Assembly (NCBI RefSeq): GCF_007845675.1
Contig: NZ_VOBR01000035.1
Location: 1 to 64,000, forward strand
DNA from: Lentzea tibetensis
GTDB lineage: Bacteria; Actinomycetota; Actinomycetes; Mycobacteriales; Pseudonocardiaceae
Reading direction: 5' to 3'
DNA length: 64,000 nt
Part shown: positions 1-64,000 of the stretch, piece by piece
Layout: each line of letters begins with the position of its first letter
Position numbering within the stretch: position 1 is the first letter of the stretch
Translations under genes and position numbers: made by a program
The notes under the pieces: generated by a model
Databases searched by the model: none
What the model saw: only the letters and a program-made list of their open reading frames with translations
Told to the model about the DNA's origin: nothing

Positions 1-165
1 AGATAAACCTGGCACTCAACCACCAGCTTCTTCGACCTCTGCGATGCACGACACTTCCGGTTCTCGACCACTGCAACCCCTGCTCACAACCCAGGTGTTG
101 CAACGATCAATAGAACCCAAGAGGGGCAGCGCCCCAACCACTTAACCCACGAGCAGCACACAAAA

Positions 166-192
166 GGGCCCCGCCCAAAAAGGACGGGGCCC
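166..192. terminator. Rho-independent-type hairpin
   Basis: An 8-bp perfect inverted repeat (GGGCCCCG at 166-173, CGGGGCCC at 185-192) sits 10 bases past the stop of the secreted peptidase on the minus strand. A second small hairpin (GGGGC agc GCCCC, 123-135) follows. This is the natural terminator for that gene. Nothing else is recognisable in bases 1-120. Confidence 0.7.
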
Positions 193-202
193 AACCCAAC
201 GA

Positions 203-1129
203 TCAGCCAACCGGCGGAGCCATGTCGAACCAGTTGAACGTCTCCACCATCTGACGCGTGGACCCGACGTACCGCGGCCCAGTCAGCTCCCACCGCACAA
301 CGTTGGTGTACGTCCCAGGCTGCAGACTCTCGTCCTCAGGCGTGTCAGCGTCATCGGAAACCGGCGAGTACTGAGAGATGGTCTTCTTGGTCAACGTCAC
401 GTCGAGCGACTCGTAGTCGGACTGCGTGCTCAGGTACCCATCAGACCCGTGGTCACCAGCACGCCCTGGGTCGGCCAGCTTGAGCTGCACGGTGGAACCG
501 TTGAACGACCCCTTGGCGGCAACAACAGTCACGATGTGCCCACCACCACGCTGCAAACTTCCAGCCTGCGGCCCAGCCGAGTAGCGACCGTAAACCATCT
601 GCACAGGCCCGCGGTTGAGCTTCTTGGCCAACTCGCCGGAGAAGTCGGCGGTGTCCTTGGAGTTGATGTTGCCGACAGCGGTGGCCCACCCAGCATCACG
701 AGCAGGCTTGGTAGCGATGTTCCACGCGGTCTGCAGGTTGCTCATCTTGGTACCACCGTTGTACGACGAGTCCACCCCGATGCGCCAGATCGAGTTGGTG
801 ATGACGTTGTAGTCGGCCTGATCCATCGGGTCGAGGTTCTTGGTCTTGGTGGTCTGCCACCCGACCGGCGCGTTCTTCTCGTGCCCCCAGTAGTGGAGGA
901 CGTTGTAGAGCGACGCGGGCCCGCAGTAGGCGTTGCCGTTGTTCTCGAGACCCGCCCGGAACTGGTCGACGTCGCTGACGCCGCACTGCTTGACGTCGAA
1001 GGCGGGCCCGGTGACGTCGGTGAGCCGCACGCAGGGTGCCGGCTGGCCGACGATCGGGTCTGCGGACGCGATGCCCGGCAGAACGACGGTGGAGAGAGTG
1101 GCGGCGGCGATGATGGCCTTGCGGATCAT
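203..1129 (-). CDS. Secreted C39-like cysteine peptidase-fold protein
   Basis: A 308-residue exported protein. Residues 1-23 form a Sec signal peptide (MIRK, a hydrophobic core, then a GIASA-D cleavage site). The mature part shows the layout of C39-like peptidases: a cysteine in NAYCGPASLYNVLHYWG near residue 68, a histidine in GGGHIVTVV near residue 198, and an aspartate in KLADPGRAGDHG shortly after. Family knowledge says such a C-H-D order forms a papain-like active site; the substrate is not evident. The ATG is preceded by a clear purine-rich ribosome site (AGGGGAAG). It stands alone, with a hairpin terminator after its stop. No ABC transporter or bacteriocin precursor is adjacent, so a role in double-glycine leader processing is unlikely. 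Confidence 0.7.
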   Translation of the reverse strand: MIRKAIIAAATLSTVVLPGIASADPIVGQPAPCVRLTDVTGPAFDVKQCGVSDVDQFRAGLENNGNAYCGPASLYNVLHYWGHEKNAPVGWQTTKTKNLDPMDQADYNVITNSIWRIGVDSSYNGGTKMSNLQTAWNIATKPARDAGWATAVGNINSKDTADFSGELAKKLNRGPVQMVYGRYSAGPQAGSLQRGGGHIVTVVAAKGSFNGSTVQLKLADPGRAGDHGSDGYLSTQSDYESLDVTLTKKTISQYSPVSDDADTPEDESLQPGTYTNVVRWELTGPRYVGSTRQMVETFNWFDMAPPVG

Positions 1130-1266
1130 TTTCTTCCCCTACCTCGGTGAGTTCCTGTGGTAGGTAAAGGTTCTAGGAGCGGGACCCCCAAAGGCATGAG
1201 GGGACGACCCTCAAGAAAAAAGCCGAAAAGATGGGTGTATCAGGCCCACCCCCACGCGCATCTGCA

Positions 1267-4041
1267 TCAGGCGAGTACGCGAGCCAGGTCTCTCCGGCCG
1301 CTGATGCCGAGCTTGGTGTAGATGCGCCCGAGGTGATTCTCAACGGTCTTGGGCGTCACGAACAGCTCCTGCGCGATCTCCCTGTTGGCCCTGCCCAGCG
1401 CGGCCAGGTCCGCGACCCGGCGCTCGGACGCGGTCAGCGCCTCCGGCCCGGCGAACACCTGCCTGCGCGGCCGGTCACCCAGTGCCTCCAGCGCCTTGAC
1501 GGCACGCGTGCGCAGCACGGACGACCCGCACTCGGCCGCCAGCTTGATGCCCAGGTGCAACGGCTCCCGCGCGTCCGTGCGGCGCCGGGCCACCCGCAGC
1601 GCCTCCCCCAGGTCCACGAGCGACCTGGCCCGTTGCAGCCGTGCGGGCGACCGTTCCAGAGCGGACACGGAGTCCGTGAGCAGCGCGAGCCGCCGCGCGG
1701 GATCGGCGTGCGCGAGCAGTCGCAGCGCGACCCCCACCTCGGTCGCCGCACCCCACTTCCGCGCCACGACCAGCTGTTCCTCGGCGAGCGCCAGCGCGGT
1801 CGCCTCGTCGCCGAGCTGCAGCAACGCCCGCGCGGCCGGCTCGCGCCACGGGATCGTGGGCGGGTCGACGCCGACCGCGCGCATCTGGTCGCGCTGCAGG
1901 TAGGCCTCGGACAGCGCCAGCTGGGGGTTGCCCCGCGCGAGCGCGAGCAACGCGCGCGGCTCGTGCAGCCAGATGGTCGGCATCATCCGAAGCGACTGCT
2001 CGGCGTCGAACGCGGCCAGCGCGTCCGCCGCGCCGTCGAGATCGCCGCGTTCGAACGCCGCGTAGGCCGCGAAGTGCGTCGACGTCGCCCGCAAGGCGAC
2101 GACCTGCGGCACCGGTTCCTCGTCGCGGACCGCGGCGAGCGCGCCGTTGGCCTCGGCGTCCACGAAGGTCACGTCGCCGAGCCGCCACTTCAGGAACATG
2201 TCCGCGTTGGCCACCATCGCGTACTCGACCGGCGACCCGTGCGCCCGCACGCGCAGCCGTGCGCGGTCGATCTCCCGGCTCGCGTCCGCCACGCCGTCCG
2301 CGGACACGAGTGCCAGCAGCGCCACCAGCCACGCCACCATCGCGTCGGTGCTGCCAGTGGCGTCGTCGAAGTACGCGCCACCGGCCAGTGCGCGCACGGC
2401 CGTCGCGGCGACCTCGTCCGCGGGCCACACCTCGTAGCGGCCCATCTGCGCGAGCAGTCCGAGCAGCGTGCGCTCGTCCGGCGTGCCGCCGCTGAGCGCC
2501 GCGTACGAGGTCAGGTGGTCGGACGCGGCCTGGCGCTGGTCCGGCAGGAACGACCGGATCACGGCGAGCCGCGCCTCCAGGTGCAGCCTGCCGTCGCCGC
2601 CCGGCCGGGTCCGGATCGCGTCGGTCAGCTCGGCGATCGCCGCCAGCGGTCCGTCCACCACGGCCGTCGCCGACGCCGCGGCGGCGACCAACTCGGCATC
2701 GGGCAACCCGGCCGCGGCCGCCCTGAGCTGGCGCTGCGCCTCGGCCGCGTCACCGCACCTCAGCAGCGCCCGGCCCAGCTCGGCCCGCAGGCCCGCGTCG
2801 TCGGGAGCCTCGTCGATCGCGCGAGTCAGGTGGGCGACCGCCGTGGCGGCGTCACCGGCGGCCAGCAGCGCGGTGGCGGCCCTGCGCAGCACGCCCGCCG
2901 CGTCCGGCAGCGTGCCCTTCGGCGCCTGGACGAGGTGCGCGGCGACGCGGTCGACGGGTGCGTTCGCGGCCAGCAGTGACGTCGCCGCGCGGGCGTGCAG
3001 CGCGGCGCGGGCGACCGGTCCGAGGTCGGTCAGCACGGCCTCGCGCACGACCGGGTGCGCGAACACGAGGTGGTCATCGTCGCTGGTCAGCACGTTCGCG
3101 GCGGCCAGCGCCTCGACGGCACCGGACAGCTCGCTCGCGTCGAGCCCGGCCAGCTCACCCGCCAGCCACGGGTCGCTCCCCGTACCCAGCACCGCGGCCG
3201 CGCCGGCGAGCCGGACAGCCTCGGCGGACACGCGTCCGAGCGCCGCGCGGAACACCGTGCTCGGCCCGAGCCTGCCGACCCGTTCGGCGGTCGAGGCCTG
3301 GTCCAGTGGCAACGCCAGCGCGGCCAGCTCGTCGACGAGCACGCCGGCGAGGAACGGGTTGCCGCCGCTCGCCGCGTGCACGGCGGCGACGACCTCGGCG
3401 GCGGGCCTGCGGTCGCACATCAGCGCACCCAGTGCCTCGGTGCTCAGCGGGCGCGGTAGCAGCCGTTCCGCCTGCCGCGACACGCTCAGCTGCGCGAGCG
3501 GCCCGGTGTTCTCGGCGGGCGGCCTGGTCGCGACGACCAGCGCGATCGGCAGGTCGGCGATCCGCCGTGAGAGGTAGACGAGGAACTGCAGCGACGACAG
3601 GTCGGCCCAGTGCGCGTCGTCCACGGTGATCAGCAGCGGCCGGGTCGACGACAGGTCGACGGCCACCCACCACAGCGAGTGCAGGGTGCGGGCCAGCTCG
3701 GCCTCGCTCGGGTCCACGACCGCCTGGTCCAGCGCCTTCAGCGCGGCGCCGGACGGGCCTGCCAGGATCTTCTCCCTGATCTCGCCGCTGTAGCGCGACA
3801 CGGACCGCTCGACCATCTGCCGGACGACACCCCACGCCATCGCGCTCTCCAGCGCGTCACCGACGGCCTGGAGCCTGCCGAACCCGCGGGCTTTGGCCAG
3901 CTCACGGGTGGCGTGGACGAGGCGGGTCTTGCCGATGCCCGCGCGTCCCTCGATGAGGACGACACGACCCTCGCCGCGCGTCGCCGACTCCAGTGCCGCC
4001 TCGATCCGCCGGAGCTCGCTGTCCCGTTCGAGGGTGTTCAT
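1267..4041 (-). CDS. LAL-family LuxR transcriptional regulator with AAA ATPase domain
   Basis: A 924-residue regulator of the large ATP-binding LuxR (LAL/MalT-like) class. The N-terminus carries a Walker A motif (GRAGIGKTR, about residues 33-41) and a Walker B (LLITVDDAHWAD, about 140). The middle is a long Ala/Leu-rich helical region like the TPR-type sensor arm of the family. The last 60 residues form a LuxR helix-turn-helix (LTASERRVADLAALGRANRE, then TVENHLGRIYTKLGISGR). Length is typical for LALs (870-1100). It is transcribed away from the alpha/beta hydrolase gene at 4147, leaving about 105 bp of shared promoter region, so that gene or itself may be a target. LALs often control secondary metabolism or sugar use; the inducer cannot be told here. 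Confidence 0.9.
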   Translation of the reverse strand: MNTLERDSELRRIEAALESATRGEGRVVLIEGRAGIGKTRLVHATRELAKARGFGRLQAVGDALESAMAWGVVRQMVERSVSRYSGEIREKILAGPSGAALKALDQAVVDPSEAELARTLHSLWWVAVDLSSTRPLLITVDDAHWADLSSLQFLVYLSRRIADLPIALVVATRPPAENTGPLAQLSVSRQAERLLPRPLSTEALGALMCDRRPAAEVVAAVHAASGGNPFLAGVLVDELAALALPLDQASTAERVGRLGPSTVFRAALGRVSAEAVRLAGAAAVLGTGSDPWLAGELAGLDASELSGAVEALAAANVLTSDDDHLVFAHPVVREAVLTDLGPVARAALHARAATSLLAANAPVDRVAAHLVQAPKGTLPDAAGVLRRAATALLAAGDAATAVAHLTRAIDEAPDDAGLRAELGRALLRCGDAAEAQRQLRAAAAGLPDAELVAAAASATAVVDGPLAAIAELTDAIRTRPGGDGRLHLEARLAVIRSFLPDQRQAASDHLTSYAALSGGTPDERTLLGLLAQMGRYEVWPADEVAATAVRALAGGAYFDDATGSTDAMVAWLVALLALVSADGVADASREIDRARLRVRAHGSPVEYAMVANADMFLKWRLGDVTFVDAEANGALAAVRDEEPVPQVVALRATSTHFAAYAAFERGDLDGAADALAAFDAEQSLRMMPTIWLHEPRALLALARGNPQLALSEAYLQRDQMRAVGVDPPTIPWREPAARALLQLGDEATALALAEEQLVVARKWGAATEVGVALRLLAHADPARRLALLTDSVSALERSPARLQRARSLVDLGEALRVARRRTDAREPLHLGIKLAAECGSSVLRTRAVKALEALGDRPRRQVFAGPEALTASERRVADLAALGRANREIAQELFVTPKTVENHLGRIYTKLGISGRRDLARVLA

Positions 4042-4146
4042 CCGACGGATCTCTTGTGCACGGGCGCGATCGTAGCGGCCGTCTGTAGCAGGACCATTAC
4101 GAAACGTGGACCACGCCCGGACGTGGCGCCGGTAGGAATGTGGACC

Positions 4147-5193
4147 ATGTTGCGACTGCTTCTAGCGGTATCCCTGCTGGTGGCGGGCCTGGCCGGCACG
4201 GCGGCGGCCGACGAGGTCCGCACCGCCGAGTACGAGCTCACGCCCGGACTGCCCGCTGTGGTGCACCACCCTGCCGACATCAGCGGGGTTCACCCGCTCG
4301 TGGTGATCCTGCACGGCTACTACGCGACCTGCGCGGACCGGAACCCGAACGGCGAGCTGTACCGGTGGCCGTGCGCCGAGGGCATCGAGCCCATCCCGAG
4401 CTACCGCGGCTACGACTACCTCGGCGGCGACCTCGCGGCGAAGGGCTTCGTCGTCGTCTCGATCAACGCCAACCACATCAACGGCGGACAGCACGGCCCC
4501 GACGACTTCGCCGACCGCGCCGCCCTGATCAACGAGCACCTCGCCGCGTGGCAGCGGCTGTCCGCCTCGGGTGAAGGCCCGCTCGCGGGCGCGTTCGGCG
4601 AACTGCGGGGTCACGTCGACATGACCAGCGTCGGCGTGATGGGCCACTCCAAGGGTGGCCGGTCCGCCGCGCGGCACTCCGCGGACGGCTACCACGGCGA
4701 GTGGCCGCAGGGCGTGCGGGTGAAGGCGGTGATCGCGCTGGAGCCGATCCCCAGCGGCGGCGCCGACTCGGTGGTCTCGCAGATCCCGTTCATGACCGTG
4801 ATCGGCGCCTGCGACAAGGTCAGCAACCCGGCAGCGCGGCAGTACTTCGAGGACGCGGCGACGCGCAACACCGCGCCGCTGCACCTGCTGACCGTCCACG
4901 GCGCGAACCACACCTTCTTCAACACCCAGTGGTCGCCGTCGAGCGGCCAGGTCGACTCCGGGGACGACGCGGACCACGACGGCGTCGCGCCCGGCAACTG
5001 CCGCACGAACGACGCTTCGCACGCGGAGCAGAAGCAGCTGACCGAGGAGCAGCAGCGGATCGTCGGCGCCGGGTACCTGTCCGCGTTCTTCCAGCGCTAC
5101 CTGAAGGGCGAGACGCGGTTCGACCCGGTGCTGACCGGAGCGGACCACCCGTTCGAGCACATCACCGAGGTCGACGTGGAACACGACCAGTAG
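4147..5193 (+). CDS. Secreted alpha/beta hydrolase
   Basis: A 348-residue exported hydrolase with a signal peptide (MLRLLLAVSLLVAGLAGTAAA-D). The fold shows the oxyanion loop region (VVILHGYYA), the nucleophile elbow GHSKGG (Ser about residue 166), and a late histidine in HGANHTFFN. This is the chlorophyllase/dienelactone hydrolase-like type of secreted esterase; the substrate is unknown. A start at 4138 (MWT before the chosen Met) is possible, but the GGTAGG at 4131-4136 is better spaced for 4147. It is divergent from the LAL regulator and followed by a hairpin terminator. Confidence 0.8.
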   Translation: MLRLLLAVSLLVAGLAGTAAADEVRTAEYELTPGLPAVVHHPADISGVHPLVVILHGYYATCADRNPNGELYRWPCAEGIEPIPSYRGYDYLGGDLAAKGFVVVSINANHINGGQHGPDDFADRAALINEHLAAWQRLSASGEGPLAGAFGELRGHVDMTSVGVMGHSKGGRSAARHSADGYHGEWPQGVRVKAVIALEPIPSGGADSVVSQIPFMTVIGACDKVSNPAARQYFEDAATRNTAPLHLLTVHGANHTFFNTQWSPSSGQVDSGDDADHDGVAPGNCRTNDASHAEQKQLTEEQQRIVGAGYLSAFFQRYLKGETRFDPVLTGADHPFEHITEVDVEHDQ

Positions 5194-5213
5194 ATTGGAG
5201 TCGCAAGCAACCT

Positions 5214-5237
5214 CCCCAGGGCGAACGCGTCCTGGGG
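5214..5237 (+). terminator. Hairpin terminator after the hydrolase gene
   Basis: CCCCAGG (5214-5220) and CCTGGGG (5231-5237) form a 7-bp perfect stem with a 10-base loop, followed by a T-rich stretch (ATTAGTTGTTGTT). It separates the hydrolase from the PIG-L gene. Confidence 0.75.
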
Positions 5238-5275
5238 ATTAGTTGTTGTTAGAGGGAAATCCTGGGGGGATTCTC

Positions 5276-7204
5276 ATGGCACACGTCAGTCGGCGTGCCG
5301 TGCTCGCGGCCGGTGTCACCGCCGCGGCGGCGACCGCCATCGGCGCAAATTCAGGTATCGCGTTCGCCGTGGGGGGCGGGGCGCAGAGCCTGCCCGGCGG
5401 CGGCAGTTTCGTGCAGATCGTCGCGCACACCGACGACGACCTCCTGTTCCTCAACCCGGACATCCAGCCGTCCATCCTCTCCGGACAGCCGGTGCGGACG
5501 ATCATCCTGGGCGCGGACGAGAACGAGGGCTGGGAGGACGGGGGCTGGTCGCGCGAGGACCTCGCCGCGAGCGTGCAGGAAGGCTCCCGCAGCGGGTACG
5601 CCGCGCTGGCCGGGAAGCCCAACAACTGGACCAGGGCCACCAAGACGGTCGCGACGATGGTCGTCGAGATCGACACCCTGGTCGGCCAGCCGAACGTGCA
5701 GCTGATCTACCTGAGCCTGCCGGACGGCGGTGACCCGCTGCACCGGGACGCGTTGAAGAACCTGTGGCTGGACGCCGGTTACGTGACCGACACGATCCTG
5801 CCGACGGACAGCCCGGTCGGGTTCGTCCAGCAGTACAACCAGAACGACCTGAACAACGTGCTCCTGGAGCTGTTGCAGGAGTACCAGCCGACGGTGATCC
5901 GCATCCAGGACCCGCACCCGAACGACGCGTTGCCCGGCCTGACCGATCCCGAGCACGAGGACCACGTCTACGCGGCGCTGTTCGCGCAGAAGGCGGTCAA
6001 GGCGTACGAGGGTCCGGACGGCCGGAAGTTCGCACTGCTCACCCGCTACCGCTGCTACAACACCGAGACGTCGCCGGAGAACGTGCCGGACGCGTTGCGC
6101 GGCACCAAGGCCGCCGGATACGCGGCCTACGCGGAGCACGACCCGATCACCGGTGACCGGTTCGACCGCAACGTGTCCCGCAACTACCAGCGCTGGCCGG
6201 TGGTCTCGCCGTGGGCGGCGACCGACGGCACGGGCGCGCTGCACGCGTTCATCGTCGCCGGCGACTCGGTGATGCACTGGCACCAGCCGGTGAACGGCGC
6301 GTGGGTCGGCCCGGTGAGCCTGACCGCGGGCACGTACGCGCCGGGCGTCGCGGTGGCGAAGCGCGGCGACGGCCTGCTCCAGATCGCCGTGCTGAGCCTG
6401 GAGACCGGCGCGATCATGACCGCCCGCCAGACCGGACCGGGCGCCGGTTTCGGCAGCTGGTCCAGCGTCGGCAACCCGGACGGCGCGGCCCCCGCGTACG
6501 GCACGCCGTGCTTCGGCGTGAACCACGGCGGCGAGCTGGAGCTGTTCGCGGTCAACCGCAACGACGAGCTCAGCAACGCGTGGGAGGAGAACGGCGGCTT
6601 CAGCGCGTGGACCGCGGCACCGGCCACCAACGGTGTCGTCATGTCCCCGCCGGTCGCGCTCACCGCGCCGAGCGGCCGGATGCACGTGTTCTGCGACGGC
6701 AACGGCAGCCTGCTGCACTGGCAGCAGGACCCGCAGGCGTCGATGGTGCTGAAGCCGGTGACGGCCGAGAGCACGCACGCGCCCGCGGTGACCGTGGACA
6801 ACGGCAAGGTCCGCGTCCTCACGCGTGAGCACGGTGACGGCGCGATCGGCACGCTGGCCGAGTCGACGCCGAACGGCACCTTCGGGGCGCTGGCGCACAT
6901 CGGTGGCCAGGGCGGTGTCGGCCCGGTGGCCGCGGCGGCGTCGGCAGGCGACAAGCCCGCCGTGTTCGCCTTCACCCGCAACGACGCCTACGGCATCAGC
7001 GTGGCGAAGAAGAAGGCCACCGGCTCGTTCGGCGCGTGGCAGGACCTGGGCGGCTACGCCGAGATCGCCCCGGCCGCGGTGCGCGACGCGATGGGCCTGG
7101 TGCGAGTGCTGGTCGTCGGCGGCGACGCGAAGCTGCACGAGCGCAAGCAGACCGCGTCCGGCCCGGACGGCCAGTTCGGTCCGTGGCAGCAAGCGGGCGA
7201 CTAG
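5276..7204 (+). CDS. Tat-exported PIG-L/LmbE-family deacetylase with beta-propeller domain
   Basis: A 642-residue protein that starts at the ATG behind a GGGGGG ribosome site. The N-terminus is a twin-arginine signal (VSRRAVLAAG, then an alanine-rich core). The mature enzyme opens with VQIVAHTDDDLLFLNPD (about residue 50), the zinc-binding AHxDDD motif of GlcNAc-PI de-N-acetylase/MshB-like deacetylases, and a later histidine pair (EHEDHVY) completes the likely metal site. From about residue 300 to the end there are repeated HWHQ/HVF-type blades with GxxxAP and W motifs, like the PLL lectin-type propellers. Inference: an extracellular deacetylase held on an amino-sugar glycan by its propeller. 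Its stop overlaps the stop of the convergent lysE-type gene within one CTAG. Confidence 0.85.
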   Translation: MAHVSRRAVLAAGVTAAAATAIGANSGIAFAVGGGAQSLPGGGSFVQIVAHTDDDLLFLNPDIQPSILSGQPVRTIILGADENEGWEDGGWSREDLAASVQEGSRSGYAALAGKPNNWTRATKTVATMVVEIDTLVGQPNVQLIYLSLPDGGDPLHRDALKNLWLDAGYVTDTILPTDSPVGFVQQYNQNDLNNVLLELLQEYQPTVIRIQDPHPNDALPGLTDPEHEDHVYAALFAQKAVKAYEGPDGRKFALLTRYRCYNTETSPENVPDALRGTKAAGYAAYAEHDPITGDRFDRNVSRNYQRWPVVSPWAATDGTGALHAFIVAGDSVMHWHQPVNGAWVGPVSLTAGTYAPGVAVAKRGDGLLQIAVLSLETGAIMTARQTGPGAGFGSWSSVGNPDGAAPAYGTPCFGVNHGGELELFAVNRNDELSNAWEENGGFSAWTAAPATNGVVMSPPVALTAPSGRMHVFCDGNGSLLHWQQDPQASMVLKPVTAESTHAPAVTVDNGKVRVLTREHGDGAIGTLAESTPNGTFGALAHIGGQGGVGPVAAAASAGDKPAVFAFTRNDAYGISVAKKKATGSFGAWQDLGGYAEIAPAAVRDAMGLVRVLVVGGDAKLHERKQTASGPDGQFGPWQQAGD

Positions 7205-7821
7205 TCCACGGCGAGCTTCACGCCGAGCCCGATGAGCACGGAGGCGGTGACCCGGTCGAGCCACAGCTTGACCTTGTCCCGCAGGAGGATCCTGCGCGCC
7301 CGGTCCGCGGTCCAGGCGACGGTCGGCAGCCACACGAGCCCGATGGCGAGGTGGATGCCGACCAGCAGGACTCCCCAGGCCGCCGGTTCGCCCGCGGGCA
7401 GGAACTGCGGCAGCAGGCTGATGTAGAACACGCCGGGCTTGGGGTTCAACAGGTTCGTCAGCAGACCCACGCGCAACGCGGAGCTGAACCGCACCTCGAC
7501 GCGCGGGGTCTCCTGCACCGGCTCGGGTTTGCGCGCCGCCCACAACGCGGACACGCCCAGGTACACCAGGTACGCGGCGCCGACGATGCGGACGATGTCG
7601 TAGGCGAGCTTCGACGTCGTCAGCAACGCGGTGAGCCCGACGAGCCCCGCGGTCGCCCACACCAGGCACCCCAGCGTGCTGCCCGCGACCACACCCAACG
7701 CGACCCGGCGGCCGCTGAGCAACGCGGTGCGCACGACGAGCAGCGTCTCCAGACCGGGCGTGACCACGGTCAGCAACGCGACGAGCGTGAAGCTCAGCAG
7801 AGCGGTAACCGACATGCGCAC
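7201..7821 (-). CDS. LysE/RhtB-family amino-acid exporter
   Basis: About 204-206 residues with six hydrophobic segments and the LysE-family N-terminal hallmark (VVTPGLETLLVVRTALLSGRR, Pro-Gly in the first helix pair). Family members export amino acids or small metabolites through the cytoplasmic membrane. The start is GTG at 7821 or, two codons later, ATG at 7815; the latter gives MSVTALLSF, the usual beginning of the family. Transcribed convergently with the deacetylase and sharing a CTAG stop overlap with it. The substrate cannot be read from the sequence. Confidence 0.88.
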   Translation of the reverse strand: MRMSVTALLSFTLVALLTVVTPGLETLLVVRTALLSGRRVALGVVAGSTLGCLVWATAGLVGLTALLTTSKLAYDIVRIVGAAYLVYLGVSALWAARKPEPVQETPRVEVRFSSALRVGLLTNLLNPKPGVFYISLLPQFLPAGEPAAWGVLLVGIHLAIGLVWLPTVAWTADRARRILLRDKVKLWLDRVTASVLIGLGVKLAVD

Positions 7822-7892
7822 ACCCTAAGATCGTGCACCTGGGGGTCGCACATGAATTCGAGCACAGTCCGCATCGGCACGCGCCGGCCGTC

Positions 7893-8633
7893 CTAGTCGC
7901 TGGTGCGGCGGCGGTACAGCCAGGTGGCGAGCGTGAAGGACGCGAGCAGCAGCCCGGACGCCCACACCAGCGCGACCCACCCCGTCGACCCGATCGGCGT
8001 TCCGGTCAGCAGGCCGCGCACGGTCTCGATGACCGGCGTGATCGGCTGGTGCTCGCTCACCCCGCGCAGGAACGCGGGCATCGTGTGGGTCGGCACGAAC
8101 GCGCTGCTCAGGTATGGCAGGAACAGCATGAAGAAGCTCAGCACGCTCGCCGACTCGACGGACTTGGCGACCACACCCGCCGCGGCGCCCAGCCACGACA
8201 GCGCGAGCACGTAGAGCAGCAGCAACCCCATCGCCAGCACCCAGTCCGCGACCGATGCCGACGGGCGGAACCCCATCGCCACCGCGGCGACGACCACGAT
8301 CGCGGTGGCCAGCGCGTTGCGCGTGACGCTCGCGGCCACGTGACCGGTCAGCACGGCGAAACCGCGAATGGGCAACGACCTGAGCCGGTCGATCATGCCC
8401 TTGCGCATGTCGTCGGCGACCGCCATCGAGGTGGACGTGGCGCCGTATCCGGTGCACAGCACGATGGTGCCGGGCACCACGTAGTTGATGTACGCGGTCC
8501 CGGTGTTGATGGCGCCGCCGAACACGTACACGTACAGCGCCATCATCATGAGCGGCAACAGGATCGACATGAGCAGCGTGTCCGGGTTGCGGCGGGTCAG
8601 CCGGACGCTGCGCCCGATCAACGTGAGCGTCAT
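7893..8633 (-). CDS. ABC-2 type permease of a drug exporter (DrrB-like)
   Basis: A 246-residue membrane subunit with six hydrophobic segments in the ABC2_membrane arrangement (NPDTLLMSILLPLMMMALY near the N-terminus, then GATSTSMAVADDMRKGMIDR, the conserved cytoplasmic loop). The ATG at 8633 is inside the stop of the ATPase gene (ATGA), so the two are translationally coupled and should form one exporter. The DrrAB type exports hydrophobic drugs such as anthracyclines; this substrate is unknown. Regulation is likely through the TetR protein encoded divergently. Confidence 0.9.
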   Translation of the reverse strand: MTLTLIGRSVRLTRRNPDTLLMSILLPLMMMALYVYVFGGAINTGTAYINYVVPGTIVLCTGYGATSTSMAVADDMRKGMIDRLRSLPIRGFAVLTGHVAASVTRNALATAIVVVAAVAMGFRPSASVADWVLAMGLLLLYVLALSWLGAAAGVVAKSVESASVLSFFMLFLPYLSSAFVPTHTMPAFLRGVSEHQPITPVIETVRGLLTGTPIGSTGWVALVWASGLLLASFTLATWLYRRRTSD

Positions 8634-9547
8634 GCCGCGACCCCCGCCGTGAGCGCGATGAACACGTCGTCGAGCGTCGGCCGGTGCGACGACACCCTGA
8701 GCACGGCGATATCGTTCTGCCGCAACGAGTCCAGCACGTGGTGCAGGTGCGCGGCGCTGCCGTCCGACGCGATGCCGAGCACCAGCCGCTCGGCGAACAC
8801 GTGCCCGCCGACGCACGCCGCGGCGCGTTCCACGGCGGACCGGTCGTCGAAGTGGAGATCGAGCCGGTCACCACCGACCTGCGACTTGAGCGCGTCGGTC
8901 GTGCCGTCCGCCACGACCTTCCCCTTGGACAGCAGCACGATCCGGTCGGCCAGCCGATCGGCCTCCTCGAGGTACTGCGTGGTGAGGAAGATCGTCGTGC
9001 CGGTGCGGACGAGGTCCGCGATGGCGTCCCACATCGTCGTGCGGCTGACCGGATCGAGCCCGCTCGTCGGCTCGTCGAGGAAGATCACCCTCGGGCCGGC
9101 GACGAGACTCATCGCGAGGTCGAGTCTGCGCCGCATGCCACCCGAGTACGTCTTCACCCTGCGGTCGGCCGCATCGACCAGGTCGAACCGCTCCAGCAGC
9201 TCATCGGCACGCCTGCGCGCGGCGGGCCGGGCGAGCCGCATGAGCCGCGCGACCATCACCAGGTTCTCCCGGCCGGTCTGCTCGTCGTCGACCGCCGCGT
9301 ACTGGCCGGTCAGGCTGATCACGCCGCGCACCTTCGCGGGCTCGCGCCGCACGTCGAACCCGCCGACCCGCACCTCGCCGGACGTGGCACGCGACAACGT
9401 GCTCAGTATCCGGATCGTCGTGGTCTTCCCGGCCCCGTTCGGCCCCAGCAACCCGAAGACCGACCCCTCGGCGACCTTCAGGTCGACCCCGTCCAGCACC
9501 ACGGCCGACCCGTAGGTCTTCCGCAGTCCCTCCACCTCGACAATCAC
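8630..9547 (-). CDS. ABC transporter ATP-binding protein (DrrA-like)
   Basis: A 305-residue ATPase. Visible motifs: Walker A (GPNGAGKTTT, about residue 37), Q-loop (TGQYAAVDD), ABC signature (YSGGMRRRLDLA), Walker B with catalytic Glu (VIFLDEPTSGLDP) and switch His replaced by Gln (LTTQYLEEAD), which is normal in the DrrA subfamily. The C-terminal 90 residues are the extra domain found in daunorubicin-resistance ATPases. GTG start with AAGGGGG upstream. The promoter region holds two TetR-type operators, so drug-inducible expression is inferred. Confidence 0.92.
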   Translation of the reverse strand: MIVEVEGLRKTYGSAVVLDGVDLKVAEGSVFGLLGPNGAGKTTTIRILSTLSRATSGEVRVGGFDVRREPAKVRGVISLTGQYAAVDDEQTGRENLVMVARLMRLARPAARRRADELLERFDLVDAADRRVKTYSGGMRRRLDLAMSLVAGPRVIFLDEPTSGLDPVSRTTMWDAIADLVRTGTTIFLTTQYLEEADRLADRIVLLSKGKVVADGTTDALKSQVGGDRLDLHFDDRSAVERAAACVGGHVFAERLVLGIASDGSAAHLHHVLDSLRQNDIAVLRVSSHRPTLDDVFIALTAGVAA

Positions 9548-9562
9548 CCGAAACCCCCTTTA

Positions 9563-9600
9563 TGCGTATGACATACGCACGATAGCGTAGGTGATACGCA
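9563..9600. promoter_or_regulatory. Tandem TetR-type operators between drrAB-like genes and tetR
   Basis: Operator 1 is a perfect 17-bp palindrome, TGCGTATGaCATACGCA (9563-9579). Operator 2 (9584-9600, AGCGTAGGTGATACGCA) has the same half-sites GCGTA/TACGC with a degenerate centre. The two start 21 bp apart, two helical turns. Outer halves also make an 11-bp inverted repeat (9559-9569 with 9594-9604). The site is 16 bp from the ABC start and 30 bp from the tetR start, so one protein could repress both. Confidence 0.8.
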
Positions 9601-9630
9601 TAAAAGCGGCAAGGGCCTAGACTGATCGTC

Positions 9631-10371
9631 ATGACCGAGCTGCCCCCGGAGATCACGCTGCTCTGGGGTGTGCGTGAGACACCGCGCCGAGGTCGCAAGC
9701 CTTCGCTCACGGCCGCTGACATCACCCGCGCCGCGATCGCCGTTGCGGACGCCGAGGGGCTCGCGGCCGTGTCGATGGCGCGTGTCGCGGCCGAGCTCGG
9801 CAACGCGACGATGGCCCTCTACCGGCACGTGAAGAGCAAGGACGAGCTGCTCGCGCTGATGACGGACGGTGCACTGGACCCACCGCCCGTCCTGCCGGGC
9901 GGCGACTGGCGGATCGGGCTGACCACGTGGTCGGAGGCGATCATGGCCTCGTTCCAGAAGCACCCCTGGTACGCGCAGGTCACGATCAGCGGCCCGCCGA
10001 TCGGCCCGAACAACCTGGCGTGGTTCGACCGCGGGCTCAGCGCACTGGAGGACACGCCGCTGGAGGAGGGCGAGAAGGTCGGCATCGTGATGGGCCTGAT
10101 CACCTACCTGCACGGCGAGCTGCGGCTGAGCTTCGAGCTGGCCGAGGGGTACCGGGAGAACCCGGAGGCGTTCAGCCGCGTGTACGCCGCGGCGCTGCGC
10201 CGGTTCGTCGACCCGCGCGAGATGCCGGCGCTGGCGAAGGTCGTCGACGCGGGCGTGTTCGACTACGACACGCTCTACGACGAGCAGGACCTGGGGGCCG
10301 ACTTCAACTTCGGCCTGAACCTCTACCTGGACGGCATCGCCGCGTACCTGGACCGTCGCAGCAGCACGTAA
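9631..10371 (+). CDS. TetR-family transcriptional regulator
   Basis: A 246-residue regulator. The helix-turn-helix lies at about residues 30-75 (ITRAAIAVADAEGLAAVSMA, then RHVKSKDELLALM). The C-terminal ligand domain (LTTWSEAIMASFQKHPWYAQ) is of the TetR_C type common next to ABC or MFS drug exporters. It is divergent from the DrrAB-like exporter with two palindromic operators in between, so local repression relieved by a drug ligand is the natural reading. Its 3' end overlaps the 3' end of the convergent MFS gene by 49 bp. Confidence 0.92.
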   Translation: MTELPPEITLLWGVRETPRRGRKPSLTAADITRAAIAVADAEGLAAVSMARVAAELGNATMALYRHVKSKDELLALMTDGALDPPPVLPGGDWRIGLTTWSEAIMASFQKHPWYAQVTISGPPIGPNNLAWFDRGLSALEDTPLEEGEKVGIVMGLITYLHGELRLSFELAEGYRENPEAFSRVYAAALRRFVDPREMPALAKVVDAGVFDYDTLYDEQDLGADFNFGLNLYLDGIAAYLDRRSST

Positions 10372-11642
10372 CCGCCGACCAGCAGCAACGGCACCGCGCA
10401 CACGACCGCGACCACGCGGAAGCCGTCGGCGAACCCGGCCATGGTCAACGCGCCCATCAGGCTGCCGAGCAGTGCGACGCCGAGTCCCGCGCCGAGTTCG
10501 TACGACACGGACTCGACGGCGGCCGCCGATCCGGCGCGTTCCGGCGGCGCGCCGCTCATGATCGCGTCGGAGGCCGCCGTCTGCACCATGCCGTAGCCGC
10601 CGCCGATGAGCACCAGGCAGACGGACATCACCACGTGGTCCGCCGACGCCGCCAGCCCCGCGTAACCCACGGCGGCGGCACCGAGGCCGAGCGGAACGGC
10701 GAAGCGCAGGCCGAGCGCACCACCGCACAACGCGGCGAAGAAGGCGGCCAGCGGCATCGGCAGCAGGAACACCGCCGCCTCCCACGGCGACATGCCCAGC
10801 GCGAGCTGGAGGTGTTGTCCCAGCAGGAGTTCGAACCCCACGACCACCAGCACCGGCACGACGACCGTCGTCACGCCCGCGCGCAGCAGCGGTGAGCGGA
10901 ACAGCGTGAGGTCGAGCATCGGGTGCTCGGCACGGAGTTGCCTGCGCACGAACAGGAACAGGCAGCCGGCGCCGAGAATCGCGGGCAGGACAACGGTTCC
11001 GCCGTGCGCGAGGTCCTTGACCGTGTAGATCACCCCGATGACACCGGCGACCACGAGCAGCGGTGACGCGGGCTCCCACGGTTCCGGGGCGGCAGCGGGT
11101 TCGTTGACCAGCACCAGCGCAGCCGCGGCGAGTGCGACCACCACGAACGGCACGCTGACCAGGAACACCGAGCCCCACCAGAAGTGTTCGAGCAGCAGGC
11201 CGCCCACGACCGGCCCGAGTGCGGCGCCGCCCGCGTTCACCGCGCTCCACACGCCGATCGCGAACCCGCGTTCCCGGTCGCCGGGGTAGATCTGCCTGAT
11301 GATCGCGAGCGTCGCCGGGATGATCATCGACGCGGCCACGGCGAGCAGCGCGCGTCCCGCGATCAGCAGAGCCGGGCTGGACGCGAAGGCGCAGCACACC
11401 GACGCCAGCCCGAAGATGACCAAACCGTTGAGCAGCAACCGCTTGTGGCCGATGCGGTCGCCGAACGGGCCGGTGACGAGCACCATGCTGACCATCAGCA
11501 GCGAGTAGATGTCCGCGATCCACAGGACTTCGCGCGGCGACGCGCCGAGCTGCCGGATCAGCGACGGCACGGCGAGCGTGAGGATCGTCAGGTCCAGCGC
11601 GGTCGGCAGGAGGCAGGCCGCCACCACGGCGAGGCGGGTCAC
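10323..11642 (-). CDS. MFS transporter, DHA2 (EmrB/QacA) type
   Basis: A 439-residue permease with about 12-14 hydrophobic segments. Motif A-like loop (GPFGDRIGHKRLLL) and the family's LDLTILTLAVPSL first helix are present, as is the motif C-like GPVVGGLLL. GTG start at 11642 lies in the stop of the creatininase-family gene (GTGA), so it is the last gene of a four-gene coupled operon. DHA2 proteins are usually drug/proton antiporters. In this operon it may export or take up the compound handled by the enzymes, an inference from position only. Confidence 0.88.
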   Translation of the reverse strand: MTRLAVVAACLLPTALDLTILTLAVPSLIRQLGASPREVLWIADIYSLLMVSMVLVTGPFGDRIGHKRLLLNGLVIFGLASVCCAFASSPALLIAGRALLAVAASMIIPATLAIIRQIYPGDRERGFAIGVWSAVNAGGAALGPVVGGLLLEHFWWGSVFLVSVPFVVVALAAAALVLVNEPAAAPEPWEPASPLLVVAGVIGVIYTVKDLAHGGTVVLPAILGAGCLFLFVRRQLRAEHPMLDLTLFRSPLLRAGVTTVVVPVLVVVGFELLLGQHLQLALGMSPWEAAVFLLPMPLAAFFAALCGGALGLRFAVPLGLGAAAVGYAGLAASADHVVMSVCLVLIGGGYGMVQTAASDAIMSGAPPERAGSAAAVESVSYELGAGLGVALLGSLMGALTMAGFADGFRVVAVVCAVPLLLVGGYVLLRRSRYAAMPSR

Positions 11643-12370
11643 CGCATGCCGTACCCGGACTCGATCAGGTCGACGGCGTTGTCGACCACGTGGTGGAAGA
11701 GCCGCTTGCCCAGCTCGGCCGACGCACCGGACGTCCTGGACAGCACGCCGTCCGTCGACATGCGCTTCGCGTCCAGCGGGTGCACGTAGATCCCGGCGCG
11801 CGGCGGCGTCTCGTGATCGGGTCGCGCTGGCCGCACGACCTCGGGGCGCAGGTGCATCATCAGGCTCGTCTCGGTGACGCCCGCGTGTTCGGCGTGCCAG
11901 CCGGGGAAGCCGGGCACGTGCTCGGCGACCCAGTCGTCGTCGACCAGGCTCCACCAGCTGAAGGCGAGAATCTCGCTGTCGCCGCGGCACTCGTCGAGCG
12001 CTTCGAACACGAACGCCTCGTTCTCGTAGTGACCGTTGATCACGACCAACCTACCGAGCTGAAGTGGTTCCAGCGAGCGCAACGCGTCAGTCAAGTAGTT
12101 GATGAAGGTCGTGCCGCGCAGGTGCACCGTGCCGGGGAAGTGCAGCCCGCCACCGCTCTGCGGCAACGACCGCGCCGAGACCGGCTGCCCCGGCAGCACG
12201 TAACCATCCACTCGGGACGCGACCTCGTGTGCGAGTGCGACCGGGATGTCGTAGTCGATGGACAGCGGCAGGTGCGGCCCGTGCTGCTCCAGCCCGCCGA
12301 TGGGCCAGATCAGCGTGGCGCCGCGCATCGCGTCGACGACCTCGGAGCTGGTCAGGTCGCCGTAGTTCAC
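11639..12370 (-). CDS. Creatininase-family amidohydrolase
   Basis: A 243-residue enzyme with the metal-binding signatures of the creatininase fold: WPIGGLEQHGPHLPLSIDYD (Glu, His, Asp ligands), VVINGHYENEA (His, Glu) and AEHAGVTETSL. Family members hydrolyse cyclic or linear amides: creatinine, the formamide ArfB substrate, and the mycofactocin precursor (MftE). GTG start inside the stop of the DHOD-like gene; stop overlapping the MFS start. None of the mycofactocin partners is here, so MftE is unlikely. In this operon a ring-opening amide hydrolysis after base reduction is plausible (inference). Confidence 0.88.
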   Translation of the reverse strand: MNYGDLTSSEVVDAMRGATLIWPIGGLEQHGPHLPLSIDYDIPVALAHEVASRVDGYVLPGQPVSARSLPQSGGGLHFPGTVHLRGTTFINYLTDALRSLEPLQLGRLVVINGHYENEAFVFEALDECRGDSEILAFSWWSLVDDDWVAEHVPGFPGWHAEHAGVTETSLMMHLRPEVVRPARPDHETPPRAGIYVHPLDAKRMSTDGVLSRTSGASAELGKRLFHHVVDNAVDLIESGYGMR

Positions 12371-13265
12371 CGCAGGCTCCGTCCTCGCACGTCCGCCACG
12401 GTCAGATGCCGGGCGCGCAGCCACGCCTCCACTCCGTCGCGGATGGACTTGAGCGTCTCGTGCATGTCCTTGTGCAGCGCGGTGTACACCTGCACGGCGT
12501 GCGCGCCGACGCTGAGGTACTCGACGACGTCGGACGCCTCCTGCACGCCGCCGCTGCCCAGCACCGGGATCGCGATCCCCTGCCGCCGCAACGCGAAGAT
12601 CTCCGCGAGCACCAGCGGCTTGATGCCGGCACCGGAGTACGCGCCTGCCAGCCGCACCTCGCCGCTGCTCGGGTCGACCGCGATGCCGGAGATGGTGTCG
12701 CTCAAGGTGATCGCGTCCGCGCCCGCGTCGATCGCCGCTCTGACGCGCGCCGGTGCGCCTTCGCCGAGCGCGAGCTTGACGCTGAACGGCACGGTCACCC
12801 GCTCGCGGACGGCTTTCGCGTACGCGGCAACGCGGTGCGGGGTTTCGGCCAGTTCCTCGGACTCGTTGATGCACGAGATCCGAGCTCCAGCGCGGGGCTG
12901 CCGGCGGCGACCACGCGTTCGGCCAGCTCCGCGAGCTCACGCGGTGAGTCCGCGTGCAGGTTCGCGATTACCGGCAGCTTCTCGTCGGCGAACCGGCTGA
13001 TCACGTCGCACCACTCGGTCACGCTCTTGCGCGAGTACGTGGTGCTGTTGAGCATGCCGGTGGGCAGCCGGACGATCCGCTCGTCACCGCCGGGCGGCGG
13101 GTTCGGGTGGATGGTCTTGGTGATCACCGCGCCCCCGCCGCCGTCGAGCAGCCTGCGGATGTTGCGCTCCTGGTCGGTGAGCAGTCCGGAGCCGACGACC
13201 ACCGGTGAGGACAGCTCCATGCCCAGCACGGTCGCGCGGGCGGGGTTCTCGACGATCGCGGTCAT
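12367..13265 (-). pseudogene. Dihydroorotate dehydrogenase-like FMN protein, interrupted by a single-base frameshift
   Basis: One protein of about 299 residues is encoded in two frames. The first part (13265 to about 12880) has PVVVGSGLLTDQERN, AVITKTIHPNPPPGG, NSTTYS and PVIANLHADSP. The second (about 12880 to 12367) has PFSVKLALGEG, GADAITLSDT and GSGGVQEASDVVEYL. These are the FMN-barrel motifs of class 1 dihydroorotate/PreA-type dehydrogenases. Re-adding one base near 12879 (minus strand GGATC to GGAATC) joins them as LELGISCINESEELAE, restoring the ISC active-site cysteine and GC-rich third positions. As written, the first frame stops at 12795 and overlaps a GTG at 12798 (GTGA), so two half-proteins could still be made. 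Gene is coupled on both sides by 4-bp overlaps. Either a real lesion or a sequence error. Confidence 0.85.
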
Positions 13266-13774
13266 CGGGCGACCTCCAGCGCGCCGGACTCGAGCAGGGC
13301 GAGCAGATGGGCGCGGTCGCGCCGGATGCGCGTGATGTCGAAGAACGACACCCTTGCCGCGGAACGAAGTCCGCGCAGCAGATGGCTCGCGTGCTCGCTG
13401 ACCGGCGCACTCGTGACGACCACGATCGGCTTGTCCAGCGCCGACGCCCAGCCGAGCTCGACGTGCGTGCCGTCGGTGCGCAGCAGCTCGCCGCTCTCGT
13501 CGACCGGCAGGACGGGCACGAACACGTCGCAGCGCCGCATCCAGCTGAAGTCCCTGACGGCGACCTGGTCCGGCGTGAACCGCGCGGTGTCGGCGCCGAA
13601 CCGCTCGGCCTCGTGCGCGGAGAAGACGGTGCCGTTCGCGATTCGGACGGCCTCGATCACGTCGCTGATCGCGTCGCGCAGCGGGTCGTGGAAGCCGGTG
13701 CCCTGGATGGCGTGCTGGATCGGGCCGCCGACGAAGACGTTCAGACCGGACAGGTCGGGGATGGGGTTCGCCAC
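13262..13774 (-). CDS. Nucleoside 2-deoxyribosyltransferase-like protein
   Basis: A 170-residue protein of the nucleoside 2-deoxyribosyltransferase/DUF4406 fold: LNVFVGGPIQHAI at the N-terminus (phosphate/sugar-binding loop), RRCDVFVPVL (Asp), and DGTHVELGWASAL, where the Glu matches the family's nucleophile position. Known members transfer or hydrolyse N-glycosidic bonds of nucleosides. The GTG start at 13774 has a strong GAGGAG site 7 bases upstream. First gene of the coupled operon (stop overlaps the next ATG). Divergent from mtnA with 165 bp between. The exact substrate is unknown. Confidence 0.75.
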   Translation of the reverse strand: MANPIPDLSGLNVFVGGPIQHAIQGTGFHDPLRDAISDVIEAVRIANGTVFSAHEAERFGADTARFTPDQVAVRDFSWMRRCDVFVPVLPVDESGELLRTDGTHVELGWASALDKPIVVVTSAPVSEHASHLLRGLRSAARVSFFDITRIRRDRAHLLALLESGALEVAR

Positions 13775-13939
13775 TCGATGCTCCTCGTACACCCTCCGCA
13801 CCGTTGCGGAGCGCGATTCGATCGTGGCAGTCGGTGACGGACGTCGAACACCCCTACTGTCGGTGACTCTCCTCACCGGGGCGATCACTGAGGGTCAGCA
13901 CCAGACGTACTGCTGCTGCGCGAGCTGTAGAAAGAGTCC

Positions 13940-14881
13940 ATGCGGACGATCGACTGGGTGGACGGACGGATCATCGCGATCGAGCAGACGCTGCTGCCCG
14001 GCGAGCTGAAGGTCGTGGAGATCGACGACGTCGACCAGCTCGTCGACGCGATCCAGCGGCTCGCCGTCCGCGGCGCGCCCGCGCTGGGCGTCGCGGGTGC
14101 GCTGGGCGTGGCGCTGTCCGCGCACAAAGGTGGTGACGTTCGCGCGGACGCGGCCCGGTTGCGCGCCGCCCGGCCCACCGCGGTGAACCTCGCCTGGGGC
14201 GTCGACCGCGTGCTGGCGCTGCTGCCGCAGGGCGTCGACGCGATGACCGCCGAGGCCGTGCACGTGCTGGAGGACGACATCCGCCGCAACCGCGTGCTCG
14301 GGTTCCGCGGCGCCTCGTGGCTCGCGGAGCGACTGGGCCGCAAGGTCAACGTGCAGACGCACTGCAACGCGGGCGCACTGGCCTGCGTCGAGTGGGGCAC
14401 CGCGCTGGGTGTGGTGCGGGCGCTGCACGAAACCGGTTCGCTGGGCCACGTGTACGTCGACGAGACGCGCCCGCTGCTGCAGGGCGCCCGGCTGACGGCG
14501 TGGGAGCTGGCGCGAATGGGCGTCGAGCACACCGTCGTGGTCGACTCGGCCGGCCCGACCGTGATCGCCCGCGGACTGGCCGACGCGGTCGTCGTAGGTG
14601 CGGACCGGATCGCCGCGAACGGCGACGTCGTCAACAAGATCGGCACCTACCCGCTCGCGCTGGCCGCCGCGCGCGCCGGAATCCCGTTCGTGGTCGCCGC
14701 CCCGGAGTCGACGGTCGACCTGGCCACCGCGTCGGGCGCGGACGTCCACATCGAGATCCGCGACCCCGCCGAGGTCGGTGTGCCCAACGCCCTCAACTAC
14801 GCCTTCGACGTCACCCCTGCGGACCTGGTGACCGCGATCATCACCGACGAACGGGTCTTCCATGGAAAACCGCTGGGCTGA
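13940..14881 (+). CDS. mtnA: MtnA-type S-methyl-5-thioribose-1-phosphate isomerase (or related aldose-1-phosphate isomerase)
   Basis: A 313-residue isomerase of the MtnA/eIF2B-alpha family. Motifs: VRGAPALGVAGALG, NVQTHCNAGALACV (catalytic Cys), YVDETRPLLQGARL, and GADRIAANGDVVNKIGTYPL (catalytic Asp). Family enzymes turn 5-substituted ribose-1-phosphates into ribulose-1-phosphates (methionine salvage, 5-deoxyribose disposal) or ribose-1,5-bisphosphate into ribulose bisphosphate. It is the first gene of a two-gene operon: the aldolase ATG lies 20 bp inside its 3' end. No other methionine-salvage genes (mtnB, C, D, K, P) are nearby, so a DHAP-shunt-like role with the aldolase is favoured. Confidence 0.88.
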   Translation: MRTIDWVDGRIIAIEQTLLPGELKVVEIDDVDQLVDAIQRLAVRGAPALGVAGALGVALSAHKGGDVRADAARLRAARPTAVNLAWGVDRVLALLPQGVDAMTAEAVHVLEDDIRRNRVLGFRGASWLAERLGRKVNVQTHCNAGALACVEWGTALGVVRALHETGSLGHVYVDETRPLLQGARLTAWELARMGVEHTVVVDSAGPTVIARGLADAVVVGADRIAANGDVVNKIGTYPLALAAARAGIPFVVAAPESTVDLATASGADVHIEIRDPAEVGVPNALNYAFDVTPADLVTAIITDERVFHGKPLG

Positions 14882-16778
14882 AACGATTTCTGACCCGCTC
14901 GACGAATGCGTGTACGGCTCCCGCCTGCTCGGCCGCGAACCGGACCTGGTGCTGCACGGCGGCGGCAACACGTCCGTCAAGGTGACCGTCCGGGACGTCA
15001 CCGGCTCACCGGTGGACGTGTTGTACGTCAAGGGAAGCGGCTGGGACCTGTCGTCGATCGAGCGCGCCGGGTTCGCGCCGCTGCGGCTCGAGCGGTTGCG
15101 CGAGCTGCTGACCGTCCCGTCGCTGCCGGACAGCGGAATGATGAACGAGCTGCGCTGCGCACTGCTCGATGCCAGCGCACCCGACCCGAGCGTCGAGACG
15201 CTGCTGCACGCCGTGCTGCCGCACCGGGCGGTGCTGCACAGCCACGCCGACGCCGTGATCACGTTGACCAACCTCGAGAAGCCCCGTGTCGAGGAGGTCT
15301 TCGGCGGCCGCGTCGTCGTGATCCCCTACGTGATGCCGGGCTTCAAGCTCGCCCAGCTGTGCGCGGAGCTGTTCCCCCGGTACGTCACGTACAACACCAT
15401 CGGCATGGTGCTGATGAACCACGGCCTGTTCACGTTCGGCGCCACCACCCAAGAGGCCTACAACCGGCACGTCGAACTGGTCAGCCTGGCCGAAGCGCAC
15501 CTGTCCAGGCTCGATTTCCCCGCTGCGGCAACACCTCCTGTCGCTCCTGTCGTGCTGGCCGGCCTGCGCAAGCAGATCTCGGACGTCGCCGGTTCACCGA
15601 TGATCGTCAGCAGGCACACCGACCGCGCGTCGATGGCCTTCGTCGCCCGCCCGGACGTCACTTCCGTTGCCGCGGAAGGACCGGCGACCCCGGACCACGT
15701 GATCCGCACCAAGCGCGTCCCGCTGATCGGCAGGGACGTCTCCGGCTACGCCGACGACTACCGCCGCTACTTCGCCGACCACGCCCGCCCAGGCCTGACG
15801 ATGCTCGACCCGGCACCGCGCGTCGTGCTCGACCCCGAGCTCGGCGTGCTGACCGCCGGCAGGCGCGCCAAGGACGCCGACATCGCGTTCGACATCTACG
15901 CCCACACGATCGGCATCATCACGCGGGCCGACGCACTCGGCGGCTACCGCGCACTGCCGGCGAGCGACCTGTTCGACATGGAGTACTGGGAACTCGAACA
16001 GGCCAAGCTCCGGCTCGCCGGCGCACCGGCCGAGTTCACCGGCGAAGTCGCACTGGTCACCGGCGCGGCATCCGGCATCGGCCGCGCGTGCGCGGACGCG
16101 TTGCGCGCACGCGGCGCGAGCGTCATCGGCCTAGACCTGACGCCGACCGACAGCACACCGGACTACCTCGGCCTCCAGGTCGACGTCACCGACTCACAAG
16201 CCGTCGCGGACGCCCTTTCCGTTGGCGTGGAACGTTTCGGCGGCATCGACATGATCGTGGCATCGGCGGGCGTGTTCCCCGGCAACACCCCGATCGCGTC
16301 GCTGGACGCCTCCGCGTGGCACCACACGATGTCCGTCAACGCCTCGTCGATCGCAACCCTGTTCGCTCAGGTCCACCCCCTTTTGAAGCTGTCACCGCGC
16401 GGCGGCCGTGTCGTGGTCGTCGCGTCGAAGAACGTGCCCGCACCGGGTCCGGGCGCGGCCGCCTATTCGGCGTCGAAGGCAGCCGTCACCCAACTGGCCC
16501 GCGTCGCCGCACTGGAGTGGGCCGCCGACAACATCCGCGTCAACACCGTCCACCCGGACGCCGTGTTCGACACCGGCCTGTGGACCCCCGAGGTGCTCGC
16601 CCAGCGCGCCGAGCACTACGGCCTGACCGTCGCCGAGTACAAGCGACGCAACCTGCTGGGCACCGAGGTCACCAGCGCCGCCGTCGGCGAGCTCGTCGCG
16701 ACCCTCTGCTCGGACACCTTCGCGTGCACCACCGGCGCCCAGGTCCCGATCGACGGCGGCAACGAACGGGTGATCTAG
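14862..16778 (+). CDS. Bifunctional class II aldolase / short-chain dehydrogenase
   Basis: A 638-residue fusion. The N-terminal class II aldolase/adducin domain (about 1-230) has LVLHGGGNTSVKV (phosphate loop), VLHSHADAVI (HxH zinc ligands) and LMNHGLFTFG (third His). The C-terminal SDR domain (about 388-638) has VALVTGAASGIGRA (NAD loop) and AAYSASKAAV (Tyr-Lys pair). This matches the rhamnulose-1-phosphate aldolase/alcohol dehydrogenase type: a ketose-1-phosphate is split to DHAP plus an aldehyde, which the SDR half then oxidises or reduces. With the MtnA-type isomerase upstream, a 5-deoxy- or 5-substituted ribulose-1-phosphate is an equally likely substrate. Its TAG shares a CTAG with the stop of the convergent trehalose synthase gene. 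Confidence 0.88.
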   Translation: MENRWAETISDPLDECVYGSRLLGREPDLVLHGGGNTSVKVTVRDVTGSPVDVLYVKGSGWDLSSIERAGFAPLRLERLRELLTVPSLPDSGMMNELRCALLDASAPDPSVETLLHAVLPHRAVLHSHADAVITLTNLEKPRVEEVFGGRVVVIPYVMPGFKLAQLCAELFPRYVTYNTIGMVLMNHGLFTFGATTQEAYNRHVELVSLAEAHLSRLDFPAAATPPVAPVVLAGLRKQISDVAGSPMIVSRHTDRASMAFVARPDVTSVAAEGPATPDHVIRTKRVPLIGRDVSGYADDYRRYFADHARPGLTMLDPAPRVVLDPELGVLTAGRRAKDADIAFDIYAHTIGIITRADALGGYRALPASDLFDMEYWELEQAKLRLAGAPAEFTGEVALVTGAASGIGRACADALRARGASVIGLDLTPTDSTPDYLGLQVDVTDSQAVADALSVGVERFGGIDMIVASAGVFPGNTPIASLDASAWHHTMSVNASSIATLFAQVHPLLKLSPRGGRVVVVASKNVPAPGPGAAAYSASKAAVTQLARVAALEWAADNIRVNTVHPDAVFDTGLWTPEVLAQRAEHYGLTVAEYKRRNLLGTEVTSAAVGELVATLCSDTFACTTGAQVPIDGGNERVI

Positions 16779-18544
16779 CCGAGGTCCTTGAGGAACCCGT
16801 CCACCCACGCCTGCGCGTCGTGCTCGCGCACGTGCTTCCGCATCACCTCCATCCGGCGTCCCTGCTCGGCCGGACTCATCGCCACGGCCCGCAGGACGGC
16901 GTTCTTCAGGTCGTCGACGTCGTTGGGGTTGACCAGCAACGCCTCGCTGAGCTCATGGGCAGCGCCCGCGAACTCGCTCAGCACCAGCACACCCCGGTTG
17001 TCGACCCGGCTCGCGACGTACTCCTTGGAGACGAGGTTCATGCCGTCCCGCAAGGGCGTCACCACCATGACGTCGGCGGCCACGTACAGCGCCATGATCT
17101 CGTCGCGGTCGAGCACCCGGTTCGTGTAGTGCACGACCGGGTTCCCCATCCGCCCGTAGCTGGCGTTGAGGTGCCCGGCCAACCGGTCGACGCGTTCCCG
17201 CAGGAGCGCGTACCTCGCGAGGTTCTCCCGGCTGAGCGTGGCCACCTGGAGGAACGCCGACGAGTCCGCGGACAGCTGCCCACCATCGAGCAGCTCCCCA
17301 TAAGCCAGTAGTCGTTGCTCGATTCCCTTCGTGTAGTCGAGCCGGTCGATCCCGACCAGCAGCGTCCGCGGATTGCCCAGCTCAGCGCGGATCTGCGCCG
17401 CCCGCCGCGTGATCCGCGGCCGATTCACCACCTCCTCGATCGCCGCGACGTCCACCGAGATCGGATGTGCCTCGACCCGCACCCGCCGCCCGTCGACAAC
17501 GACCGAGTCGGTGCCGACCTCCAACCCGAGCAGCTCGGTGCACAGCCGGAGGAAGTTCGACACCCCACGCGGGTGCTGGAACCCGACCAGGTCGGCGCCC
17601 AGCAGGCCGCGCAACGTCTCCTCCCGCTCCGGCAGCTGACCGAACAGCTCCACCGGCGGCTGGGCGATGTGCAGGAAGAACCCGATCCGCAGATCCGGTC
17701 GGAGCGCGCGCAGCATCGCTGGCACCAGCTGCAGCTGGTAGTCGTGCACCCAGACCACCGCACCCGGCGCGGCGACACGGGTGACCGCGTCCGCGTACCT
17801 CCGGTTGACCACCCGGTGCGCGTCCCGCCAGTCCCTGTGGAACTCGGGCCGCTCAATCGAGTCGTGGTAGATCGGCCACAGCGTTGAGTTGCAGTACCCC
17901 TCCTTGTGCCATTCGATCTCACGGTCCGACAGCTCGATGGACCTCAGATGAACCCGCCCCAGCGCGGCGGACCTGACCGACTCGCCCGGTTGCCACGACC
18001 AGCCGACCCACGCGCCGTTGCGGACGCCGACCTCCTCGCCCAAGATGGCGTCCACCCCAACTGGGCTGTAGGTCCACGCACCTCCGGCGACCGCATCCGG
18101 CCTGCCGTGCACCGGAATCCGGTGCGTCACCAAGACGAAGTCGAACTGCTGCCCGTCATCGACGTGATCAACCGGACCCGCCGCAACCGCGTCCGGCTCC
18201 GTCCGGCCGTAGTCGCGGGCCGCCGAGTGCCGCTCGGGCTCGACCGGACCTGGTTCATTCGGGCCGGGTGCGGCCAGCTCGGCGAGCCGGGCCGTTCGCC
18301 ACAGCGTTCGGAACGCCTCCACGTCACCGCCGAGCTGCTCGACGATCAGCTCGAGATGCCCCCACTTGGGGACTTTGGGCCCGCGGAACACGTTGTGCAC
18401 CGTGGTGTAGCTGAGCACGCCCCTGCCGATCCCCGTCGCGATCTGGCGCACTCCGGGCTCGCCCGCGTCGAGGTGCAACTCGTGCAACCGGTCGAACAGG
18501 TCGGTCACCGGGCCGGTCGGAGTCGCCTCGCGCTTGAGGACCAT
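16775..18544 (-). CDS. otsA: Trehalose-6-phosphate synthase with N-terminal helix-turn-helix domain
   Basis: A 589-residue protein. Residues about 135-589 are a full GT20 domain: FVLVTHRIPVHG (phosphate-binding Arg), WVHDYQLQLVPAML, GIDRLDYTKGIEQRL (donor-site Arg/Lys) and TPLRDGMNLVSKEYVAS. It should join UDP-glucose (or ADP/GDP-glucose) to glucose-6-phosphate. Residues about 15-85 are different: GVRQIATGIGRGVLSYTTVH, then VFRGPKVPKWGHLELIVEQLGGD, the XRE-like helix-turn-helix that begins many actinomycete signalling proteins. Between them is a Pro/Glu-rich linker. E. coli OtsA (about 470 residues) has no such domain. The fused domain suggests DNA or protein binding linked to trehalose synthesis (inference). 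No trehalose phosphatase gene is adjacent. Confidence 0.88.
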   Translation of the reverse strand: MVLKREATPTGPVTDLFDRLHELHLDAGEPGVRQIATGIGRGVLSYTTVHNVFRGPKVPKWGHLELIVEQLGGDVEAFRTLWRTARLAELAAPGPNEPGPVEPERHSAARDYGRTEPDAVAAGPVDHVDDGQQFDFVLVTHRIPVHGRPDAVAGGAWTYSPVGVDAILGEEVGVRNGAWVGWSWQPGESVRSAALGRVHLRSIELSDREIEWHKEGYCNSTLWPIYHDSIERPEFHRDWRDAHRVVNRRYADAVTRVAAPGAVVWVHDYQLQLVPAMLRALRPDLRIGFFLHIAQPPVELFGQLPEREETLRGLLGADLVGFQHPRGVSNFLRLCTELLGLEVGTDSVVVDGRRVRVEAHPISVDVAAIEEVVNRPRITRRAAQIRAELGNPRTLLVGIDRLDYTKGIEQRLLAYGELLDGGQLSADSSAFLQVATLSRENLARYALLRERVDRLAGHLNASYGRMGNPVVHYTNRVLDRDEIMALYVAADVMVVTPLRDGMNLVSKEYVASRVDNRGVLVLSEFAGAAHELSEALLVNPNDVDDLKNAVLRAVAMSPAEQGRRMEVMRKHVREHDAQAWVDGFLKDLG

Positions 18545-18731
18545 GCCCAGCCCCTTCCGTCAACCCGCACGGCGTTCAAGGCTGTCAGAAATCGTCAACT
18601 GATCACCACCACCTCCGTTCATGGTTGTCCACGTCCGGCCATCACCGTCACGTTCGATCCCGTGGCGTCAAATGCCCTGCCACCGCACCGAAACTCGAAC
18701 CAGCAGACACCGGACGACACGGGAGAATGCT

Positions 18732-19364
18732 GTGCGACAGGGAATATCGCGTTTCGGAAGACGGGTCGATCCTGAGTACCGCTCGCTGGTCGTGGTCGAC
18801 ATGGCCGGCTCGGGCCGGTGGAACGACCGCGTCCAGCTCCGTGCACGGGCAGCACTCGACTCCATGGTGCGCACCGCGTTCCGCGGCATCTCCCGGCACC
18901 GGCTGGTCATCGAGGACCGCGGCGACGGCATGATCGTGCTGATACCTCCTACGGTGTCCAAAGTGGATCTGTTCGACCCGCTGATTCCCCGGCTGGCTGC
19001 CGCTCTGCGCGACCACAACTCAACTGTGGAACCGCGGATCCGGCTCCGGGTGGCGGTGCACGCGGGCGAGGTGCTGCACGGTCGCGCCGGCTGGGTCGGC
19101 ACCGACCTGAACCTCGCGTGCCGCCTGGTCAACTCCCCGCCGCTGTACCGGGAGCTGACCTGCCGCCCACACGCCGACCTGGCGCTGATCGTCTCCGACA
19201 CGATCCACCAGGCCGTCGTGCGACACGGTCACCGCGGCATCGACCCCGCCGACTACCGGCCGGTGCACGTGGCGGTCAAGGAGGTCGAGACACGCGCATG
19301 GCTCTTCACTCCTCTGCCAGCGCCGCGACCGGTGACGCTCGTGCCGCGCGTCGTCCCGGCATGA
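18732..19364 (+). CDS. Stand-alone class III nucleotide cyclase-like protein
   Basis: A 210-residue single-domain protein. Cyclase landmarks: SLVVVDMAGSGRWND (first metal Asp), IEDRGDGMIVLIP (second metal Asp in GDG), and VHAGEVLHGRAGWVG followed by TDLNLACRLVNSP, matching the family's Asn/Arg transition-state pair. So it may be active as an adenylate or guanylate cyclase, though the purine-specifying residues are not clear. No sensor domain or membrane segment. Chosen GTG start has GGGAGA upstream. It is divergent from the HTH-trehalose synthase gene and overlaps the 3' end of the convergent ABC permease by 59 bp. Confidence 0.72.
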   Translation: MRQGISRFGRRVDPEYRSLVVVDMAGSGRWNDRVQLRARAALDSMVRTAFRGISRHRLVIEDRGDGMIVLIPPTVSKVDLFDPLIPRLAAALRDHNSTVEPRIRLRVAVHAGEVLHGRAGWVGTDLNLACRLVNSPPLYRELTCRPHADLALIVSDTIHQAVVRHGHRGIDPADYRPVHVAVKEVETRAWLFTPLPAPRPVTLVPRVVPA

Positions 19365-21660
19365 TCGACGCCACCACGCCGGCCACGATCGCCACCGCCG
19401 CAACGGTGGCCGTCTGAGGTACGGACATCGCGAACGCCGTGTCGCGGAAGTTCAGCTCCGCGCTGATGGCCCGCGTCCCGGCCCAGCCGAACAGCACTCC
19501 CGCCCCGATGCCCGCCACCGTCCCGGACAGGCTCAGCAGCACCGCCTCGATCGCCAGCATCCGGCGGAGATCGTGGCCCTGCAGCCCGAGCGCCCGCAGC
19601 AACGCCGACTCACGAGTGCGTTCGAGCACCGACAGGCTGAGCGTGTTCCCGACCCCGATCAACGCGATGAGCACAGCCACGGCCAGCAGCATCGTGGTGA
19701 CGAGCAGGATCCGGTCCAGGAACTCGTGGTAGCTGGCCTTGGCGGACAGGCCACCCCCGACTTCGACGCCGGGGATCGGCGCGACCACGGCCCGCAGTTG
19801 CGCGCGCAGCTCCGTGATGTCCGCGTCCGGTGAGGCTTTCGCCCACACGGTGCCGACGACCGCGTTCGCATCGATCCGCTCCATGACCGCGGGCGAGACG
19901 AGCAGCGTGTCCGCCGGGGCCAGGAAGTCCTGGACGATCGGGAGCGTCACAGCCCCCGTCGTACCGGTCAGCGTGGTCGAGCTCGTGGCCAGGTAGGGGT
20001 CCGCGAGGATCCGGTCGTCCGGCACCGATTCGTGGGCGAGCACCCGCAGGTGCGCGGCACCCAGCGCCGCACGGGTCGCCTTCAGCGGTTCCGCTTCGGC
20101 GATGCCGACCACCTTGGCGATGGCGGCCTCGGTGTGCGCGGGTAAGGCGCCGTCGAACACGGACACCGTGACGTCGACCGGAAAGCGGACATCCAGGTTG
20201 TCGTTCGCCGTGGCCTTCATGCTCGCCGCGCCCACCTGGAGCGTGACGACCAGCCCTACCGCCAGCACGAGTGCCGCGCCGGTCGCCGCAGCCCTGCCTG
20301 GGTTGCGGAGGGTGTTGCTCACCGCGAGCCGCGCCACCGGTCCTCTGACCACGCTGCCCAGTGCACGCAGCACGAGCGGCAGGTACGCACCCGTGGCCAG
20401 CAGCAAGCCGATCGCGCACACGAACTGCCCGCCCACCGCGAACAGCAAGGCGTACGGCCCCTCCACGGTGTTGAGGGCGAGGCCACCGACCACGAGCACA
20501 GCGGCAACGGCGGTCCGCACCCTCGACGACCGGCGTTCGGTGCTCCGATCCGCGACCGGCCTGAGCGCGTCGAGCGGCGGGATGCGGGTCGCCCGTCTGG
20601 CCGGTCCCAGCACCGCCAGGACGGTGATGACCACTCCTGTCGCTGCGACCAGTGCGATCTGTCCGATGGGGACGGTGAGGTGCTCACCGATGCCCAGTGC
20701 GACGAGCGCGGCGACTCCGACGCCGAGCAGCGCTCCCGCGATCGAACCGACGGCACCGATCACCAGCGCCTCGACGAGCAGGTTGCGCCGGACCTGTGCA
20801 GCACTGGCGCCGATCGCGCGCAGCAGTCCGATCTGGCGGCGTCGTTGCGCGACGAGCACGAGGAACGTGTTGACGATCATGATTCCGCCGACGAGCAGCG
20901 CGATCGCCCCGAACACCAGCAGCAGCAACTGGAACACGAACACGCCGCCGGCCTGATCGCTCATCTTGCGCTGGACGAACTCGGCGGACGTCTCCACGCC
21001 GCTGACGCCCGCGACGGCCCTGATCTTCTCTGCCAGCCGTTCCGGGGCGACGCCGATGACCAGGATCTCGGTCTGCAGCGAGGTTCGGATGGTGCTGGCC
21101 CCGGTGTAGAACGCGGGCGCGACGAAGGAGGACTGAGCGAGACCGGACAGCAGCGAGTTGCCCTCGTGGGTGAGCCCGGTGACCTTCAGCGTCGCCGACG
21201 AGCCGGTGTCGCTGATCGTGATCTGGTCGCCGACGGCGAGGTTGAGCTGCTCGGCGGTGACCGTGCCGAGCGCGATCTCGTCAGGGCCCTGCGGCCACTC
21301 CCCCGCCGCGAGGCCGGTCCAGCGCAGCGCCGGGTTGTCCGGCACGGACTGCTGCTGCACCCACTCCGACGACCCGCTGACCCGCCCGTGCGACAGGTAG
21401 CTGAGGTCAGCGGACTCGACACCCTCGACCTGCCGGATCTGTTGCAGCAGCCCGGAATTCTGTTCTGCGGCGTGCTGGCCGGCGACGGTGACCACGACGT
21501 CGGTGTTCGCCACGCGGGCGATGACGCCGCGTTCCATCGTGGCGCTCTCGCTCGCGACCACCGTGACGGACGCCGCGAGATAGCCGACGCTGATCATGAT
21601 GGCCAGCACGACGGCGATGATGCGGCGTGGGTTGTGGCGCAGCTCGGCGAGCGCGATCAC
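19306..21660 (-). CDS. FtsX-like ABC transporter permease (MacB/LolC type)
   Basis: A 784-residue permease with two FtsX-type halves: a first transmembrane helix (AVVLAIMISVGYLAASVTVV), a large extracytoplasmic domain, three helices near residues 250-370 (LVGGIMIVNTFLVLVAQRRR, the FtsX box), a second external domain and three final helices (ALIGVGNTLSLSVLERTRES, the second box). Such exporters move antibiotics, lipids or peptides. GTG start overlaps the ATPase stop (GTGA). The two-component genes lie directly upstream on the same strand, a common pairing for antibiotic-sensing exporters. Confidence 0.9.
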   Translation of the reverse strand: MIALAELRHNPRRIIAVVLAIMISVGYLAASVTVVASESATMERGVIARVANTDVVVTVAGQHAAEQNSGLLQQIRQVEGVESADLSYLSHGRVSGSSEWVQQQSVPDNPALRWTGLAAGEWPQGPDEIALGTVTAEQLNLAVGDQITISDTGSSATLKVTGLTHEGNSLLSGLAQSSFVAPAFYTGASTIRTSLQTEILVIGVAPERLAEKIRAVAGVSGVETSAEFVQRKMSDQAGGVFVFQLLLLVFGAIALLVGGIMIVNTFLVLVAQRRRQIGLLRAIGASAAQVRRNLLVEALVIGAVGSIAGALLGVGVAALVALGIGEHLTVPIGQIALVAATGVVITVLAVLGPARRATRIPPLDALRPVADRSTERRSSRVRTAVAAVLVVGGLALNTVEGPYALLFAVGGQFVCAIGLLLATGAYLPLVLRALGSVVRGPVARLAVSNTLRNPGRAAATGAALVLAVGLVVTLQVGAASMKATANDNLDVRFPVDVTVSVFDGALPAHTEAAIAKVVGIAEAEPLKATRAALGAAHLRVLAHESVPDDRILADPYLATSSTTLTGTTGAVTLPIVQDFLAPADTLLVSPAVMERIDANAVVGTVWAKASPDADITELRAQLRAVVAPIPGVEVGGGLSAKASYHEFLDRILLVTTMLLAVAVLIALIGVGNTLSLSVLERTRESALLRALGLQGHDLRRMLAIEAVLLSLSGTVAGIGAGVLFGWAGTRAISAELNFRDTAFAMSVPQTATVAAVAIVAGVVASIMPGRRAARASPVAALAEE

Positions 21661-22310
21661 GCGACCAGCCTCCCGTCTCCCAGCACCACGACGCGGTCGG
21701 CGAACGACGCCGCGACCGGGTCGTGCGTCACCATCACGATGGTCAGCTCGCGACACTCGCGCAGGAACGCCAGCAATGCCCTGGCGTTGCGGGAGTCCAG
21801 CGCGCCCGTCGGTTCGTCGGCGAACAGCACGGCGGGGCGTGTGACGAGTGCCCGCGCGATGGCGACCCGTTGCTGCTGGCCGCCGGAGAGCTCGCTCGGC
21901 CGGTGCCCGAGGCGGTCGGCGATCCCCAGCTCGTCGACGACTTCGTCGAAGCGCGGCTGGTCGACCCGCCGACCGGCGAGTTCCAGCGGTAACAGGATGT
22001 TCTGCCGCGCGGTGAGCGTGGGGACGAGGTTGAAGGACTGGAACACGAACCCGATGCGGTCGCGCCGCACGCGCGTCAGCTCCCGATCGTCGAGGCCGGT
22101 CATCTCCTCGCGGCCGAGGAAGACCTGTCCGCTGTCCGGCCGGTCCAGCCCGGCGAGGCAGTGCATGAGCGTGGACTTGCCGGAGCCGGACGGGCCGGTG
22201 ATCGCGGTGAACGTGCCTTGCGCGAACTCGACGTCCACGCCGCGCAGCGCGGGCACCGCCGCATCGCCCGTCCCGTAGGTCTTGGTGAGGTTCTCAGCTC
22301 TGACTGACAC
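21657..22310 (-). CDS. ABC transporter ATP-binding protein (MacB/LolD type)
   Basis: A 217-residue ATPase: Walker A GPSGSGKST, Q-loop FVFQSFNLVP, signature LSGGQQQRVAIARAL, Walker B VLFADEPTGALD, switch His VMVTHDPVAA. This is the short LolD/MacB class that pairs with FtsX-like permeases, here the coupled gene downstream. It lies 54 bp after the response regulator gene and could be controlled by it. Confidence 0.93.
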   Translation of the reverse strand: MSVRAENLTKTYGTGDAAVPALRGVDVEFAQGTFTAITGPSGSGKSTLMHCLAGLDRPDSGQVFLGREEMTGLDDRELTRVRRDRIGFVFQSFNLVPTLTARQNILLPLELAGRRVDQPRFDEVVDELGIADRLGHRPSELSGGQQQRVAIARALVTRPAVLFADEPTGALDSRNARALLAFLRECRELTIVMVTHDPVAASFADRVVVLGDGRLVA

Positions 22311-22364
22311 GCCTTCGACGCTAGGGATTTGCGCTGGTCAGCACATCGGACCGCGGTCCTTTGT

Positions 22365-23018
22365 TCACTGCGACCGTGGTCGCAGCCCGGACTCGAACGC
22401 GAACAACACCAGTCCGACCCGGTCGCGGCAGCCGAGCTTCTGCAGCAGGTTGCCGACGTGGGTCTTCACCGTGCCCTCGGCCATGTGGAGCTGGGCGGCG
22501 ATCTCGCGGTTGACGGCGCCGTCCGCGATGGCCGTCAGCACCTCGATCTCCCTCTGGGACAGGGTTTTCAGCCTCGGGTCCTGTGCTTTGGGCAACGCGT
22601 CGAGCACGTGCGTGATGAGCCTGCGCGTGGCAGTCGGGGCGACGACCGAGCCGCCGTCCGCGACGTTGTGCACGGCGGAGAGCAACTCCTCCTTGCGCGC
22701 GTCCTTGAGCAGGAAACCCGCCGCGCCCGCCTTGAGCGCCGCGAACACGTACTCGTCGAGGTCGAACGTCGTCAGGATGAGGATCTTCGCCTCGTGGCCT
22801 CTGCTGGTCAGCGCCCTGGTGGCCTCGACGCCGTCCATGACCGGCATGCGCACGTCCATCAGCACGACGTCGGCGGCCACGGTCTCGAGCGCGTCGACCG
22901 CGGCTGCGCCGTCGGCTACCTCGCCCACGACCGACAGCGCGGCGTCGGACTCGATCATCATGCGCAGCCCGTCCCGGACCAGCCGCTGGTCGTCGACGAT
23001 GAACACCTTCAGCGGCAC
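22365..23018 (-). CDS. NarL/LuxR-family response regulator
   Basis: A 217-residue two-domain regulator. The receiver has VFIVDDQRLVRDGL (acidic pair), VVLMDVRMPVMDG (phospho-Asp about residue 54) and a Lys in GFLLKDA. The C-terminal LuxR helix-turn-helix is LSQREIEVLTAIADGAVNRE, then TVKTHVGNLLQKLGCRDR. GTG start with a GGGGAG site; its start overlaps the kinase 3' end by 10 bp, so they are coupled partners. Likely target: the ABC exporter genes just downstream (inference). Confidence 0.93.
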   Translation of the reverse strand: MPLKVFIVDDQRLVRDGLRMMIESDAALSVVGEVADGAAAVDALETVAADVVLMDVRMPVMDGVEATRALTSRGHEAKILILTTFDLDEYVFAALKAGAAGFLLKDARKEELLSAVHNVADGGSVVAPTATRRLITHVLDALPKAQDPRLKTLSQREIEVLTAIADGAVNREIAAQLHMAEGTVKTHVGNLLQKLGCRDRVGLVLFAFESGLRPRSQ

Positions 23019-24046
23019 GGCTCTCCCCTCGTGGGCAGGACTGCGCGGACCTCGAAGCCGCCGTCCACCGCGGACGCGACCAACGTTCCGTTGTGCGCGC
23101 GCACCCGCTCACGCATCACCCGCAACCCCTGACCACGCCCATCCGGGCGCGCCTCCGCACCGCGGCCGTCGTCCCGCACGGTGATGTCGGTGGTGTCGGC
23201 GCCGATGACCACGGTCACCTCGGCCTTGGCCTGTGGTCCGGCGTGCCGCACGAAGTTCGTGAGCGACTCCTGGACGACCCGGTAGACGGTGAGCCCCAGC
23301 ACCGGGCCGATCGGGGATCCGTTGTGGACGATGCGCAGCTCAGCGCGCTCGCCGAGCCGTTCGACGAGTTCCTCCACGTCGTCCAGGCCGGGTGCGGGAC
23401 GGTAGTCGTCGCGCCGCAGCATCCCCACCATGTCGCGGATCTCGTTCAACGCTCGCCGGGACTCCTCCGCGATCACGGCGAGCACGTCGGCCGCCTTGTC
23501 CGGGCGCGCACTCGCACCCTCGGCCTGCACCGCGATCATCGACAACGAGTGCGCCACCACGTCGTGCACCTCACGGGCGATCTCGGCGCGTTCCTGGGCC
23601 CGCGCGGCCTGTTCCAGGGCAGCAGCCCGCTCTCGAGCGCTCCAGCCGGCGACGTAGACCCCGGCGACCACCGCGACGTATGCGGAGACGGTGAAGACCA
23701 CGGTGCTCGCGGGCTGCCCCGCGTGCCAGGTGACCGGACCGATGACCGCACCCGCCAGCGCGATGCCCACCGCGGTCAGCGCCAGCCCCCGCCGTTCCCA
23801 CCGCGCGAAGCTGTGGACCAGCACCGGGACCGTCACGACCGCCACCGACAAGGTGTCGACCAGCGCCGCGTGCGCGACGGCCGCCGCGGTGGCGACCACG
23901 AGGGCGAGCGCCGGGTGGGTGCGCCTGATCGCCAGCGGAGCGCTCAGGGCCACCGCCAGCGACGAGGCCACCGGGTCGGGGGCCGTGAACAGGAGGCTGA
24001 CGGCGGCCACCGCGACCGCCACCAGCACGTCGCGCCAGAGGGACAT
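23009..24046 (-). CDS. Two-component sensor histidine kinase (NarX/DesK class)
   Basis: A 345-residue membrane kinase. Residues 1-150 hold about five hydrophobic segments with very short loops, an intramembrane-sensing layout. The HisKA_3 dimerisation helix has REVHDVVAHSLSMIAVQAEG (phospho-His about residue 190), and the ATPase domain has RVVQESLTNFVRHA (N box) and DDGRGAEARPDGRGQGL (G boxes). I chose the ATG at 24046 (MSLWRDV); a start 12 codons earlier is possible. Operon: kinase, regulator, ABC ATPase, FtsX permease, as in systems that sense cell-envelope antibiotics. Confidence 0.9.
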   Translation of the reverse strand: MSLWRDVLVAVAVAAVSLLFTAPDPVASSLAVALSAPLAIRRTHPALALVVATAAAVAHAALVDTLSVAVVTVPVLVHSFARWERRGLALTAVGIALAGAVIGPVTWHAGQPASTVVFTVSAYVAVVAGVYVAGWSARERAAALEQAARAQERAEIAREVHDVVAHSLSMIAVQAEGASARPDKAADVLAVIAEESRRALNEIRDMVGMLRRDDYRPAPGLDDVEELVERLGERAELRIVHNGSPIGPVLGLTVYRVVQESLTNFVRHAGPQAKAEVTVVIGADTTDITVRDDGRGAEARPDGRGQGLRVMRERVRAHNGTLVASAVDGGFEVRAVLPTRGEPCR

Positions 24047-24219
24047 CGTGACCACGGTAGGGGGTGGGGGCGGGGTGCACATCCGACCACGGTCTTGGGG
24101 TGTTCAGACCGGGGTCCCTGAAAGCCGAGATGCGACCGTCCTCTTCGGACCGAACGGGATCGGCCAGGCACCCGAAAATGGCGAGCGAACATCATCCGCT
24201 CGTGGCCACAATGAGGTTC

Positions 24220-24726
24220 ATGACCACCAGTCAGACCTGGACGGCAGCGTTGGCGGACGTAGCATCCGACGAGGCGCTCGCGCTGCTCCGGGAGTTCTAC
24301 ATCGACGTCAGCGACCGCTATTACCAGCACCACTTCGGCCGCGACTCGACACCGGAGGAGATCGAGGAAGGCCTGGCGGGTTCCCCCAGCGACCATCTCG
24401 CCCCACCGACCGGTGTGTTCCTGATCGGCCGCTACCACGGCACCGCGGACGCGTGCGCGGGCCTGAAGATCGTCGACGACTCGACGGTCGAGCTCACCCG
24501 CATGTTCGTGCGCCACGCACGCCGCCGCACCGGCGGCGGCGCCTTCATGCTGGCCGCCGTCGACTCCGCCGCCCGCGATCTGGGTGCTTCCCAGATCATC
24601 CTGGACACCAGGCTCGACCTGGTCGAGGCGCGTGAGCTCTACCTGAAGCACGGGTACGTCGAGGTGCCCGCGTTCACCGACCGCCAGTACGCGGAAGTCT
24701 TCTACAGCAAGGACCTCACCGCGTAG
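24220..24726 (+). CDS. GNAT-family N-acetyltransferase
   Basis: A 168-residue acetyltransferase. Key region: VELTRMFVRHARRRTGGGAF (strand 4 and the acetyl-CoA pyrophosphate loop, R-x-x-G-G-G), then SQIILDTRLDLVEARELYLK (helix that closes the active site) and HGYVEVPAF. Substrate unknown. An ATG nine bases earlier is possible, but GAGG at 24213-24216 fits the chosen start. Single gene between the divergent kinase and the convergent SDR. Confidence 0.85.
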   Translation: MTTSQTWTAALADVASDEALALLREFYIDVSDRYYQHHFGRDSTPEEIEEGLAGSPSDHLAPPTGVFLIGRYHGTADACAGLKIVDDSTVELTRMFVRHARRRTGGGAFMLAAVDSAARDLGASQIILDTRLDLVEARELYLKHGYVEVPAFTDRQYAEVFYSKDLTA

Positions 24727-24764
24727 GCAGAGTCCGTGCTGCCGAAACCCCGGTACCCGCCGGT

Positions 24765-25598
24765 TCAGGCGATCCAGCCCCGCGTCAACTCCTGCACAGC
24801 CGACCCGTCGTTGTCCGCCAGCTTGCGACCGGTGAACTCGCGAGCCCACTCCGACGTCTGCACCCGGAACGCCGGGTTCTGGGCGGTCAACGCCTCCACG
24901 ACGGTCCGCGCGGCCTCGTCGGACGTCTGCGCCGCGGCGAACGAATCACCGGTACGCCCCATGTAGTTCTTGAACGACCCGGCGTACACGCCCATCTGCT
25001 CGAAGATGGCGCCCCGGTCGATCTGCACGTTGTTGACGAACTCGCTGGCCACCGCACCCGGCTCCACGACGGTCACGGTCACGCCCTGCGCCGCGGCAAC
25101 CGGCGCGAGACTCTCCATCATGCCCTCGACGGCGAACTTGGCGGCGCAGTACGCCTCGTTGAACGGCTGGCCGACGACGCCACCGACACTGGTCACCGTG
25201 ACCAGGCGACCGCTGCTGGCCCGCAGATGCGGCAGCGCGGCCTTGGTCAGCTCGACGACACCGAAGAAGTTGACCTCCATGACCGACCGGAAGTTGGCCA
25301 CGTCGTCGGTTTCGACGGTGCCGACATGCCCAGCGCCCGCGTTGTTGACGACCGCGTCCAGCTGCCCGTAGTCAGCGATGACGCCGTCAACGGCCGCCCG
25401 CACGCTCGCGGCGTCGGTGACGTCGAGCCTGCGCACGTCCACCTCGACCCCGGCCTCGCTCGCGGCCTCCTTGAGGCGGCCGTCCTTGGCGGTGTCGCGC
25501 ATCGTTGCCACCACGCGGTAACCCGCCTGCGCGGCCTGCACCGCGGTGGCCAGGCCGATGCCCGAGGAGGTGCCGGTGATCAGTACGACGGGGCTCAT
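24765..25598 (-). CDS. Short-chain dehydrogenase/reductase
   Basis: A 277-residue classical SDR: NAD(P) loop VLITGTSSGIGLAT, structural VNNAGAGHVGT, Ser in VTVTSVGG, catalytic Tyr/Lys in EAYCAAKFAVEG. The basic residue after the second strand (VVATMRDT) hints at NADP. The substrate is not evident. It is divergent from a MarR regulator with inverted repeats between, so it is likely the regulated gene of that pair. Confidence 0.9.
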   Translation of the reverse strand: MSPVVLITGTSSGIGLATAVQAAQAGYRVVATMRDTAKDGRLKEAASEAGVEVDVRRLDVTDAASVRAAVDGVIADYGQLDAVVNNAGAGHVGTVETDDVANFRSVMEVNFFGVVELTKAALPHLRASSGRLVTVTSVGGVVGQPFNEAYCAAKFAVEGMMESLAPVAAAQGVTVTVVEPGAVASEFVNNVQIDRGAIFEQMGVYAGSFKNYMGRTGDSFAAAQTSDEAARTVVEALTAQNPAFRVQTSEWAREFTGRKLADNDGSAVQELTRGWIA

Positions 25599-25630
25599 AC
25601 TTGGTTCACTCCCATGATAGTTATTGTTCT

Positions 25631-25655
25631 GAACTAGTATGCAGCTAGATAGTTC
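25631..25655. promoter_or_regulatory. Probable MarR operator
   Basis: The AT-rich gap between the SDR and MarR genes holds GAACTA (25631-25636) and TAGTTC (25650-25655), a perfect inverted repeat with a 13-bp spacer. More TAGTT/AACTA elements flank it (TAGTT from 25618, CAACTATG at 25662). The repeat abuts the marR start codon, so binding would block both genes. Confidence 0.55.
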
Positions 25656-26084
25656 ATGGCGTCAACTATGATGCTCGTCATGGATGCGGTGACGACTGAG
25701 GTGGTGGCACTGCTCGCGCAGATCGTGGGCAGGTACACGCGTGAGCACGAGGCGGCGGCCTCAGCCGTGGAGCTCACCCCTGTGCAGGCCAAGGTGTTGG
25801 TCGCATTGGAGAAGCCGCTGCCCATGCACCAGATCGCGGTGAAGCTCGGGTCGGAGCGGTCCAACGTCACGGGGATCATCGACCGGCTGCAAGCTCGAGG
25901 ACTGGTCGAGCGGCGGCCGGATGAGCAGGATCGGCGAGTCAAGAACATCGTCGCCACCGAGGCCGGGCGGGAGTTGGCTCGGCGGTTCCAGGGGTCGTTG
26001 CGGTTCGCGGCTGAACCGTTGGCAGCGCTGGACGCGGCTGACCGCGTGCAGTTGCGGGACCTGCTTGCTCGGATGCTCGACTGA
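25656..26084 (+). CDS. MarR-family transcriptional regulator
   Basis: A 142-residue winged-helix regulator: LTPVQAKVLVALEKPLPMHQ, the recognition helix region SERSNVTGIIDRLQARGLVE, and the wing RRPDEQDRRVKNIVATEAG, all standard for MarR. Five in-frame Met codons (25656, 25668, 25671, 25680 and others) lie at the start with no clear ribosome site, so the transcript may be leaderless. Divergent from the SDR gene; local repression is inferred. Confidence 0.9.
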   Translation: MASTMMLVMDAVTTEVVALLAQIVGRYTREHEAAASAVELTPVQAKVLVALEKPLPMHQIAVKLGSERSNVTGIIDRLQARGLVERRPDEQDRRVKNIVATEAGRELARRFQGSLRFAAEPLAALDAADRVQLRDLLARMLD

Positions 26085-26171
26085 GGAAGCTCGGCAACTG
26101 ACGAAGGGGGCGTGCGCGCGTCTGCGCAACGCCCTACCGGGTGGAGCGGGTCGGCATGCCGCTCGAAGAGA

Positions 26172-26822
26172 TCAGCAGGTGACGTTGACGGTCGCGTTCG
26201 CCTGGAAAGAAACGTGCACGTGGTCCATGTGGTTGGCCGTGGGACTGCCCCGGTCCTCCATCGCCTTCCAGCCGCTGCCGTCGTTGATGCGCTGGCGCCA
26301 GATCACGTAGGTGACGCCGAACGCCTTGCGATTGGCCAGCACGTGGTCGGCCAAGGCATTGCCGGTGACGGTATTGACCATGAAGTCCAGCGCCAGGCCG
26401 AGGGCATGGTCGTCGCCGGCCCGGCCGGCGGCACCGCCGATGTCGTTGACGTCGAACTTGCCATCGAGGTGGTGACCCACCTGCGCCGCATGCGGTTTGG
26501 CTCCGTCCAGGGTGGTCGGACAGGGCGGCGCGGGGGGCGGCACGGGGGGCGGCGTGGTGGTCTCGGGTGCTGTCGTGGTCACCGGAGGCGCCGTAGTGGT
26601 CGCCGGAGGTTGCGAGGACGGGGGCGCGGTAGTCGAGGTCGTGACTTGGCTGACAGGGATCGACGGGGCGGCCAGATTGGCGACCGCTCCGGCTGGATCG
26701 ACCGGCTGGTCGAAGACGCGGACGGCCCAGAAGGTCACGACCAGGCCCACGGTGAGGGTGGCGGCGACTGCGATGGGCAGCTTCCGGCTGGCTGTCTGCT
26801 TCGTTCTATGTCGGCCCGACAT
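26172..26822 (-). CDS. Membrane-anchored protein with ARB_07466-like C-terminal domain
   Basis: A 216-residue protein. A basic N-terminus (MSGRHRTKQTASRK) and one hydrophobic helix (residues 15-35) place it in the membrane. Residues about 58-100 are a Thr/Pro-rich wall-spanning linker. The C-terminal 110 residues have HALGLALDFMV, DHVLANRKAFGVTYVIWRQR and HMDHVHVSFQANATV. The conserved His/Asp (ALDFM, DHVHVSF) resemble the secreted actinobacterial ARB_07466-like domain, distantly like M15 peptidases; catalytic activity is unproven. Single gene. Confidence 0.7.
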   Translation of the reverse strand: MSGRHRTKQTASRKLPIAVAATLTVGLVVTFWAVRVFDQPVDPAGAVANLAAPSIPVSQVTTSTTAPPSSQPPATTTAPPVTTTAPETTTPPPVPPPAPPCPTTLDGAKPHAAQVGHHLDGKFDVNDIGGAAGRAGDDHALGLALDFMVNTVTGNALADHVLANRKAFGVTYVIWRQRINDGSGWKAMEDRGSPTANHMDHVHVSFQANATVNVTC

Positions 26823-26894
26823 TCGGGAACACCTTGCGTTGGGGACGGGGCATGGTCACACGGCGCGCCATATTACGAAATGAACACGAGAACG

Positions 26895-27135
26895 TCACAG
26901 GCGAGTGTTAATGCTCACATCTCCGCTGGTGAGCGCGTCGCTACAGAAAGTGATATCCCTGTGGTCGTGGACGGTCACGTCGCACTGTCCGTCGAGGTCA
27001 CCGATCCCGGCATCGCCAAGGCCGAACCAGGAACGGATCTTCGAACGGTTCGTGCGCGCGGCTCCGCCCGCGATGTGGGTCTGGTCGCCCGAAGCCGCGC
27101 ACGAGCCGTTGATTCCCAAAGTGGATGTTCGATGA
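26895..27135 (+). pseudogene. Remnant of a sensor histidine kinase ATPase domain
   Basis: A stretch with no intact gene. In one frame 26961-27020 reads VVVDGHVALSVEVTDPGIAK, close to the G1-box strand of HATPase domains. One base later in frame (27028 on) it reads QERIFERFVRA, the diagnostic lid motif of OmpR-type sensor kinases. A single extra base around 27025 separates them, the usual GPG of the box is shortened, and the rest of the domain is lost. Upstream, NAHISAGERVATE resembles the N-box tail. Best read as a decayed kinase fragment. Confidence 0.5.
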
Positions 27136-27270
27136 GTTCAACGCGCAGCGCGGACAAGAAGGGCGTCACCATGCATCGCGCGCCACGCGACCTGCTCGCG
27201 CGGCTGTTCGAAGTGACACAGCCGGAAATCGAAGTCCACCACCGGACAGACGAAGCGACGACCTGAAGCG

Positions 27271-27319
27271 GGGGTCCGGGAGCGCGGCGCCCCGGCTGGG
27301 GTCTGGGTGCTCGACCCCC
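27271..27319. repeat. Dispersed GC-rich intergenic repeat, copy 1
   Basis: The block beginning GGGGTCCGGG and containing CCCCGGCTGGGG and GCTCGACCCCC matches, with small changes, the block at 48299-48346. Both copies are intergenic, can fold on themselves, and are followed by a GGCGAG/CGCG-containing second hairpin region. It looks like a repeat family rather than a gene part. Confidence 0.6.
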
Positions 27320-27389
27320 GGAAACACCCGAAGGCGAGACGGTCCGCGCTTTCCGCGGACACACCTCGCCCTTCGCCCTTCGGTGCCCC

Positions 27390-27645
27390 ACCACTGCCAG
27401 CAACTGCAGGCCGGGACATCACGTCGGCGTGGAACTCCAGCGACAGCGCCACGAACACCATCTCGGGCACGTCGATGGCCACCCCGCACGTGGCTGGTGC
27501 CGCGGCTCGGTACCTGCAGAACAACCGGAACGCGACCCCGGCCTCAGGTGGCTCCGTACCTCGTTTCGCAGTCCGCCCCTCCAAGGTCACAAACCCCGGT
27601 ACCGGTTCGCCGAACCGTCTGCTGTACCTGGCCCCCACGGCCTGA
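27390..27645 (+). pseudogene. C-terminal remnant of a subtilisin-like (S8) serine protease
   Basis: In one frame the sequence reads DITSAWNSSDSATNTISGTS, then MATPHVAGAAARYLQ, the box around the catalytic serine (GTSMATPHVAGAAA) of subtilases, and ends GTGSPNRLLYLAPTA before a TGA. The Asp- and His-containing parts of the domain and the signal/propeptide are absent upstream. Between them, SVPRFAVRPS is out of frame: the neighbouring frame reads VAPYLVSQSAPP, which fits the family, so one base was gained near 27544 and one lost near 27585. A pseudogene 3' end, still followed by its terminator hairpin. Confidence 0.75.
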
Positions 27646-27656
27646 CCTGAGTGAGA

Positions 27657-27688
27657 CGAGAGCCCTCTGCGACCGCCGGGGGCTCTCG
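27657..27688 (+). terminator. Hairpin terminator after the subtilase remnant
   Basis: CGAGAGCCC (27657-27665) and GGGCTCTCG (27680-27688) form a 9-bp perfect stem. It lies 12 bases past the remnant's stop and 7 bases before the stop of the convergent membrane gene, and could serve both. Confidence 0.7.
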
Positions 27689-27694
27689 CGTTTC

Positions 27695-28006
27695 CTAGCC
27701 TCCGGCGGCCGCGATCGCGGCGAGGTACACGAACGCGATCGCGAGCACTCCGAGCCACGGCATGTAGGCCCGCGGCCCGTCGTCAGGAGGTTTGACGAAC
27801 GTCGCGAGCGTCGCGCCCACGACCACGACCCAAGGGCCGATCAGCATGATCTTCTGAGGCAGCTGCCCGTACGCGCAGGTGCCCGTGTTGGCGTTGGCTC
27901 CCGTGCACGGCATCGTCGGCGTGAACGCCATGATGCCGAGGACGAACGCGAAGCTCGCCAGGAACACCATCGCGACGATGCCCAGGACGGTAGCTGCGAT
28001 CCGCAT
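27695..28006 (-). CDS. Small membrane protein of unknown function
   Basis: A 103-residue protein with three hydrophobic segments (about 5-28, 50-70, 82-100) and two cysteines in an external loop (MPCTGANANTGTCAYG). I do not recognise a family. It is intact although it sits between two decayed genes; codon use is typical of the window, so it is likely expressed. No operon partner. Confidence 0.55.
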   Translation of the reverse strand: MRIAATVLGIVAMVFLASFAFVLGIMAFTPTMPCTGANANTGTCAYGQLPQKIMLIGPWVVVVGATLATFVKPPDDGPRAYMPWLGVLAIAFVYLAAIAAAGG

Positions 28007-28036
28007 GCGCGCAGGCTAGTCCTGCTCGCTTGGGGT

Positions 28037-28140
28037 GGCATGGGGAACGCGATTGTTCGCGCGGGAAGAGCAGAGGACGCGCCACGCGTGGCGGAGCTGA
28101 CGGTGCAGTGGGGGTTCGTTCAACGTCGGCCGTGCTCTGG
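28037..28140 (+). pseudogene. Possible N-terminal stub of a GNAT acetyltransferase
   Basis: The frame from the ATG at 28037 reads MGNAIVRAGRAEDAPRVAEL and then TVQWGF, like the first strand and helix of GNAT proteins, before the similarity ends and the integrase remnant begins. Too short for a firm call; it may mark one edge of an old insertion. Confidence 0.25.
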
Positions 28141-28145
28141 GTAGA

Positions 28146-29064
28146 CCACCGTGGGCGCTCGCGGACGGCTTCCGTTCCGACCTGTTTTCGGCGGCCACGA
28201 AGGGCGAGGCGTTCGTCGTCGAAACCGGTCGACCCGTCTCGATGGCGCGAGCGGAGAACGACATGTCGTTCTTCGACTTCGCGTACATGGATGAAGTGGC
28301 CCGGTGCAGCGGGCAACTCCCGCAAAGGCGTCGCGGAGACGCTGACCACCGTCATGCCCGCCATGTTGAGCTCCAGCCGCGGCAAACCTGCCGACAAGGC
28401 CATCCGGCGGGCACTCCAAGGCTGGGCGTTCAACCTCAACCGCCGGGACAAGGTCGAACAACCCGATGAGATCAAAGCGGCGCTGAAGTGGTTGGCCGAC
28501 AACACGAAGAGCGCCTCCACGCTGGCAGATGCAGATGTCGCGCGCGCTGCGATGAGTCGCCTCGCGGTGAAGCTGGACGGTGAACCTGCGGCGCCAGCGA
28601 CCGTGAAGCGCAAGCGATCCGTCTGGTTCAACGCCATGGAGTACGCCGTCGAACGCAGGTCGCGTTCTTCGGGAGCATGTACTACTCAGCCCTGCGGCCC
28701 GGCGAGGCGGTGAACCTCCGCGAAACGGATCTCGCGATCCCGCGGGAAGGGGCGAGCTGCTCCTGTGGGAGTCGGCACCCGAGACCGGTGCGGCATGGAG
28801 TGGTACCGGCCGGCGCCGCGATCAGCGAGAGCTGAAGCATCGAGCCAGAGCCGCACGAGTTCGCCTCACCACTCGCTCGCCGGACATACCACCTGCGCCA
28901 TGCCGCGGGGTCGACCTGGCTGAACGGAGGTGTCCCGCCGACGCAGGTCGCCGAGTGGGCGGGGCACAGCGTCGCTAGTACTGCTCCAGATCTACGCCAA
29001 GGTCATCGCCGGCCGGGAAGGCACAGCACGCAAGCGCATCGAACAGGCGCTCGAGGAGGGCTGA
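28146..29064 (+). pseudogene. Decayed tyrosine-recombinase (phage-type) integrase
   Basis: Integrase pieces lie in order but in changing frames. 28152-28290: ALADGFRSDLFSAATKGEAF, then ETGRPVSMARAENDMSFFDF. About 28293-28658: WMKWPGAAGNSRKGVAETLT, then RALQGWAFNLNRRDKVEQPD and VKRKRSVWFNAMEYAVER (core-binding domain). 28659 on: VAFFGSMYYSALRPGEAVNL, box I with catalytic Arg. About 28750: ELLLWESAPETGAAWSGTGR. About 28890: HLRHAAGSTWLNGGVPPTQV, then AEWAGHS (HxxR and GHS of box II). About 28980-29064: VLLQIYAKVIAGREG, with the Tyr nucleophile, up to TGA. At least four frameshifts, and roughly 60 residues are missing between the core-binding and catalytic parts. It ends 127 bp from a tRNA 3' end, the normal place for an integrase of an element inserted in a tRNA. 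Confidence 0.85.
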
Positions 29065-29134
29065 GCCCAGCGCGGGCGCGCCCGCGTATTCCCCGTGGAT
29101 ACCCGTGAACAACTGCTTGCGGCTAGGCACGAGA

Positions 29135-29171
29135 AAGGCCCCTGACCGGATCTACGCTGGTCAAGGGCCTT
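29135..29171 (-). terminator. Terminator of the tRNA gene
   Basis: Arms 29135-29147 and 29159-29171 (AAGGCCCCTGACC with GGTCAAGGGCCTT) pair over 13 positions with one mismatch. On the minus strand it lies 20 bases past the tRNA 3' end. Confidence 0.7.
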
Positions 29172-29190
29172 CTTCAATGCTCAGATGATG

Positions 29191-29264
29191 TGCCCCCGGT
29201 GCGACTCGAACGCACACTGGACGGATTTTGAGTCCGCTGCCTCTGCCGATTGGGCTACGGGGGC
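29191..29264 (-). tRNA. tRNA with CAA anticodon (tRNA-Leu by anticodon)
   Basis: A 74-base cloverleaf on the minus strand. Acceptor GCCCCCG pairs with CGGGGGC followed by discriminator A; no CCA is encoded. Anticodon arm GCGGA-CTCAAAA-TCCGT gives anticodon CAA, which reads UUG. T arm GTGCG-TTCGAGT-CGCAC is perfect. The D stem is short (GCC/GGC). The variable loop is only five bases (CCAGT), whereas leucine tRNAs normally have a long variable arm. So identity by anticodon is Leu(CAA), but the body is class I. The integrase remnant lies just beyond its 3' end. Confidence 0.88.
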
Positions 29265-29315
29265 TAGAAGCAGGAGTGACTCTATCGGATCACTCCCGCG
29301 CGCGGCGCGACCCCC

Positions 29316-29597
29316 TCAGGACTTGACGAGCCTGCCAATGGCGGCGGACGCCTCGGCGAGCTTTTCGTCGGCCACCGGGCCTCCTTCGGCCACGGCCTGG
29401 GCCACGCAGTGCTTGAGGTGCTCGTCGAGGAGGCCGAGGGAGACGGCCTGCAATGCCTTGGTGGCGGCTGAGATCTGGGTGAGGACGTCGATGCAGTACT
29501 CGTCGTTCTCGACCATGCGCTGCAGTCCCCGGATCTGACCTTCGATGCGGCGCAGTCGCTTGAGGTAAGCGTCCTTGTCCGAGGTGTAGCCGTGCAT
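29316..29597 (-). CDS. csoR: CsoR-type metal-sensing repressor
   Basis: A 93-residue all-helical repressor of the CsoR/RcnR (DUF156) family: KRLRRIEGQIRGLQRMV, then NDEYCIDVLTQISAATKAL and LLDEHLKHCV. The Cys-His-Cys set (EYC, LDEH, KHC) is the Cu(I) site of CsoR rather than the Ni/Co site of RcnR. ATG start. A palindrome of the CsoR type lies just upstream. No copper pump or chaperone gene is in the neighbourhood, so its targets must be elsewhere, apart from itself. Confidence 0.9.
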   Translation of the reverse strand: MHGYTSDKDAYLKRLRRIEGQIRGLQRMVENDEYCIDVLTQISAATKALQAVSLGLLDEHLKHCVAQAVAEGGPVADEKLAEASAAIGRLVKS

Positions 29598-29613
29598 CTC
29601 TCCCGACCTTCCT

Positions 29614-29628
29614 TACCCTGGGTGGGTA
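29614..29628. promoter_or_regulatory. Probable CsoR operator
   Basis: TACCC-TGGGT-GGGTA is an inverted repeat with 5-bp arms and a G-rich centre, the shape of CsoR operators (TACCC...GGGTA). It lies 17 bp upstream of the csoR start, which suggests self-regulation. Confidence 0.6.
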
Positions 29629-30003
29629 TCTGCCACGATACGCGCGCCGTGGGGACGGCGACCGGGGCAACATAACCCACACGAGTGAACGCCATTCCCG
29701 GTTGGCATTTCTGGGCATGCCCTCCGGCAAGTGGCGCAACACTCCTGGACCAGAGGTGCGAACCGAGACAGAGGGCTCTGAGGAAAGGGCCGGCCAGTTC
29801 CCGCAGGTCACCAGGGCACGGTGGCACATTTTGGACCCATAACACCGTGTGTTAACCGGCAAAATGCCCCCGACCGGGGGGCTTACCATCACATTTTAGC
29901 GGCGAAAGGTTAGCCGATAAACGTCCTGTGGACTATGGTGATGTCGAAGCACGTGGTTACGTCGAGGACACCGCGGGCTATGTGAGTACACAACGGAGGA
30001 ACA
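29629..30003. other. Intergenic region between csoR and lsr2
   Basis: About 375 bp without a convincing gene on either strand; frames open here have no coding bias. It holds a strong hairpin (GCCCCC gacc G GGGGGC, 29866-29882), then an AT-richer stretch up to the lsr2 ribosome site (GGAGGA at 29995-30000), presumably the lsr2 promoter. Confidence 0.5.
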
Positions 30004-30345
30004 GTGGCACAGCAGACCGTCGTCCAACTCATCGACGACCTCGACGGCGGAGAAGCCGACGAGACCGTGACCTTCGCACTGGACGGTGTCGAGTACGCCA
30101 TCGACCTGTCGAAGGGAAATGCGGAGCGGCTTCGCGAGTCGTTGGCCGACTTCGTCGGCAAGGCTCGTCGCGCTGGCGGCCGCAAGCAGCGCAAGGGCAC
30201 CGGCAAGAGCACTGTGAAGGCCAGCGACAAGGCCGAAGCGCAGCGGATTCGCGACTGGGCTCGTGCTCAGGGCCACCAGATCTCGGACCGCGGTCGCATT
30301 CCGCAGACCCTGGTCGTGCAGTTCCAGGAAGCGCACGCCTCCTGA
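30004..30345 (+). CDS. lsr2: Lsr2 nucleoid-associated protein
   Basis: A 113-residue H-NS-like protein. The N-terminal dimerisation part reads VVQLIDDLDGGEADETVTFA and YAIDLSKGNAERLRESLADF; the C-terminal DNA-binding part reads IRDWARAQGHQISDRGRIP, whose RGR loop inserts into the AT-rich minor groove. Lsr2 bridges DNA and silences foreign or AT-rich genes. GTG start with GGAGGA four bases upstream. Slightly longer than M. tuberculosis Lsr2 (112). Typical single-gene unit. Confidence 0.95.
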   Translation: MAQQTVVQLIDDLDGGEADETVTFALDGVEYAIDLSKGNAERLRESLADFVGKARRAGGRKQRKGTGKSTVKASDKAEAQRIRDWARAQGHQISDRGRIPQTLVVQFQEAHAS

Positions 30346-30387
30346 GCTGCGTGGTTTCACACGCCGGCCGGGGTACCGGCCGGCGTG

Positions 30388-32376
30388 TTAACCGGATGAA
30401 CGGCCGGGAAACTCGGTCTCGATGAGTCGTAGCACGGCTGTCGCCTTGACGGCTGTCTCCTCGAATTCCTCTGCCTGGTCCGACAGCGCTACGACAGCTC
30501 CGCCGACACCGAAACTCACCTTGTCGCGGTCGGCTACGAGCGTCCGGATCACGATGCTGAAGTCGGCTGTTCCACTCAGCGAGAAGTATCCGAGTGCGCC
30601 GGAGTAGACGCCCCGCGGACCGGCTTCCAAGCCATCGAGAATCTGCATCGTGCGGACCTTCGGCGCGCCAGTCATCGAACCTCCGGGGAACGCGGCCCGC
30701 ACACATCGGACGGCGGAACTGTCCGGTCGCAAGCGGGCGCGCACGGTGCTCACGAGCTGATGAACCGTCGCATAGGTCTCGACGTCGAAAATCCTCGGGA
30801 CCTCGACCGAACCGACGACCGCGCACGTGCCGAGGTCGTTGCGGACCAGGTCCACGATCATCAGGTTCTCGGCGCGGTCCTTCACCGACGAAGCGAGTGA
30901 TTCACGCAGCCGCTCGTCCTCTGAAACAGTCGCCCCGCGCGGACGTGTGCCCTTGATCGGCGACGACTCCACGACACCGTCTCGCGAGACCCGCAAAAAG
31001 CGCTCCGGCGAGGTGCTCAGCACCGACAACGGACCGAACCTGAGCAACGCGCCGAACGGAGCCGGGTTCTCGGCGCGCAAAACGCGGTAGGTCTCCCACG
31101 GGTCGAGCCGGCCGCGCCACGACAGCATGTTCGTCAGGCAGACCTCGTAGGTCTCCCCCGCGGTGATCGCTTCCATGCACGCGTCGATCAGCTTCGTGTA
31201 GTGCGCGCGGCCGTGCCGCAGCTGCACCTCGAAAGGACCGGCCGGACGCACCGGCTCACCCAGTGGCACCGTTTCCAGTGCGGAAGAAAGCCACGGGTCG
31301 CCGTCGGTCAACGACATCAAATAGACGCACCGGTCGAGATGGTCGAACACGACCGCTCGGTCCGCGAACACCATGTGCGCGTCCGGCTGCTCGGAACGGT
31401 GCGTCAGCTCGCCGCCGCATTCGGCCTTCAACTCGTAGCCGAGGTAGCCGACCCAGCCGAGCGCGAAGTCGAACGGCACGTCCGGCTGGGCGACGCGGTG
31501 GGCGGCCACGTCGGCGTCCAGCCATTCGAAGAACGACGGACAGGACGTGGACAGACCGTCGACCGTCAGCGCGCCCTCCCACACGTCGTATGACGCCACA
31601 CGCGCCTGTGGGCCGCTGGCGTCACCCATGAAGGAGAACCGGCCGTCGCGGCCGCTGTCGAGCCAGAACGCCGTCTCAGAAGCCCCGTACAGCGCCGCGA
31701 ACAAAGCCTCGGGATCCGGATGCTCGTCAATTCGCCGCACGTGCACCTGGCGGGTCGCGGGCGCTCGCGCGAAGACAGGCTCAGGCGTCACGCCGCGCGC
31801 ACCGGGCGTCAGTCGCGCGAAGTTCGCCAGCAGCTCTCGCCCGTGCGACGTGCAGATCGACTCGGGGTGGAACTGGACGCCCCACGCGGGCCGCGAACGG
31901 TGCCGCACGGCCATCAGCACGTCGTCGTCCGTGCTCCAGGCGATCGGTTCCAGCTCGTCGGGGAGATCCGTGACCGCCAGCGAGTGGTAGCGCACCACGG
32001 ACAACGGCGACGGCAGGCCTTCGAAGAGGTCGACGCCGGTGTGCCGCACGGACGACACGAGCCCGTGCCGCGGCGCGGGCGCGGGACCGACGGTCGCACC
32101 GGCCAGCAGGCACAGTCCTTGATGTCCGAGGCACACCCCGAGCAGCGGGATGTCGGCGTGCTCGACGACCGCGCGGCAGATGCCGAAGTCGGCGCGGTTC
32201 TGCGGACGGCCGGGGCCCGGTGAGATCACCACGTTGTCGAACCGCCGCAACGAGGACAGCCGCCAGCGCGGGTCGTCGTTGCGGACGACCACGGGCTCGG
32301 CGCCGTTCACCTCGGCCAGGTGCTGGAAGAGGTTGAACGTGAACGAGTCGTAGTTGTCGATCAGCAGAGTGCGCAT
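30388..32376 (-). CDS. pabAB: Fused aminodeoxychorismate synthase (PabA-PabB)
   Basis: A 662-residue fusion. The glutamine amidotransferase half (1-190) starts MRTLLIDNYDSFTFNL and has LLGVCLGHQG (nucleophile Cys) and WGVQFHPESI (His, Glu). The chorismate-binding half (about 240-662) has SSPIKGTRPRGATVSEDER, AAFPGGSMTGAPKVRTM and GPRGVYSGALGYFS. The product 4-amino-4-deoxychorismate feeds p-aminobenzoate and folate, or p-aminobenzoate-primed antibiotics. The PIKGT lysine and the GSMTGAPK box mark PabB rather than TrpE. Fused forms are known in streptomycetes (candicidin PabAB). No pabC or antibiotic genes are adjacent, so the role may be either. Confidence 0.93.
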   Translation of the reverse strand: MRTLLIDNYDSFTFNLFQHLAEVNGAEPVVVRNDDPRWRLSSLRRFDNVVISPGPGRPQNRADFGICRAVVEHADIPLLGVCLGHQGLCLLAGATVGPAPAPRHGLVSSVRHTGVDLFEGLPSPLSVVRYHSLAVTDLPDELEPIAWSTDDDVLMAVRHRSRPAWGVQFHPESICTSHGRELLANFARLTPGARGVTPEPVFARAPATRQVHVRRIDEHPDPEALFAALYGASETAFWLDSGRDGRFSFMGDASGPQARVASYDVWEGALTVDGLSTSCPSFFEWLDADVAAHRVAQPDVPFDFALGWVGYLGYELKAECGGELTHRSEQPDAHMVFADRAVVFDHLDRCVYLMSLTDGDPWLSSALETVPLGEPVRPAGPFEVQLRHGRAHYTKLIDACMEAITAGETYEVCLTNMLSWRGRLDPWETYRVLRAENPAPFGALLRFGPLSVLSTSPERFLRVSRDGVVESSPIKGTRPRGATVSEDERLRESLASSVKDRAENLMIVDLVRNDLGTCAVVGSVEVPRIFDVETYATVHQLVSTVRARLRPDSSAVRCVRAAFPGGSMTGAPKVRTMQILDGLEAGPRGVYSGALGYFSLSGTADFSIVIRTLVADRDKVSFGVGGAVVALSDQAEEFEETAVKATAVLRLIETEFPGRSSG

Positions 32377-32402
32377 TGCGAACGGCACTTTACCTGCAGA
32401 AA

Positions 32403-32432
32403 GAGGGTGGCCGCGGCAATGCGACCACCCTC
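32403..32432 (-). terminator. Terminator of the sigma/anti-sigma operon
   Basis: GAGGGTGG (32403-32410) and CCACCCTC (32425-32432) form a perfect 8-bp stem located 15 bp past the stop of the anti-sigma-like gene and upstream of pabAB. Confidence 0.7.
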
Positions 32433-32446
32433 TCACCCCGCCAGGA

Positions 32447-33304
32447 TCAGCTCACTTTGAACTTCGCGGACGTGGCCTGCTCCGCCAGTTGCTGCGGCGT
32501 GAACACGGGCTGCGCCAACGGCGCGTACCCGCCCTCGCCCACCTTCACCGACTGCGCGAGGAAGATGACGGTTCCGTCCTCGTGCCGGTAGGCGGCCCAC
32601 TGGTCGAAGTCGTCGCGACCACTCGTGTTCTTGGTCACCACGCCGACCTTCTTGCCGCCGGCGTCCAGCACCGAGCACTCGCCCGGCATGCCCCAGAACG
32701 TCTGCGCCAGTTCGCACAGATCGCCCGCCGGCTTGCCGTCCGGGGTGCGCGACTGCACCAGCAGGACACCCACCCCGGCGTCCTTCTTGACGGGAATGGT
32801 CGCCATGTACTCCCAGTAGTCCTGCTCGCCCACGTTCGCGGCGTACTGCGCCTGCGGCCGCCGTATCGGGCGGCCGTCGGGGTGCTTCAGGTCCGGGGCG
32901 GTGAATCCCGGCGGCAGCGACGAACCCAGGTCGTTCATCAGCACGACGGCCTTGTCCGCATGAGGACCGCTGGTCGCCGTGCGGTCGGTCTGCCCATCGG
33001 GCCACGGGTCGCCGCTCTGCCTGGTCGTCGGCGGACCTGACGTCGGCGTCACCGAAGGCGGAGCGGAGTTGGAGTTGCCCATCTGCAGCGACGGCGACGG
33101 CGCGGACCCGTCCGGCACGATCAGTGCCGCACCGACACCGACGCCGACCACCACCACGGCGACCAGCGCGCCCGCCCACGTCGAACGCCGTCGCGACCGC
33201 GCCTTGTGCGCCACGCCGAGCGCCTGCGACGGATCCATCGACGGCGGCGGGCTGCTCGCCACCATCACGTCCTGAAATGCCCGCTTGAGGTCCTGTTCGT
33301 TCAT
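32447..33304 (-). CDS. Membrane protein coupled to a SigE-family sigma factor (probable anti-sigma)
   Basis: A 285-residue protein. Cytoplasmic residues 1-40 (MNEQDLKRAFQDVMVASSPP) precede one hydrophobic helix (about 45-65, AGALVAVVVVGVGVGAALIV) and an external domain of about 220 residues with a Ser/Pro/Thr-rich stretch. Its ATG lies in the stop of the sigma gene (ATGA). The place and shape suggest a membrane anti-sigma or sensor for that sigma factor, though no zinc-binding anti-sigma motif is seen. The external domain matches nothing I know. Confidence 0.65.
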   Translation of the reverse strand: MNEQDLKRAFQDVMVASSPPPSMDPSQALGVAHKARSRRRSTWAGALVAVVVVGVGVGAALIVPDGSAPSPSLQMGNSNSAPPSVTPTSGPPTTRQSGDPWPDGQTDRTATSGPHADKAVVLMNDLGSSLPPGFTAPDLKHPDGRPIRRPQAQYAANVGEQDYWEYMATIPVKKDAGVGVLLVQSRTPDGKPAGDLCELAQTFWGMPGECSVLDAGGKKVGVVTKNTSGRDDFDQWAAYRHEDGTVIFLAQSVKVGEGGYAPLAQPVFTPQQLAEQATSAKFKVS

Positions 33305-33795
33305 CGAACCCTCTCTTGGTCAAGCAGACCGCGCAGCGTCTGCAGCCCCCGCGCGGCCTGACTCTTGATCGTTCCTTCCGACACACCGAGGAGAGCGGCC
33401 GCCTGTTCGATCGACGCGTCCTCCCAGTACCGCAGGACCAGAACGGCCCGTTGTTTCGGAGGCACCTTCGCCAGTGCCTCCAACAGCACGAGCCGTTCCT
33501 CGGGAAGACCGGTGGGCGGAGCGACGAGCTCGGCCGACGGCTCACCGACCGACTCGTTGCGGAACCACCCCCGGCGCCGCTCGGATATGAACGTGCGCAC
33601 GAGCGTCTGCCTCGTGTACGCGTCCATCGCCTCGTGCCGTTGTATTCGACGCCACGCCAGGTAGAGCTTCGTGAACGTCGTCTGCACCAGGTCTTCCGCG
33701 CGATGCCAGTCGCCGCACAGCAGGTATGCCGTGCCGCGCATGGCGTCGGAACGGGCCGCGAAGTAAGCCTCGAACGCGGCGTCCCGATCACTCAT
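33301..33795 (-). CDS. SigE-family ECF RNA polymerase sigma factor
   Basis: A 164-residue sigma factor. Region 2 (AFEAYFAARSDAMRGTAYLL, then DWHRAEDLVQTTFTKLYLAW) and region 4 (VPPKQRAVLVLRYWEDASIE, then LLGVSEGTIKSQAARGLQTL) are complete. The CGDWHRAEDLVQ signature marks the actinobacterial SigE-like ECF group. First gene of a two-gene operon with the membrane protein; its own promoter is likely upstream of 33795. Confidence 0.92.
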   Translation of the reverse strand: MSDRDAAFEAYFAARSDAMRGTAYLLCGDWHRAEDLVQTTFTKLYLAWRRIQRHEAMDAYTRQTLVRTFISERRRGWFRNESVGEPSAELVAPPTGLPEERLVLLEALAKVPPKQRAVLVLRYWEDASIEQAAALLGVSEGTIKSQAARGLQTLRGLLDQERVR

Positions 33796-33834
33796 GTAGT
33801 CCTCCCGTCCTGCGGTACGGGATAGTCACGCCAC

Positions 33835-35637
33835 CTACGGCCTCGCGGGTTGCACGAAGCGCACGGTGAATCCCCCGTCACGTGCCACCGGCAGCGACAG
33901 GGTCCCACCGGCGGTGACGGTGCGCGTGCTGAACGTGAGCTTCCGGTCGGCGTTGTCGTTGAAGATCTCCGCCTGCCACGTGCCCGAGCCGAGGAACGCC
34001 AGCGGCACGTCGAGCGTGCGCGCGGCGCCCGCGACGTTCGCTCCCACGTACCACTCGGCACCGCTCCTGCGGGCGAACACGGCGAGCTTGCCGGGGTCAC
34101 CCTCGAGCAGCTTCGTGTCGTCCCACGCGGCGGGCACGGTCTTCAGCAGCCGTTCCGCGATCGGGTACTTCGGGTAGTTCGCGATCTTGTCCGCGAAGTT
34201 CTGCAGTCCGGACTCGAACACGACCGACAGCGCGAGCTCGGCCGCCTCGCTGTTGTCGCGCACCGCGCTGAACGTCACCGGCGTGAAGTCCATGGAGCCT
34301 GCGAGGTTCCGGGTGAACGGCAACGTCAGGTAGTGCGACACGGGGTACGGCACCTTGCCCGGCTTGGGCTTGATGCCCTCGGCGCCGCGCACGGCCTCGA
34401 AGCTCATGACGTGCGGCCAGGTGCGCTCGGTGCCGCGCGGCACGGTCGAGCCGTGGAAGTTGACCAGCAGCTTGTTCTTCGCGGTCGCGGCGAGGATCGC
34501 GTCGTACCACTTCATCCGCGCCTGCGAGTCCGAGTTCATGAAGTCGATCTTCAGGCCGGCCGCGCCCCACGAGTGCCACAGCGGCAGCTTCGAATCCCGT
34601 TCGGACGCCGTGTCCAGGTCGCTGTAGTGCACCCACAGCTGCACGCCTACCTTGCGCGCGGTTCCGTACCTGATCAGCTCCTGCACCTGCGACGCCGACC
34701 AGGTCTTCCAGCCGGAGTCGACGAGGATGTACTCCCAGCCCTGCTTGGCGGCGTAGTCGACGTACCGCTTCTGCAGCGCGAGGTCACCGGTGCCGTCGCC
34801 CCACCACGACCACGCCGAGGTGCCCGGCTTGACCCACGACATGTCGCCGATCTTGCTGGGGCTGGCGAGGTCCGTGCTCAGGTCGCTCTCGACGACGGTC
34901 GGCAGGTCGCCGACGATCAGCACGCGCCACGGCGTGGTGCCGTTGCTCGCGGTGTTCGCGTCCGGGAGCGTCACGCGGAACTTCCCGCCGGACAACGTGA
35001 TCCGGCTGGCACCGTAGTTCCCGGTCATGTCGGACTCCGTGACGAGCAGCCACGTGCCGTCCACTTGGAACAGTGACGGGTAGCCGTACGCGACCTGCTG
35101 CGCCGCGCCGACGGTCGTGTGCACGTGGATGTTCTCGTAGTCCTGCCTGCCGTTGTCCCACGGCAGCAGCACGGCGCGCGCGGACGGCGGCACGGCGTAC
35201 TCCGACGCCTCACCGGTCACCGTCGCGGACTTGCCGAGCACGTAGCGGTAGCCGAGGCCGTCGGCCGACACGCGGAACACCACGTCCAGCTTCTCCGCGC
35301 CCTTGGTGAACCGCAGCGTGGTCTCGTTCGCGTCCACCTGGTGCTGCTTGCGGCGCCCGCTCGCGGTCGCGTACGTCTCCTGCACGCGGCGGTCGGTCCG
35401 GCCGGCGAACGCCAGCCCGGTGCTGAGATCGGCGGCCGACGTGCGGATGCCGAGCGCCGACGGGTTCAGCACCGTCGTCGCGCCCTTGGCCACGATCAAC
35501 GACAAGGTGCCGTTGTCGTGCAACGTCACGGTGGCAGCGACGTCTCCATTGGTGAGCTTCCAGCTCTGGGGTGCGGCCTCGGCCGGCGGTGCCAGGCCTA
35601 GTACGAGAAGTAGTGATACGAGCAACGCGGACCTCAT
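33835..35637 (-). CDS. Secreted glycoside hydrolase, family 97
   Basis: A 600-residue exported enzyme (signal peptide MRSALLVSLLLVLGLAPPAEA). N-terminal beta-sandwich (about 25-260), then a (beta/alpha)8 barrel with WEYILVDSGWKTW, AAGLKIDFMNSDSQAR (Asp in the nucleophile position of retaining GH97 members) and HVMSFEAVRGAEG (acid/base Glu), and a C-terminal beta domain. GH97 holds alpha-glucosidases (inverting) and alpha-galactosidases (retaining). The Asp in KIDFMNSD favours the retaining alpha-galactosidase type. Single gene, divergent from the metallophosphoesterase. Confidence 0.88.
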   Translation of the reverse strand: MRSALLVSLLLVLGLAPPAEAAPQSWKLTNGDVAATVTLHDNGTLSLIVAKGATTVLNPSALGIRTSAADLSTGLAFAGRTDRRVQETYATASGRRKQHQVDANETTLRFTKGAEKLDVVFRVSADGLGYRYVLGKSATVTGEASEYAVPPSARAVLLPWDNGRQDYENIHVHTTVGAAQQVAYGYPSLFQVDGTWLLVTESDMTGNYGASRITLSGGKFRVTLPDANTASNGTTPWRVLIVGDLPTVVESDLSTDLASPSKIGDMSWVKPGTSAWSWWGDGTGDLALQKRYVDYAAKQGWEYILVDSGWKTWSASQVQELIRYGTARKVGVQLWVHYSDLDTASERDSKLPLWHSWGAAGLKIDFMNSDSQARMKWYDAILAATAKNKLLVNFHGSTVPRGTERTWPHVMSFEAVRGAEGIKPKPGKVPYPVSHYLTLPFTRNLAGSMDFTPVTFSAVRDNSEAAELALSVVFESGLQNFADKIANYPKYPIAERLLKTVPAAWDDTKLLEGDPGKLAVFARRSGAEWYVGANVAGAARTLDVPLAFLGSGTWQAEIFNDNADRKLTFSTRTVTAGGTLSLPVARDGGFTVRFVQPARP

Positions 35638-35686
35638 AGGTCCCCTCCAGGATCACGCCCGCGGCAGTCGAAAGGATACTGGTCAG

Positions 35687-36850
35687 GTGACATTTCTGTT
35701 GCTACTCGGTGTGCCACTCGGGCTCGGCCATCTGTACCTGTGGCGCAGGCTCGTGGTGAACACGACCCACCCCGGCCGGGCACGCCGCATCGGCACCGCC
35801 GCGATCGCGGTCGGCTTCCTGCTGCTGATGTCCGCGCTGGTCCTGACCAGGCGCGTGTGGCCCGAGGTCGCGTCGTTCCTCGGCTGGTCGGGCTACATCT
35901 GGCTCGCGCTGGTGTTCTACGCGGCGCTGATCCTGGGCGTGGCGGAGATCCCGCGGCGCATCATGCTCAGGCGCGTGGCGCTGGTGCCAGCCGGCGCGCC
36001 CGAAGAGGAGCCTGAGCCGGTCCCGGACGAGAGCCGCAGGCTGTTCATCGCCCGCTCGTTCGCGATCGGCACGGGCATCGCGGCTGGTGGCGTCGTCGGC
36101 TACGGCATGACGCAGGCGCTCGGCGCGCCGGTGCTGCGGCAGGTCCCGGTGACGCTGGGCAAGCTGGACGCGGCGCTCTCCGGGTTCCGGATCGCGGTCG
36201 TGAGCGACATCCACCTCGGCCCGCTGCTGGGTCGTTCGCACACCGAGCGCATCGTGCGGATGATCAACGAGCAGGAGCCGGACCTGGTCGCGATCGTCGG
36301 TGACCTGGTCGACGGCACCGTCGAGGAACTGGGCGAGGCGGCCGCGCCGCTGCGCGACCTGGTGAGCAGGCACGGCAGCTTCTTCGTGACGGGGAATCAC
36401 GAGTACTTCTCGGGATACGAGCCGTGGCTGCGCGAGGTCGAGAAGCTCGGCGTCGCGCCGCTGCGCAACGAGCGCCTGACCGTAGCGGGCGGCATCGAGC
36501 TCGCGGGCGTCAACGACGTCACCGGAAAGAGTTACGGCGACGGTCCCGACTTCGACCGCGCGCTGGCGGGCAGGGACGCGGCCAAGCCGTTGGTGCTGCT
36601 CGCGCACCAGCCGGTGCAGGTGGCCGACGCGGCCTCGCGCGGTGTCGACCTGCAGCTGTCCGGGCACACGCACGGCGGCCAGATGTTCCCGTTCAACCTG
36701 GCCGTCACGCTGCAGCAGCCCGCTGTCGCGGGACTGTCAAAAGTGGATGACACATGGCTCTACGTCAGCCGTGGCGCGGGTTTCTGGGGACCGCCGGTGC
36801 GCGTGGGAGCTCCGCCGGACATCACCCTCGTCGAGCTCCGGTCCAGCTAG
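35687..36850 (+). CDS. Membrane-bound metallophosphoesterase
   Basis: A 387-residue protein. Residues 1-110 contain four hydrophobic segments, followed by a Glu/Pro-rich loop and another helix. The phosphatase domain (from about 165) has VVSDIHLGPLLG (DxH), VGDLVDG (GDxxD), FFVTGNHEYFSGY (GNHE) and LLAHQP ... LSGHTHGGQMFP (GHTH), the complete dinuclear metal site. Similar proteins act on UDP-diacylglucosamine-like or other envelope phosphoesters, but many are uncharacterised. GTG start at 35687 is inferred from the beginning of the first helix. Confidence 0.85.
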   Translation: MTFLLLLGVPLGLGHLYLWRRLVVNTTHPGRARRIGTAAIAVGFLLLMSALVLTRRVWPEVASFLGWSGYIWLALVFYAALILGVAEIPRRIMLRRVALVPAGAPEEEPEPVPDESRRLFIARSFAIGTGIAAGGVVGYGMTQALGAPVLRQVPVTLGKLDAALSGFRIAVVSDIHLGPLLGRSHTERIVRMINEQEPDLVAIVGDLVDGTVEELGEAAAPLRDLVSRHGSFFVTGNHEYFSGYEPWLREVEKLGVAPLRNERLTVAGGIELAGVNDVTGKSYGDGPDFDRALAGRDAAKPLVLLAHQPVQVADAASRGVDLQLSGHTHGGQMFPFNLAVTLQQPAVAGLSKVDDTWLYVSRGAGFWGPPVRVGAPPDITLVELRSS

Positions 36851-36950
36851 ATCCATCACATGTTTGAGATCCGATGGGGCGTTTTTCACCGACCTGCCCT
36901 AGAGTGGACGGCCGTGCCCGCGTCCGGGATGAAGGGGGACCCTAAGGGAA

Positions 36951-38117
36951 ATGGCCGAGAGCTTCGCCGTTGACCGGCGTGCAGAGACCGAGGCTCGTAT
37001 TCGGCGTTTCCTGGATCGGGAAAAACCTCAGACCCCGTGTCTGGTCATCGATCTGCAGACCGTGCGGGAGCGTTACGAGGACATCACCACCGCGTTGCCG
37101 CTGGTCGACGTCTTCTACGCGGTGAAGTCCAACCCCGCGCCCGAAGTCGTGGAACTGCTGGCCGCGCAGGGTTCCAGCTTCGACGTGGCCTCGCCCGCGG
37201 AGATCGACCTGTGCCTCGCCCGCGGCGCGAAACCCGAGACCATCTCGTACAGCAACCCCATCAAGAAGGCCGCGGACGTCGCGTACGCCTATTCGCGGGG
37301 TGTGCGGCTCTTCGTGTCCGACAGCGAACAGGACGTGCGAACGGTCGCCGCGCACGCACCCGGTTCGTCCGTGCTGCTGCGGATTCTCGTGCACAGCAAG
37401 GGATCCACGTATCCGTTCGGCCGCAAGTTCGGTTGCGATCCCGAGATGGCGGCGGACCTCTTGCGGCTGGCGCACGAGTTGGGGCTCGATCCTTGCGGTG
37501 TCGCGTTCCACGCGGGCTCGCAACAGCTGGACGTGCACGCCTGGGACGGCGGCATCGCGGACGCAGCGGTGATCGCCGCCAAGCTGCGGGCCGACGGCAT
37601 CGAGATCTCGACGGTCAACCTGGGTGGCGGGCTTCCCGCCGTGTACCAGGAGGCCACGCCGTCGTTGACCGAGTTCGCCCAGGGCATCGAGGGTTCCCTG
37701 CGGCGCCACTTCGGTGACGCACGGCCCCGCGTGATGATCGAGCCCGGCCGGGCGATCTCCGCCGAGGCGGGCATGATCCGGTCCGAGGTCGTGCTCGTGT
37801 CGCGGAAGTCCTATTCGGACGAACGCCGCTGGGTGTACATCGACATCGGCCGCTACCAGGGTCTCGCGGAGACCGAGGGCGAGGCCATCGCGTACGCGCT
37901 GCGCACCTCGCGTGACGGCGGACCGGTCGGCCCCGTCGTGCTCGCCGGCCCGACGTGCGACGCCGACGACGTGATCTACCAGCACACCAGGTACGACCTG
38001 CCGCTGGAGCTCGAGGCGGGAGACCACGTGGACATCCTCCACGCGGGTGCTTACACCGCCTCCTACTCGTCCGTGTGCTTCAACGGCTTCCCGCCGTTGG
38101 CCACGTACTGCATCTGA
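36951..38117 (+). CDS. PLP-dependent ornithine/diaminopimelate-type decarboxylase (probable ornithine decarboxylase)
   Basis: A 388-residue fold-III PLP enzyme: VFYAVKSNPAPEVV (Lys holding PLP), SFDVASPAEID, VAFHAGSQQ, NLGGGLPA (phosphate loop), MIEPGRAISAEAG and GPTCDADDV (cysteine contributed across the dimer). The short length and the GPTCD motif are those of eukaryote-like ornithine decarboxylases rather than LysA, which has a conserved GxxCES. It should give putrescine in the cytosol. First gene of an operon with speD and speE, which supports ornithine as the substrate. Confidence 0.85.
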   Translation: MAESFAVDRRAETEARIRRFLDREKPQTPCLVIDLQTVRERYEDITTALPLVDVFYAVKSNPAPEVVELLAAQGSSFDVASPAEIDLCLARGAKPETISYSNPIKKAADVAYAYSRGVRLFVSDSEQDVRTVAAHAPGSSVLLRILVHSKGSTYPFGRKFGCDPEMAADLLRLAHELGLDPCGVAFHAGSQQLDVHAWDGGIADAAVIAAKLRADGIEISTVNLGGGLPAVYQEATPSLTEFAQGIEGSLRRHFGDARPRVMIEPGRAISAEAGMIRSEVVLVSRKSYSDERRWVYIDIGRYQGLAETEGEAIAYALRTSRDGGPVGPVVLAGPTCDADDVIYQHTRYDLPLELEAGDHVDILHAGAYTASYSSVCFNGFPPLATYCI

Positions 38118-38145
38118 TCGAATTTCACATAGTTTGGAGTGATTG

Positions 38146-38538
38146 ATGTCCGAAGCGCCCTGTCAGACCGAGCCTGTCGGCTTGTTCGCGGGACAGCACG
38201 TACTTGCAGAGCTCGCGGGTGTGAGCGCCGAACTCCTCGACGACGAGCAGTTCCTGCGACACGCCCTCGGTGAGGTTCTCACGCAGGCCGACGCGACCGT
38301 GCTGGAGGTGATCTCCAAGAAGTTCGATCCGCAGGGGGTCACGGTGCTGGCGTTGTTGTCGGAGTCGCACGCGTCGATACACACCTATCCGGAAGTCGGA
38401 TCGGTGTTCGTGGACGTGTTCACCTGCGGCACCCGTGCGAAACCCGAGCTGGCCGTCCAGCTGTTGTCCGACGCCTTGGGCGCTACCTCGACGAGGACGG
38501 ACGTCGTCACTCGGGGCATTAAGGAGCACGTGGCGTGA
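38146..38538 (+). CDS. speD: S-adenosylmethionine decarboxylase proenzyme, class 1B
   Basis: A 130-residue small proenzyme. The self-cleavage/pyruvoyl site is in LSESHASIHTYPE (cleavage Glu-Ser), followed by VDVFTCGT with the catalytic Cys. It makes decarboxylated SAM, the aminopropyl donor for spermidine. ATG at 38146 has GGAG seven bases upstream. Its TGA overlaps the GTG of speE (GTGA). Confidence 0.93.
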   Translation: MSEAPCQTEPVGLFAGQHVLAELAGVSAELLDDEQFLRHALGEVLTQADATVLEVISKKFDPQGVTVLALLSESHASIHTYPEVGSVFVDVFTCGTRAKPELAVQLLSDALGATSTRTDVVTRGIKEHVA

Positions 38539-39377
38539 TTCAGGAACCACTCGGCGCAGGCCTCACCCGGCTGTGGGAGACCAACGAGGTGCTGGTCGAC
38601 ACCAAGACCGACTTCCAGCACCTGGTGATCGCCCGCACCGCGCAGGGCGTCTCGCTGTTCTGCGACGACGACCGGCAGAGCACCGACTTCAGCCAGCTCA
38701 CGTACCACGAGGCGCTGATGGTCCCGGCGCTGCTGCTGGCCGACCGCGTCGAGCGCGTGCTGGTCATCGGCTCCAGCGAGGGCGTCGTGTGCCAGATGGC
38801 GGTCCAGCACGGTGCCACCGTGGTCGACCACATCGACATCGACTCGCAGGCCGTCAAGCTGTGCGCCGAGCACCTGCCCTACGGGTACACGCTGGACGAG
38901 CTGGCTCTCGCGGAGTCGGGTTCCGGTCCGATCCGCGTGCAGTACATCGACGGGTACGAGTACATCCGCACGACCTCCGAGCGCTACGACATCGTCCTGG
39001 TGGACCTGCCGGACGAGCGTGAGGAGGAGGCGCAGCACAACCGCCTGTACGGCGCCGAGTTCCTCGGCATGTGCAAGGCGCTGCTGCGCGAGGGCGGCGT
39101 CGTCGTGTCGCAGGCGGGCTGCCAGACGATGTGGCGGAACACCACGCTGGTCCGCATGTGGCAGCGGTTCAACGACGTGTTCGACACCGTCGCCTACTAC
39201 GGCTCGGACGAGCACGAGTGGGCGTACCTGTTCGGGCGCGCCGACTCGGTCGACGACCCGACTCAGCTGATGGTGTCTCGGTTGGCTGCCGCTGGGTACC
39301 AGCCGGAGACGATCGACGACCTGGCGTTGATCGGCAACAGCATTCCGCCCTACCGGGTGCGGAACGCGCAGGCGTAA
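38535..39377 (+). CDS. speE: Spermidine synthase family aminopropyltransferase
   Basis: A 280-residue enzyme with the SpeE layout: N-terminal beta part (FQHLVIARTAQGVSLFCDDD), then YHEALMVPALLL, RVLVIGSSEGVVCQ (dcSAM-binding loop), DHIDIDSQAVKL, YIDGYEYIRTT and VDLPDE in place of the usual DxxDP. It should move aminopropyl from decarboxylated SAM to putrescine. Last gene of the polyamine operon, followed by a strong terminator. The change in the DxxDP box and in GGGxG (GSSEG) leaves some doubt on the acceptor. Confidence 0.88.
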   Translation: MIQEPLGAGLTRLWETNEVLVDTKTDFQHLVIARTAQGVSLFCDDDRQSTDFSQLTYHEALMVPALLLADRVERVLVIGSSEGVVCQMAVQHGATVVDHIDIDSQAVKLCAEHLPYGYTLDELALAESGSGPIRVQYIDGYEYIRTTSERYDIVLVDLPDEREEEAQHNRLYGAEFLGMCKALLREGGVVVSQAGCQTMWRNTTLVRMWQRFNDVFDTVAYYGSDEHEWAYLFGRADSVDDPTQLMVSRLAAAGYQPETIDDLALIGNSIPPYRVRNAQA

Positions 39378-39388
39378 ACGCCAAAAAC

Positions 39389-39434
39389 GGCCGAGGGGCA
39401 GCCCCCACTCATCCCGGGGGGCGGCCCCTCGGCC
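39389..39434 (+). terminator. Strong terminator of the polyamine operon
   Basis: An 11-bp perfect stem (GGCCGAGGGGC at 39389-39399 with GCCCCTCGGCC at 39424-39434) encloses a further GC-rich inner hairpin. It begins 12 bp after the speE stop. Confidence 0.85.
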
Positions 39435-39562
39435 AGTCTATCGACAAATGCGCTGGTCAGCGAGCCGTTCGGCGATCTGTGGACAACTGCCGCCGTGTGG
39501 ACAACTCGCGATCATGAAGCGAGCCAGCGCTTCAGCAAGTCACCCGGTGCGGCCCAAGTCCG

Positions 39563-41620
39563 TCAGGCCAGCGAGCGCTTCAGGAAGTCGACCTGGAGCA
39601 GCAGCAGGTTCTCGGCCACCTGCTCCTGCGGCGTCATGTGCGTGACCCCGGAGAGCGGCAGCACGGTGTGCGGCCGCCCAGCCGCCAGCAGGGCGTTGGA
39701 CAACCGCAGCGTGTGCGCGGCCACCACGTTGTCGTCAGCCAGTCCGTGGATGATCATCAAAGGCCGGGACAGCTTGTCCGCGTCGGCGAGCAGCGAGTTG
39801 CCGTCGTACACCTCGGGCCGCTCGTCCGGGTGGCCGAGGTACCGCTCGGTGTAGTGGGTGTCGTACAGCCGCCAGTCCGTCACCGGCGCCCCGGCGATGC
39901 CCGCGTGGAACACGTCCGGACGCCGCAGCACGGCCAGCGCCGACAGGTACCCGCCGTAGGACCAGCCGCGGATCGCGACGCGGGACAGGTCGAGGTCGGG
40001 CTCGAGAGCGGCGGCCGCGTGCAGGGCGTCGACCTGGTCCTCCAGTGTCGCGCCCGCGAAGTCGAACGCGATCTCCCGCTCCCAGGCGGGGCCCCGCCCA
40101 GGCGTGCCCCGGCCGTCGGCCACGAGCACCGCGAACCCCTGGTCCGCCAGCCACTGCGACACCAGGTAGGCGTTGCGGGCGCTCAGCACGCGCTGTGCGT
40201 GCGGGCCGCCGTAGGGGTCGAGCAGCACCGGCAGCTTGGTGCCGGGCACGTGGCCGGTGGGCAGCAGCAGAGCGGCGCGCAGCCCGCGCTCGCCGAGCGT
40301 CAGCAGCCGGACCGCGGGCGTCAGCACCGGGGTCTCCGCATGCGACGCTACGACGTGGCCGGTCGACACCGTCACCCGAGCGCCGAAGTGGTCCATAGTG
40401 GACGACGAGAGGACCACGACATCCCCGCCCCGCACGGCGGAGTGCACACCGTCCGAATCGGACAGCCGTGCCACGGAGGAACCGATCGAGTAGACGTGCA
40501 TCTGCGTCGAGTCGCCTGCGGACGCCGTGATCAGCACCGAGTCGTCGGCCACGTCGAGCACCGAGCGGACCTGCAGGCCGTCGCCGGACACCACGTCGTC
40601 GCCGACCTTCAGGCGGTACTCGTCGTCCTCCGTGACGATCCGCACGAGCCTGCCGTCCGGCGTCCACGCCGGGGCACCCGCCGCGACCTCGACCCACTGC
40701 GCGTCGGTCTCGGTGACGAGCTCGGCGACGGCGCCGGTGTCCGGCGAAAGAGCGAGTATCCGCACGGTCTTCTGGTCGCGTGACTGCACGGTCAGCAGCG
40801 GGTCGCCGCCGCCGGACCAGTGCACCGAGTTCAGGTAGTCGAACTCGAGCGGAACCGGCACGGCTGAGCCGTCCAACGACAGCACGGACAGCGACACCGA
40901 GGCGTTGGGTGTGCCCGCCGCCGGGTAGGCGATCTCGGTGGCCGGGGTCGCCGGGTTGGCCGGATCGGCGATGTACCAGCGCTGCACGGGGCTGTTGTCG
41001 ACGCGGGCGGCGAGCACGCGCGTGCCGTCCGGCGACCACCAGTAGCCGCGGTAGCGCGACATCTCCTCGGCGGCGACGAACTCGGCGACGCCCCAGGTCA
41101 CGTCGTCGGCGTCGGGCGAGGCCAGCGCGACGTCCGAACCCGAGGTCAGGTCCGCGACGCGCAGCACGCCGCCGGACACGTACGCGACTCGCGCGCCGGT
41201 CGGGTCGACCCGCGGGTCGATCACGCCGCCGGACGTCGGCAGCTCGCGCGCCGAGCCGGACTCCAGATCGGCGACGAAGAGCCTGCCGGACAACGCGAAC
41301 GACGCGACCCGCGCGGCCTTGTCCGTCGCGTAGGCGACGATGCCCGCCGCCTGCTCGCGGCTGCGCTCTCTGCGTGCGCGCTCCTCCGGCGGCAGGTTCT
41401 CCTCGCCGGAGGTCAGCAGCACCGCCGGGTCGACGAGCAGCCGCTCGGCGCCGGTGGTGGTGTCCAGTTCCCACAGACCGTTCGCCCGGCTGGTGGCCGA
41501 CGCGATCCGCAGGAAGAGAACTCGGGAACCGTCGGGTGCGACGGTGAAGGTCCTCGGTGCGCCGAGGGTGAACCGCTGGGTGCGCGCGTGCTGGCGCGGG
41601 AAGGAGATCTCGTTGCCCAC
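39563..41620 (-). CDS. Dipeptidyl-peptidase IV-like (S9B) serine peptidase
   Basis: A 685-residue cytosolic peptidase. The N-terminal propeller (about 30-430) includes FVAAEEMSRYRGYWWSPDG, the double-Glu motif that holds the substrate N-terminus in DPP-IV enzymes. The C-terminal hydrolase domain has YGGPHAQRV, AIRGWSYGGYLSAL (nucleophile Ser), IHGLADDNV (Asp) and SGVTHMTPQE (His). Expected to remove N-terminal dipeptides, often after Pro or Ala. No signal peptide. The 3' flank carries a partial duplication of its last codons (about 39520-39540). Confidence 0.9.
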   Translation of the reverse strand: MGNEISFPRQHARTQRFTLGAPRTFTVAPDGSRVLFLRIASATSRANGLWELDTTTGAERLLVDPAVLLTSGEENLPPEERARRERSREQAAGIVAYATDKAARVASFALSGRLFVADLESGSARELPTSGGVIDPRVDPTGARVAYVSGGVLRVADLTSGSDVALASPDADDVTWGVAEFVAAEEMSRYRGYWWSPDGTRVLAARVDNSPVQRWYIADPANPATPATEIAYPAAGTPNASVSLSVLSLDGSAVPVPLEFDYLNSVHWSGGGDPLLTVQSRDQKTVRILALSPDTGAVAELVTETDAQWVEVAAGAPAWTPDGRLVRIVTEDDEYRLKVGDDVVSGDGLQVRSVLDVADDSVLITASAGDSTQMHVYSIGSSVARLSDSDGVHSAVRGGDVVVLSSSTMDHFGARVTVSTGHVVASHAETPVLTPAVRLLTLGERGLRAALLLPTGHVPGTKLPVLLDPYGGPHAQRVLSARNAYLVSQWLADQGFAVLVADGRGTPGRGPAWEREIAFDFAGATLEDQVDALHAAAALEPDLDLSRVAIRGWSYGGYLSALAVLRRPDVFHAGIAGAPVTDWRLYDTHYTERYLGHPDERPEVYDGNSLLADADKLSRPLMIIHGLADDNVVAAHTLRLSNALLAAGRPHTVLPLSGVTHMTPQEQVAENLLLLQVDFLKRSLA

Positions 41621-41638
41621 GCCGTCACGATAACCCGA

Positions 41639-42406
41639 TCAGGCCAGCTTCCTCGGCGGCATAGGGATGAAGCCGCTTGTCCGCCGGACGTACTCCGCGT
41701 AGCCCGGCCGTCGCTGACCGATGTCCTTTTCCAGCAATGGTTTACCGGTTCCCTTCGCAAGCAGCAAGGTCATCACCAACGGGCCGACGATCGTGAGCAC
41801 CGCGGGCCACGTGTGCAGCGCGAACAGGAACAGCCCCCACCACACGACGGCGTCGCCGAAGTAGTTGGGGTGCCTCGTGTAGCGCCACAGACCGGTGTCC
41901 ATGACCTGACCCTTGCTCGAGGGATCGGCCTTGAACCGGGCGAGCTGCCAGTCGCCGACGGCCTCGAACGTGAAGCCCACCAACCAGAGCAGCAGCCCCA
42001 GCCAGTCGAGCACGTTCAACGGCGCGTCCAGGTGAAGCGCGACCTGAACGGGCAACGACACGATCCACATGATCACGGCTTGGATCGCGTACACCCGGTA
42101 CATGCGCAGGCGCGGGTTTCCCTTGGCGCGCCGGTACATGTCGACGTAGCGCGGGTCCTCGTCCTTCTTGCGGTTGCGCGCGTGGATGTGCGCGCCGAGC
42201 CGCAGGCCCCAGATTGCGGTGAGCGCGGTGACGAGCCACTGCCGCGCCGGGTTGCCGTCCGCCAGCAGCAGCGTGGTGACGGCGATCACCGCGAAGCCGG
42301 GACCCCACAGCGAGTCGATGAGGTCGTAGCGCTTCACCCGATCCGCGTACGCGAAGAGCGCGGTCACCACTGCGAGCGCGACGAGCGCGCTGATCAGGTA
42401 GCTCAT
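41639..42406 (-). CDS. DUF1295 / steroid 5-alpha-reductase-like membrane protein
   Basis: A 255-residue protein with about six membrane helices and the family's C-terminal signature GLWRYTRHPNYFGDAVVWWG and a closing YAEYVRRTSGFIPMPPR. Relatives are NAD(P)H-dependent reductases of lipid or sterol double bonds, but for DUF1295 no activity is settled. Its ATG overlaps the stop of the cyclopropane-synthase-like gene (ATGA), so the two act together, probably on membrane lipid acyl chains. Confidence 0.88.
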   Translation of the reverse strand: MSYLISALVALAVVTALFAYADRVKRYDLIDSLWGPGFAVIAVTTLLLADGNPARQWLVTALTAIWGLRLGAHIHARNRKKDEDPRYVDMYRRAKGNPRLRMYRVYAIQAVIMWIVSLPVQVALHLDAPLNVLDWLGLLLWLVGFTFEAVGDWQLARFKADPSSKGQVMDTGLWRYTRHPNYFGDAVVWWGLFLFALHTWPAVLTIVGPLVMTLLLAKGTGKPLLEKDIGQRRPGYAEYVRRTSGFIPMPPRKLA

Positions 42407-43656
42407 CGGGCCACCAACTCCCGGCGCGTGCGCGGCATGCCACTGCGACCGCTCTCGGTCACCCGCACCGCCAGGATCTGGTCAACGCCCATCCGGCCCT
42501 CCTCGAAGGTCAACGCACCGCCCGCGAGGTACAGCCGCCACACCCGTGCCTGGCCTTCGCCGACCAGCGCGACGACGTCGTCCCAGCGCCGCTCCAGTGT
42601 CTCCGCCCAGGCCCGCACGGTCCAGACGTAGTGCTCGCGCAACGCGTGCACGTCCCTGATCTCGAGTCCCGCCGACTCCAGGTGCGACATCGTCCGGCTG
42701 ACCGGCCGCATGTGCATGTCCGGTGCCACGTACGACTCGATGAACGCGCCACCGCCGGGGTGGTTCGCCCCGCGCGACATCTGCTGGAGCAGCAGCCGGC
42801 CACCGGGCCGCAGCAACCGGTGCAACGTCGAGGCGTACGTCGGGTAGTTCTCCTCCCCCACGTGCTCGCCCATCTCGATGGTCGAGATCGCGTCGAACCC
42901 GTCGCCGGCGATCTCGCGGTAGTCCTGCAGCCGCACCTCGACCTGCCCCTGCAGCCCTTCGCGCTCGATGCGCTGGGCGATGTGCTCGCGCTGCTGCGCG
43001 GAGATCGTCACCCCGGTCGCGCGCACCCCGTAGTACTTCGCCGCGTGGATGATCATCGAGCCCCACCCGCACCCGACGTCGAGCAAGCGCTTGCCGGACC
43101 GCAGGTCGAGTTTGCGGCACACGAGGTCGAGCTTGTTCCGCTGCGCCTGTTCGAGCGACTCGTCCTCGTCGGTGAAGTACGCGCACGAGTACGCCATGCT
43201 CGGGTCGAGCACGAGCTGGTAGAACGCGTTGCTCAGGTCGTAGTGGTGCGAGATCGCGTCCCGGTCCCGCTCACGCGTGTGCAGCCGCCCACCCAGCCGC
43301 GCCTCCTCGGCGGGTGGGGCCGGGTTGGGCCCGATGACGCCGAGCCGCCACGCGAGCTTGACCACCTCACCCAGCTTCGGCCGGTTGGTCGTCCCGCCCC
43401 GCACCAGCGCCCAAATCCGCCGGAGCCCCTCGGTGAGGTCTCCCTCGACGTCGAGTTCCCCGCTCACGTACGCACGCGCGAGCCCCAGCTCCCCCGGCCG
43501 CCACACGAGCCTGCGCAGCGCGTCCCGTGATCGGATGACCACAACGGGCCCGTCCTGCGGCCCGGCGCTGCTGCCGTCCCACGCGCGAAATCCGATCGGG
43601 AGCGGTGCGCCGAGCACGCGTTCCGCCAGCGCGGCGAGCTGACCTGCGACGATCAC
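42403..43656 (-). CDS. Cyclopropane-fatty-acyl-phospholipid synthase family methyltransferase
   Basis: A 417-residue SAM methyltransferase. N-terminal lipid-binding part, then SHHYDLSNAFYQLVLDPSMA, RLLDVGCGWGSMIIHAAKYY (SAM motif I), GVTISAQQREHIAQRIE and STIEMGEHVGEENYP (bicarbonate-site Glu), all as in CFA synthases. It should add a methylene or methyl group to unsaturated phospholipid chains at the membrane. GTG start with AGGAGG six bases upstream. With DUF1295 behind it, a methylation-plus-reduction route to branched chains is possible (inference). Confidence 0.9.
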   Translation of the reverse strand: MIVAGQLAALAERVLGAPLPIGFRAWDGSSAGPQDGPVVVIRSRDALRRLVWRPGELGLARAYVSGELDVEGDLTEGLRRIWALVRGGTTNRPKLGEVVKLAWRLGVIGPNPAPPAEEARLGGRLHTRERDRDAISHHYDLSNAFYQLVLDPSMAYSCAYFTDEDESLEQAQRNKLDLVCRKLDLRSGKRLLDVGCGWGSMIIHAAKYYGVRATGVTISAQQREHIAQRIEREGLQGQVEVRLQDYREIAGDGFDAISTIEMGEHVGEENYPTYASTLHRLLRPGGRLLLQQMSRGANHPGGGAFIESYVAPDMHMRPVSRTMSHLESAGLEIRDVHALREHYVWTVRAWAETLERRWDDVVALVGEGQARVWRLYLAGGALTFEEGRMGVDQILAVRVTESGRSGMPRTRRELVAR

Positions 43657-43783
43657 CCTGTACCTCCTGCGACTCAGGTGCCTGCCCGACGTTCGAGTCA
43701 GCATCGCGTTCGGTTTGTTTCTGAACCGAGACGCAACCCCGCCCGTAAGGCCTCGATAGAGCGAACGGACGGACAAGGAGGAC

Positions 43784-44458
43784 ATGAGTGTGATCCGACG
43801 TAACCGCATCGCCATCGGGCTGGCCGCAGGACTGGCAGTCGTGCTTGGTCTGGGTGTGTGGAGCGCCACCAGCAACGGCGCGAACCCGAATCCGGTGGCA
43901 CAGACGGAAACCGACCTGGGCGTCCTGGGTGACTACGGAGACGTGGGTCAGCCCCCGGTGCTGCAGGAGCCCGCACAGGCTCCGGCAACCGAGACGCCGG
44001 CGGCTCCGCCGCAGACTCAGCAACCGCAGACCCAGGCGCCCGTGCAGCAAGCACCCGCAAGTGGCGTCAAGATCGTCGGCAAGGCCGTCGAGAAGATGGG
44101 CAACGTCGTCCAGGACGGCGACGGCCGCACGCTGTACCGATTCGAGAAGGACACCCCGAAGCCTGAGACGAAGTCCAACTGCAACGGCGGATGCGCCGTG
44201 ACCTGGCCCCCGATGCTGTCCGACACGGTCCCCCAGATCGAAGGCGTGGACCCCGCGATCGTCAAGCTGATCACGCGAGCGGACGGCAAGAAGCAGGTCG
44301 CCATCGGCGACTGGCCGGTCTACTTCTACTCGAAGGACGAGAAGCCCGGCCAGTGGAAGGGCCAGGGCGTCGGCAACACGTGGTTCGTGATCCAGCCTGA
44401 CGGCAAGCGCAACCTCGAGTGCCTCCCCGCCGGCACGGTGGTTCCCCCGGCCGCCTAG
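43784..44458 (+). CDS. Exported protein with secreted-repeat (PF03640-like) domain
   Basis: A 224-residue protein. An N-terminal signal/anchor helix (RIAIGLAAGLAVVLGLGVWS) is followed by a Pro/Gln/Ala-rich linker (about 50-100) and a C-terminal domain with DGDGRTLYRFEKDTPKPETK, NCNGGCAVTWPPML and VYFYSKDEKPGQWKGQGVG. The C-x-x-x-C-x-x-x-WPP pattern is that of the actinobacterial 'secreted repeat of unknown function' (lipoprotein_15). No lipobox cysteine is visible. AAGGAGGAC precedes the ATG. Function unknown; divergent from the cfa-like operon. Confidence 0.8.
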   Translation: MSVIRRNRIAIGLAAGLAVVLGLGVWSATSNGANPNPVAQTETDLGVLGDYGDVGQPPVLQEPAQAPATETPAAPPQTQQPQTQAPVQQAPASGVKIVGKAVEKMGNVVQDGDGRTLYRFEKDTPKPETKSNCNGGCAVTWPPMLSDTVPQIEGVDPAIVKLITRADGKKQVAIGDWPVYFYSKDEKPGQWKGQGVGNTWFVIQPDGKRNLECLPAGTVVPPAA

Positions 44459-44496
44459 ATCTCAGCGTCCACATGAGAGCAACACCCCCGTAGAAC

Positions 44497-44534
44497 GGGG
44501 AACCCCGGCCCTGGGGAAGGGGCCGGGGTTCCCG
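44497..44534. terminator. Hairpin terminator after the secreted-repeat gene
   Basis: Arms 44498-44511 and 44520-44533 (GGGAACCCCGGCCC and its complement) make a perfect 14-bp stem. Together with the next two elements it fills the 387-bp gap between this gene and glyA; no gene is seen there. Confidence 0.8.
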
Positions 44535-44562
44535 CACATCCGCCGTTCGCTCAACGGTGTAT

Positions 44563-44617
44563 GCCATGAAGGGAGCTTTCCCAGCGGTGTCAGCGCTGGG
44601 AAAGCTCCCTTCATGGC
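44563..44617. repeat. Perfect long palindromic element
   Basis: A 23-bp perfect inverted repeat (44563-44585 and 44595-44617) with a 9-base loop. Each arm begins GCCATGAAGGGAGC when read into the hairpin from either side. It lies between a terminator and the glyA terminator, so it is not needed as a terminator. The perfect arms suggest recent arrival or selection; it resembles a miniature repeat family. Confidence 0.75.
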
Positions 44618-44786
44618 GTTCAGACCGGCTCGTATCAAGAGAATCGAGCGCCCGCCGCACTCCCAACCCCCGCACTGCCAACCGGGCGCGGCCCCCGAGC
44701 ACAAACCGGCGGCCGAACGATCAGACCAAACTTTCCCCGGAGGGCAGGGGTGGGAGGTCCCAGCGGATCAGGCGAAGCCTTGCCCA

Positions 44787-44841
44787 CGCGGAAAGGCCCT
44801 CGTCAAGGCGGCTTTTCCGCCTGGACGAGGGCCTTTCCGCG
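44787..44841. terminator. Terminator of the gcvT-glyA operon
   Basis: An 18-bp perfect outer stem (44787-44804 with 44824-44841) and an inner 6-bp stem (AGGCGG/CCGCCT) separated by one mismatch form a hairpin of about 25 bp starting 4 bases past the glyA stop. Confidence 0.85.
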
Positions 44842-44845
44842 GCTA

Positions 44846-46111
44846 CTACAGCGTGCTGTACAGCGGGTGCTTCGCGGACAGCACCTCAACGCGCCCCCGA
44901 AGCTCCTCGAGGTTCGCACCAGGAATGAGAGCCAGCGCGATCACGTCAGCGACCTCGGTGAAGTCCTCGGTCCCGAACCCGCGAGTGGCGAGAGCGGGCG
45001 TGCCGATCCGCAGACCGGACGTCACCATCGGCGGACGCGGGTCGTTCGGCACCGCGTTGCGGTTGACGGTGATCCCGATCTGGTGCAGCACGTCCTCGGC
45101 CTGCTTGCCGTCGAGCTCGGAGTTGACCAGGTCGACGAGCACCAGGTGCACGTCGGTGCCGCCGGTGAGCACCTTGACCCCGGCGCCGGCGACGTCGGCC
45201 TGCGACAGCCGGTCGGCGAGGATCCGGGCGCCGTCGAGCGTGCGCTGCTGGCGGTCGGCGAACTCGGGCGAGGCGGCGTGCTTGAACGCCACCGCCTTGG
45301 CCGCGATCACGTGCTCCAGCGGCCCACCCTGCTGACCGGGGAACACCGCCGAGTTGATCTTCTTGGCGATGTCGGCCTCGTTGGAGAGGATCACGCCACC
45401 GCGAGGTCCGCCCAGCGTCTTGTGCGTGGTCGTGGTCGTGACGTGCGCGTGCGGCACCGGTGACGGGTGCAGCCCGGCCGCGACGAGACCGGCGAAGTGC
45501 GCCATGTCCACCATCAGGTACGCGTCGACAGCGTCGGCGATCCGGCGGAACTCGGCGAAGTCCAGCTGCCGCGGGTAGGCGGACCAGCCGGCGACGATCA
45601 GCTTCGGCCGGTGCTCCAGCGCGAGCTTCTCGACCTCCGCCATGTCGACCAGGCCGTCGGAGTCCGCGACGTGGTACGGCACGACGTTGTAGAGCTTGCC
45701 GGAGAAGTTGATCCGCATGCCGTGCGTCAGGTGCCCGCCGTGCGCCAGGTCGAGCCCGAGGATCGTGTCGCCCGGCGTCAGCAGGGCGAACATCGCGGCG
45801 GCGTTGGCCTGCGCACCCGAGTGCGGCTGCACGTTGGCGAACCCGGCGCCGAAGAGCTCCTTGATCCGGGCGATGGCGAGCCGCTCGACCACGTCGACGT
45901 GCTCGCAGCCGCCGTAGTACCGGCGACCGGGGTAACCCTCGGCGTACTTGTTGGTCAGCACCGAGCCCTGCGCCTGCAGCACCGAGACCGGCGTGAAGTT
46001 CTCCGACGCGATCATCTCGAGGGTGCCCTGCTGACGCGCCAGCTCGGCGGCAACGGCCTCGGCCACCTCGGGATCGAACTCCGCGAGAGAGGCGTTGAAC
46101 TGCGAGGACAT
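44846..46111 (-). CDS. glyA: Serine hydroxymethyltransferase
   Basis: A 421-residue PLP enzyme (usual length 410-430): [55 protein letters not shown], and [11 protein letters not shown], with the PLP lysine after the Thr-His pair. It exchanges serine and glycine with tetrahydrofolate. Second gene behind gcvT (12-bp gap), so it is under the glycine riboswitch. Product serves one-carbon supply. Confidence 0.97.
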
Positions 46112-46123
46112 GACTTCTCCCTA

Positions 46124-47236
46124 TTACTTCGCGCGCTTGTAGAAGGGCAGTGCGACGACCTCGACGGGCTGCTGCTTGCCACGGACGTCGACGAACAACT
46201 GGGTGCCGGGCTCGGCGTGCGCCTTGGTCACGTACGCCATGGCGACCGAGTACCCGAGGGTCGGCGACAGCGCGCCGCTGGTGATCTCGCCGACGACCTC
46301 GTCACCGGCGAGCACCGAGTAGCCGTGCCGCGGGGCGCGGCGCTCGGGCGTCTTGAGGCCGACGAGGACGGAGTCCACACCGGACTCGGCGACCTTCGCG
46401 AGCGCGTCGCGGCCGACGAAGTCTCCCGGCTTGTCGAGCTTGACGACGCGGCCGAGGTTCGCGTTGAACGGGGTCAGGGCCGCGGTCAGCTCGTTGCCGT
46501 ACAACGGCATCCCGGCCTCGAGGCGCAGCGTGTCGCGGCAGCCGAGTCCGGCGGGGCGCAGGTCGTGCGGCTGGCCCGCCTCGAGCAGGGCCTGCCACAG
46601 CGCGGGCGCGTTCGCGGGCGACACGAACAGCTCGAAGCCGTCCTCACCGGTGTAGCCGGTGCGGGCGAGCAGCACGTCGACGCCGGCGACCTGAGTCGGG
46701 TAGGACGCGTAGTACTTCACCGTCGCGAGGTCGGTGTCGGTGAGCCCGGCGACGATCTCCGTCGACTTCGGGCCCTGCACGGCGAGCAGCGCGTACTCGG
46801 TGGACTTGTCGGTGACGACCGTCTCGAACCGAGCAGCCCGCTCGACGAGCGCCTCGTGCACGACGGCCGCGTTGGACGCGTTCGCGACGACCAGGTACTC
46901 CTCGTCGCCGAGGCGGTAGACGATCAGGTCGTCCAGCACACCGCCGTCCGCCTGGGTGATCATCGTGTACCTGGCCTTGCCGACGGCCAGCGCGGAGATG
47001 TGGCCGACCAGCGCGTAGTCGAGCGCGGCGCCCGCCTCGGGACCGGTCAGGACGATCTCACCCATGTGCGTCAGGTCGAACAGACCGGCCGTCTTGCGCA
47101 CCGCGTGGTGCTCGGCGAGCTCGCTGTCGTAGCGCAGCGGCATCCGCCAGCCCGCGAAGTCCGTGAACATCGCGCCGAGAGCCTCGTGTTCGGCGTTCAA
47201 AGGCGTCAGCCTGGACTCATTTGGCTGGCTGTCCAT
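46124..47236 (-). CDS. gcvT: Glycine cleavage system T protein (aminomethyltransferase)
   Basis: A 370-residue GcvT, the standard length. Motifs: MFTDFAGWRMPLRYDSELAE, LTHMGEIVLTGP, LLARTGYTGEDGFELFV and AGLGCRDTLRLEAGMPLYG (folate site). It takes the aminomethyl group from the H protein to tetrahydrofolate, releasing ammonia. The ATG at 47236 has GGAGG about ten bases upstream. The leader carries a tandem glycine riboswitch. The P and H genes are not in the window. Confidence 0.96.
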   Translation of the reverse strand: MDSQPNESRLTPLNAEHEALGAMFTDFAGWRMPLRYDSELAEHHAVRKTAGLFDLTHMGEIVLTGPEAGAALDYALVGHISALAVGKARYTMITQADGGVLDDLIVYRLGDEEYLVVANASNAAVVHEALVERAARFETVVTDKSTEYALLAVQGPKSTEIVAGLTDTDLATVKYYASYPTQVAGVDVLLARTGYTGEDGFELFVSPANAPALWQALLEAGQPHDLRPAGLGCRDTLRLEAGMPLYGNELTAALTPFNANLGRVVKLDKPGDFVGRDALAKVAESGVDSVLVGLKTPERRAPRHGYSVLAGDEVVGEITSGALSPTLGYSVAMAYVTKAHAEPGTQLFVDVRGKQQPVEVVALPFYKRAK

Positions 47237-47336
47237 CAGCTCGTTCCTCCCTGGTGCGGGCGTGCCGAAGAGCCGGGCTCGGCCGGCGGGCACTGAGAAA
47301 GGATGACACGGTCCATCGGAGACTCCTCGTCGGAAG

Positions 47337-47511
47337 CCTCCCCCTCTGTCATGAGCCTGAGAGCTTCGCCGCTGCAGAGCGGCTTGCACCGTGGGCGAGG
47401 CTTGCGCCTGCTTTCCAGAGTTGCCTTCGTCGTGCGGTAGCTGTGCCTGAGAGATTCCGGGGAGGACTTGCTCCTTCGGCGCCCACCCGTGGTGGGACTC
47501 TCCCGCGCGAC
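47337..47511 (-). promoter_or_regulatory. Tandem glycine riboswitch
   Basis: The leader of gcvT, read on the minus strand, begins GCGCGGGAGAGTCCC and holds GGGCGCCGAAGGAGCAA and GGAATCTCTCAGGC, the conserved core of the first glycine aptamer. After a short linker there is a second core (AACTCTGGAAAGCAGGCG, then GCGAAGCTCTCAGGC and GGGGGAGG). Two aptamers in series are the known gcvT motif. Glycine binding should switch on gcvT-glyA. Confidence 0.92.
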
Positions 47512-47554
47512 ATCGACGGCCGTGTTCAGTTGATACCGCCAGACGCTAGCAGGT

Positions 47555-47881
47555 TCACAGCGGCAATCCAGCCTGCATCTTCTCGTGGACCTTGCGCTCC
47601 GCGTAGAACGACAGGAACGGGATCATGCCCGCGACGAGCACCAGCCCGGTGCCCTTCATGCTCCAGCGGGCCTTGATCGCGAGGTCGATCGACACCACCA
47701 GGTACACGGCGTAGAGGAAGCCGTGACCGGGGCCGATGATCCGCATCATGGTCGGCGCGTCGCCGACGTACTTCAGGACGAGCGCGACACAGAGCAGCAG
47801 CAAGGCCACACCGACCACGTAGGCCAGCACCTTGAACCGCTTGAGCTCCTTCTCCATCGACCCGCCCTCACGCTCGCTCAT
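47555..47881 (-). CDS. DUF3817-family membrane protein
   Basis: A 108-residue protein with three membrane helices and the family hallmark (RIIGPGHGFLYAVYLVVSID, His in the second helix, and LVAGMIPFLSFYAERKV at the end). Common in actinobacteria, function not established. Its ATG overlaps the stop of the next membrane gene (ATGA at 47878-47881). Confidence 0.85.
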   Translation of the reverse strand: MSEREGGSMEKELKRFKVLAYVVGVALLLLCVALVLKYVGDAPTMMRIIGPGHGFLYAVYLVVSIDLAIKARWSMKGTGLVLVAGMIPFLSFYAERKVHEKMQAGLPL

Positions 47882-48243
47882 CGTTCGTCCCGCGCGTTGA
47901 GCTCGGCGAGCATGCGGTTGTAGGCCGCCAGCTCGTCGTCCGGCTCGTCGTCGTGGACGACGGGGCGCGCGGGTTTGACGACGTCAACCGTAGTCATCGG
48001 AACCGGAGGCGCTTCAACCGGCTTGGCCTTGCGCTCGCGGTCGAGCTTGCGGATGCGCCACACCATGAAAGCCGGGAACAGGCCGAAGAGGGGCCACTGC
48101 AGCACGTATCCCAGGTTCTGGAACGTGCCGCTCGCGGACTCGAACCGCGTCCACTGCCAGTACGCGAGCCCGCAGCACGCGACGAGGGACACCAGGCACA
48201 CCAGCCCGATGAGCAGTCGCATGGGGGTGAAGAGGCCGCGCAC
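47878..48243 (-). CDS. Conserved actinobacterial small membrane protein
   Basis: A 121-residue protein. Two helices (about 9-28 and 46-62) around CGLAYWQWTRFESASGTFQN and LGYVLQWPLFGLFPAFMVWR, then a charged cytoplasmic tail ending DDELAAYNRMLAELNARD. This pattern is recurrent in actinomycete genomes beside DUF3817 genes; function unknown. GTG start at 48243. Coupled to the DUF3817 gene. Confidence 0.75.
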   Translation of the reverse strand: MRGLFTPMRLLIGLVCLVSLVACCGLAYWQWTRFESASGTFQNLGYVLQWPLFGLFPAFMVWRIRKLDRERKAKPVEAPPVPMTTVDVVKPARPVVHDDEPDDELAAYNRMLAELNARDER

Positions 48244-48298
48244 GGCCCAAGATTACAGCGAGGGTCGTAGCGGGCTCCCAATCGGGAGCCCCGCCAAC

Positions 48299-48346
48299 GG
48301 GGTCCGGGGCAGAGCCCCGGCTGGGGGTGTGGGGGCTCGGCCCCCA
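48299..48346. repeat. Dispersed GC-rich intergenic repeat, copy 2
   Basis: Starts GGGGTCCGGGGC, then GAGCCCCGGCTGGGGG and GGGGGCTCGGCCCCC; matches the block at 27271-27319. It follows a small hairpin (GGGCTCCC/GGGAGCCC, 48272-48291). The remaining part of this gap (to 48501) contains no gene that I can see. Confidence 0.6.
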
Positions 48347-48501
48347 CAAGACTCGCCGGAACAACCCCGGCGAGCGCGTTCCGCGAGCAGAGTCCACGCA
48401 GTTGTGGAGCCCTGCCGACCGCGTGGATCACGCACTCCCCGCGAGCGCACTCACCACTGGTGAAAATCAGGCCTCCCGATCCGGGAGGCCAACCGCACTA
48501 C

Positions 48502-48996
48502 CTACGCAACGCCGTCCCGGCGCTGACGCTGGAGCCGTGCAACGCACCAGGCTGCGGCGGAACCGCGGCGAAGGTGCTGGAGAACCGTCATGGGTCCGAG
48601 CCGGCGGCCGAGATCAGCGGGCGTCAGGCCCGCCGCGCGGTAGTCGAGTGCGCGCTGGTCCAGCGGGCTGATGCCCGCGTCCCACCACTGCTCGGCTTCC
48701 GCGACGTCCCCGACCAGCTGCCAGTAGCTCGCCGCGGCGGCGAGCAGGGCCTCCGGTGCCTCCGGGGCACGCTTCCTCATCGCGGCGATGTAGGCCGGGT
48801 CGGCCGAATCCACCTTGACCAAGCCACGCGACGACCCGCCCCTGCCGCCCCGCTGGACGGGGATGCCAGGCGCCGAGGGGGGAGCCTCAGCGAGCCACGC
48901 GTTCTTGATCCGGTTCACCTCCTGCATCTCAGCGTCAGCAGACCGTTCAGCTGCCCACTGCTGCAACAGCTCGTGGACCCCGGAGTCCTCGACCAT
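48502..48996 (-). CDS. Hypothetical protein, soluble
   Basis: A 164-residue protein starting at the ATG with GAGGAGG six bases upstream. N-terminal helix (MVEDSGVHELLQQWAAERSA), a Pro/Gly-rich middle, and a helical C-terminus (ALDYRAAGLTPADLGRRLGP, MTVLQHLRRGSAAAWCVARL). No signal peptide, membrane helix or known motif. The DLGRRL helix pair could be a small DNA- or protein-binding unit, but I cannot identify the family. Confidence 0.6.
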   Translation of the reverse strand: MVEDSGVHELLQQWAAERSADAEMQEVNRIKNAWLAEAPPSAPGIPVQRGGRGGSSRGLVKVDSADPAYIAAMRKRAPEAPEALLAAAASYWQLVGDVAEAEQWWDAGISPLDQRALDYRAAGLTPADLGRRLGPMTVLQHLRRGSAAAWCVARLQRQRRDGVA

Positions 48997-49188
48997 AGAT
49001 GCCTCCTCGTCGGTCGGGGATCGGCCATTGCGACGCACCGTATTTCAGGGGTCCGACAACCGCTAGACCTTGATTCGCCAAAGCCCCAGTTACCTGTGCG
49101 TTATAGCCCTCATTCCACCCGTTAGGCTCAACGCCGGAGGCTGAATGTCACCGGCTGTAGCGACCCGCCGAGAGTCACGCGGGACGTC

Positions 49189-49350
49189 CTACGCGAAGAG
49201 ACTCCTGATGAAGGTGATGATCGACTCCGCGCCCTGACGCAACCAGCTGAGCACCTGCTGGACCGCCGAGGCGGACTGCTCGGGCTGGGTGATCAGGAGG
49301 AACAGCACCAGCGCAACCGACGCCAGCACTAGCACCTTCTTGAGGTTCAC
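49189..49350 (-). CDS. Small single-helix membrane protein (53 residues)
   Basis: A short frame that starts GTG with a strong GGAGAGGGA site four bases upstream. It encodes MNLKKVLVLASVALVLFLLI, then TQPEQSASAVQQVLSWLRQG and AESIITFIRSLFA: one membrane helix near the N-terminus and an amphipathic C-terminal helix. Codon bias is strong (third positions mostly G/C). Similar tiny proteins are found in other actinomycetes; function unknown. Single gene. Confidence 0.72.
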   Translation of the reverse strand: MNLKKVLVLASVALVLFLLITQPEQSASAVQQVLSWLRQGAESIITFIRSLFA

Positions 49351-49673
49351 AGGTCCCTCTCCGTCCGTTTAGCTCACTCGTGGGCGGCTGACCGCCCGGT
49401 TCACCCGCCATGGTCCCTCATTCACCCGCATGATGAACAACAACCACGCCCGGATGGCCCTAGGATCAGCCGATTCGGCACGAGTACACGCTACCGAACA
49501 TCACCCGTTTGGCCGCTCAAGGACTCCCTGTACTGCGCCGATGTCCTGTGTGCGAGGCAAGCACCGCCGCTCCCGCGCCCCCAGACCCCCACCAGGTGGG
49601 CTCACCCGTACGCCAAACCACGGCAACACGCTGCGTTACCGCGTGCTGCCCTTATTTATATGTGGCCTCATGT
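49351..49673. other. Intergenic region
   Basis: About 320 bp between the small membrane protein start and the CaiB gene stop. It holds one hairpin (GGGCGG ctga CCGCCC, about 49383-49399) and, near 49650-49670, an AT-rich stretch (CTTATTTATATG) that is unusual in this genome and may be a promoter. No gene is convincing on either strand. Confidence 0.4.
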
Positions 49674-50795
49674 TCACACAATGACACCTGTACGACGCAG
49701 TTCCGCAATTTCGGCGGGCGCCACACCCATGTCCTCAAGTACTTCGTTCGTGTGCATTCCGACGTTCACCGGAGGGAGTGGAACCGCGGTCGGGGTTCGC
49801 TCGAACCGGGGTGCCGGGGCGGGCTGAACGCGACCGTCGACCTCCACGAAAGTGGCACGCGCGACGTTGTGCGGGTGCCGGGTCGCCTCGGCGGGGTCGA
49901 GCACCGGGGCCAGGCACGCGTCCGTGCCCTCCGCGAGCTCCGCCCACTCGTCCCGCGTGCGGGTCTTCACCGCCGCCGCGATCCGCGAGCGCACCTCCGG
50001 CCAGTTCGCCGGGTCGTGCCGCGAGGGAGCGTCCTCGATGCCGAGCACCCGGACGAGCTCCGCGTAGAACTTCTCCTCCAGCGCGCCGATGCTGACGTAC
50101 CTGCCGTCAGCCGCCTCGTAGACGTCGTACCAGGGCGTGCCGCCGTCGAACATGTTCGCGCCGCGCGGCCCCGACCACATGCCCGCCGCACGCAGCCCGT
50201 GCAGGAACGTCGTGAGCAGCGCCGAGCCGTCGGTCATCGCGGCGTCGACGACCTGTCCCCTACCGGACCGCTCCCGCTCGTACAACGCGGCCAGCACACC
50301 CGTCGCGAGCAGCAGCCCGCCACCGCCGAAGTCGCCGAGGATGTTCAGCGGCACCGTGGGCGGCGCGTCGGCCCGTCCGATGGGTTCCAGCGCACCGGAC
50401 ACGGCGATGTAGTTGATGTCGTGGCCGGCGCTGTTCGCCAGCGGGCCGTCCTGGCCCCAGCCGGTCATCCGCCCGTAGATGAGGCGCGGGTTGCGGGCGA
50501 GTGCCTGGGCGGGCCCCAGGCCGAGGCGCTCGGTCACGCCCGGCCGGAAGCCCTCGATGAGCACGTCCGACTGTTCTACTAGAGATAGAACGAGCGCGAG
50601 CCCCTCGGGCCTGCGGATGTCGATGCCGACGGAGCGCCGGTTGCGGCCGAGGAAGTCGCCCGGCACCGGGTGCACCGAGCCTGGCCGGTCGACCCGGACG
50701 ACGTCCGCGCCGAGGTCGGCCAGCACCATGCAGCCGAACGGCGCGGGCGCGAGGCCGGCCAGCTCGACGACCTTCAGCCCTTCGAGCGGCCCCAT
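49674..50795 (-). CDS. CaiB/BaiF-family CoA-transferase (alpha-methylacyl-CoA racemase-like)
   Basis: A 373-residue class III CoA-transferase fold: VVELAGLAPAPFGCMVLADL, ADVVRVDRPG, GIDIRRPEGLALVLSLVEQS, DVLIEGFRPGVTERLGLGP, then SGHDINYIAVSGAL and VVDAAMTDGSALL. The HDINY histidine/aspartate pair marks the alpha-methylacyl-CoA racemase subgroup rather than true CoA transferases. It would set the 2-methyl stereochemistry of branched acyl-CoAs for beta-oxidation. Its ATG follows directly on the TAG of the acyl-CoA dehydrogenase (TAGATG), so they are coupled. Confidence 0.88.
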   Translation of the reverse strand: MGPLEGLKVVELAGLAPAPFGCMVLADLGADVVRVDRPGSVHPVPGDFLGRNRRSVGIDIRRPEGLALVLSLVEQSDVLIEGFRPGVTERLGLGPAQALARNPRLIYGRMTGWGQDGPLANSAGHDINYIAVSGALEPIGRADAPPTVPLNILGDFGGGGLLLATGVLAALYERERSGRGQVVDAAMTDGSALLTTFLHGLRAAGMWSGPRGANMFDGGTPWYDVYEAADGRYVSIGALEEKFYAELVRVLGIEDAPSRHDPANWPEVRSRIAAAVKTRTRDEWAELAEGTDACLAPVLDPAEATRHPHNVARATFVEVDGRVQPAPAPRFERTPTAVPLPPVNVGMHTNEVLEDMGVAPAEIAELRRTGVIV

Positions 50796-51932
50796 CTAGA
50801 GCGACCTCGCGATGATTTCCTTCATGATCTCGTTCGTACCACCGTAGATGCGCTGCACGCGGGCATCGGCCCAGGCGCGGGCGATCGGGTACTCGGTCAT
50901 GTACCCGTAGCCGCCGAACAGCTGGACGCAGTCGTCCACGACCCGGCACAACCGGTCCGTCGACCACCACTTGGCCATCGCCGCGGTGGGCACGTCCAGC
51001 TCGCCGAGCAGGTGCTTCTCGACGCAGTCGTCGACGAACGCCCTGGTCACGGCCGCCTCGGTCGCGCACTCGGCGAGCTTGAACCTGGTGTTCTGGAACT
51101 TGAACAGCTCGCGGCCGAACGCCGTGCGGTCCTTCGTGTACTCGGTCGTCACCTCGACGGCGCGCTCCAGCCCCGCGACGGAGGCGACGGCGATGAGCAG
51201 GCGTTCCTGCGGCAGCTGCTGCATGAGCTGCACGAACCCGAGGCCCTCCTGGCCGCCGAGCAGGTTGGCCGCGGGCACCCGGACGTCGTCGAAGAACAGC
51301 TCGGCGGTGTCCTGGCCCTTCAGCCCGACCTTGTCCAGCACCCGGCCGCGCCGGATCTCGCCCTCGACGACCAGCAACGAGATCCCCTGCGCGCCCTCGG
51401 CGGGGTCGGTCTTGGCGACCACGATGACCAGGTCGGCCTGGCCGCCGTTGGTGATGAACGTCTTCGAGCCGTTGATGACGTAGTCGTCGCCGTCCCTGAG
51501 CGCCTTCGTCCGGATGCCCTGCAGGTCGGAGCCCGCACCGGGCTCGGACATCGCGATGGCGCCGACGTACTCACCGGACGCCAGCTTCGGCAGCCACCGC
51601 TGCTTCTGCTCCTCGGTCCCGTAAGACAAGAGGTAGTGGGCGACGATCCCGCTGTGGACGCTGTTGCCCCACGAGCTGTCGCCGACGCGGGCCTGCTCCT
51701 CGATGAGCACGGCCTCGTGCGCGAACGTCCCACCCCCGCCGCCGTACTCCTCGGGGACGCTCAGGCACAGCAGGCCGACGTCGCCCGCCCGCCGCCACAG
51801 GTCGCGGTCCACCTGCTTCTGCTGCGCGAAGCGCTCCTGGTGCGGCGCGACCTCCTTCTCCAGGAACGTCCGGGCCAGCCCGCGGAGCTGGTCGAGATCT
51901 TCGTCCATCCACGGCGATCGACGGTCTGCCAT
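50796..51932 (-). CDS. Acyl-CoA dehydrogenase
   Basis: A 378-residue flavoenzyme: IAMSEPGAGSDLQGIRTKAL (FAD/substrate loop), FITNGGQADLVIVVAKT, VQLFGGYGYMTEYPIARAWA and DARVQRIYGGTNEIMKEIIA, with the catalytic Glu in the YGGTNEI box. It carries out the first step of beta-oxidation on an unknown chain. Start chosen at MADRRS; an internal Met (51908) is possible. Forms an operon with the racemase-like gene and is divergent from the thiolase-FadB operon. Confidence 0.92.
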   Translation of the reverse strand: MADRRSPWMDEDLDQLRGLARTFLEKEVAPHQERFAQQKQVDRDLWRRAGDVGLLCLSVPEEYGGGGGTFAHEAVLIEEQARVGDSSWGNSVHSGIVAHYLLSYGTEEQKQRWLPKLASGEYVGAIAMSEPGAGSDLQGIRTKALRDGDDYVINGSKTFITNGGQADLVIVVAKTDPAEGAQGISLLVVEGEIRRGRVLDKVGLKGQDTAELFFDDVRVPAANLLGGQEGLGFVQLMQQLPQERLLIAVASVAGLERAVEVTTEYTKDRTAFGRELFKFQNTRFKLAECATEAAVTRAFVDDCVEKHLLGELDVPTAAMAKWWSTDRLCRVVDDCVQLFGGYGYMTEYPIARAWADARVQRIYGGTNEIMKEIIARSL

Positions 51933-52195
51933 GTCACCACGAAACCACCGCGAGGTGGTCCCCGCCATGACCGCCGCGCTTCCCGACCGGCGAAAAAGTG
52001 AGCGAAAAAATCAGCCGGGGTCGGTCAGGCTCGTCGGCATGCTGATCAGACGGGTCCTGCCGGACGGCTGGGATCGCGGCGTGCTCGCCGGAGCAGGACT
52101 GGCTGGCGCTGTACTCGATGTGGACTTCCAGGTGAGCTGAACGGTCACCCTCGACGGTCATGGTGGGCCCGCCGGACTGTGCCTACGGTGGACCC

Positions 52196-53398
52196 ATGAG
52201 CGAAGCCTTGATCTTCGACGCGGTGCGCACGCCGCGTGGCAGGGGAAAACGCGGTTCGCTGCACAGCGTGAAGCCCGTGGCGCTCGCCGCGGGTGTGCTG
52301 CGCGCGATCGCGGACCGCAACTCGTTGGACACCTCGGCCGTCGACGACGTCGTGCTCGGCGTCGTGTCGCCGGTCGGTGAGCAGGGCTCGGACATCGCGC
52401 GGACCGCGCTGCTGGCCGCGGGCTGGGACCAGCGGCCGGCGGGCGTGCAGCTCAACCGGTTCTGCGCGTCCGGCCTCGAGGCGGTGAACCTGGCGGCGGC
52501 GAAGGTCGCGTCCGGCTTCGAGGACCTGGTCGTGGCGGGTGGCGTCGAGTCGATGTCGCGTGTGGCGATGGGGTCGGACGGCGGCGCGTGGGCGATGGAC
52601 CCCGAGACGGCGCTGGGCCTGTCGTTCGTGCCGCAGGGCGTGAGCGCGGACCTGATCGCGACGCTCGAGGGCTACTCGCGCGAGGACGTCGACGCGTGGG
52701 CGGTGCGGTCGCACCAGCGCGCGACGCTGGCGCGGGACAAGGGCTACTTCGACCGCTCGGTCGTGCCGGTGGTCGACCAGAACGGCACCGCGGTGCTGGA
52801 GTTCGACGAGGCCATCCGGCCGGAGACCACGCTGGACGGTCTCGGCAAGCTCAAGCCGAGCTTCCTGATGACCGGCGAGGTCGGCTTCGACACCGTGGCG
52901 ATCGACCGCTACCCCACCGTCGAGCGCATCTCGCACGTGCACACGCCGGGCAACTCGTCGCAGATCGTCGACGGCGCCGCCGCGATGCTGATCGGCACCG
53001 CCCGCGCGGGCGGTGAGCTGGGCCTCACGCCGCGCGCCCGGATCGTGTCGCTCGCGGTCGTCGGCACCGAGCCGACGATCATGCTGACCGGTCCGGCGCC
53101 CGCCGCGCGCAAGGCGCTGGACAAGGCCGGTCTGTCCATCGAGGACATCGACCTGGTCGAGATCAACGAGGCGTTCTCGTCCGTGGTGCTGAAGTTCCTG
53201 CGGGACATGGACCTCCCTGAGGAGAAGGTCAACGTGAACGGCGGCGCGATCGCGCTCGGCCACCCGCTGGGCGCCACCGGCTGCATGATCCTGTCGACGC
53301 TGCTCGACGAGCTGGAGCGCCAGGACCTGCGCCGCGGCCTCGCCACGTTGTGCGTCGGCGGCGGCATGGGCATCGCCACGATCATCGAGAGGGTCTGA
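52196..53398 (+). CDS. fadA: Acetyl-CoA C-acyltransferase (thiolase)
   Basis: A 400-residue thiolase with all catalytic residues: [17 protein letters not shown] (nucleophile Cys, about residue 91), [14 protein letters not shown] (His) and [12 protein letters not shown] (second Cys). It splits 3-ketoacyl-CoA in beta-oxidation. Three bases separate it from the fadB-like gene, so both halves of the trifunctional complex are made together. Confidence 0.94.
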
Positions 53399-53401
53399 GC
53401 A

Positions 53402-55462
53402 GTGTCGATTCCTGAGGGCACGTTCCACTACGAGAAGGACGCCGACGGCATCGTCACCCTGACGATGGACATGGCCGGCTCGGCGAACGTGATGAACGCC
53501 GACTACGTGGCCGCGATGGGCGAGGCCGTCTCCCGCCTGGAGCAGGACCAGCTGACCGGCGTGATCATCACGTCCGCGAAGAAGACGTTCTTCGCCGGTG
53601 GCGACCTGAAGACGTTGATCCAGATCACCCCGGACAACGCGGTCGAGGCGCTGGAGAGCGTCGAGGAGATCAAGGCCCAGCTGCGTCGCCTGGAGAAGCT
53701 CGGCAAGCCCGTCGTCGCCGCGATCAACGGCGCCGCGCTCGGCGGTGGCCTGGAGATCGCGCTGGCCTGCCACCACCGGGTGGTGCTGGACGACGACACG
53801 ATCAAGCTCGGCCTGCCCGAGGTGACGCTGGGACTGCTGCCCGGCAGCGGTGGCGTGACGCGTCTGGTGCGCATGCTCGGCATCCAGGCGGCCCTTCCGC
53901 TGCTGACCCAGGGCACGCAGCTGCGTCCCCAGCGCGCGCTGCAGGCGAAGATCGTGGACGCGCTGGCGTCGTCCCGCGAGGACCTGATCGCACAGGCCCG
54001 CGCGTGGATCGCGATCAACCCCGGCCCCGTGCAGCCGTGGGACGTGCCGGGGCACCACGTGCCGGACTTCAAGGTCGGCGAGTCGGAGCTCTACCCGTTC
54101 CTCGCCGCCGCACCCGCGTTCCTGCACAAGAAGACGCGCGGCGTGTTCCCCGCACCGGAGAAGATCCTCGCCGCGGCCGTCGAGGGCGCGCACGTCGACT
54201 TCGACACCGCGTTGAAGATCGAGGGCCGCTACTTCGTCGAGCTGGCCGCGGGCCAGGTCTCGAAGAACATGATCACCGCGTTCTGGTTCCAGCTCAACGA
54301 GATCAACGCGCGCGGCTCGTCGTCGCGCAACAAGGTGACCAAGCTGGGTGTGCTCGGCGCGGGCATGATGGGCGCCGGTATCGCCGAGGTGAGCGCCAAG
54401 GCGGGCATCTCCGTGGTGCTGAAGGACGTCTCGCTCGAGGCGGCTTCGCGCGGCGCGCGGGACCTGCCGGGCATCACGCCCACCGACTCGGACACCGACC
54501 TCGCGGGCTGCGACCTGATCATCGAGGCGGTGTTCGAGAACCGCGAGCTGAAGAACAAGGTGCTGCCCGCGGCCGAGTCCGCCGCCCTGCCGGACGCCGT
54601 GATCGCGTCGAACACCTCGACGTTGCCGATCACCGGCCTGGCTTCGGCGGTGTCCGACCCGGAGAAGTTCATCGGGCTGCACTTCTTCTCGCCGGTGCCG
54701 AAGATGCAGCTGGTGGAGATCATCCGCGGCGAGAAGACGTCCGAGGAGACGCTGACCCGCGCGCTGGACTACGTGCGCCAGATCGGCAAGACGCCGATCG
54801 TCGTCAACGACAGCCGCGGTTTCTACACCTCGCGCACGTTCGGCACGTACGTCACCGAGGCGATCACCATGCTCGCCGAGGGCGTGCACCCGGCGCTGAT
54901 CGAGAACGTCGCCCGCAAGGCCGGCATGGCCGTCGGCCCGCTGGCGGTGTCCGACGAGGTGACGCTGACGCTGCAGCTGAAGATCCGCGAGCAGACGCTG
55001 GCGGACGACCCGTCATCGGCCGGGCTGGCCGAGCACCCCGCTTTCGGTGTGCTGCAACAGCTCGTGGACCTGGGACGCACCGGGAAGTCCGGTGGTGCCG
55101 GGTTCTACGAGTACCCGGCCGATGGCAAGAAGTTCCTGTGGCCCGAGCTCGTCACCCGGTTCACCCGCGACGAGGCCGGAGTGTCCGAACAGGACGTTCA
55201 CGACCGGTTGCTGTTCATCCAGTCGCTGGAGACCGTGCGGTGCCTGGACGAGAACGTGCTGACCTCGGTCGGTGACGCCAACATCGGCAGCATCTTCGGG
55301 TTCGGGTTCGCGCCGTGGAGCGGCGGGACGCTGCAGTTCGTCAACTCCACCGGGCTGGCCGCGTTCGTCGAGCGGGCCGACTACCTGGCCGACACCTACG
55401 GGGAGCGGTTCCGGCCGTCCTCCTCGCTGCGCGACCGCGCGGCGCGGGGCGAGCAGTACTGA
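53402..55462 (+). CDS. fadB: 3-hydroxyacyl-CoA dehydrogenase / enoyl-CoA hydratase (FadB-type), with shortened NAD domain
   Basis: A 686-residue fusion. Hydratase domain (1-200): AALGGGLEIALACHHRVV and LGLPEVTLGLLPGSGG carry both catalytic Glu. Dehydrogenase domain (about 315-610): LGVLGAGMMGAGIAEVSAKA (NAD loop), SNTSTLPITGLAS, GLHFFSPVPKMQLVEII (His, Glu) and NDSRGFYTSR. Odd point: between VVLKDVSLEAASRG and ITPTDSDTDLAGCD only a few residues (ARDLPG) remain, where family members have a helix-rich stretch of about 25-30 (around nt 54445-54480). This region lies just after the second strand of the NAD fold. GTG start. Confidence 0.92.
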   Translation: MSIPEGTFHYEKDADGIVTLTMDMAGSANVMNADYVAAMGEAVSRLEQDQLTGVIITSAKKTFFAGGDLKTLIQITPDNAVEALESVEEIKAQLRRLEKLGKPVVAAINGAALGGGLEIALACHHRVVLDDDTIKLGLPEVTLGLLPGSGGVTRLVRMLGIQAALPLLTQGTQLRPQRALQAKIVDALASSREDLIAQARAWIAINPGPVQPWDVPGHHVPDFKVGESELYPFLAAAPAFLHKKTRGVFPAPEKILAAAVEGAHVDFDTALKIEGRYFVELAAGQVSKNMITAFWFQLNEINARGSSSRNKVTKLGVLGAGMMGAGIAEVSAKAGISVVLKDVSLEAASRGARDLPGITPTDSDTDLAGCDLIIEAVFENRELKNKVLPAAESAALPDAVIASNTSTLPITGLASAVSDPEKFIGLHFFSPVPKMQLVEIIRGEKTSEETLTRALDYVRQIGKTPIVVNDSRGFYTSRTFGTYVTEAITMLAEGVHPALIENVARKAGMAVGPLAVSDEVTLTLQLKIREQTLADDPSSAGLAEHPAFGVLQQLVDLGRTGKSGGAGFYEYPADGKKFLWPELVTRFTRDEAGVSEQDVHDRLLFIQSLETVRCLDENVLTSVGDANIGSIFGFGFAPWSGGTLQFVNSTGLAAFVERADYLADTYGERFRPSSSLRDRAARGEQY

Positions 55463-55470
55463 GCGAACGC

Positions 55471-55508
55471 CACGAGAGAGGCCTGCCGAACGGGAGGCCT
55501 CTCTCGTG
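55471..55508 (+). terminator. Terminator of the fadA-fadB operon
   Basis: A 14-bp perfect stem (CACGAGAGAGGCCT at 55471-55484 and its complement at 55495-55508) with a 10-base loop, 8 bp past the fadB stop. Confidence 0.85.
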
Positions 55509-55521
55509 GTACCAATCTCGG

Positions 55522-57549
55522 ATGGGCAGAGGCGCGTGGGTGCTGGCGACCACCATTGCCGTGGTGGCGGCGGTAGCCGCGCCCGCGGTGCTGAAGGTCC
55601 TGGGTGTCAACGACTGGCGCTGGCTCCTGCTCGGTGCTGTCGGTGGGGCGCTGGTCGGCATCCCGTTGAAGGTCTACGAGGACAAGATCAAGCGGGTGTT
55701 CCAGCGCCGCGAGGACTCTGTGCTCTCGCTCAGCCGGGCTGCGTTGGCCGGCGGCAAGTGCCGGGTGCGCGACATCGCCGACCCGACGCTGCTCGGGGTG
55801 CACCGTTCTCTTGAGTCGACGCAGCCGCCGTACGTGCGCCGTGACGTGTTCGACGAGGTCGTGGACAACCTGCGACCTGGGAGCTTCGTGCTCCTGGTCG
55901 GTGACTCGACAGCCGGCAAGACGCGCACCGCCTTCGAGGCGATCGCGGCCGCGCTGCCTCGTTCGCGCCTCGTCGCGCCGGAGACTCGCGACGTGCTGGA
56001 CGCCGCGGTCGACGCCGTGGCCGCTGCGAAGGAGAGCGTGCTCTGGCTCGACGACCTCGAGCGGTTCCTGGGATCGGGCGGGCTGACCGTTGCCGCCATC
56101 GCACGCGTCAGGTCCGGCGTGATCGTGGCGACGCTCCGCCGCGAGGAACTGCACCGGCTCACCGAGGGGGACGACTCCCAGCTCGGCGACGACGTGCGGC
56201 GGGTACTCGACCAAGCCCACTCGATCGCACTGGAGCGGAGGTTCACGGCCGAGGAAGTCGGGCGAGCCGAGGCTCTCCGGTCGAACCCGCAGATCAGCGA
56301 TGCTCTCGAGCACTCCGGTGAGTACGGCCTCGCGGAGTACCTCGCGGCTGGTCCTGTGCTGCTCGCCCATTGGGAGAACGCCAAGGCACCCAGGGCCAAG
56401 CCCCGTGGGGCCGCACTGGTGACCGCGGCGATCGACTGCCGCCGCGCGGGGTTTCTCGCGCCCATCCCCAGGGCGCTGCTGACCGAGGTGCACGAGCAGT
56501 ACCTGAGCCAGCGGGACCGGCCGGAGTCCGTGGACGAGGCGTGGGAGTGGGTGACAACGCCTCCTCGCAGGGCCACCTCCGCTCTGCTGGAGCCCAGTAG
56601 TGACGGCCACGTGAAGGTCTTCGACTACCTGGTTGATCACGTGCAGCGCGCCAGTGCAGCTGGTGATCACGTGCCCAGCGACGTCGTGCTCGCGGCGATC
56701 AACCATGCAGATGCTCCAACGTCGCACGACATCGGCCACATCGCCATGCCCGGCGGACGGTACTCACTCGCACACACTGCCTTCACCAATGCCGTGCACC
56801 TCTTCGGTCAGGAGCACGAACCTGACCGCGACAGACTGCTCGTCAGCCAACACGAGCTCGCGCTGGTCCTGTCCGAGCAAGGCGAGTTCGCCGCCGCCGC
56901 CGACGAGTTCCGAGCAGTGCTCGCCTCCTTCGTCAGCCACTTCGGATCCGAGCACACCTATACGCTCACGTGCCGCAACAACCTGGCAAATACGCTGTAC
57001 CAACAGGACGATCTGGCTGCCGCCGCAGCAGAACACCGCGCCATACTCGAGGCCAGGCTCCGCAACGGCTCGGAAGAGCACGACATTCTCATCAGCCGCA
57101 ACAACCTGGCCATCGTGCTCAACGCGCAGGGAGACGTGACAGCCGCCGTTGCCGAGTACCGCGCCGTCCTCGAAGCCAAGCTCCGCAGCCTCGGCCCAGA
57201 GGATCCGAGCACGCTGGTCAGCCGCCACAACCTCGCAACAGCGTTGGCCGATCAAGGCGACCTCACCACCGCCATCGCCGAACACCGCGCCGTTATCGCG
57301 ATACAAGTACGAACCCTCGGCCCGGAACACCCGGACACCCTGCTCAGCCGCAACAATCTCGCTGCCGCGTTGGCCGATCAAGGCGACCTCACCACCGCCA
57401 TCGCCGAGTACCGCACCACCCTCGCGATCCAAACCCGGACCCTCGGCCCCGACCACCCAGGTACCGTCCGCAGCCGTAGGAATCTCCAGGCAGCTGAAGC
57501 GGAACTCCGCACGCGCGGTGAGGTGGATCAGTCACGTCCACCGCGGTAA
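55522..57549 (+). CDS. Membrane STAND-like P-loop protein with C-terminal TPR repeats
   Basis: A 675-residue protein. Two N-terminal membrane helices (about 5-25 and 33-50) are followed by a nucleotide-binding domain with Walker A LLVGDSTAGKTRTAF (about residue 123) and Walker B SVLWLDDLERF (about 172). A helical middle follows. From about 415 to 655 there are at least five 42-residue kinesin-light-chain-type TPR units (NNLAAALADQGDLTTAIAEY pattern). Units four and five share 41 identical bases 126 bp apart, so they were duplicated recently. Such proteins sense and oligomerise; the effector, if any, is unclear. Starts 14 bp after a terminator; convergent with an AraC gene (22-bp overlap). Confidence 0.78.
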   Translation: MGRGAWVLATTIAVVAAVAAPAVLKVLGVNDWRWLLLGAVGGALVGIPLKVYEDKIKRVFQRREDSVLSLSRAALAGGKCRVRDIADPTLLGVHRSLESTQPPYVRRDVFDEVVDNLRPGSFVLLVGDSTAGKTRTAFEAIAAALPRSRLVAPETRDVLDAAVDAVAAAKESVLWLDDLERFLGSGGLTVAAIARVRSGVIVATLRREELHRLTEGDDSQLGDDVRRVLDQAHSIALERRFTAEEVGRAEALRSNPQISDALEHSGEYGLAEYLAAGPVLLAHWENAKAPRAKPRGAALVTAAIDCRRAGFLAPIPRALLTEVHEQYLSQRDRPESVDEAWEWVTTPPRRATSALLEPSSDGHVKVFDYLVDHVQRASAAGDHVPSDVVLAAINHADAPTSHDIGHIAMPGGRYSLAHTAFTNAVHLFGQEHEPDRDRLLVSQHELALVLSEQGEFAAAADEFRAVLASFVSHFGSEHTYTLTCRNNLANTLYQQDDLAAAAAEHRAILEARLRNGSEEHDILISRNNLAIVLNAQGDVTAAVAEYRAVLEAKLRSLGPEDPSTLVSRHNLATALADQGDLTTAIAEHRAVIAIQVRTLGPEHPDTLLSRNNLAAALADQGDLTTAIAEYRTTLAIQTRTLGPDHPGTVRSRRNLQAAEAELRTRGEVDQSRPPR

Positions 57550-58493
57550 GCGCCGGGTGAGGAGCCCGTCCAGCGTTTGAACGCGCGGTGGAAAGCGCTC
57601 GCCTCGGAGAACCCGAGCCGCAACGCGAGCTCCTCCACCGACTCACCACCGCGCACCAGCGAAGCGACGGCCTGGTCGCGCAGCAACTGCTCGCGCACCT
57701 CGCGGAACGACGTGCCCTCGGCGGTCAGCCGGCGCCGCAGCGTCGGCGCGGAGACACCCAGCCGCGCGGCGACCTCCTCCAGGCCGGACACGCCGGCACC
57801 CAGCAACCGGCGCACGTGCCCGGACGTGTCGGCGCCGTGGTCGCGGCGGGACAGCAGCTCGGCGGGCGAGTTGCGCAGGAAGCGGCGCAGTGCGGCCTCG
57901 TCCTGCACGACCGGCATGTGCAGGAACCGCGGGTCGAACGAGATGCACGTCGACGGTGCCGAGAACTCCATGGGGCAGCCGAAGATCAGGTGGTACTCGG
58001 CGCGGTGCGACGGCGCGGGGTACGCGAACGAGGCGGACAGCAGCGGGATCCGGCGGCCGACCAGCCACGACGAGAAGCGGTGCCACAGCACCAGCAGCGA
58101 CTCGGTCAGGAAGTGGTCCGGATCGGACACGCCCTCCATGTCCAGCGTGAACCGGCCGTCCACCAAGGACATCGACGGTGCGAGGTCGAAGAGCGAGTAG
58201 AACGCGAGTCCCCGTCGCAAGGCCGACTCCAGGTCCGGGCAGTGCACCGCCAGCAGGCACATCGTCGGGAACGTGCCGCGCTTCGACGGACGCGGGCCGA
58301 AGCCCATGAACTCGTCGTCGAGCGTCTCCCACAGCGCCTGGATCAACGACGTGAACTGGGCGGGCGTCACGCGGGCGCGATCGTCGGCCAGCAGGGCCGG
58401 GCTGATTCCCGCGGCGGCCAGAACGGGCGAAGGCGTCGGGCACGCGCGCAACGCGGCGCGCACGTAGTGGATCGCCACGGTTCTGGTGTGCAC
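57528..58493 (-). CDS. AraC-family transcriptional regulator (OruR/ArgR-like)
   Basis: About 321 residues. The N-terminal ligand domain is of the Arabinose_bd type found in OruR and PchR-like regulators (LAAAGISPALLADDRARVTP, LTESLLVLWHRF). The C-terminal double helix-turn-helix is EEVAARLGVSAPTLRRRLTA and ELALRLGFSEASAFHRAFKR, then WTGSSPGAYR. GTG start at 58493 or 58502; no clear ribosome site. Targets unknown; nearest metabolic genes are fadAB, beyond the TPR gene. Confidence 0.88.
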   Translation of the reverse strand: MHTRTVAIHYVRAALRACPTPSPVLAAAGISPALLADDRARVTPAQFTSLIQALWETLDDEFMGFGPRPSKRGTFPTMCLLAVHCPDLESALRRGLAFYSLFDLAPSMSLVDGRFTLDMEGVSDPDHFLTESLLVLWHRFSSWLVGRRIPLLSASFAYPAPSHRAEYHLIFGCPMEFSAPSTCISFDPRFLHMPVVQDEAALRRFLRNSPAELLSRRDHGADTSGHVRRLLGAGVSGLEEVAARLGVSAPTLRRRLTAEGTSFREVREQLLRDQAVASLVRGGESVEELALRLGFSEASAFHRAFKRWTGSSPGAYRGGRD

Positions 58494-58703
58494 GACCAAC
58501 ACTAACGTCGCTGACGGTGGCGCGGCACGGGGAGAGTCCGGCCGCACCACCGTCCACGAACGGCCCACGCGGTGAGCCTGCTCCTCAGCGATGGGGCTTC
58601 CGCACGCCCACCGCAAAGGGACGATGTTGTGTCCGCAATCACGGTAGGAGGTCTAGACCACAAGCGTCAATAGGACGAAGAGGGTATATGAGGACCAGAC
58701 CAA

Positions 58704-59237
58704 TCAAGGCTTGTCGAGCGGGGCGACGCCGAAGCCCGCCGAGAAGCGCTGGCACCAGATCACCACGCTCTTCACCGACGCCAGATCGGCGCTCGCCGGG
58801 ATCTCGTAGACCTGGTCGCCGCGGTTGCCCTTCAGCTTGCCCAGCGACGTGAACCCGCTGCCGAACGCCGCCTCCGCCGAGTCCGACGGCTTGTCCGACA
58901 GGTACACGTGGAGGTCCGGGCCGTCACTCGTGTCGAGACCGGCGAACTGCACCGAGTGACGTCCGTCCGCCAGCCTCACGAGCGACGCCGTGCCGGTGGT
59001 CGCGTGCTCCAGCGAGCGGAACATCCCCGACGCGACGGCAACCGGGCCCTCCGGCGCCATGGCCATCGCCGACGCGGACGGAGACGACGCGGAGGACGTC
59101 GGAGACGACGTGGACGTCGGGACGAGCAGCGCGTCGGACGCGGTGCGGTTGGTGACGAGCCGCCACGGCTGGAACAGGTACAGCCCCACCGCGAGCACCA
59201 CCACGACACCGGCGATCAGGAATCGACGTTTGGTCAT
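58704..59237 (-). CDS. Membrane-anchored DM13-domain protein
   Basis: A 177-residue protein. One N-terminal helix (FLIAGVVVVLAVGLYLF), a Ser/Thr-rich spacer (about 42-60), and a DM13 domain with GPDLHVYLSD, SLGKLKGNRGDQVYEIPASA and VVIWCQRFSAGFGVAPL. The conserved Cys of WCQRFS is the residue proposed to take part in redox reactions in DM13 proteins. Function in bacteria unknown. Single gene, divergent from the small membrane gene at 59298. Confidence 0.85.
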   Translation of the reverse strand: MTKRRFLIAGVVVVLAVGLYLFQPWRLVTNRTASDALLVPTSTSSPTSSASSPSASAMAMAPEGPVAVASGMFRSLEHATTGTASLVRLADGRHSVQFAGLDTSDGPDLHVYLSDKPSDSAEAAFGSGFTSLGKLKGNRGDQVYEIPASADLASVKSVVIWCQRFSAGFGVAPLDKP

Positions 59238-59297
59238 GCTGAAAATACTGCTCCAGATGCGGCCTGGATCTTCTTACGAAGTTGTTAGGGTCCGTCC

Positions 59298-59639
59298 GTG
59301 GAACGAGTCGGGCAGGCGGTTCTCGGCGTGCTGATGATCGGCTGCGCCTTGTTCGGACCGTTCCCGAAGCCGGTACCGCTGCTCTTCGCGATCGCGGCGG
59401 TCGGCACGGCCAACGCGGCGTTCCCGATCATGCGCGTGTTCGGTTCCGCGTTGCTCGGCGGCGTGGCCGCGGCGAGCATCGCGCTGAGCTCGGTCCCGTT
59501 CGTCACGTGCTCCGTCGAGAAGTACACGGACGTGTTCACCTGCACGGGTGATGCTCCGGTGTGGCATCTGACGGGAACAGTGCTCGTCGCAGGCCTTTCC
59601 GGGGCCAGCCTGGTACTGGCCCGGATAACGAATCAGTGA
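59298..59639 (+). CDS. Small membrane protein of unknown function
   Basis: A 113-residue protein with four hydrophobic segments and a short external loop with two Cys (VPFVTCSVEKYTDVFTCTGD). GTG start. Not recognised. The next gene begins 47 bp later on the same strand; the pair may be one transcript. Confidence 0.55.
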   Translation: MERVGQAVLGVLMIGCALFGPFPKPVPLLFAIAAVGTANAAFPIMRVFGSALLGGVAAASIALSSVPFVTCSVEKYTDVFTCTGDAPVWHLTGTVLVAGLSGASLVLARITNQ

Positions 59640-59686
59640 CAGCGATCACTCAACCGGTGGGCACCAGCAGCCGATAACGCATCCAG

Positions 59687-60154
59687 GTGAGCGATGTCCG
59701 GCTTTCGGGCTACCGGTATGGTCCCTGGGAGCGTGATCTCACCCCTTTCCGGCCAGGACCAGTGAGGAGGATCGCTGTGCGCGCACTTTGGGCCGCGTCC
59801 GGCTCCGCCGTACTCGGTTCAGCGCTGCTGGGAGTACTGGTTGGAGTGGTGATGGGCGGCCCGGACGAAGATCCGCTGAGCCGAACACCCGCGTCCAGCT
59901 GGGTCAGCAGCACTCCGAGAACGAGCACCCCGACGTCGTCCAGCGTCCCGTCGAGCAGCTCGACCTCGTCGAGCACGCCGACGTCCGCCCGGACGACCAA
60001 GGCGACGCAGACCCAGACGTCCGCTCCGCCGACTCCGCCGCCAGCCGCGACGAAGCCGCCCGAGCCGACCACGACCACGACGCCGTCCGGCTGGCCGTGC
60101 AGCCCGCTCAACCCGCTGCCGCCGCCCACGTGCAAGGACCTCAACAGGCGTTAA
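59687..60154 (+). CDS. Hypothetical membrane-anchored Ser/Thr/Pro-rich protein
   Basis: A 155-residue protein. A basic cytoplasmic start (YGPWERDLTPFRPGPVRRIA), one helix (about 30-55, SGSAVLGSALLGVLVGVVMG), then about 80 residues almost only of Ser, Thr and Pro, and a Cys-containing tail (GWPCSPLNPLPPPTCKDL). The tail could form a disulfide at the end of a wall-spanning stalk. GTG start. Family unknown; some risk that the low-complexity frame is non-coding. Confidence 0.5.
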   Translation: MSDVRLSGYRYGPWERDLTPFRPGPVRRIAVRALWAASGSAVLGSALLGVLVGVVMGGPDEDPLSRTPASSWVSSTPRTSTPTSSSVPSSSSTSSSTPTSARTTKATQTQTSAPPTPPPAATKPPEPTTTTTPSGWPCSPLNPLPPPTCKDLNRR

Positions 60155-60199
60155 CAGGCACGTAGCTCGGCGACAACAGGCCGGGACGACGCTGAACGC

Positions 60200-61279
60200 A
60201 TGAACACCACCTGGCGCCTGCGCGTGGAACTCGCTGACAGCCCCGGCGCGCTCGCCCGCGTGACGATCCGGCTGGCCGATCAGGACTGCAACGTGCTCGC
60301 GCTGTCCGTGATCGCCGTGCCGGGCGGCGTGCTGGACGAGATCGTCGTGCAGACCGCACCCGGTGTGCTGCCCGCCGACCTGGTCAGCGCAGTGCGCAGC
60401 GAGGGCGGCCGGTGCGTCGGCATCACGCCCGCGGACCTGCGCGACCTCGTCGACACGCCGACGGCGGCGCTGCGGGCGGCGGCCACCGCGGTGCGCGACC
60501 CGGCCGCGACGACCGAGGCGCTGCGGGCGGTGCTGGCCGCGGACTCGGTGGTGGTGCTGCCGGCCAGCGATGCGCCGGAGGCGCGGCAATCCGACACTGA
60601 TCACGGGACAGGGCACCACGTGCGGCTCACCGGACGGGACGGCACGGTCGTCGAGGCGCGCCGCGGGTGGGCGCCGTTCACCCAGGTCGAGCTGGCGCGC
60701 GGCACCGCGTTGCTGGAGCTGCTCGGCGCGTCCGTCTCGCAGACCAGGGGCGTGCTGAGCGACGACGGCGTGGCGCTCGTGCTGCGACCAGGGCTGCCGG
60801 CGGACGAGGAAGCCGTCGCGGAACTGCACACGCGCTGCTCGATGCGGACGATGTTCAACCGCTACCACGCGGGCATGCGCGCGGTGCCGCGCCGCTGGCT
60901 GCACCGGCTGCTCAGCCCGCCGCGCGGCAGCACGATCGTGGTGCAGTGCGCGGACCGGGTGATCGGGATCGGGCAGCTCATCCGGATGTCCACTCCGGAG
61001 TGCGCCGAGGTGTCGCTGCTCGTCGAGGACGCCTGGCAGAAACGCGGCGTCGGCACGGCGCTGCTGTCCGCGCTGGCCGACGCGGCCCGCGCCGCGGGGT
61101 ACGCGGAGCTCGTCGCGTGGTGCCTGCCCGCCGAGAAAGGCCTTGTGCGGACGGCCGAACGCGCGGGGCTGCCTTCGTCCGTTCGGCGGGAGGACGGGTT
61201 GTTACGCGTTACGATCCATCCGCGCTCCGCTGCCATTCGGACACCTATTGCGACGATCTCCGCCGACAATTCGCGGTGA
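60200..61279 (+). CDS. ACT domain-GNAT acetyltransferase fusion
   Basis: A 359-residue protein. Residues 1-75 are an ACT-type ligand-binding domain (WRLRVELADSPGALARVTIR, LADQDCNVLALSVI). The middle (about 80-190) is of unknown fold. Residues about 195-345 are a GNAT domain: VALVLRPGLPADEEAVAELH, SLLVEDAWQKRGVGTALLSA (acetyl-CoA loop) and YAELVAWCLPAEKGL. ACT domains usually bind amino acids, so acetylation gated by an amino acid is a fair inference. Target unknown. Confidence 0.8.
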   Translation: MNTTWRLRVELADSPGALARVTIRLADQDCNVLALSVIAVPGGVLDEIVVQTAPGVLPADLVSAVRSEGGRCVGITPADLRDLVDTPTAALRAAATAVRDPAATTEALRAVLAADSVVVLPASDAPEARQSDTDHGTGHHVRLTGRDGTVVEARRGWAPFTQVELARGTALLELLGASVSQTRGVLSDDGVALVLRPGLPADEEAVAELHTRCSMRTMFNRYHAGMRAVPRRWLHRLLSPPRGSTIVVQCADRVIGIGQLIRMSTPECAEVSLLVEDAWQKRGVGTALLSALADAARAAGYAELVAWCLPAEKGLVRTAERAGLPSSVRREDGLLRVTIHPRSAAIRTPIATISADNSR

Positions 61280-61359
61280 ACAGCGCGGAAACCCTCCCTG
61301 GAGATCGCTTGAGGCTAAGCTGAGCCGGATTGCGATCGTTTTCATAGGGAGTGGTGCTG

Positions 61360-62379
61360 GTGTCGATCCACGCGCGTCCGACACTGGAGGACGTGGCCGC
61401 CAGGGCCGGGGTGTCCCGTGCCACGGCGTCACGCGTGCTGAACTCCTCGCCGCGGGTGAGCCCCGAGGCGCTGGAGGCGGTCACCGCGGCCGTGTCGGAG
61501 CTGGGCTACCAGCCGAACCGCGCTGCCCGTGCACTCGTCACCCGCCGCACCGGCGCCGTCGCGGTCCTGTTCTCCGAGCCGGAGCCCAAGATCTTCGACG
61601 ACCCGCACTTCGCCCGCCTGATCAGGGCAGGCGCGCGGGCGCTCGCGGACGTCGACGTGCAGATGGTGCTGATGCTGGTGCACTCCCCCGACGACCAGGC
61701 GCGTGCGCACCGGTTCCTCGCGGGCGGCCACGTCGACGGCGCGCTGGTGTTCGCGCCGCACCAGAACGACCAGCTCGTGTCGGTCGTGAAGAAGCTGCCG
61801 CTGCCGGTGGTCTACGCGGGTAAGCCGTGGGGCCCGCTGCGCGGCCTGCACCTCGTCGACAACGACAACGAGGGCGGCGCGGTGCTGGCGACCGAGCACC
61901 TCAAGTCGCTGGGCCGCAAGAAGATCGTGCACGTGACGGGCCCGCTGGACGAGCTGTCCGCGATCGACCGGCTCTCCGGTTTCAAGTCCGCCATGGGCAT
62001 CGACGACAAGGCCTCGACCAAGCTGACCGCCAACGGCGGGTTCACCACGCAGGGCGGCCGCAAGGCGATGGCCGAGCTGCTGGGCAAGGTGCCCGACCTC
62101 GACGCGGTGTTCGTGGCGTCGGACCTCATGGCCGCCGGCGCGCTGGAAGCGTTGCACGAGGCCGGGAAGCGCGTGCCCGAGGACGTCGCGGTGGTCGGCT
62201 TCGACGACCACGTCGCGATCGCCGAGCACACCGAGCCGCCGCTCACGTCCGTGCGGCAGGACTCGGACCAGCAGGTGAAGCACATGGTCGCGCACCTGAT
62301 GAAGCTGGTGCGCGAGGAGCCGGTGAAGACGAAGCGCGAGATGCTGCCGACGATCCTGGTCCGCCGCGAATCTGCGTAG
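61360..62379 (+). CDS. LacI-family transcriptional regulator (CebR-like)
   Basis: A 339-residue repressor. N-terminal helix-turn-helix and hinge: PTLEDVAARAGVSRATASRV, then SPRVSPEALEAVTAAVSELG and YQPNRAARALVTRRT. The rest is a periplasmic-binding-like sugar domain (VFVASDLMAAGALEALHEAG, VVGFDDHVAIAEHTEPPLTS). I chose GTG 61360 because AGGGAG lies eight bases upstream; GTG 61351 or 61354 is possible. Convergent with the beta-glucosidase gene; the neighbouring sugar ABC permease suggests cellobiose-type control. Confidence 0.92.
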   Translation: MSIHARPTLEDVAARAGVSRATASRVLNSSPRVSPEALEAVTAAVSELGYQPNRAARALVTRRTGAVAVLFSEPEPKIFDDPHFARLIRAGARALADVDVQMVLMLVHSPDDQARAHRFLAGGHVDGALVFAPHQNDQLVSVVKKLPLPVVYAGKPWGPLRGLHLVDNDNEGGAVLATEHLKSLGRKKIVHVTGPLDELSAIDRLSGFKSAMGIDDKASTKLTANGGFTTQGGRKAMAELLGKVPDLDAVFVASDLMAAGALEALHEAGKRVPEDVAVVGFDDHVAIAEHTEPPLTSVRQDSDQQVKHMVAHLMKLVREEPVKTKREMLPTILVRRESA

Positions 62380-62421
62380 AGCTCAGTTGGGCCTCAGTCC
62401 GGCTAAAAGGTCCCGATGTCC

Positions 62422-62465
62422 TGAGAGCGCTCTCACACGCAGGACTATCCGCGTGTGAGAGCGCT
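62422..62465. terminator. Bidirectional terminator containing a CebR-like palindrome
   Basis: Arms 62426-62440 and 62451-62465 form a perfect 15-bp stem between the convergent lacI and beta-glucosidase genes. The left side also contains TGAGAGCGCTCTCA (62422-62435), a perfect 14-bp palindrome that differs at two positions from the Streptomyces CebR box TGGGAGCGCTCCCA. Confidence 0.75.
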
Positions 62466-62478
62466 GTCCCCAGGGGTG

Positions 62479-63903
62479 TTAGACCTGGTAGCCGTCGGAC
62501 GGCAGACCGTTGTGCCTGATGATGCGCGACAACGTGGCCGCCGACTCCTTGATCGTGCGCTGCTGCGTCTCGTAGTCGACGTGCACGATCCCGAACCGCT
62601 GGCTGTACCCGGCCGCCCACTCGAAGTTGTCGAGCAGCGACCACGCCAGGTACCCGCGCACGTCCGCGCCGTCCGCGATGGCGCGGTGCACCGCGCGCAC
62701 GTGGTCGACGAGGTAGCGCGTGCGTTCCGGGTCGACGACGCGGCCCATCTCGTCGACGGTGTCGGGGAACGCGGAACCGTTCTCCGTCACGACGAGCGGC
62801 AGCCCGCCCGCGTCGCGGGACAGCCGGACCAGCAGCTCGGCGAAGGCGTCGGCGTTCTGCTCCCAGCCGAACCCGGTCAGCGCGCCGCGCGGCGGCAGCA
62901 GTTCGACCCCGCGCAGACCGGCGAAAGGTCCTTCGGTGACAACGTCGTCAGCGGCAGGTGCGACCCGTGCCGGTGCGTAGTAGTTGACCCCGAGCCAGTC
63001 CAGCGGCGCGGCGATGACGTCCAGGTCGCCGTCGCGGATCACCCGCTGCCAGTCGCCCAGCCACGCCGTGTCCTCCAGCACGTCGGCCGGGTAGCCGCGC
63101 CCGACCACCGGGTCGAGCAGGACGCGGTTCTGCAGGCCGTCGACCTTGCGCACCGCCTCCTGGTGCGCGGGCGTCGCGGCGTCCGCCCACACCTGGCTGA
63201 AGTTCAGCACCAGCGAGATCTTGTGGTCCTCCGGTGAGGACTCGCGCAGCGCCGACGCCGCCAGGCCGTGACCGAGCAGCAGGTGGTGCGCGGCCTCCAG
63301 CGCCTCCTTCGGGTTCACGACACCCGGTGCGTGGATGCCGTTGCCGTACCCGAGGAACGCCGAGCACCACGGTTCGTTCAGCGTCGTCCAGTCCGAGACC
63401 CGGTCGGCGAGTCGCGTGTGGACGTGCGTCGCGTACTCGGCGAACCGGTAGGCGGTGTCGCGGTTGCGCCAGCCACCCGCGTCCTCCAGGGCCTGCGGCA
63501 GGTCCCAGTGGTAGAGCGTGACCAGCGGCCGGATGCCGGACGCCAGCAGCGAGTCGACGAGGCGGTCGTAGAAGTCGAGGCCGCGCTCCTCCACCGCGCC
63601 CGCGCCCGTCGGCTGGACCCTCGGCCACGCCACGGAGAACCGGTACGCCGCCAAGCCCAGCGAGGACATGAGCTCGACGTCGGACGCGTAGCGGTGGTAG
63701 TGGTCGCAGGCCGGCTCGCCGGTGTCGCCGCCGAGCACCTTGCCCGGTGTCGCCGAGAAGGTGTCCCAGATGGACGGTCCGCGGCCGTCCGCTGTGGTCG
63801 CTCCCTCGATCTGGAACGACGCGGTCGCCGCTCCCCACAGGAAGTCCGGCGGGAACCTCAACAGGTCCCGCCCGACCTCCACGTCCGGGTCGGTTGTCGT
63901 CAT
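62479..63903 (-). CDS. GH1 beta-glucosidase
   Basis: A 474-residue family 1 glycosidase, usual length. FPPDFLWGAATASFQIEGAT opens the barrel; DWTTLNEPWCSAFLGY carries the acid/base Glu (NEP) and LPLVVTENGSAFPD the nucleophile Glu (TENG); WSLLDNFEWAAGYSQRFGIV closes the site. No signal peptide, so it acts on imported cellobiose or similar beta-glucosides. It lies 20 bp behind the sugar ABC permease gene on the same strand, like bglC after cebG. Confidence 0.95.
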   Translation of the reverse strand: MTTTDPDVEVGRDLLRFPPDFLWGAATASFQIEGATTADGRGPSIWDTFSATPGKVLGGDTGEPACDHYHRYASDVELMSSLGLAAYRFSVAWPRVQPTGAGAVEERGLDFYDRLVDSLLASGIRPLVTLYHWDLPQALEDAGGWRNRDTAYRFAEYATHVHTRLADRVSDWTTLNEPWCSAFLGYGNGIHAPGVVNPKEALEAAHHLLLGHGLAASALRESSPEDHKISLVLNFSQVWADAATPAHQEAVRKVDGLQNRVLLDPVVGRGYPADVLEDTAWLGDWQRVIRDGDLDVIAAPLDWLGVNYYAPARVAPAADDVVTEGPFAGLRGVELLPPRGALTGFGWEQNADAFAELLVRLSRDAGGLPLVVTENGSAFPDTVDEMGRVVDPERTRYLVDHVRAVHRAIADGADVRGYLAWSLLDNFEWAAGYSQRFGIVHVDYETQQRTIKESAATLSRIIRHNGLPSDGYQV

Positions 63904-63923
63904 GAACTCACCCCTCGCCTACC

Positions 63924-64000
63924 TCATCCCTTAAGGGCGCCCTGCATGATCCCGCCGACGATCTGGCGGGAGAGCAGGACGAACAGCCCGATGACCGGCA
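63924..64000 (-). CDS. Carbohydrate ABC transporter permease, C-terminal end only
   Basis: Only the last 24 codons are in the window: PVIGLFVLLSRQIVGGIMQG, then ALKG and TGA. The sequence GGIMQGALKG is the standard end of MalG/CebG-type permeases (GxMxGAxKG). The rest of the transporter lies beyond the right edge. Same strand as the beta-glucosidase, so probably one operon. Confidence 0.85.
   Translation of the reverse strand, partial: PVIGLFVLLSRQIVGGIMQGALKG

Follow-up and report, generated by a model that had tools for sequence, protein, structure and literature searches.

The 64,000-nucleotide stretch of Lentzea tibetensis DNA analyzed here (contig NZ_VOBR01000035.1; hereafter, the window) carries two divergent operons (Table 1), which are likely to be unrelated modules lying back to back: on the minus strand, a putative 3-aminopropionamidine (3-APA) cassette with an exporter, the window copy of which probably gives no finished product, and on the plus strand, a predicted 5-deoxy-sugar salvage pair. 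The order, strands, and families of the six genes reported in a first-pass annotation were confirmed by open reading frame and family profile checks, as were the 20-bp overlap of the MtnA and aldolase genes (14862–14881) and the size of the gap between the operons. Neighboring minus-strand genes share 4 bp (ATGA or GTGA) at each of their three junctions, and the MFS gene would start, judging from its junction, at the GTG within a GTGA overlap. A regulatory site in the divergent gap was considered and rejected, the folding of the gap being unremarkable relative to shuffled sequences (z = −0.17) and its single palindrome, of 13 nt (13833–13852), being imperfect.

Table 1. Features of the divergent locus.
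Feature	Position	Strand	Length	Remark
NDT, BlsM/MilB-like CMP N-glycosidase	13262..13774	-	170 aa	first gene of the trio
DHOD-like flavoprotein gene	12367..13265	-		two frames, frameshift near 12880
CRN, creatininase-like amidohydrolase	11639..12370	-	243 aa	PF02633
DHA2-type MFS transporter, probable exporter	10323..11642	-	439 aa	PF07690
Divergent intergenic region	13775..13939		165 bp	
MtnA-family sugar-1-phosphate isomerase	13940..14881	+	313 aa	TIGR00512
Class II aldolase-SDR dehydrogenase fusion	14862..16778	+	638 aa	NF006196

The two operons are not conserved together

The first-pass annotation had proposed a single catabolic pathway for a modified nucleoside, with the minus-strand operon acting on the base and the plus-strand operon on the sugar, and had named the co-occurrence of the six genes in relatives as its test. 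The proximity of the divergent operons in the window speaks for such a pathway, and the enzyme classes can be drawn as one scheme, but the operons were found together in no other locus or genome examined. Within the DNA examined per locus, searches for the trio genes (NDT, DHOD-like, and CRN) gave no match at the 83 aldolase/SDR loci, and neither MtnA nor the aldolase gave a match at the 17 trio loci. Ten close actinobacterial loci, from 7 genomes (L005/L014, L006/L013, and L008/L009 being same-genome pairs), all have the plus-strand pair without the minus-strand genes. In the sister Lentzea, the pair is not accompanied by the minus-strand operon. Furthermore, a glycosidase of the BlsM/MilB type would be expected from its family to release ribose 5-phosphate, whereas MtnA uses a 1-phosphate. 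Because the adjacency of the operons is not conserved, with neighborhoods in both directions speaking against it, we rejected the joint pathway and regard it as very improbable.

A putative route from CMP to 3-aminopropionamidine

The minus-strand operon reads as a congocidine-type route from CMP to 3-APA plus an exporter, with substrates, reaction order, and product predicted from the protein families. First, NDT would split CMP into ribose 5-phosphate and cytosine; reduction of the latter by the DHOD-like flavoprotein would give 5,6-dihydrocytosine, the ring of which CRN would hydrolyze at C2, and with loss of CO2, 3-APA (H2N-CH2-CH2-C(=NH)NH2) would result. Coupling of 3-APA to an acid would fall, in relatives, to an ATP-grasp-like protein or a stand-alone C domain, and an MFS protein would export the product. 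This scheme fits the N-glycosidic cleavage, pyrimidine-like ring reduction, and ring opening that had been suggested for the operon. The accompanying claim that no described pathway has this gene set was not supported, the trio occurring in clusters with pyrrolamide-type genes and resembling cgc4–6 of congocidine/netropsin, which we take to be a set of the same type for 3-APA in pyrrolamide clusters. A literature search returned no direct textual statement of the role of cgc4–6 in 3-APA formation. According to PMC4047045, pyrrolamides share 3-APA as a precursor, and its attachment has been proposed to be the task of stand-alone C domains.

NDT matches the Pfam family Nuc_deoxyrib_tr (34 bits; cut-off, 28.8), and its best PDB matches (profile A1) are BlsM (5vto; 1.8e-18), the CMP N-glycosidase 4jen, and MilB (4jem), with the motif GTH[VI]ELGW conserved in all 6 rows of the alignment. 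The earlier label “deoxyribosyltransferase-like” thus holds for the family, with the closest relatives, the CMP N-glycosidases BlsM and MilB, providing a more specific assignment. PMC11784345 reports CMP hydrolysis by MilB. NDT belongs to the same N-glycosidase family as MilB of mildiomycin and BlsM of blasticidin but differs from them in its gene neighbors and from MilB in having GGPI followed by Gln instead of GGPFR. CRN matches PF02633 (183.1 bits) and, below the cut-off of 235, TIGR04448 (197.8 bits); its best PDB match is creatininase 1q3k, and it contains the motifs EQHGPH and GHYEN. The transporter (PF07690, 164 bits) shares a clade (support 0.999) with its MFS counterparts from four trio loci of the ATP-grasp type; in the NDT and CRN tree, the window is not specifically grouped with the ATP-grasp loci.

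The DHOD-like gene, treated as whole in the first-pass annotation, has no single open frame: its 5′ part can be read in one frame as far as approximately 12882, and a different frame carries the 3′ part from approximately 12879 onward, whereas orthologues such as L129:8588-9502 are open from end to end. The 5′ part matches PF01180 (29.2 bits; cut-off, 27), and the 3′ part is 69% identical to the L129 protein. Since the G+C content of the third codon position remains high on both sides of the break (0.945 and 0.924), the break is either recent or the result of a sequencing error. Programmed frameshifting was also considered and rejected, visual inspection of the junction having revealed no slippery heptamer. 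In an alignment of 8 orthologues, which does not include the window copy, the Cys and Asn of a GI[SA]CxN stretch are invariant. Where the dihydroorotate dehydrogenase motif presumably has its first Asn, the DHOD-like proteins have Gly, and their substrate is uncertain for this reason.

The trio in relatives

All three trio genes are adjacent and co-directional in the window, and the same adjacency was found in 17 of 17 loci with NDT orthologues (a second Agrobacterium plasmid, L157, being excluded), whereas it is lacking at all three loci whose NDT homologues are distant (34%–43% identity). The distribution is sporadic: 9 of 299 relatives, counting the genome of the window itself and the three distant homologues. 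An ATP-grasp-like protein (5 loci), an NtaA-type monooxygenase (7 loci), or a C-domain-like protein (4 loci) accompanies the trio everywhere except at one locus, which lies at a contig end. The ATP-grasp label is weak, with PF02655 barely above the cut-off in 3 of the 5 proteins, below it in L164, and unmatched in the Agrobacterium protein.

These partners bear on whether the trio instead serves reductive pyrimidine catabolism (for example, from UMP through uracil and dihydrouracil to carbamoyl-beta-alanine), supplying nitrogen or beta-alanine rather than a biosynthetic precursor. Such a role is consistent with the matches of DHOD-like orthologues to PreA, albeit below those to PyrD (92 versus 150 bits for L129), with the opening of cyclic amides by creatininase-family enzymes, and with the lack of an acylating enzyme adjoining the window trio. 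We nevertheless consider it improbable, given the biosynthetic-type partners at 16 of the 17 loci, the sporadic distribution, and the closeness of NDT to enzymes acting on CMP.

The C-domain loci L145 and L161 together contain genes for Condensation, AMP-binding, NTP-transferase, DegT aminotransferase, UDP-sugar dehydrogenase, epimerase, glycosyltransferase, aldehyde dehydrogenase, and Amidohydro_2 proteins, and L163 has four of the pyrrolamide-type families found in these two. Loci L129 and L130 combine the trio with an ectoine-synthase homologue, an ATP-grasp-like protein, and an MFS protein. Two of the NtaA-monooxygenase-type loci include salicylate activation, and on the Agrobacterium plasmids, the trio lies beside quorum-sensing genes. 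Compared with cgc-type pyrrolamide clusters (congocidine/netropsin, distamycin, and anthelvencin), the window has the same three families in adjacent and co-directional order, and orthologous trios do occur inside clusters with pyrrolamide-type genes; however, the window copy lacks pyrrole genes, a C domain, and a ligase, its DHOD-like gene is frameshifted, and its MFS protein is of the ATP-grasp-cluster type, the likeness to the cgc genes being judged at the level of protein families. The L129/L130 gene set would presumably fit a 5-iminoproline amide of 3-APA, as judged from the structures of noformycin and amidinomycin. The sets at these two loci would match amidines of that type, whereas the window has neither an ectoine-synthase homologue nor an ATP-grasp-like gene beside its trio, as established by a query search. 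A literature search with the names noformycin and amidinomycin returned only matches that appeared, from their titles, to be unrelated.

We give about even chances to a broader reading, in which the trio is a portable module for making 3-APA from CMP that has entered, beyond pyrrolamides alone, at least four kinds of biosynthetic clusters: those with an ectoine-synthase homologue, an ATP-grasp-like protein, and an MFS protein (noformycin-like amidines), those with an ATP-grasp-like protein without that homologue, those with an NtaA-type monooxygenase, and the Agrobacterium-plasmid set. The window would then represent such a cluster after loss of the ligase, in a genome that still has this kind of ectoine-synthase homologue elsewhere. 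As a set of three adjacent genes, the trio would offer a simple hook for mining genomes for non-pyrrolamide amidine natural products, and the L129/L130-type set, the most promising lead here, is a testable candidate for noformycin.

State of the window copy

The cassette in the window is probably incomplete and without a finished product, because a ligase candidate is missing and the DHOD-like gene is broken. Queries with C and A domains gave only chance matches in the window, and by these queries, neither pyrrole-forming sugar-nucleotide genes nor stand-alone NRPS proteins lie beside the trio. No ATP-grasp-like protein was matched in the whole genome (one query against a draft of 105 contigs), and the pyrrolamide marker is missing there, but it is also missing from two genomes with C-domain loci (G940 and G039). 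On contig C23, however, the genome encodes an ectoine-synthase homologue 55%–57% identical to the trio-linked ones, near NRPS genes and beside TrpA-like, acyl-CoA-dehydrogenase-like, AMP-binding, and C-A-PCP genes.

A functional operon, with the frameshift being a sequencing error and the MFS protein exporting free 3-APA or a conjugate made by a partner elsewhere, possibly at the C23 locus, is a tentative alternative that we consider rather unlikely. The gene-like G+C content by codon position on both sides of the break, the open frames of the remaining operon genes, the draft state of the genome, and the trio-linked kind of ectoine-synthase homologue near NRPS genes all favor it, but the genome yields no match to the ATP-grasp-like protein or the pyrrolamide marker, and the C23 locus gave no match to the trio, ATP-grasp-like, C-domain, or MFS queries.

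A predicted DHAP-shunt module on the plus strand

The plus-strand pair most likely serves the DHAP shunt or 5-deoxyribose salvage, with a dehydrogenase fused in a RhaEW-like manner and substrates predicted from sequence similarity, and the likeness of the pair to the DHAP shunt noted in the first-pass annotation holds. From 5-deoxyribose-1-phosphate (or from 5-methylthioribose-1-phosphate), MtnA would produce the ribulose form, which the aldolase would split to give DHAP plus acetaldehyde (or methylthioacetaldehyde); the released aldehyde would then be oxidized or reduced by the fused SDR. The isomerase scores 341.7 bits against TIGR00512 (cut-off, 279), with 1t9k as the best PDB match, and contains HCNAG at 141 and GADRI at 220, which we take to be the catalytic Cys and Asp motifs. 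The linked class II aldolase/SDR protein scores 974.2 bits against NF006196 (cut-off, 831) and includes HSH (126–128) and HG (187), presumably the metal-ligand motifs of the aldolase, as well as TGAASGIG and YSASK.

MtnA lies near the aldolase/SDR gene in 24 of the 83 loci, 6 of which have the order MtnP-APRT-MtnA-aldolase/SDR (families checked on L031). In known systems of this kind (MtnN and MtnK, or MtnP, followed by MtnA and Ald2; DrdKIA), MtnA is likewise paired with a class II aldolase. The window differs in the fusion of its aldolase to an SDR, and its genome shows neither MtnP nor the combination of MtnN and MtnK to supply the 1-phosphate: MtnK was found in none of 10 genomes (control positive in 2 of 14), and MTAP exceeded the cut-off in a single one of the 10 (G050), the best match in the genome of the window (79.3 bits) being a purine nucleoside phosphorylase on contig C24. 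The genome does encode a nucleosidase-like protein, with scores below the cut-offs. Variants of the DHAP shunt using MtnP or MtnK are described in PMC10986504 and PMC6079011. The pair suggests that the isomerase and aldolase can travel without a phosphorylase or kinase.

Whether the pair is, instead, a methionine-salvage or L-rhamnose catabolic unit was raised by the score of MtnA, which exceeds the cut-off for methionine-salvage isomerases, and by the RhaEW architecture of the aldolase/SDR protein. A separate mtnA-mtnC-mtnB methionine-salvage operon is indeed present on contig C55, in partial agreement with the first-pass proviso that MtnA and the aldolase might prove to be strict methionine-salvage or rhamnose enzymes with partners elsewhere; however, that operon has its own MtnA, so the window pair appears to be a second, dedicated system. 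The window MtnA is not linked to mtnB or mtnC, the aldolase/SDR protein falls below the cut-off of TIGR02632 (RhaD_aldol-ADH; 414.8 versus 567.75 bits), and no rhamnose gene was recognized by eye beside it, making this assignment decidedly improbable.

As for the predicted DHAP-shunt module, RhaEW (PMC3870299) offers a precedent for the union of a DHAP aldolase and an NAD-dependent aldehyde dehydrogenase in one protein. The window protein shares the aldolase-SDR architecture of this bifunctional rhamnulose-1-P aldolase/lactaldehyde dehydrogenase but belongs to another NCBIfam equivalog and is linked to MtnA, suggesting that a DHAP-shunt aldolase, too, can be fused to a dehydrogenase that would clear the reactive aldehyde at once.

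Independence of the two operons

The six genes named by the first-pass annotation were all confirmed as real in this Lentzea-type genome, which is a draft of 9.36 Mb in 105 contigs. Adjacent minus-strand genes overlap by 4 bp at every junction.

Coordinates of the six genes checked in the window
Gene	Position	Strand	Remark
MFS	10323-11642	-	
CRN, creatininase-like	11639-12370	-	
DHOD-like	12367-13265	-	two frames
NDT, N-glycosidase	13262-13774	-	
MtnA	13940-14881	+	
aldolase/SDR	14862-16778	+	

The two operons are independent modules lying side by side and not one new pathway. We assembled 83 aldolase/SDR loci (the best 80 of 462 from a genome-contig scan plus 3 stretches taken directly); in the DNA around each, MtnA was near the aldolase/SDR in 24, and NDT, CRN and DHOD in none. 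Among 10 close actinobacterial loci (7 genomes), all carry the MtnA-aldolase/SDR pair and none the NDT-DHOD-CRN trio. Conversely, DHOD and CRN adjoin NDT in all 17 NDT loci read (16 actinobacterial and one on an Agrobacterium plasmid), and neither MtnA nor the aldolase was found in any of them. These counts contradict the earlier proposal that both operons could jointly dismantle a modified nucleoside, one taking the base and the other the sugar.

With the aldolase/SDR as query, a close copy was found in 4 of 150 relatives, this genome counted. NDT relatives occur in 9 of 299 relatives (this genome, five at 56-70% identity and three distant ones at 34-43%), in 3 of the 397 genomes searched from the same order (this one and two already known), in 4 of 394 of the class (this one and three from one other genus) and in 10 of 392 of that other genus, two of them already known. 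The 3 loci with distant NDT homologues gave no match to DHOD or CRN.

In a sister Lentzea, PIG-L, LysE and one other gene precede MtnA and aldolase/SDR. Compared with that genome, the window's stretch from the ABC genes through NDT is thus either inserted or a replacement. Positions 7893-10371 hold a minus-strand ABC transporter pair and a divergent plus-strand TetR gene, whose 3' end overlaps that of MFS; neither was matched around the sister's MtnA-aldolase/SDR pair. Among the other loci, a Saccharothrix luteola assembly carries the MtnA-aldolase/SDR locus on two scaffolds (L008, L009) with the same identities and positions, through either duplication or assembly redundancy, and a contig labelled Rhodococcus rhodnii NRRL B-16535 (L011) has a neighbourhood that is Kibdelosporangium-like by eye, so that its label may be wrong.

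The plus-strand pair and its probable role in 5-deoxy-sugar salvage

MtnA scores above the TIGR00512 cut-off and the aldolase/SDR above that of NF006196. The order MtnP-APRT-MtnA-aldolase/SDR on one strand occurs in 6 of the 83 loci (best 80 of 462 plus 3 direct), which belong to Gallionella, Gallionellaceae, Ferrigenium and Thiobacillus MAGs (families confirmed by NCBIfam in L031). This resembles the sets of MtnP or MtnK with MtnA and Ald2 described, in excerpts of two reports, for the DHAP shunt and 5-deoxyribose salvage (PMC10986504, PMC6079011). RhaEW, in an excerpt of PMC3870299 a tested aldolase-dehydrogenase fusion yielding lactate and DHAP, has the same fused architecture as the window protein, which however lies below the cut-off of the rhamnose equivalog TIGR02632.

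Against a DHAP-shunt reading stands the absence of MtnK from all 10 genomes searched; MTAP was above cut-off in one of the 10 (G050), but not in this genome. Candidate suppliers of the 1-phosphate are the genome's own purine nucleoside phosphorylase, or a nucleosidase-like protein (below cut-offs) together with an unrecognised kinase. The window MtnA is a second isomerase, since another MtnA lies on contig C55 together with MtnC, MtnB and a fourth gene. MtnC of this genome is above its cut-off; in the syntenic sister locus L168, MtnA and MtnB exceed the NF004326 and TIGR03328 cut-offs, and the copies here are 82% and 88% identical to them. The fourth gene, matched by no NCBIfam model at E 1e-8, is assigned as mtnD by position only. 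In both Lentzea-type genomes (L168:5291-9204, and C55 as L138) a DszC/SfnB-like flavoprotein heads this methionine-salvage operon.

A trio proposed to make 3-aminopropionamidine

We take cgc4, cgc5 and cgc6 of congocidine to represent the three trio families and to make 3-aminopropionamidine (3-APA) from a cytosine nucleotide. CRN has both creatininase motifs but does not reach the cut-off of the creatininase equivalog. In the DHOD-like proteins the Cys and Asn of the substrate loop are retained, with Gly at the position of the first Asn in dihydroorotate dehydrogenases. The nearest matches of NDT are BlsM and CMP N-glycosidases, MilB among them; an excerpt of PMC11784345 gives CMP or hydroxymethyl-CMP as what MilB hydrolyses. 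The trio would first release cytosine from CMP; cytosine would be converted to 5,6-dihydrocytosine, which would be opened at C2 with loss of CO2 to yield 3-APA, a route that fits these families. The base half of the earlier idea has apt chemistry, but points to amidine biosynthesis instead.

Partner genes of the trio

Reuse of the trio across clusters is the part worth pursuing. Four of the 17 loci pair it with a C-domain-like protein (L131, L145, L161, L163), and L158, which ends at a contig edge, contains the protein marking this type. Three of these four loci were scanned for their gene content: L145 and L161 between them held nucleotidyltransferase, DegT aminotransferase, UDP-sugar dehydrogenase, epimerase, glycosyltransferase, aldehyde dehydrogenase, Amidohydro_2 and AMP-binding genes, and L163 a C domain, aldehyde dehydrogenase, UDP-sugar dehydrogenase and nucleotidyltransferase. 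This make-up matches that of pyrrolamide clusters, whose pyrrole derives from N-acetylglucosamine. The L145 marker protein, which comes from G830, was also found in G1022 and G1004, but not in the genomes of L161 (G940) and L131 (G039). An excerpt of PMC4047045 describes 3-APA as a common precursor of pyrrolamides and proposes its addition by stand-alone C domains.

An NtaA-type FMN monooxygenase is the partner in 7 of 17 loci (L132, L133, L146, L147, L159, L160, L162). L132 additionally encodes a stand-alone C domain, a dihydroxybenzoate/salicylate-AMP ligase and a salicylate synthase with PCP, all with homologues in L133, making both possible salicyl-amidine clusters; the genes follow the trio and monooxygenase in this order (L132:9594-17751, L133:9629-17688). 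An ORF at window positions 30388-32436, which we do not connect with the trio, has a stretch 28% identical to that salicylate synthase.

In the remaining 5 of 17 loci (L129, L130, L156, L164, L165) the partner is an ATP-grasp-like protein, a weak label by sequence: PF02655 is barely above cut-off in L129, L130 and L165, barely below it in L164, and unmatched in the homologue from Agrobacterium, whose identity to the L130 and L129 proteins is 43-45%. Four of the five carry an MFS 55-65% identical to that of the window. L156 (8192-16001) and L157, the latter outside the 17 loci, lie on Agrobacterium tumefaciens plasmids typed as conjugative (pAtCFBP6626b, pAtA74a_b) and combine the trio and ATP-grasp-like homologue with a 2OG-Fe(II) oxygenase, LysA-like decarboxylase and MATE transporter. 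Beside this set lie LuxR and acyl-homoserine-lactone synthase genes, so named in L157, and by gene content this is a putative quorum-sensing-linked plasmid cluster. A LysA-like window ORF (36951-38117), 22% identical to the Agrobacterium LysA-like protein, is likewise not connected with the trio here.

In L129 and L130 an ectoine-synthase homologue lies immediately next to NDT, within sets of trio, ATP-grasp-like protein and MFS (L129:5158-10503, L130:5050-10648). It is regarded as a separate copy because both genomes have a higher-scoring synthase elsewhere (~195 versus 140 bits), ~42% identical to the trio-linked one. Ectoine synthase can cyclise glutamine to a 5-iminoproline-type product, and noformycin is a 5-iminoproline amide of 3-APA; L129 and L130 are therefore candidate sets for a noformycin-like amidine. 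A single literature search on noformycin and amidinomycin listed papers that look unrelated by title.

State of the minus-strand operon in the window

A frame switch near 12,880 divides the DHOD-like gene over two frames. The frame is open in all 8 aligned orthologues, and codon-position G+C is gene-like on either side of the break, which is possibly a sequencing error. The window MFS falls in a clade with those of four ATP-grasp-type loci (support 0.999); the NDT and CRN tree does not tie the window to these loci in particular. The window contains no ATP-grasp-like or ectoine-synthase gene, and the genome lacks the L145 marker protein; an ATP-grasp-like homologue was also not found in the genome, by a search that had no known positive and so shows little. 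Given the DHOD frameshift and the partner genes not found, the operon is taken as an incomplete or decaying cluster, and it looks broken. Alternatively, a partner for the trio possibly lies elsewhere in the genome: contig C23 carries an ectoine-synthase homologue that shares 55-57% identity with those next to the trio. Its neighbours are TrpA-like, acyl-CoA-dehydrogenase-like, AMP-binding and NRPS (A, PCP, C) genes, and neither the trio nor the ATP-grasp-like protein gave a match in this locus. This NRPS neighbourhood (C23, 34500-53500, read as L178) also includes transglutaminase-like and UbiD-like genes.
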